Below, in pieces: positions 1-19,327 of a stretch of DNA of 19,327 nucleotides (its first letter is position 1; every line of letters starts with the position of its first letter). The notes under the pieces are model-generated. The model saw only the letters and a program-made list of their open reading frames with translations, did no database searches and had not been told where the DNA came from. The stretch is from Gammaproteobacteria bacterium. Lineage in GTDB: Bacteria; Pseudomonadota; Gammaproteobacteria; Xanthomonadales; Xanthomonadaceae. Both the position numbers and the translations under genes were made by a program. The stretch lies in assembly GCA_012510865.1 (NCBI GenBank), contig JAAZHF010000426.1, forward strand, positions 1-19,327, given 5' to 3'.

Positions 1-228
1 CCCTGGGACCGCAAGGATCCCGGCAAGGCGGGCAAGCTCCGGCTGATGTACGCGGCCAACCCGATGTCCTTCCTGGTCGCGCAGGCCGGCGGCGCCGCCA
101 CCAACGGCCGCGAGCGCATCATGGAAATCGCGCCCACCCAGCTGCACCAGCGCGTGCCCGTCTTCCTCGGCTCGAAGGCAGAGGTCGAAGCCGCCACCCG
201 CTACCACCTCGAGCACGACGCCTCCTGA
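1..228 (+). CDS. fbp: Class 1 fructose-1,6-bisphosphatase, C-terminal fragment (5' end outside window)
   Basis: The frame is open from base 1 and gives 75 residues before a TGA stop. It reads through [19 protein letters not shown], then [12 protein letters not shown] and [16 protein letters not shown]. These match the conserved C-terminal end of class 1 fructose-1,6-bisphosphatase: the metal/substrate-side LxYExxP-like segment, then the Q(R)VPVFLGS tail. The enzyme hydrolyses fructose-1,6-bisphosphate to fructose-6-phosphate in cytosolic gluconeogenesis. Most of the protein, including the main active-site acidic residues, lies upstream of the window, so completeness cannot be judged. The next 183 bases hold a repeat array rather than a clear terminator. 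Confidence 0.93.
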
Positions 229-238
229 ACCGCCCGCC

Positions 239-377
239 CTGTAGGAGCGGCTACAGCCTGTGGGAGCGGCTAATGCCTGTGGGAGCGGCTACAGCCTGTG
301 GGAGCGGCTAATGCCTGTGGGAGCGGCTACAGCCGCGATGGCGGTGCATTCTGTTCGCGGCTGTAGCCGCTCCTACA
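239..377. repeat. REP-like repeat array: five tandem 19-bp units plus an inverted copy
   Basis: Five direct 19-bp units start at 239, 258, 277, 296 and 315. The base unit is CTGTGGGAGCGGCTACAGC; the first unit has TAGG for TGGG, and units 2 and 4 end in AATGC instead of ACAGC, giving a 38-bp alternating period. The last unit continues into CGCGA. After about 16 bases the inverted form TCGCGGCTGTAGCCGCTCCT follows, ending near 377, so 316-377 can fold into a long stem-loop. GGAGCGGCT...AGCCGCGA palindromes scattered between genes are typical REP elements of Pseudomonas and xanthomonads. This fills most of the 183-bp gap between fbp and the oxygenase gene. REP sites often act as mRNA 3'-end stabilisers; that role is inferred here. 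Confidence 0.88.
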
Positions 378-411
378 ATTGGTTGTTCCGTCCCCGGAGC
401 CTGGACCCTGG

Positions 412-1122
412 ATGACCGCACTCCCCGCCGCCGACTTCATCGAAGTCTTTCCCGCCGCCCTCGACGGGGCGACCTGCGCCGCCATCGTCGAACGCATGCG
501 CGCAAGCGATGCGCTGCAGCCGGGCCAGGTGGGCGGGGGCGTGCATCCGGAGCTGAAGAAGAGCCGCGACATCGGCCTGGCCGGGCGCGCCGACTGGGCC
601 GACGTGGAGCAGGCCCTCAACGTGGCCGTCTACGCGGGCCTGCTGGCCTACCTGCGGCGCTGGCCGCAGGCGCTGATCGCGCCGCTGATGCTCCGGCAGC
701 CCGGCCCCGACGGCGCCCTGCGCCGCGTGCGGGCCGAGGACATCGGCGCCATGGACGACCGTGCGCTGGGCCAGCTGGCCATGGCCTGCCTGCGCCCGGG
801 CACGATCAACCTGCAGTGGTATGCGGCCGGCGAGGGCGGCTACCCCTACTGGCACTGCGAGCTCTACCCGCGCGACCCGCAGTGCGAGACCCTGCACCGC
901 CACCTGCTGTGGACGGTCTATCTCAACGACGGCTTCGAGGCCGGCGAGACCGAGTTCCTGTTCCAGCAGCGCAAGGTCGTGCCGCGCACGGGCGACCTCC
1001 TCATCGCCCCCACCGCCTTCACCCACACCCACCGCGGCAACCGGCCCGAAGGCGGCGACAAGTTCATCGCCACCAGCTGGATCCTGTTCCAGCGCGCCGA
1101 GCGCCTGTTTCCCGCGGCCTGA
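412..1122 (+). CDS. 2-oxoglutarate/Fe(II)-dependent oxygenase (prolyl-hydroxylase-like fold)
   Basis: The 236-residue protein carries the pattern of a double-stranded beta-helix iron/2-oxoglutarate oxygenase. The proximal metal motif is WHCE (H148, E150; an HxE form of the usual HxD/E). The strand ETEFLFQQRKVVPRTGDLLI leads to the distal histidine in THTHRGN (H205 or H207), and K217 is placed to bind 2-oxoglutarate. The N-terminal 80 residues are helical, as in 2OG-Fe(II) oxygenases of xanthomonads. The ATG at 412 was chosen because translation from the upstream TTG at 379 would start inside the repeat array; the ribosome-binding site is weak (GGAGC near 396). The substrate is unknown. The gene converges on the response regulator with a 12-bp gap. 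Confidence 0.75.
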   Translation: MTALPAADFIEVFPAALDGATCAAIVERMRASDALQPGQVGGGVHPELKKSRDIGLAGRADWADVEQALNVAVYAGLLAYLRRWPQALIAPLMLRQPGPDGALRRVRAEDIGAMDDRALGQLAMACLRPGTINLQWYAAGEGGYPYWHCELYPRDPQCETLHRHLLWTVYLNDGFEAGETEFLFQQRKVVPRTGDLLIAPTAFTHTHRGNRPEGGDKFIATSWILFQRAERLFPAA

Positions 1123-1134
1123 GCGCCGTCGCGG

Positions 1135-1572
1135 TCAGCCGCCGCGCGGCTGGTTCAGCACCAGCCAGTACATCCCCACCTGCTTCACCGCCCACATGAA
1201 CTGGCCGAAGTCGACCGGCTTGCGGATGTAGCTGTTGGCGCCCAGCAGGTAGCAGGCCTCGACGGCGAAGGGCTCGCCGCTGGTGGTCATCTCCACCACC
1301 GGCAGGCTGCGCGTCGAGGCGTCGGCGCGGATCGCCTGCAGCACCTCCCTGCCGTCCATGCGCGGCATGTTCAGGTCGAGCAGGACCAGCGACGGCTGCT
1401 CCTGCGCGTCGCGGCTCGCGTAGTCGCCGCGGGCGAACAGGTAGTCCAGCGCTTCGGAGCCGTTGCCGACCACGTGCAGCGGATTGGCGATCTTGGCTTC
1501 GGAAAACGCGATGCGGGTGAGCTCGACGTCGTCCGGATTGTCCTCGACCAGCAGGATCGGACGGCTGCTCAT
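1135..1572 (-). CDS. Single-domain response regulator (Rcp1-like receiver)
   Basis: The protein is 145 residues of receiver domain only, with no output domain. It has the acidic pocket LLVEDNPDD (E10, D11), the phospho-acceptor D66 in LVLLDLNMP, the T96-T97-S98 switch region and K118 in YIRKP. The PxxDxEL/TRIAF start and the C-terminal FGQFMWAVKQVGMYWLVLNQPP-like tail resemble regulators paired with bacteriophytochrome kinases (Rcp1 type), which signal through phosphotransfer or protein contact rather than DNA binding. Position 94-95 is Glu-Met, where relatives usually have hydrophobic residues (VVVLTTS). The start ATG overlaps the kinase stop by four bases (ATGA), implying translational coupling and a cognate pair. 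Confidence 0.9.
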   Translation of the reverse strand: MSSRPILLVEDNPDDVELTRIAFSEAKIANPLHVVGNGSEALDYLFARGDYASRDAQEQPSLVLLDLNMPRMDGREVLQAIRADASTRSLPVVEMTTSGEPFAVEACYLLGANSYIRKPVDFGQFMWAVKQVGMYWLVLNQPRGG

Positions 1573-2393
1573 GACGTCTGCGGATCTCCCGCCGCCGGCA
1601 GTTCGACGTGGAACACGCTGCCCTCGCCGGGGACGGTGTCGACCCCGATGCGCCCGCCCATGCGCGCGGCGATGCGCTGCGCGATCGCCAGCCCGAGTCC
1701 GTGGCCGCCGCCCTGCTCTGGGCCGTGCAGGCGCTGGAACGGCTCGAAGGCGCGCTCGGCGTGGCGCGGGTCGAAGCCGCTGCCCTGGTCGCGCACGTGG
1801 ATGTGCATCCGGTCGCCCGCGCGTTCGGCCGTCACCGAGATGCGCACCGCCTCGCGGGCGGCCGAGAACTTCCAGGCGTTGTGCAGCAGGTGGTCGAACA
1901 GCAGCTTCAGCTGGCGCTCGTCGGCGCGCACGCGGATCCCGGGCTGCACCCGCGCGTCGACCTCGCGCCCGGGCTCGGCGTCGCGCAGCTCCACCAGCGC
2001 CCAGTCGGCAAGCAGGCTGGCATCGACGTCGGCGAGGTCGAGGTGGTCGTGCGAGGCGTGCGACAGCGCCTGCAGGGCGTCGAGCAGCGAGGCCATGCGC
2101 GCCGCCGCCGCCCGGATCCGCGCCAGCTGGTCGCGCCCGGTGGCGTCCAGCGCCTGGCCGGAGCCGGCCTCGAGCATCGCCGCGAAGCCTTCGATCGCGC
2201 GCAGCGGCGCGCGCAGGTCGTGGGCCACGCCGTAGGACACGGTCGCCTGGTCCTTCAGCACCCGCTCCAGCTCGGCGCGGCACCGGCGCAGTTCGTCCGC
2301 CGCGTCGCCGTCCCCCCCGGTCCGGCCGTGGCCGCGGGGAGGCTCGACCATCGCCCCGGGGGGCCGGCGATCATGGCTGGGTTCCGTTTCCAT
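1569..2393 (-). CDS. Histidine kinase lacking a sensor domain (phytochrome-kinase type HisKA-HATPase)
   Basis: The predicted 274-residue kinase has a short charged N-terminus of about 30 residues, then a coiled region and the H-box SYGVAHDLRAPLRAIEGF, with the phospho-accepting His at residue 58. ATPase motifs follow: N-box LLHNAWKFSA, G1 VRDQGSGFD, F-box AFEPFQRLH and G2 GHGLGLAIAQ. There is no transmembrane segment, PAS, GAF or phytochrome module, so it is probably soluble and senses its signal through a partner. The H-box form is that of bacteriophytochrome kinases. ATG 2393 was preferred; a GTG at 2411 would add six residues. It lies 48 bp downstream of the radical SAM gene on the same strand and overlaps the response regulator start. 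Confidence 0.88.
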   Translation of the reverse strand: METEPSHDRRPPGAMVEPPRGHGRTGGDGDAADELRRCRAELERVLKDQATVSYGVAHDLRAPLRAIEGFAAMLEAGSGQALDATGRDQLARIRAAAARMASLLDALQALSHASHDHLDLADVDASLLADWALVELRDAEPGREVDARVQPGIRVRADERQLKLLFDHLLHNAWKFSAAREAVRISVTAERAGDRMHIHVRDQGSGFDPRHAERAFEPFQRLHGPEQGGGHGLGLAIAQRIAARMGGRIGVDTVPGEGSVFHVELPAAGDPQTS

Positions 2394-2441
2394 CGCCAGA
2401 CGGTACACCACGACGCCGTTGCCGCGGCGTATAGGCCGGCC

Positions 2442-3563
2442 TCAGAACAGGGCGCCCTGCGCGGGCTCGCCCGCGGCCCGCGGCGGCTGGAAGCGCGAGC
2501 AGTCGAGCGCGCCCGGGCGGCTGAACCCGAGCCTGCGCCGGGCGCGCTCGAAGCGGGCCGCGAGCAGCTGCGCGAACGGCCCCTCGCCCTTCATCCGCGT
2601 GCCGAAGGCGCTGTCGTAGTCGCGGCCGCCGCGCATCTGCGCCACCAGGCTCATGACGTGGGAGGCGCGGTCGGGATAGTGCTGCGCCAGCCACTCGCGC
2701 CAGATCTCCTTGAGCTCGTGCGGCAGGCGCAGCAGCACGTAGGACGCGTCGGCGGCACCGGCCTCGCGCGCGGCGGCGAGGATCGCTTCGAGCTCGCCGT
2801 CGGTGATCGCCGGGATCACCGGCGCCACCATCACGCTCACCGGCACGCCGGCCGAGTGCAGGCCCGCGATCGCCTTGAGCCGCGAGTGCGGGGCCGAGGC
2901 CCGGGGCTCCATGCGCGCCGCCAGGCGGTTGTCGAGCGTGGTCACCGACAGCGAGACCTGGACCAGGCCTTCGGCGGCCATCGGCGCCAGCAGGTCGAGG
3001 TCGCGCAGCACCAGCGCGTTCTTGGTGATGATGTGCACCGGGTGCCGGGCCTCCGCCAGCACCTCGAGCAGGCCGCGCGTGATCCGCTCGCGCCGCTCCA
3101 GCGGCTGGTAGGCGTCGGTGTTCACGCCCAGCGCGAGCGGCGAGCAGCGGTAGCGCGGGCGCGCGAGCTCGGCGCGCAGCAGCTCGGCGGCGTTGGCCTT
3201 CGCGAACAGGCGGGTCTCGAAGTCGAGCCCGGGCGAGAGGTCGAGGTAGGCGTGGCTGGGGCGCGCGAAGCAGTACACGCAGCCGTGCTCGCAGCCGCGG
3301 TAGGGGTGCACCGACTGGCTGAAGCCGACGTCGGGCGACTGGTTGCGGCTGATGATGCTGCGCGCGCGCTCGACCGTCACCACGGTGTCGGGGCCGGGCT
3401 CCAGCGCCTCGCCCGTGGCGTCGCTGAAATCGTGGCCCGCGCCCCAGCCGTCGTCCTCGCGACCGGCGACGCGCCTGTCGAAGCGTCCGGGCACGCGCGA
3501 GCCCGCGCCGCGGCCCTTGGTGGGGCCGAGGGCGGCCAGCCGGGCTTTGCCGGCGTCGCGCAT
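2442..3563 (-). CDS. PA0069-family radical SAM protein (SplB-like)
   Basis: The 373-residue protein carries the radical SAM iron-sulfur cysteine motif CEHGCVYC (C91, C95, C98, spacing CxxxCxxC), preceded by SVHPYRG and followed by FARPSHAYLDLSPG. This wording is that of the PA0069 family, related to spore photoproduct lyase (COG1533). The N-terminus KGRGAGSRVPGRF is also typical of that family. The radical SAM core runs roughly from residue 80 to 290; the C-terminus has the conserved MRGGRDYDSAFGTRMKGEGP segment. The reaction catalysed is not established for the family. The ATG at 3563 leaves only 51 bp to the divergent cardiolipin synthase start. It may share a transcript with the kinase/regulator pair downstream. 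Confidence 0.87.
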   Translation of the reverse strand: MRDAGKARLAALGPTKGRGAGSRVPGRFDRRVAGREDDGWGAGHDFSDATGEALEPGPDTVVTVERARSIISRNQSPDVGFSQSVHPYRGCEHGCVYCFARPSHAYLDLSPGLDFETRLFAKANAAELLRAELARPRYRCSPLALGVNTDAYQPLERRERITRGLLEVLAEARHPVHIITKNALVLRDLDLLAPMAAEGLVQVSLSVTTLDNRLAARMEPRASAPHSRLKAIAGLHSAGVPVSVMVAPVIPAITDGELEAILAAAREAGAADASYVLLRLPHELKEIWREWLAQHYPDRASHVMSLVAQMRGGRDYDSAFGTRMKGEGPFAQLLAARFERARRRLGFSRPGALDCSRFQPPRAAGEPAQGALF

Positions 3564-3585
3564 CCGGCTAGCCTACGTCCACGGT

Positions 3586-3602
3586 GTCGCAGCGGCTGCG
3601 AC
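3586..3602. repeat. 17-bp inverted repeat between divergent radical SAM and cardiolipin synthase genes
   Basis: GTCGCAGC (3586-3593), a single G, then GCTGCGAC (3595-3602) form perfect 8-bp arms. The repeat sits in the 51-bp divergent gap, directly before the GGGGGA that looks like the ribosome-binding site of the rightward gene. It could be an operator for a dimeric regulator. A hairpin is less likely because the single-base centre would force some pairs open. Function is inferred only from position. Confidence 0.5.
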
Positions 3603-3614
3603 GGGGGAATCGTT

Positions 3615-5063
3615 CTGGACGCTGCGCGCGCGGCCTGGCAGGCACTGGTCTCGATCCCCCACCTCGGGGCCTGGCTGGTCGCGGCCTGGCTGGCCTACCT
3701 GCTGCTGCTGGGCGGCTGGATCATCCTGCAGAAGCGCGAGCCGGTGGCCACCCTGAGCTGGCTGCTCGGGCTGGCCCTCCTGCCCTACCTGGGCTTCGTC
3801 GTCTACCACGTCTTCGGCCCGCAGCGGATCCACCGCCAGCGCCTGCGCCGGGTGCGCAGCCGCGGCGACATCCCCTCCGAGGGTCCGCTGGCCCAGGCGG
3901 TGCATCCCGACGCCGCCGAGCTGGCGCGCCTGGGCGCTGCCGTCACCGGGCTTCCGCCGGGCAGCGCGAACGACGTCCGCCTGCTGGTCGACGGCGCCGC
4001 GAAATACGGGGCGCTGCTCGCCGACATCGCCGCCGCGACGCGGCACGTCCACCTCGAGTACTACATCTACGAGCCCGACCGCACCGGCGCCGCGCTGCGC
4101 GACGCCCTCGTGGAGCGGGCCCGCGCCGGGGTGCGGGTGCGGCTGCTGCTGGATGCCCTGGGTTCGGCCCGCGCCCGGCGCTTCTTCAAGCCGCTGCTCG
4201 AGGCCGGCGGCGAGCTGGCCTGGTTCCACCCCATGCGCCTGGGGCACGTCTGGCGACGGCCCTGGGCGAACCTCCGCACCCACCGCAAGATCGTCGTCAT
4301 CGACGGCCGGGTGGCCTACACCGGCGGCATGAACGTCACCGACGCCCAGGACGAGCGCCTGGGCGACGCCGCCTACCGCGACCTGCACCTGCGCCTCGAG
4401 GGCGAGGTCGTGCGCGCATTGCAGCTGGTGTTCTGCGAGGACTGGGCGTACGCGACCGGCAGCCGCGACTTCCTCTCCAGCGTCGCCCGCGACATGCCCG
4501 CGCCGGCGGCGCCCGGGCCGGTGCGGGCGCAGGTGCTGGTGTCGGGTCCGGACTCGCCCTGGGAGGCGATCCACCGGCTGCACGTGTCCGCGATCCAGGC
4601 GGCGAAGACCCGGGTGTGGATGACCACGCCCTACTTCGTGCCCGGCGAGGCCGCGATGATGGCCCTGACCTCGGCCGCGCTCGCCGGACTCGACGTGCGG
4701 CTGCTGGTGCCGCGCGAATGCGACTCCCGCCTGGTGACGCTGGCCGCGCGCTCCTACTTCGGTCCGCTGCTGGTGGCCGGCGTGAAGATCCACGAGTACG
4801 GCCCGCGCATGCTGCACAGCAAGTCGCTGCTGGTGGACGACGCCCTGGTGCTCATCGCCAGCGCGAACTTCGACCACCGCAGCTTCCGCCTGAACTTCGA
4901 GGTCTCGGTGCTGTTCGACGATCCCGGGATCGCGGCCTCGCTCGCTGGGCTGATCGAGGGCGAGCTGGCGAGCGCACCGCGGGTGCAGCGCGGGCGGCCG
5001 CGGCCGCTGCTGCGCGCGCGCCTGCCCGAGGCCCTGGCGCGGCTGATGTCGCCGCTGCTGTAG
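3615..5063 (+). CDS. cls: Cardiolipin synthase (phospholipase D family, two HKD motifs)
   Basis: This inner-membrane enzyme condenses phospholipids to cardiolipin. The reading frame shows two N-terminal membrane helices (about residues 15-37 and 45-65), the PVATLSWLL signature between them, then FGPQR. Two phospholipase D catalytic motifs follow: HRKIVVID at residue 223 and HSKSLLVD at residue 401, each followed by a Gly/Ala-Ser-Asn segment (GGMN, ASANFD). Length is about 482 residues, normal for bacterial Cls. No ATG, GTG or TTG lies in frame between the N-terminal homologous region and the last upstream stop-free junk; the first in-frame GTG (3744) would remove the first helix. I place the start at CTG 3615, six bases after GGGGGA. 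ATC at 3609 is the alternative. The GTG at 3584 is in another frame. Confidence 0.85.
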   Translation: MDAARAAWQALVSIPHLGAWLVAAWLAYLLLLGGWIILQKREPVATLSWLLGLALLPYLGFVVYHVFGPQRIHRQRLRRVRSRGDIPSEGPLAQAVHPDAAELARLGAAVTGLPPGSANDVRLLVDGAAKYGALLADIAAATRHVHLEYYIYEPDRTGAALRDALVERARAGVRVRLLLDALGSARARRFFKPLLEAGGELAWFHPMRLGHVWRRPWANLRTHRKIVVIDGRVAYTGGMNVTDAQDERLGDAAYRDLHLRLEGEVVRALQLVFCEDWAYATGSRDFLSSVARDMPAPAAPGPVRAQVLVSGPDSPWEAIHRLHVSAIQAAKTRVWMTTPYFVPGEAAMMALTSAALAGLDVRLLVPRECDSRLVTLAARSYFGPLLVAGVKIHEYGPRMLHSKSLLVDDALVLIASANFDHRSFRLNFEVSVLFDDPGIAASLAGLIEGELASAPRVQRGRPRPLLRARLPEALARLMSPLL

Positions 5064-5184
5064 CCGGCCATCGGTCGCGGGGCCGGCCGCGTCGGCGACC
5101 GGCGGCGCCGCGCGCGGGCCGGGCGGGCGGAGCCTGGCGCCCGGCCGCGATAGACTCGTTCCCGGACCCCCGCGGAGGCGTGCG

Positions 5185-5460
5185 ATGCCCTGGTTGTTCC
5201 TGCTGCTGGCGGTGGCCGCGTTCACCGTGGCCCTGCGCGCATCCTCGATGCTGCTGTTGGTGCTCTGCCTGCTGGTCGCGCTGGCCGGCACGGTGGCCTG
5301 GGTCCTGGGCCTGCTGGCGCAGCGCGTCGGCAACCAGGCGCGCGACGACAGCATGATGCTGGACCCGGCCGAGCTGCGGCGCCTGCGCGAGCAGGCCGAT
5401 GCGCGCCGCGCCGCCGAGGCCGCCGAGGCCGCCAGTCCCGGGCAGCAGCCTCCCGCCTGA
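5185..5460 (+). CDS. Small membrane protein of unknown function
   Basis: This is a 91-residue protein not recognised as a named family. Residues 1-50 are two closely spaced hydrophobic stretches (about 2-18 and 22-48), predicted to be a membrane hairpin. The C-terminal 40 residues are hydrophilic and Glu/Arg/Ala-rich ([20 protein letters not shown]), probably a cytoplasmic helix. A good ribosome-binding site, GGAGG at 5174-5178, is spaced six bases from the ATG, and a TAGACT hexamer at 5151-5156 could be a -10 element. Codon use matches its neighbours. It lies 121 bp after cls and 32 bp before pdxJ on the same strand, so it may be expressed alone or with pdxJ. Confidence 0.72.
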
Positions 5461-5479
5461 ACGCGTGGCCGCGGCGGCG

Positions 5480-5485
5480 TATCCT
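5480..5485 (+). promoter_or_regulatory. Possible -10 element of pdxJ suggesting a leaderless transcript
   Basis: TATCCT at 5480-5485 lies only seven bases before the pdxJ ATG (5493), and there is no purine-rich ribosome-binding site in between (GCCCGCC). If used, transcription would start at or next to the ATG, producing a leaderless mRNA. A matching -35 box is not obvious, so this remains a weak prediction. Confidence 0.35.
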
Positions 5486-5492
5486 GCCCGCC

Positions 5493-6233
5493 ATGACCCG
5501 ACTCAGCGTCAACCTCAACAAGATCGCGCTCCTGCGCAACTCGCGCGGCGGCAACGATCCGGACATGCTGCGCGCCGCCCGCACCTGCCTGGACGCGGGG
5601 GCCCACGGCCTCACCCTCCATCCGCGCCCCGACGCCAGGCACGCCCGCGCCGACGACGTCATGGCCCTGGCCGGGCTGGCCAGGGAGCGTGGCGTCGAAC
5701 TCAACCTCGAGGGCAACCCCTTCGCCGCGCCCCGCCCTGGCTATCCCGGCTTCCTCGCCCTGTGCCGCGAGGCCCGCCCCGCCCAGGCCACCCTGGTGCC
5801 GGACGACGACGGCCAGCTCACGTCCGACCATGGCTTCGACTTCACGCGCGACGGCTCGCGGCTGGCACCGCTGGTGGCCGCGCTGAAGGCGCTGGGATGC
5901 AGGGTCAGCCTGTTCGCAGGCGCCGGGAGCGCGGTCGAGGACGCGGCGGCGACCGGCGCCGACCGCATCGAGATCTACACCGGCCCGTTCGCCGCCGCGC
6001 ACGCCGCAGGCGACGCCGGCGCGGCGCTCGCCGCCTGCGCCGACACCGCGCGCCGCGCCCGCGCCGCGGGGCTCGGCGTCAATGCCGGACACGACCTGAG
6101 CCAGCACAACCTGCGCGATTTCCTGCAGGGCATCCCCGGCATCCAGGAGGTGTCCATCGGCCACGCCCTGGTCGGCGAAGCCCTCTACGACGGCCTCGCG
6201 ACCACGGTCGCCCGCTACGTGGCGCTGCTGTAG
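5493..6233 (+). CDS. pdxJ: Pyridoxine 5'-phosphate synthase
   Basis: PdxJ joins 1-deoxy-D-xylulose-5-phosphate with 3-amino-2-oxopropyl phosphate to make pyridoxine 5'-phosphate in the DXP-dependent vitamin B6 pathway. The 246-residue length is normal (E. coli about 243). Conserved motifs are [16 protein letters not shown] at the N-terminus, [10 protein letters not shown] (H43, R49, H50), ELNLEGNP (E73), GVNAGHDL (H200) and the phosphate-binding EVSIGHALV. The segment [16 protein letters not shown] differs from the enterobacterial VPExxxExTTEGGLD and fits the xanthomonad branch. The ATG is the first in frame. The gene converges on exbD2 across a terminator, the same neighbourhood seen in Xanthomonas. 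Confidence 0.96.
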
Positions 6234-6247
6234 CCGCGTTCGCGCAC

Positions 6248-6275
6248 AAAAAAACGCCGCCCACGGGGGGCGGCG
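6248..6275 (-). terminator. Rho-independent terminator of the tonB-exbB-exbD operon
   Basis: CGCCGCCC (6255-6262) pairs with GGGCGGCG (6268-6275), an 8-bp all-GC stem with a 5-base loop. On the minus strand it is followed by seven T residues (the A-run at 6248-6254). It is oriented to stop leftward transcription coming from exbD2, 60 bp after that gene's stop. It could also slow rightward transcription from pdxJ. Confidence 0.88.
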
Positions 6276-6335
6276 CTGGAAGGCAAGCGTCTGTCCGGCC
6301 GGCGCGCTGCAGGCGACGCCGGGCCGGTCCTGCGA

Positions 6336-6749
6336 CTACTTCTTTACAAAGCCGATCTTCATCATCGGCGCGTTCTTGGCCTCGGCGAGCACCTTGGTCA
6401 GCACGCCGTAGTCCGCGCTTTCGTTGACGTCCAGCTGCAGCGTGGGCTGGTTGTTGGGGTCACGCTGGACCTCGCTCTCCATCATGCTGCGCAGGGCGGA
6501 GACCGGCACCGGGCTGTCGTTCCAGAAGATCTGGCCGCCGGCGTCGATCCGGAGCTTGATCGGCTCCGGCGGATCCACCGGGTTGTCCGGGCGGTTCAAC
6601 GAGCGCTGCGGCAGGTCGATGTCGATCGGGTACGAGAGCTGCGGCGCGGTGCCCATGAAGATGATGAGCAGCACCAGCATCACGTCGCAGAGCGGGATGA
6701 TGTTGATGTCGGCCATGGGGCCTTCGCCGGCGTTGGATGAAAAAGCCAT
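6336..6749 (-). CDS. exbD2: ExbD/TolR-family biopolymer transport protein (second copy, ExbD2-like)
   Basis: The 137-residue protein has one membrane helix (about residues 18-36) with the essential proton-pathway aspartate D22 in [14 protein letters not shown], and a periplasmic TolR-like domain ending in MMKIGFVKK. With ExbB it forms a proton-motive-force motor that energises TonB. It differs from the adjacent copy (Pro/Asp-rich linker DNPVDPPEP, a longer [14 protein letters not shown] segment). Two ExbD genes in tandem are characteristic of Xanthomonas, where the second copy is dispensable for iron uptake but is tied to plant-related responses; whether that holds here is unknown. It is the last gene of the leftward operon, starting 15 bp after exbD1. 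Confidence 0.92.
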
Positions 6750-6764
6750 GTTGCTGACTCCGGG

Positions 6765-7190
<426 letters not shown>

Positions 7191-7226
7191 GTCGGTTCTC
7201 CCTTGGGCCTGTCCGTTCCTGCGCGA

Positions 7227-7973
7227 TCAGCGCTTCTGCTCGCCGACGCGCGAACCCGTGGCGAAGAAGTCGTGCAGGTCGTGGGCGAAGGTGTCGAGCT
7301 TGTAGTTCAGGCCGCGGTTGAGGCGGACGAAGAAGTTGTAGCCCAGCACCGCCGGGATCGCGACGCCGAGGCCGATCGCGGTCATGATCAGCGCCTCGCC
7401 GACCGGGCCGGCAACGGCACCGATATCGGCCTGGCCGCTGGCACCGATGCGGATCAGGGCGCGGTAGATGCCCCACACGGTACCGAGCAGGCCGACGAAC
7501 GGCGCGGTCGAACCGACGGTGGCGAGTACGGTCAGGCCGGCCTCGAGCTTCAGCGACTCGCGGGTCACGCCCTGGCGCAGCGCGCGGTCGACGAACTCGG
7601 AGCGGTTGAGCGACTCGACCAGGCGCGAGCCCTCGTGGCGCTGGTGGTGCGCGGCCGCCTGGGCGGCGTCGAGCGCGACCTTGGAGAAGGGCTCGCTGCG
7701 CGACTCCTCTTCCATGGCGCGGATCGCGTCCTGGGCGTTCTGGGTCTCCCAGAAGGTGGTGATGACGCGGTCGGCGCTGCCGCGCAGGCGCGCGTGCTTG
7801 ATCGCGTTGAAGATGATCCAGTAGATCGACATGGCGGACATCACCAGCAGGGTGATGAGCACCACCCAGCCGACGGCATCCATGTGTTGGACCATGTCCG
7901 CGAAGCCCATCTGCTGGAGCGCAGCGGCGTTGCTGCCTCCGGCGGCGGGGACGTTAGTGGTTTCCTGCAGCAT
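7227..7973 (-). CDS. exbB: ExbB, MotA/TolQ/ExbB proton channel protein
   Basis: The 248-residue protein has three predicted membrane helices: residues 33-57, about 148-171 (LTVLATVGSTAPFVGLLGTV) and about 188-212 (AGPVGEALIMTAIGLGVAIP). This is the TolQ/ExbB channel signature. The large cytoplasmic segment between helices 1 and 2 contains the typical NRSEFVDRALRQGVTRES-like region. ExbB pentamers form the proton channel that drives TonB. The start ATG has a strong ribosome-binding site (AGAAGGT on the minus strand, 7981-7987). It is separated from tonB by 99 bp containing a long GC palindrome, so expression of exbB could be set apart from that of tonB. Confidence 0.95.
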   Translation of the reverse strand: MLQETTNVPAAGGSNAAALQQMGFADMVQHMDAVGWVVLITLLVMSAMSIYWIIFNAIKHARLRGSADRVITTFWETQNAQDAIRAMEEESRSEPFSKVALDAAQAAAHHQRHEGSRLVESLNRSEFVDRALRQGVTRESLKLEAGLTVLATVGSTAPFVGLLGTVWGIYRALIRIGASGQADIGAVAGPVGEALIMTAIGLGVAIPAVLGYNFFVRLNRGLNYKLDTFAHDLHDFFATGSRVGEQKR

Positions 7974-8048
7974 GACGCTTACCTTCTAGATGTTGTGATG
8001 TTGGAGAAAAGTGTGGAGCGGGCCTAGCGGGTGTTGCACGGATCCGGT

Positions 8049-8066
8049 GGCGCGCCGCGGCGCGCC
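8049..8066. repeat. Perfect 18-bp GC palindrome in the tonB-exbB gap
   Basis: GGCGCGCCGCGGCGCGCC reads the same on both strands and begins six bases after the tonB stop codon. Flanking CCGG and CCGG bases extend it with one mismatch. As RNA it would fold into a strong GC stem-loop between the tonB and exbB coding regions. No T-run follows within 30 bases, so it is not a typical terminator; it could protect the upstream mRNA or cause partial termination (inference). Confidence 0.55.
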
Positions 8067-8072
8067 GCCGGC

Positions 8073-8738
8073 TCAGAGGACGAAGTCCACCGGGACGCGG
8101 ACGCGGCCGGCGACGGGCACGCCGTCGCGGACCTCGGGGTTGAAGCGCCAGCGGCGGGCGGCGTCGAGGGCGGCGCGGTCCAGGTCGCGGTTGCGGCTGG
8201 ACTTCTCGACCGCGACCTTGGTGACGTTGCCGCAGGCATCGACATCGACGATCAGCACCACCTGGCCGGTGATGCCGCCGCGTAGGGCCGCGGGTGTGTA
8301 CTTCGGCGGGTTCATGCCGCGCGAGGACGGGTCCACGCTGGCGCCGATGTTGGCGACCGGGGCCGGGGGCGCCGGCGGGGCGGGCGGCGGCGCCGGGGTA
8401 TCCATCGGCGAGGGCTCGTCGAACACGACCGGCGGCTCTTCCGGCGGCGGCGGCAGCGGCGAGGGCTGCGGCGGCACCAGCTCGCGGATGGGCTGGGGTT
8501 GCGGCGGCTTCGGCGGCGGCGGCGGGGGGGGCGGCGGCGGGGGCGGCGGCTCGATGATCACCACCCGCGTCACCTGCTCTTCTTCCTGCGCGGCGCCCGG
8601 CGGATTGACCGGCGCCAGCAGGAGCAGGACGGCGGCGGCGTGGAAGGCCACCACCATGGTGAAGCCGGCGATACGCGCCCAGTTGAGGCCCTCGTCCTGT
8701 TCGTTGTTCCGGTCAAGGGGCGTGGCGTGCTGCGTCAT
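8073..8738 (-). CDS. tonB: TonB energy-transducer protein
   Basis: The 221-residue protein transmits proton-motive energy from ExbB-ExbD to outer-membrane TonB-dependent receptors. It has a cytoplasmic N-terminus, one membrane helix (about residues 22-42) containing H33 in the place of the functional TonB transmembrane His, and a proline-rich periplasmic spacer (about residues 60-135). The spacer includes 13 consecutive prolines (64-76), followed by a TonB C-terminal domain of about 80 residues (YTPAALRGGITGQVVLIVDV through AARRWRFNPEVRDG to VPVDFVL). ATG 8738 was chosen because the helix then has the usual distance from the N-terminus; the upstream frame extension has no membrane signal. An extended -10 element is seen upstream. 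The first gene of the operon tonB-exbB-exbD-exbD2. Confidence 0.94.
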   Translation of the reverse strand: MTQHATPLDRNNEQDEGLNWARIAGFTMVVAFHAAAVLLLLAPVNPPGAAQEEEQVTRVVIIEPPPPPPPPPPPPPKPPQPQPIRELVPPQPSPLPPPPEEPPVVFDEPSPMDTPAPPPAPPAPPAPVANIGASVDPSSRGMNPPKYTPAALRGGITGQVVLIVDVDACGNVTKVAVEKSSRNRDLDRAALDAARRWRFNPEVRDGVPVAGRVRVPVDFVL

Positions 8739-8790
8739 GCGGGGAACTCGATTCTGGCCGGGCCGCGAGCGCCCCGAGTGATTTCTGGAG

Positions 8791-8811
8791 CCGTGCCCTG
8801 TTTCGGCACGG
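8791..8811 (-). promoter_or_regulatory. Stem-loop in the predicted tonB 5' leader
   Basis: CCGTGCC (8791-8797) pairs with GGCACGG (8805-8811) around a 7-base loop. It falls between the predicted tonB -10 element and the ATG, so it would lie near the 5' end of the leader RNA. On the minus strand no T-run follows, arguing against a terminator for the upstream TPR gene. No Fur-box-like sequence was seen in this gap. Confidence 0.4.
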
Positions 8812-8822
8812 GAATTTCCAAG

Positions 8823-8830
8823 CTTATACC
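8823..8830 (-). promoter_or_regulatory. Extended -10 promoter element of tonB
   Basis: On the minus strand the sequence reads TGGTATAAG (TATAAG complementary to 8823-8828, preceded by TGG), an extended -10 motif. No good -35 hexamer is present at 16-18 bp, which is usual for extended -10 promoters. It would give a leader of about 80 nt. It is located in the 144-bp gap after the TPR gene, so tonB probably has its own promoter. Confidence 0.5.
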
Positions 8831-8882
8831 AACCACGGCGCGTTGATCCACCGCGCCGCACTTCCCGATCCTGCCCACGGGA

Positions 8883-10088
8883 TCAGCGGGCCAGGAGCCT
8901 GCGCGCTTCCTCGGGGTTCTGCAGCCCCTTGTCCAGGGCCTTCTGGGCGGCCTCCTTGGATTCGGCGGTGCGGCCCTCGTTGGCGAGCGCCTTGGCGAGG
9001 TTCAGGTAGGTGGTGCCGTCGTCGTCCAGCGGCGCCGCCTTGCGGTAGGCCTCGATGGCCTGCTCGTACTGGTCGCTGAAATAGTACGCCTGGGCAAGCA
9101 TCGAGTAGGCCCGGTGGTCGGGCGAGAGGATGCCCTTCTCGAGGCCCTCGTTGACCACCGCGATGGCGTTCTTCTCGCCGTTCTCGGAGTTCAGGTACAG
9201 GGCGGCGAGGTTGCGGTACTCGCTCTCCTCGGTCAGCTGGCCCGCCTGGCGCAGGCGCTCGTAGACCGAGATCGCGTTGGCGTAGTCGTCCGACTGCAGG
9301 TACACGCTGGCCAGGTTGAGCTGCGCGCGCTTGTCGTCGGGCGTGCTGGCCGCGATCTCCTTGGCGAGCGCGGCGGCGTCGGCGGTGCGTTCGCCGTCGA
9401 CGTAGGCCGCCAGCAGCAGCTGCCGCCACTGCGGCTGCGCGTCGGGCTTGCCGCGGACGATCGGCTCGAGCGCGGCGACCGCGTCGTCGTAGCGCTCCAT
9501 CTGGTACAGGATGCTGCCGCGCAGCGCCTGCAGCTCCGGCTTGTCGGAGCGGGTCTCCGACAGCAGCCGGTCCAGCGTCGCCAGCGCGGCGGCGTTGTCC
9601 TCGGCCTGCAGCTGCAGCTGCGACAGCAGCAGCATGGCGTTGTAGTGCTGGTTGTTGTCGAGGCCGTCGAGTTCGATCACCTGGCGCAGGTAGTCCTGGG
9701 CGCGGGCGGGGTCGCTGTCGACCAGCAGGTCGGCCAGCAGGCGGAGCGTGATCGCGCGCTCGTAGGCGTTGGCACGGTCGTTCTCGAGCACGTGCGTGGC
9801 GGCCGCCTCGGCGGCGGCGAGGTCACCTTCCTGCTGCGCCTCGGAGACCGCGTTGAGGCGCGACACCAGCCGCGAGCTGGCGCTCAGGCCGGGCGCCTTG
9901 CGGGTCGCGTTGGGGTAGTCCTCCTCGACCTTCGCCTTGCTGCCGCTGCGCGCGGCTTCGCGCGCCGCGCGGCGCTCGGCCATGCGCTCGGCGGCCGTCT
10001 GCGCATGCGCTTCGGCGATGCCGCCGATGGTCAGCGCGGCGATGATCGCGGATACCAGGAGGTGACGGTGGCTGGGGAATACGGACAT
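8883..10088 (-). CDS. Exported tetratricopeptide-repeat protein
   Basis: The 401-residue protein begins with a signal peptide (basic HRH, hydrophobic core LLVSAIIAALTIGGIAEA, predicted cut after AHA). A basic Arg/Ala-rich stretch and a long array of helical TPR units follow (about residues 75-395), with typical W/L-G-Y-A-F-A-P spacing. Clear units include AIALYLNSEN-like and YEQAIEAYRKAAPLDDDGTTYLNLAKAL. No catalytic motif is visible, so it is a protein-interaction scaffold, probably periplasmic. ATG 10088 was chosen because GAGG lies six bases upstream and the signal peptide then starts properly; ATG 10115 would add nine residues. It lies between an M48 lipoprotein protease gene and tonB on the same strand; a role in envelope protein handling or TonB function is inference. 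Confidence 0.82.
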   Translation of the reverse strand: MSVFPSHRHLLVSAIIAALTIGGIAEAHAQTAAERMAERRAAREAARSGSKAKVEEDYPNATRKAPGLSASSRLVSRLNAVSEAQQEGDLAAAEAAATHVLENDRANAYERAITLRLLADLLVDSDPARAQDYLRQVIELDGLDNNQHYNAMLLLSQLQLQAEDNAAALATLDRLLSETRSDKPELQALRGSILYQMERYDDAVAALEPIVRGKPDAQPQWRQLLLAAYVDGERTADAAALAKEIAASTPDDKRAQLNLASVYLQSDDYANAISVYERLRQAGQLTEESEYRNLAALYLNSENGEKNAIAVVNEGLEKGILSPDHRAYSMLAQAYYFSDQYEQAIEAYRKAAPLDDDGTTYLNLAKALANEGRTAESKEAAQKALDKGLQNPEEARRLLAR

Positions 10089-10197
10089 GGTGGGCCTCGG
10101 TTTCATTGCACGCATGAATGGAGCGGTGCGCGCTCGGGGGTGCCAAAACTACCAGAACACGCGCCCGCGGGGGGAGCGCACCTTCGGACGATGGCGC

Positions 10198-11010
10198 TCA
10201 GCCGCATGAGGGGCGCCGGCCGGAGGCGCGCGCCTGCTCCCAGGCGGGGACCAGCGACGATGCCCGCGCCTGGAGCTCGCCGATGCGGGCGCTGGGATCG
10301 GGGTGCGTCGACAGCCACTGCGGCGGGCGGCTGCCGCCGCTGGCGCCGATCATGTTCTGCCACAGGTTCACCGCCTGCCGCGGATCGAATCCGGCCTGGG
10401 CCATCAGCCTCTGGCCGACCACGTCGGCCTCGGATTCCTGCTCGCGCGAGTTGGGGAGCAGGAACAGCCCCTGTGCGGCGACGCTCCCGACCTGGGTCGC
10501 GGTCCGGGTCGCGCCTTCGCCGTACTGGGACCCGACCAGGGCGCCGATCAGGCCGACGCCGGCCTGCGCGCCCATCTGCCGGGTGATGCGCTCGTCGTGG
10601 TGGTTGGCGATCACGTGGCCCACCTCGTGGGCGATCACCGCCGCCAGCTGGTCCTGGTTGCGGGCGACCTTGAAGATGCCGGTGTACACGCCGACCTTGC
10701 CGCCCGGCAGGGCGAAGGCGTTCGGGTTCTCGTCGACGAACACGGCGCTCTCCCAGGCGATCCGCCGCTGCCCCGCGGGCAGCTGGTCGACGATCGCGCG
10801 CACCACGCAGTCGACGTAGCGCTTCTGGGCGGCGTCGCCGGTCTGCCGCATCTGCGCCTTCTGCTCGGTGAAGGCCTGGGCACCGAGCTGGTCGAGCTGC
10901 TCCTGGGAGACGGCGCCGACGTACTGGGTGCGGCCGGTCGGCGAAGTCGTCGTGGCGCAGGCGGCGATGGCCAGCGTGGCGGCCGCGAGCGCGAGCGGGA
11001 GGATCCTCAT
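10198..11010 (-). CDS. M48-family metalloprotease lipoprotein (YggG/LoiP or BepA-like)
   Basis: The 270-residue protein starts with a lipoprotein signal peptide ending in the lipobox IAAC (Cys18). It has the zinc protease motif HEVGH (H128, E129, H132) within AAVIAHEVGHVIANHHDER. The third zinc ligand is the Glu of the SREQESEADVVGQRL segment, as in M48 peptidases. The substrate-side segment NAFALPGGKVGVYTG is conserved in the family. It is expected to be anchored in the outer membrane facing the periplasm and to degrade misfolded envelope proteins. ATG 11010 was chosen for the signal peptide. It stands 67 bp after gyrB and 109 bp before the TPR gene on the same strand. BepA proteins combine both domains in one chain; here they are adjacent separate genes. 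Confidence 0.9.
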   Translation of the reverse strand: MRILPLALAAATLAIAACATTTSPTGRTQYVGAVSQEQLDQLGAQAFTEQKAQMRQTGDAAQKRYVDCVVRAIVDQLPAGQRRIAWESAVFVDENPNAFALPGGKVGVYTGIFKVARNQDQLAAVIAHEVGHVIANHHDERITRQMGAQAGVGLIGALVGSQYGEGATRTATQVGSVAAQGLFLLPNSREQESEADVVGQRLMAQAGFDPRQAVNLWQNMIGASGGSRPPQWLSTHPDPSARIGELQARASSLVPAWEQARASGRRPSCG

Positions 11011-11077
11011 GGCGTCGTCCTGGATGGGTTGCTTGAGTTGTAGTCGCCGCCTGCTGAAGGGGACGTCAACCGCCCGC

Positions 11078-13594
<2,517 letters not shown>

Positions 13595-13618
13595 TTACTT
13601 ATAGGGCTTCAGGCGGCC

Positions 13619-13645
13619 ATTATACCAGTTCACACTCCGTGGTAA
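13619..13645 (-). promoter_or_regulatory. gyrB promoter with extended -10
   Basis: On the minus strand there is a consensus TATAAT (complement of 13619-13624) preceded by TGG, i.e. an extended -10 TGnTATAAT. A weak -35 TTACCA (13640-13645) lies 15 bp further up. Transcription would begin about 13612, giving a leader of about 84 nt. A second TATAAG hexamer is at 13598-13603. The rest of the 278-bp recF-gyrB gap holds a parS-like site (13780-13795) and a small inverted repeat (CCCGAC 13663-13668 with GTCGGG 13675-13680); no further gene is seen. Confidence 0.72.
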
Positions 13646-13779
13646 GGGCCTGCTGATGGCGGCCCGACCGTCGTGTCGGGGTGTCCGGCAAGCGCTCCCC
13701 GGATCGCGGCGCGGGGAGTAGTGCCCCGGACCACGATGGCGCGCGCGGCGCGGAGGATCATCGCCGGGTGCGACGAAAT

Positions 13780-13795
13780 GGTTCCACGTGAAACC
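13780..13795. promoter_or_regulatory. parS-like centromere site 1 (recF-gyrB gap)
   Basis: GGTTCCACGTGAAACC matches the bacterial parS consensus (TGTTCCACGTGAAACA form, as in Bacillus), and the flanking T and A extend the dyad to 18 bp with one mismatched pair. It is in non-coding DNA, 12 bp after recF, so protein coding cannot explain it. ParB binding here would place part of the segregation centromere next to gyrB. Confidence 0.8.
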
Positions 13796-13806
13796 AGTCG
13801 CCGGAA

Positions 13807-14883
13807 TTACGTGGCCGCAACCACTCCCCGTTCCACGTGGAACACCCGGAGCTCCGGCACGGCGCCATCGAGGGCGTCCGTCCCGGTGATGAAGACCTGC
13901 GCCGGCGTCTCTCCGAGGAACGCCAGGACGCGCGCCCGGTGCGCGGCGTCCAGCTCCGAGGCGAGGTCGTCCAGCGCGATGACCGGCCAGTCGGCGCGTT
14001 CGGCGGCGCAATCGGCGGCCTGCGCGAACAGGCAGGACAGCGCCGCGAGCTTCGCTTGGCCGCGGGAGAGGGCCTCGCCCCCTGCCTTGCCCTCAAGCCG
14101 AAGACGCCAGTCCGCGCGGTGCGGCCCCACGCTGGTATGGCCCAGCGCCTGGTCCCGTTCTCGCGCAACCGCCAGCGCATCCGCCAGCGACAGGCTGGAC
14201 CGGCGCCATCCGGCATCGAAATCCAGCGACATCCGCCCCAGCCCCGGGGCCAGCGCCGCGCCGACCATCGAAAGACGCTCCTGGAGCCGGTCCAGGTAGA
14301 GCGCGCGGCGCCGCGTCAGCTCCTCTCCGGCAGAGGTCAGCTCGTGGTCCCACGCCGAAATCTGTGCGGCAGGGGCGCCGGACTTGAGCAGCGCGTTGCG
14401 CTGGCGCAGTGCCCGCGAATAGCGGCGCCAGACGGGCAGGAAACCCTGTTCCACGTGGAACAGACCCCAGTCCACGAATCGGCGGCGCGGCTCGCCGCCT
14501 CCCGAGACGAGCGCATGGCTGCCCGGCTCGAAGGTGACCCCCATGAAGGCCGCGCACAGTTCCCCCAGGTGCGAGACCGGCTCGCCGTCCAGTCGGGCCT
14601 CCCAGCGGGCGCCCGAGTGCCTGAGACCGGCGCGATGGGGGGCAGCGTCGCCTTCGACCTCCCATTCGGCGAACACCTCCAGCGCCTCCTGCCCGGTCCG
14701 GACCAGCCCATCGCGGACCCGGCCGCGGAAGCTGCGGCCGTAGGCCAGCAGGTGCAGCCCTTCCAGGAGGCTGGTCTTGCCCGCGCCGTTGGCGCCGATG
14801 AAGACATTGAGCCCGGACGAGGGCCGCAGCTCGACCTCGGCCAGGTTGCGCAGGTTGCGCAGCCGGAGGCGGGTCACTCGCAC
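13807..14883 (-). CDS. recF: DNA replication and repair protein RecF
   Basis: The 358-residue SMC/ABC-like ATPase binds gapped DNA and helps load RecA during recombinational repair of stalled forks. It has Walker A GANGAGKT (30-37) following SGLNVFI, a Q-loop region YGRSFRGRVRDGLV, the ABC signature-like ALSRGQAKLAAL, Walker B VIALDDLASELD, and D-loop/H-loop VFITGTD. DWGLFHVEQGF (about 138-148) and QRNALLKSG are RecF hallmarks. The start is GTG 14883, giving MRVTRLRLRNLRNL, which matches the family N-terminus. It follows dnaN after a hairpin-containing 73-bp gap. Two perfect parS palindromes are embedded in the coding sequence, each as codons for FHVE. Confidence 0.97.
   Translation of the reverse strand: MRVTRLRLRNLRNLAEVELRPSSGLNVFIGANGAGKTSLLEGLHLLAYGRSFRGRVRDGLVRTGQEALEVFAEWEVEGDAAPHRAGLRHSGARWEARLDGEPVSHLGELCAAFMGVTFEPGSHALVSGGGEPRRRFVDWGLFHVEQGFLPVWRRYSRALRQRNALLKSGAPAAQISAWDHELTSAGEELTRRRALYLDRLQERLSMVGAALAPGLGRMSLDFDAGWRRSSLSLADALAVARERDQALGHTSVGPHRADWRLRLEGKAGGEALSRGQAKLAALSCLFAQAADCAAERADWPVIALDDLASELDAAHRARVLAFLGETPAQVFITGTDALDGAVPELRVFHVERGVVAAT
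13829..13844. promoter_or_regulatory. parS-like centromere site 2 (inside 3' end of recF)
   Basis: CGTTCCACGTGGAACA contains the perfect 14-bp parS palindrome GTTCCACGTGGAAC. It lies within recF and encodes Phe-His-Val-Glu near the protein's C-terminus (RVFHVERG). The 35-bp spacing from the previous site favours a real cluster, but coding constraint may have contributed to the sequence. Confidence 0.7.
14447..14462. promoter_or_regulatory. parS-like centromere site 3 (inside recF)
   Basis: TGTTCCACGTGGAACA is a perfect 16-bp palindrome identical to the parS form known from Pseudomonas. It is inside recF, coding for Leu-Phe-His-Val-Glu-Gln in the family-conserved DWGLFHVEQ segment. Because FHVE is common in RecF at this place, coding alone could explain part of the match; use of GAA rather than GAG for Glu is needed for the palindrome. 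Confidence 0.7.
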
Positions 14884-14897
14884 CGGGAGAACCCCGG

Positions 14898-14930
14898 AAA
14901 AGCAGAACGCCCGGGCGAGGCCGGGCGTTC
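14898..14930 (-). terminator. Intrinsic terminator or attenuator between dnaN and recF
   Basis: GAACGCCCGG (14905-14914) pairs perfectly with CCGGGCGTTC (14921-14930), a 10-bp stem with a 6-base loop. On the minus strand, TGCTTTTCC follows (four T from 14898-14901). This is a reasonable Rho-independent terminator for dnaN. As recF starts 15 bp later, it would reduce rather than abolish recF transcription unless recF has its own promoter. A parS-like site abuts it on the dnaN side. Confidence 0.65.
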
Positions 14931-14931
14931 C

Positions 14932-14947
14932 TGTTCCACGTGGAACC
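14932..14947. promoter_or_regulatory. parS-like centromere site 4 (dnaN-recF gap)
   Basis: TGTTCCACGTGGAACC contains the perfect 14-bp parS palindrome and matches the 16-bp Pseudomonas parS at 15 positions. It is non-coding, in the 73-bp gap between recF and dnaN, 10 bases past the dnaN stop codon and directly beside the terminator stem. With site 1 it is the strongest evidence that the cluster is a genuine ParB-binding region. Confidence 0.82.
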
Positions 14948-14956
14948 CGTGAAGGA

Positions 14957-16057
14957 TCACAGGCGCAGCGGCATCACGACGTGGCGCGAGCGCTCGTTGG
15001 CCGCCTCGCGCACCAGCGCGGACGAATTGGCATCGCGCAGGGCCAGCACCACGGTCTCGTCGCGCAGCGCGCCGAGCGCGTCGAGCAGGTAGTTGACGTT
15101 GAAGCCCACGGCCAGGCCGTCGACCGACGTCTCCGCCTCGACTTCCTCCTGGGCCTCTTCCTGCTCCGGGTTGTGGGCGTTGATCCGCAGCTGGCCCGGC
15201 GACACCTCGATCCGGACGCCGCGGTACTTTTCGTTGGAGAGGATCGCCGCCCGCTGCAGCGCGGCGCGGAGCACCTCGCGGGCGATCCGGACCTCGCGGT
15301 CGGCGCCGATCGGGATCACCGCCTCGTAGTCGGGGAAGCGGCCGTCGATCAGCTTGCTGGTGAAGGTCACGTCGTCGCGCTTCACCCGGATGTGGTTGCG
15401 CCCCATCTCGAGCTCGAGCACCCGGTCGCCGCCCTCCAGCAGGCGCTGCAGCTCGGACACGCCCTTGCGCGGCACGATGATCTGGCGCTTGGCCTGGACC
15501 CCTTCGTCCAGCGTGGCTTCGCACAGCGCCAGGCGGTGGCCGTCGGTGGCGACGCAGCGCAGGCGGCGCTCGGCGAGGTCGAACAGGAGCCCGTTCAGGT
15601 AATAGCGCACGTCCTGCTGGGCCATGGCGAACGCGGTCCGCTCGATCAGCTCCTTGAGCGCCGACTCGGGCACCTGCACGCGCTCGGTCGCCTCGACCTC
15701 GTCGATCGACGGGAAGTCGTTGGCCGGAAGGCTCGACAGGGTGAAGCGGCTGCGGCCGGCCTGGACCGTGATCCGGTCGCCGGACTGGCCGACCGTGACC
15801 CGGCTTCCGTCGGGCAGGGCGCGGACGATGTCAAACAGCTTCCGCGCCGGAATCGTGATTTCGCCATCCTGAGCGTCGTCCACGGCGCAGCGCGCGACCA
15901 TCTCGACCTCGAGGTCGGTGCCCGTGAGCGACAGCTGGCCGTCCTTCACCAGTGCCAGCAGGTTCGCCAGCACCGGCAGGGTCTGCCGGCGTTCGACCAC
16001 GTTGACGACCTGCGCCAACGGCTTCAGGAAGGCTTCTCGCTGCAGACTGAAACGCAT
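14957..16057 (-). CDS. dnaN: DNA polymerase III subunit beta (sliding clamp)
   Basis: The 366-residue protein dimerises to form the ring that tethers DNA polymerase III to DNA. Length equals that of E. coli DnaN. It starts MRFSLQREAFLKPL, followed by the family signature VVERRQTLPVLANLLALV and LTGTDLEVEMVA. It includes the domain-2 segment FDLAERRLRCVATDGHRLAL and ends with the clamp signature HVVMPLRL, where VMPxRL forms the binding pocket used by polymerases, MutS and DnaA regulators. The ribosome-binding site GGGG lies 11 bases before the ATG, a little long. It is downstream of dnaA across the probable oriC. Confidence 0.98.
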   Translation of the reverse strand: MRFSLQREAFLKPLAQVVNVVERRQTLPVLANLLALVKDGQLSLTGTDLEVEMVARCAVDDAQDGEITIPARKLFDIVRALPDGSRVTVGQSGDRITVQAGRSRFTLSSLPANDFPSIDEVEATERVQVPESALKELIERTAFAMAQQDVRYYLNGLLFDLAERRLRCVATDGHRLALCEATLDEGVQAKRQIIVPRKGVSELQRLLEGGDRVLELEMGRNHIRVKRDDVTFTSKLIDGRFPDYEAVIPIGADREVRIAREVLRAALQRAAILSNEKYRGVRIEVSPGQLRINAHNPEQEEAQEEVEAETSVDGLAVGFNVNYLLDALGALRDETVVLALRDANSSALVREAANERSRHVVMPLRL

Positions 16058-16217
16058 GCCGGTGGTGTCCCCTTGCCCTAGCTCTTGAATGGGATAAATA
16101 CAGAAAGCGGTGGTGGTGGTGTCCCTGAAAACGGTTGAGAACTACCACAACTTATTGATTTACAACGGTAATTCAGCGGCACAACCCCGTGGACAAGCCC
16201 CTGTCCCGTGGGCGGAC

Positions 16218-16270
16218 AAGCTGTGGACAAGTTCGGGGCCCGGGATCCATCCGCAGCTTGTCCACAGCTT
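16218..16270. repeat. Perfect 14-bp inverted repeat, each arm carrying a DnaA box
   Basis: AAGCTGTGGACAAG (16218-16231) and CTTGTCCACAGCTT (16257-16270) are exact reverse complements separated by 25 bp. Each contains the DnaA-box-like 9-mer TTGTCCACA (in opposite orientations). This symmetry beyond the 9-bp boxes suggests a binding unit for head-to-head DnaA, lying next to the AT-rich segment. Confidence 0.7.
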
Positions 16271-16280
16271 GCCCCTCCCT

Positions 16281-16310
16281 CCGTCCACCGGCGTCCAGGC
16301 CGCCGGACGG
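16281..16310. repeat. Hairpin immediately after the dnaA stop codon
   Basis: CCGTCC...GGCG (16281-16293, with a 3-base bulge) pairs with CGCCGGACGG (16301-16310). It begins one base past the dnaA stop. There is no T-run on the minus strand, so it is not a canonical terminator. It could stabilise the dnaA mRNA end or separate dnaA transcription from oriC (inference). Confidence 0.4.
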
Positions 16311-16311
16311 C

Positions 16312-17664
16312 CTATTCACTGAGCTTCCGGATGAGCTTGTCCCAGTCCTCGCGGAGCTTGCCGTCGGTCTGCGTGAGGGTGCGGATCTGGCGGCAGGCGT
16401 GCAGGACCGTGGTGTGGTCCCGCCCCGCGAAGGCATCCCCGATCTCGGGCAGGCTGTGCTCGGTCAGTTCCTTGGCCAGCGCCATCGCCATCTGGCGCGG
16501 GCGGGCCAGCGAACGCGTCCGCTTCTTGCCCAGCAGGTCCTTGATCTGGAGACCGTAGTAGTCTGCCACGGTCCTCTGGATGTTGGCGATGCTGATCGCG
16601 GACTGCTGCGCCCGCAGCAGGTCGCGCAGGGTTTCCTGCGCGAACTCGGCGGTGATCGCGCGGCCGGTGAAGTTGGCCTGCGCCGACAGCGTGTTGAGCG
16701 CGCCCTCGAGGTCGCGCACGTTCGACGGCATCCGCTTCGCGAGCAGGAAGGCCACGTCCTCGGGCACGTGCGTCCCGCGCTCGCGGGCCTTGGCCAGCAC
16801 GATCGCCGCACGGGTCTCGAAGTCCGGCGGGTCGATCGCCACCGGAAGGCCCCAGGCCAGGCGCGACTTCAGCCGCGGCTCCAGCCCCTCCACTTCGCGC
16901 GGGAAGCGGTCGCAGGTCATGATGATCTGCTGCCGGCCCTCGAACAGCGCATTGAAGGTGTGGAAGAACTCCTCCTGCGTGCGGTCCTTGCCGGCGAAGA
17001 ACTGGATGTCGTCGATCAGCAGCGCGTCCAGCTGCTGGAACTGGCGCTTGAACTGGTCCGAGGTCCGTTCCTGCAGCGAGCGGAAGAAGGCGCTGTAGAA
17101 ATCGTTCGAACGCATGTACAGCACCCGCGCCGACGGGTTGTTGCGCCGCATCTCGTTGCCGGCCGCGAACATCAGGTGGGTCTTGCCCAGGCCGGTGCCG
17201 CCGTACAGCAGCAGCGGGTTGTGGGCGCGGTCGCCGGGCTTCTGCGCCGCCTGCCAGGCCGCCGCGCGGCCGAGCTGGTTGCTGCGGCCCTCCACGAAGT
17301 TGTCGAAGGTGTAGTGGCTGTCCAGGTTGCCGTGGAAGGCCGCGGCGCCGGCGGCCGCGCTGGCGGCCGTGGCCGCCGCCGTTGCCGGCGCGCGCGCGGG
17401 TTCCGGCACCGCGCGCGGCAGCGATCCGATTTCCAGCGAAACCTCGCCGCCGCCGCCGAAATGCCCCAGCAGCTCGCGGATCCGCGGCATGTAGCGCTCG
17501 TGCACGGCGTCGCGCACGAAGGCATTGGGCGCGTAGAGGACCGTTGCGTCCTCGCGGCGGGCGACCTGCAGCGGCCTCAGCCAGGTATGCACGTCCTCCG
17601 CCGGGAGTTCGGCTTCCAGGCGTTCGAGGCAGCGGGGCCAGGCATCCATGAATACGTTCGACAT
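16312..17664 (-). CDS. dnaA: Chromosomal replication initiator protein DnaA
   Basis: The 450-residue AAA+ initiator binds DnaA boxes and melts oriC. Domain I (residues 6-75) has [20 protein letters not shown] and WLRPLQ. Domain II is an Ala/Pro-rich linker (about 85-110). The AAA+ domain starts at [12 protein letters not shown] and has Walker A GGTGLGKT (155-162), Walker [10 protein letters not shown] and sensor motifs. Domain IV ends with the DNA-binding signature [18 protein letters not shown] 17664 (MSNVFMDAW) is used here; ATG 17649 (MDAWPRCL) is an equally plausible start as many xanthomonad DnaA proteins begin there. Neither has a clear ribosome-binding site. It is divergent from rpmH. 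Confidence 0.98.
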
Positions 17665-17731
17665 ACCGACAGCGGGACCGGCCGCGCGGCGTGGGCGGCC
17701 ACGTGCGGCGGGCGGTGGAAAGGGGCAGGCC

Positions 17732-17740
17732 AGCGTACCA
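17732..17740 (-). promoter_or_regulatory. Possible dnaA promoter, extended -10
   Basis: On the minus strand TGGTACGCT (TACGCT complementary to 17732-17737, preceded by TGG) resembles an extended -10. No good -35 is visible. The resulting leader would be about 60 nt. The rest of the 205-bp dnaA-rpmH gap holds the rpmH promoter and GC-rich DNA. Confidence 0.35.
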
Positions 17741-17797
17741 TCGCGTCCGGGCACGTGCGCGCCGGCGGTCGCCGCCCGGCGGCCCCGCGGGCCTGGA

Positions 17798-17827
17798 TTG
17801 ACCGGGTCCGGCCGCGCGGACTACAAT
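17798..17827 (+). promoter_or_regulatory. rpmH-rnpA promoter (sigma-70 type)
   Basis: TTGACC (17798-17803) and TACAAT (17822-17827) are separated by 18 bp, each one base from the sigma-70 consensus. Transcription would begin near 17834, about 36 bases before the rpmH ATG. This is the best two-box promoter in the window and suits a highly expressed ribosomal protein gene. Confidence 0.78.
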
Positions 17828-17869
17828 CTCCGGTTCTTTCCGCCGCGTTCCCGCATCCGAGCTCACGCT

Positions 17870-18010
17870 ATGGCCACCAAGCGCACTTTCCAACCCAGCA
17901 CCCTCAAGCGCAAGCGCGACCACGGCTTCCGTGCCCGCATGGCGACCGCCGACGGCCGCAAGATCCTTGCCCGCCGCCGCGCCAAGGGCCGCAAGCGCCT
18001 CAGCGCCTGA
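17870..18010 (+). CDS. rpmH: 50S ribosomal protein L34
   Basis: The 46-residue, very basic protein [19 protein letters not shown] followed by [25 protein letters not shown] is the standard L34 sequence (family length 44-47). L34 binds 23S rRNA in the large ribosomal subunit. The ATG is 43 bp after the predicted promoter's -10 box. The stop codon overlaps the rnpA start by one base (TGATG), the usual coupling of L34 with the RNase P protein. Divergent from dnaA, as in most bacteria. Confidence 0.98.
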
Positions 18011-18477
18011 TGTCCGCGGGCGGCCCCCCGCGCGGCCGCCCCACCGTGACCCCCGAGTCGATGGACCGCCGCTTGCCCCGCCAAGCGCGCGTTCGCGTGC
18101 GCGCCGATTTCGACCGCGTGTTCGGCGAAGGCCGGCGCACCGGCACGCCCCTGCTGGCACTGCACCTGCTCCACGACGGCCGGCCGGCGCGCCTCGGCCT
18201 GGCCGTCTCGCGCAAGGTCGACCCGCGCGCGGTCGGACGCAACCGCATCAAGCGCGCGCTCCGCGAGGAATTCCGCGCCATCCGCGCCCTGCTTCCCGAC
18301 GCCGCCTTCGTGGTCGTCGCGCGCCCGGCGGCCGCCGGCGCGAGCCGGACCGCGCTGCGCGAAGCCTTCCACCAGGCGCTCCGCCGCGCCGGCGCGTTGC
18401 CCGCATCCGGCGTGGGCGGCACAATGCCCGCCGCTTCCCCCGTTCCCGCCACGACGCCGCGTCCCGCCGGCGAATGA
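18010..18477 (+). CDS. rnpA: Ribonuclease P protein component
   Basis: This basic protein helps the RNase P RNA remove 5' leaders from tRNA precursors. The RNase P signature is present: RARLGLAVSRKVDPRAVGRNRIKRALREEFR, split as RLGLAVSRK and AVGRNRIKRALREEFR, with the conserved RNxxKR helix. The N-terminal LPRQARVRVRADFDRVFGEGRR is also typical. From ATG 18010 the protein is 155 residues; ATG 18061 (MDRRLPRQARVR) would give 138 and also fits the family. I chose 18010 because it overlaps the rpmH stop. The last 35 residues form a Pro/Ala-rich tail beyond the usual domain. yidC follows after 13 bp. Confidence 0.94.
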   Translation: MSAGGPPRGRPTVTPESMDRRLPRQARVRVRADFDRVFGEGRRTGTPLLALHLLHDGRPARLGLAVSRKVDPRAVGRNRIKRALREEFRAIRALLPDAAFVVVARPAAAGASRTALREAFHQALRRAGALPASGVGGTMPAASPVPATTPRPAGE

Positions 18478-18490
18478 GTGTTCCTGCCTG

Positions 18491-19327
18491 ATGAACCAGA
18501 CCCGTACCTTCCTGATCTTCGCCTGGCTGATGGTGGCGACCCTGCTGTGGATGGAATGGGGCAAGGAGCAGAGGGCGCCCGACACCGCCGCCGAAGCCGC
18601 GGGCGTGGCCGTGGGCGATCCCGCGGGCGCGATCCCGGGCGCACCCGCGCCCGTCGCCGGCGCCGGCGGCGCCGTGCCGTCGGCCCCGGCCGCGGTGCCC
18701 GTGGTGCCGGGGGCCGCTCCGGCCGCGACCGCGCCGGACGCGGGCCTGGTCCGCGTGCGCACCGACGTCCTCGACCTCACCCTGCGCGGCGGCGCCGTGG
18801 TCCGCGCCGACCTGCTGCGCTTCCCGGAGACCCGCGACGAGGACAGCGCCCCGGTGCGCCTGTTCGACGACGACCCGGCGGCGCTGTACGCGGCGCAGAG
18901 CGGCTGGGTCAGCGCCACCAGCGCCGCGCCCACGCACGAGGCCGGGTTCGTGCCCGAGGGCGGCGGCGACCGCGTGCTGGCCGCGGACGCCGACACCATC
19001 GAAGTCCCGTTCACCTGGACCGGGCCGGACGGCGTCAGCATCCGCCGCAGCTACGTCCTCACCCGCGGCAGCTATGCCATCGAGGTCCTCGACACGGTCG
19101 TCAACCGCGGCCAGGCGCCCTGGCAGGGCCACGTCTACCGGCAGCTGATCCGCCTGCCGCGCACGATCAAGACCGGATGGACCAATCCCGAGTCCTTCAG
19201 CCTCTACGGCGCGGCCTGGTTCAGCCCGGGCCAGTCCTACGAGCGCGTGCGCTACACCGACTTCGCCGACGAAGGCCCGGTCAACGCGCGCCAGACCGGC
19301 GGCTGGCTCGCCATGCTCCAGCACCAC
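18491..19327 (+). CDS. yidC: Membrane protein insertase YidC, N-terminal part (cut by window end)
   Basis: The frame starts at ATG 18491 and stays open for 279 codons to the window end. The N-terminus MNQTRTFLIFAWLMVATLLW is the first membrane helix, followed by an Ala/Pro/Val-rich linker (about residues 35-80). The large periplasmic domain of proteobacterial YidC follows: VRVRTDVLDLTLRGGAVVRADLL, FTWTGPDGVSIRRSYVLTRGSY and GWLAMLQHH. The conserved insertase core helices would lie beyond the window. YidC inserts inner-membrane proteins alone or with SecYEG. No yidD gene is present between rnpA and yidC (13-bp gap), unlike in many gammaproteobacteria. Confidence 0.97.
   Translation, partial: MNQTRTFLIFAWLMVATLLWMEWGKEQRAPDTAAEAAGVAVGDPAGAIPGAPAPVAGAGGAVPSAPAAVPVVPGAAPAATAPDAGLVRVRTDVLDLTLRGGAVVRADLLRFPETRDEDSAPVRLFDDDPAALYAAQSGWVSATSAAPTHEAGFVPEGGGDRVLAADADTIEVPFTWTGPDGVSIRRSYVLTRGSYAIEVLDTVVNRGQAPWQGHVYRQLIRLPRTIKTGWTNPESFSLYGAAWFSPGQSYERVRYTDFADEGPVNARQTGGWLAMLQHH

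Follow-up and report, generated by a model that had tools for sequence, protein, structure and literature searches.

In Pseudomonas aeruginosa, the two parS sites nearest oriC, parS1 and parS2, are described as lying within recF (PMC5521831, PMC3909081), and any one of parS1-4 is reported to be necessary and sufficient for chromosome segregation (PMC4368675). The same report describes destroying an intragenic parS while leaving the protein unchanged and gives the Enterobacteriaceae as lacking this ParAB operon (PMC4368675). Going by these passages of the literature, parS within recF is already known in one species, P. aeruginosa. Titles and abstract openings revealed no account of recF sites across the class Gammaproteobacteria, although the survey tables of Livny et al. 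2007 may contain part of one; nor did we find in print a codon position fixed class-wide, an imprint on RecF, joint shifts of site variants, or parS in a dnaN-gyrB gap from which recF is missing.

The window analysed here is the whole stretch of 19,327 nt. It carries recF on the minus strand (13807-14883; ORF, TIGR00611, E 3.0e-95), separated by gaps at 14884-14956 and 13529-13806 from the minus-strand ORFs of dnaN (14957-16057) and gyrB (11078-13528), respectively. A dnaA ORF (16312-17754, minus strand, start codon as listed mechanically), which as a query matches ORFs beside dnaN elsewhere, marks the origin region. A motif scan confirmed what had been claimed in the preliminary description, namely that GTTCCACGTGGAAC occurs exactly at 13830-13843, 14448-14461 and 14933-14946 and a single-base variant, GTTCCACGTGAAAC, at 13781-13794; the four sites span 1.2 kb, at distances of 1.4-2.5 kb from the dnaA ORF. 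Checking against the ORF coordinates likewise upheld the placing of two sites in the gaps flanking recF and two inside it. Site A (14448-14461, no strand assigned, as for all four) reads TTC CAC GTG GAA in the RecF frame, encoding F142-H143-V144-E145 after DWGL, and is a perfect 16-bp palindrome, TGTTCCACGTGGAACA. Site B (13830-13843), near the 3′ end of recF, has the same TTC CAC GTG GAA and encodes F348-H349-V350-E351. The other two sites occupy the dnaN-recF gap (14933-14946) and the recF-gyrB gap (13781-13794). At the latter a base does differ, as had been pointed out, but the difference is no defect, since throughout the class these recF positions show GTTNCACGTGNAAC, in which position 4 may be C or T and position 11 G or A. 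All four sites conform to GTTNCACGTGNAAC, the palindrome expected of chromosomal parS. With up to three mismatches to the 14-mer allowed, the window gave five matches, against a mean of 0.63 and a maximum of 4 in 200 dinucleotide shuffles, which never reached 5. Taken with the evidence below, the sequence makes it very probable that the four sites form a chromosomal parS centromere in which A and B are dual-coded, as parS and as RecF F-H-V-E.

Two further observations concern the window outside this cluster. The fifth match (1601-1614, GTTCGACGTGGAAC) has one core mismatch and is probably due to chance; its altered core and its distance of 12 kb led us to reject it as a cluster member. The dnaN-dnaA gap holds two facing TTGTCCACA boxes (16222-16230 and 16258-16266), one mismatch from the DnaA-box consensus, as a candidate origin element; the window contains three DnaA-box-like matches, a number that is not significant, 25 of 200 shuffles having reached three or more.

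The assembly to which the window belongs is a draft of 2.67 Mb in 469 contigs, 91% complete. Scanned at zero or one mismatch, it yielded no match outside the window, and within the window only the cluster and the weak match at 1601. At two mismatches, six single copies appeared on six other contigs; these are noise, because at this setting the pattern matched 11 times per strand and its reversed control 8 times. Many copies spread evenly had been named beforehand as the finding that would count against a centromere, and the copies with at most one mismatch proved to be confined to the window in this draft. Few copies concentrated at the origin, as is usual for chromosomal parS, are thus what the 91% complete draft contains. 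The cognate proteins are encoded on another contig, where a ParA ORF (PF13614) directly precedes the parB ORF (PF02195, PF17762, PF23552). When the ParB HTH was aligned by eye, equivalents of the parS contacts R173, G201 and R204 were identified (GRSR, GHAR; numbering as given in PMC7383237), including R173 and G201, the parS-specific pair. Palindromes in and around an operon might also be operators for some other CACGTG-type regulator of the recF operon. We regard this as extremely unlikely, since the sequence equals published ParB sites, the ParA/ParB pair is present, and two of the sites lie deep within the coding region. A transcriptional side effect of centromeric sites is nevertheless plausible, because an excess of ParB is reported to lower the expression of neighbouring genes in P. 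aeruginosa.

Because the assembly is a 469-contig draft and 91% complete, distant copies may be absent from the data, and the four sites might be inert remnants of a centromere whose working counterpart lies in an unassembled stretch. That all four are intact, one of them as a perfect 16-mer, speaks against such decay and leaves this explanation hardly credible. GTTNCACGTGNAAC occurs in 193 of 198 genomes of the window's own family, two to five times and usually two to four, and is absent from five, while the reversed GTTNCACGTGNAAC control gives 0 to 2 matches per genome; where places were listed, the matches were clustered. Site A is present in 31/31 and site B in 29/31 own-family loci (the window plus 30), which again speaks against inert remnants; the sample is biased, since those 30 were selected for holding a parS match. 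Of the same 31 loci, 17 hold another site at the recF start region or upstream of it, corresponding to 14933-14946, and 4 hold one downstream of recF, corresponding to 13781-13794. The recF-internal sites are therefore the constant part of the arrangement in this family, and the gap sites come and go.

To place the locus in the class, we used a sample of 276 genomes at least 90% complete. In 226 of them, from 135 families, recF scored over the curated cut-off, and all 226 loci, selected on recF and not on parS, were fetched and their RecF sequences aligned. At least one parS, mostly two, was found in 234 of the 276 genomes (reversed pattern, 0 to 3), and ParB in 263. Both recF positions carry exact parS in 150 of the 226; another 29 have it at A alone, 17 at B alone and 30 at neither, which gives 179/226 for the A position and 167/226 for B; these genome counts are not independent events. 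Counted by family, 92 of the 135 have both sites in some member and 119 have at least one. Canonical parS numbers 446 in the recF-bearing genomes, 346 being A or B, and 140 of the 207 parS-bearing genomes in this set have no parS besides these two. The spacing between A and B has a median of 621 bp (range 597-669), and used as queries dnaN and gyrB identified same-strand neighbours of recF in 145/150 and 146/150 of the two-site genomes, respectively. The preliminary description had proposed that the centromere is built into the recF locus in this lineage; the confined copies, the clustered family motif and the ParA/ParB pair support the proposal, but its scope was understated, given the 92 of 135 recF-bearing families. 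Both canonical sites are missing in 24 of the 220 genomes that keep recF beside dnaN or gyrB, 6 of the 24 being the altered-site genomes described below. On a RecF tree built with the site columns removed, at least 33 state changes are required for A and 31 for B, indicating that the sites are favoured and not obligatory. A test of whether A and B are lost together on independent branches, based on 8 pairs with good branch support, gave a median p of 0.25. The two sites, some 621 bp from each other, have probably kept their places in RecF from an early stage in the evolution of the Gammaproteobacteria.

Two wider collections were also scanned. In a second sample of 299 genomes from the phylum, drawn by genome and hence weighted toward species-rich families, a loosened site-A pattern matched 52, of which 44 were among the 114 class members and 8 among the 185 other genomes; a recF ORF was absent from the six 3-kb loci representing these 8 out-of-class matches (G544 and G588 were left out). 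In a named collection the site-A pattern matched at least 118 stretches. Among the matches listed, 106 lie in recF, as the pattern was designed to find, with site B also in frame in 83 of the 106, and 12 lie outside a recF ORF, some of them ordinary parS near parA and one (L331) in a dnaN-gyrB gap. Of the 26 named loci read among the matches listed, 22 contain the A and B pair, including representatives of Pseudomonas, Xanthomonas, Stenotrophomonas, Rhodanobacter, Halomonas, Chromohalobacter, Alcanivorax, Methylophaga, Pseudidiomarina, Sedimenticola, Steroidobacter and Cycloclasticus; in Photobacterium ganghwense, Legionella anisa and Lysobacter terrigena only A lies in the recF frame, and L331 is without recF. 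In the class sample, both members of family f113 (L233 and L253) have neither A nor B; their recF ORF instead contains a parS at nucleotide 466, near A and in another frame, which may be an intragenic site created anew.

Sites A and B are read in an identical frame, a codon-final G followed by TTY CAC GTG RAA and then C, and the peptide is F-H-V, then E or K, then one of P, H, Q, R and L. The intragenic copies could have been kept for the RecF peptide FHVE, with the likeness to parS incidental. The FHVE windows are indeed among the best-conserved RecF 4-mers, taking third and fifth place for residue identity (69% and 62% of genomes), and Escherichia coli K-12 still has FHNE and FTVE at the two places without canonical parS in the 4 kb around recF, from which it follows that part of the peptide suits RecF in its own right. 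The codons argue strongly against this explanation. For RecF sequences reading FHV[EK], with the expectation taken from each gene's own codon use, exact parS was found at A in 179 of 184 genes (6.2 expected) and at B in 167 of 175 (7.4 expected). Fixation extends to the synonymous positions and to the final base of the codon before the site: at A the valine codon is GTG in 181 genes against 58.1 expected, and the preceding codon ends in G in 184 against 80.3. The first base of the next codon, C in 184 against 181.9 expected, is no evidence, because the residues found there already predict C. For comparison, residue identity reaches 72% in the Walker-A window GKTS, yet only 5% of genomes share its commonest nucleotide window, while the corresponding figures for the commonest nucleotide windows at A and B are 79% and 77%. 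Elsewhere in the same recF genes, 3 of 77,592 other codon-phase 14-mers came within two mismatches of the pattern. Moreover, the solved RecF structure 5zwu_A is without FHV at both aligned places, the residues change jointly at both places with the site variant, and parS occupies the gap once recF is gone (the latter two are detailed below). Retention for the peptide with incidental likeness to parS is thus very improbable. These data suggest instead that selection for ParB binding, and not RecF function alone, has fixed the codons at A and B and largely their residues.

Genomes in which one partner is missing or displaced bear on the centromeric reading of the sites. recF over the cut-off is absent from 50 of the 276 class genomes, and parS positions cover 11 of those 50. 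In 9 of the 11, 16 of 17 parS sites lie in the dnaN-gyrB gap, beyond the stop codon of dnaN and ahead of every in-frame start of gyrB, and tblastn searches of these nine gaps detected no recF; the gap measures 88 bp in G267 and 126 bp in G468. In the other two genomes the parS sites are situated near parA instead. A dnaN-gyrB gap with parS and without recF also occurs in the named MAG L331. Several such recF-less gaps (L187-L190, L192, L453) hold pairs of parS just 25-106 bp apart. Where neither dnaN nor gyrB was detected next to recF, a canonical site is found in 0 of 6 genomes, against 196 of the remaining 220; three of these six (family f45) have a weak ParB match only, and G202 keeps a near-parS at A.

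In three genomes in which ParB was not found, canonical parS is gone from both places: G350 and G443 have decayed, differing remnants at A and B, and G417 has none. Two others in which ParB was not found in the assembly keep a site, G310 at B and G309 elsewhere in recF. E. coli K-12 has kept recF, with the DNA CTTTCACAACGAAC and GTTTACCGTGGAAA underlying FHNE and FTVE, neither of them canonical, and a search of the 4 kb around its recF returned no canonical parS; the E. coli control genome shows some match to a ParB-family model. The absence of canonical sites from the two places in G350, G443, G417 and E. coli K-12 further speaks against the explanation of the window's sites as inert remnants.

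Six ParB-bearing genomes lack canonical parS and have a near-parS at both A and B. The two copies are identical in four of them: G218 (GTTCCACATGGAAC twice), G357 (GTTCCATGTGGAAC twice), G280 (GTTTCATATGAAAC twice) and G343 (GTTCCACGTAGAAC twice). In G200 they are mutual reverse complements and in G225 they are one base apart. In G218 and G280 the RecF residues have shifted with the DNA, M replacing V at both places (FHME or FHMK), and G210, a congener of G343, has canonical sites. Searched genome-wide with a broad pattern, G343, G357, G200 and G225 have both of their two matches at A and B, G218 two of three and G280 two of five; it is the position of these matches and not their number that counts as evidence, because the reversed pattern gives 1-4 per genome. 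There are few altered-site genomes, all of them drafts split into many contigs, with few relatives in the collection (two genomes in the family of G343, one in the order of G280). Among 28 aligned ParBs, no residue change marks the genomes with a shifted centre (TG/CA/TATA). The R204 equivalent is K in three aligned ParBs of GTTCCACGTAGAAC-type genomes (L398 from G343, L413 from G391 and L417 from G225), and also in G218 and in G210 with its canonical sites; the comparison involves tiny numbers uncorrected for kinship, and G205, the fourth GTTCCACGTAGAAC-type genome, lies outside the alignment. A change of R204 to K is a possible permissive step toward altered sites, which we offer as a lead only. 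The paired sites that shifted jointly, including two congeners that differ at both sites, provide natural experiments for ParB-parS co-evolution. Two side observations belong here. In G239 (L458), a canonical site stands beside an altered one, GTTTCACGTGAAAC and GTTTCATATGAAAC starting 18 bp apart. Family f141, which has ParB and no canonical parS, has in each of its two members (L462, which is G434, and G337:C14:25220) a GTTTCATGTGAAAC-type site some 2.5 kb beyond recF, in G434 near the end of gyrB.

Under the centromeric reading, ParB would load on the origin-side palindromes and spread over recF and its neighbours, and ParA would move the newly replicated origins via ParB after replication of the origin; by analogy, SMC would help move or organise the new origins. 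The same bases could serve as parS and as RecF because the alternating hydrophobic and polar residues encoded by the palindrome would suit the RecF chain at both positions. Since two sites hold fixed recF positions in many families, the RecF sequence bears the imprint of a centromere. For the class as a whole, we think it likely that two motifs among the best conserved in gammaproteobacterial RecF owe their presence to the DNA being the centromere, that the pair arose early in the class, that a change in ParB preference shifts both sites together with their residues, that deletion of recF leaves the centromere between dnaN and gyrB, and that the codons decay after ParB is lost, E. coli being an example. 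A repair protein would then have its primary sequence tied to the segregation machinery over many families; conservation of RecF at the A and B residues should not be read as reflecting RecF function alone, and recoding of recF could disturb chromosome segregation.

Among known systems, NBS, the site of another member of the ParB/Noc family, is a related palindrome with a related HTH reader and differs from parS at two positions (PMC7383237). The window sites are of the parS type: we rejected an assignment to NBS because they are centred on CACGTG and the window's own ParB has R and G, compared with Q173 and R201 in Noc. The parS of Xanthomonas citri, TGTTCCACGTGGAACG, located at the 3′ end of dnaN (PMC3937727), is comparable to the gap site at 14933; the paper speaks of "at least one" site and its main text leaves recF unmentioned, and in X. 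euvesicatoria (L351) we found both A and B in recF. The closest counterparts remain parS1 and parS2 of P. aeruginosa, with the same 14-mer in the same gene and two sites internal to recF. P. aeruginosa differs from the window in having parS3 and parS4 near oriC outside recF and, as described, six weaker sites elsewhere, whereas the additional two sites of the window directly flank recF and no others were found in its draft assembly. The published mutations of parS1 and parS2, judging from Table 1 of PMC4368675, appear to fall on the third bases of the F-H-V-E frame, and in three named Pseudomonas loci, P. aeruginosa not being among them, A and B are likewise read in the RecF frame.
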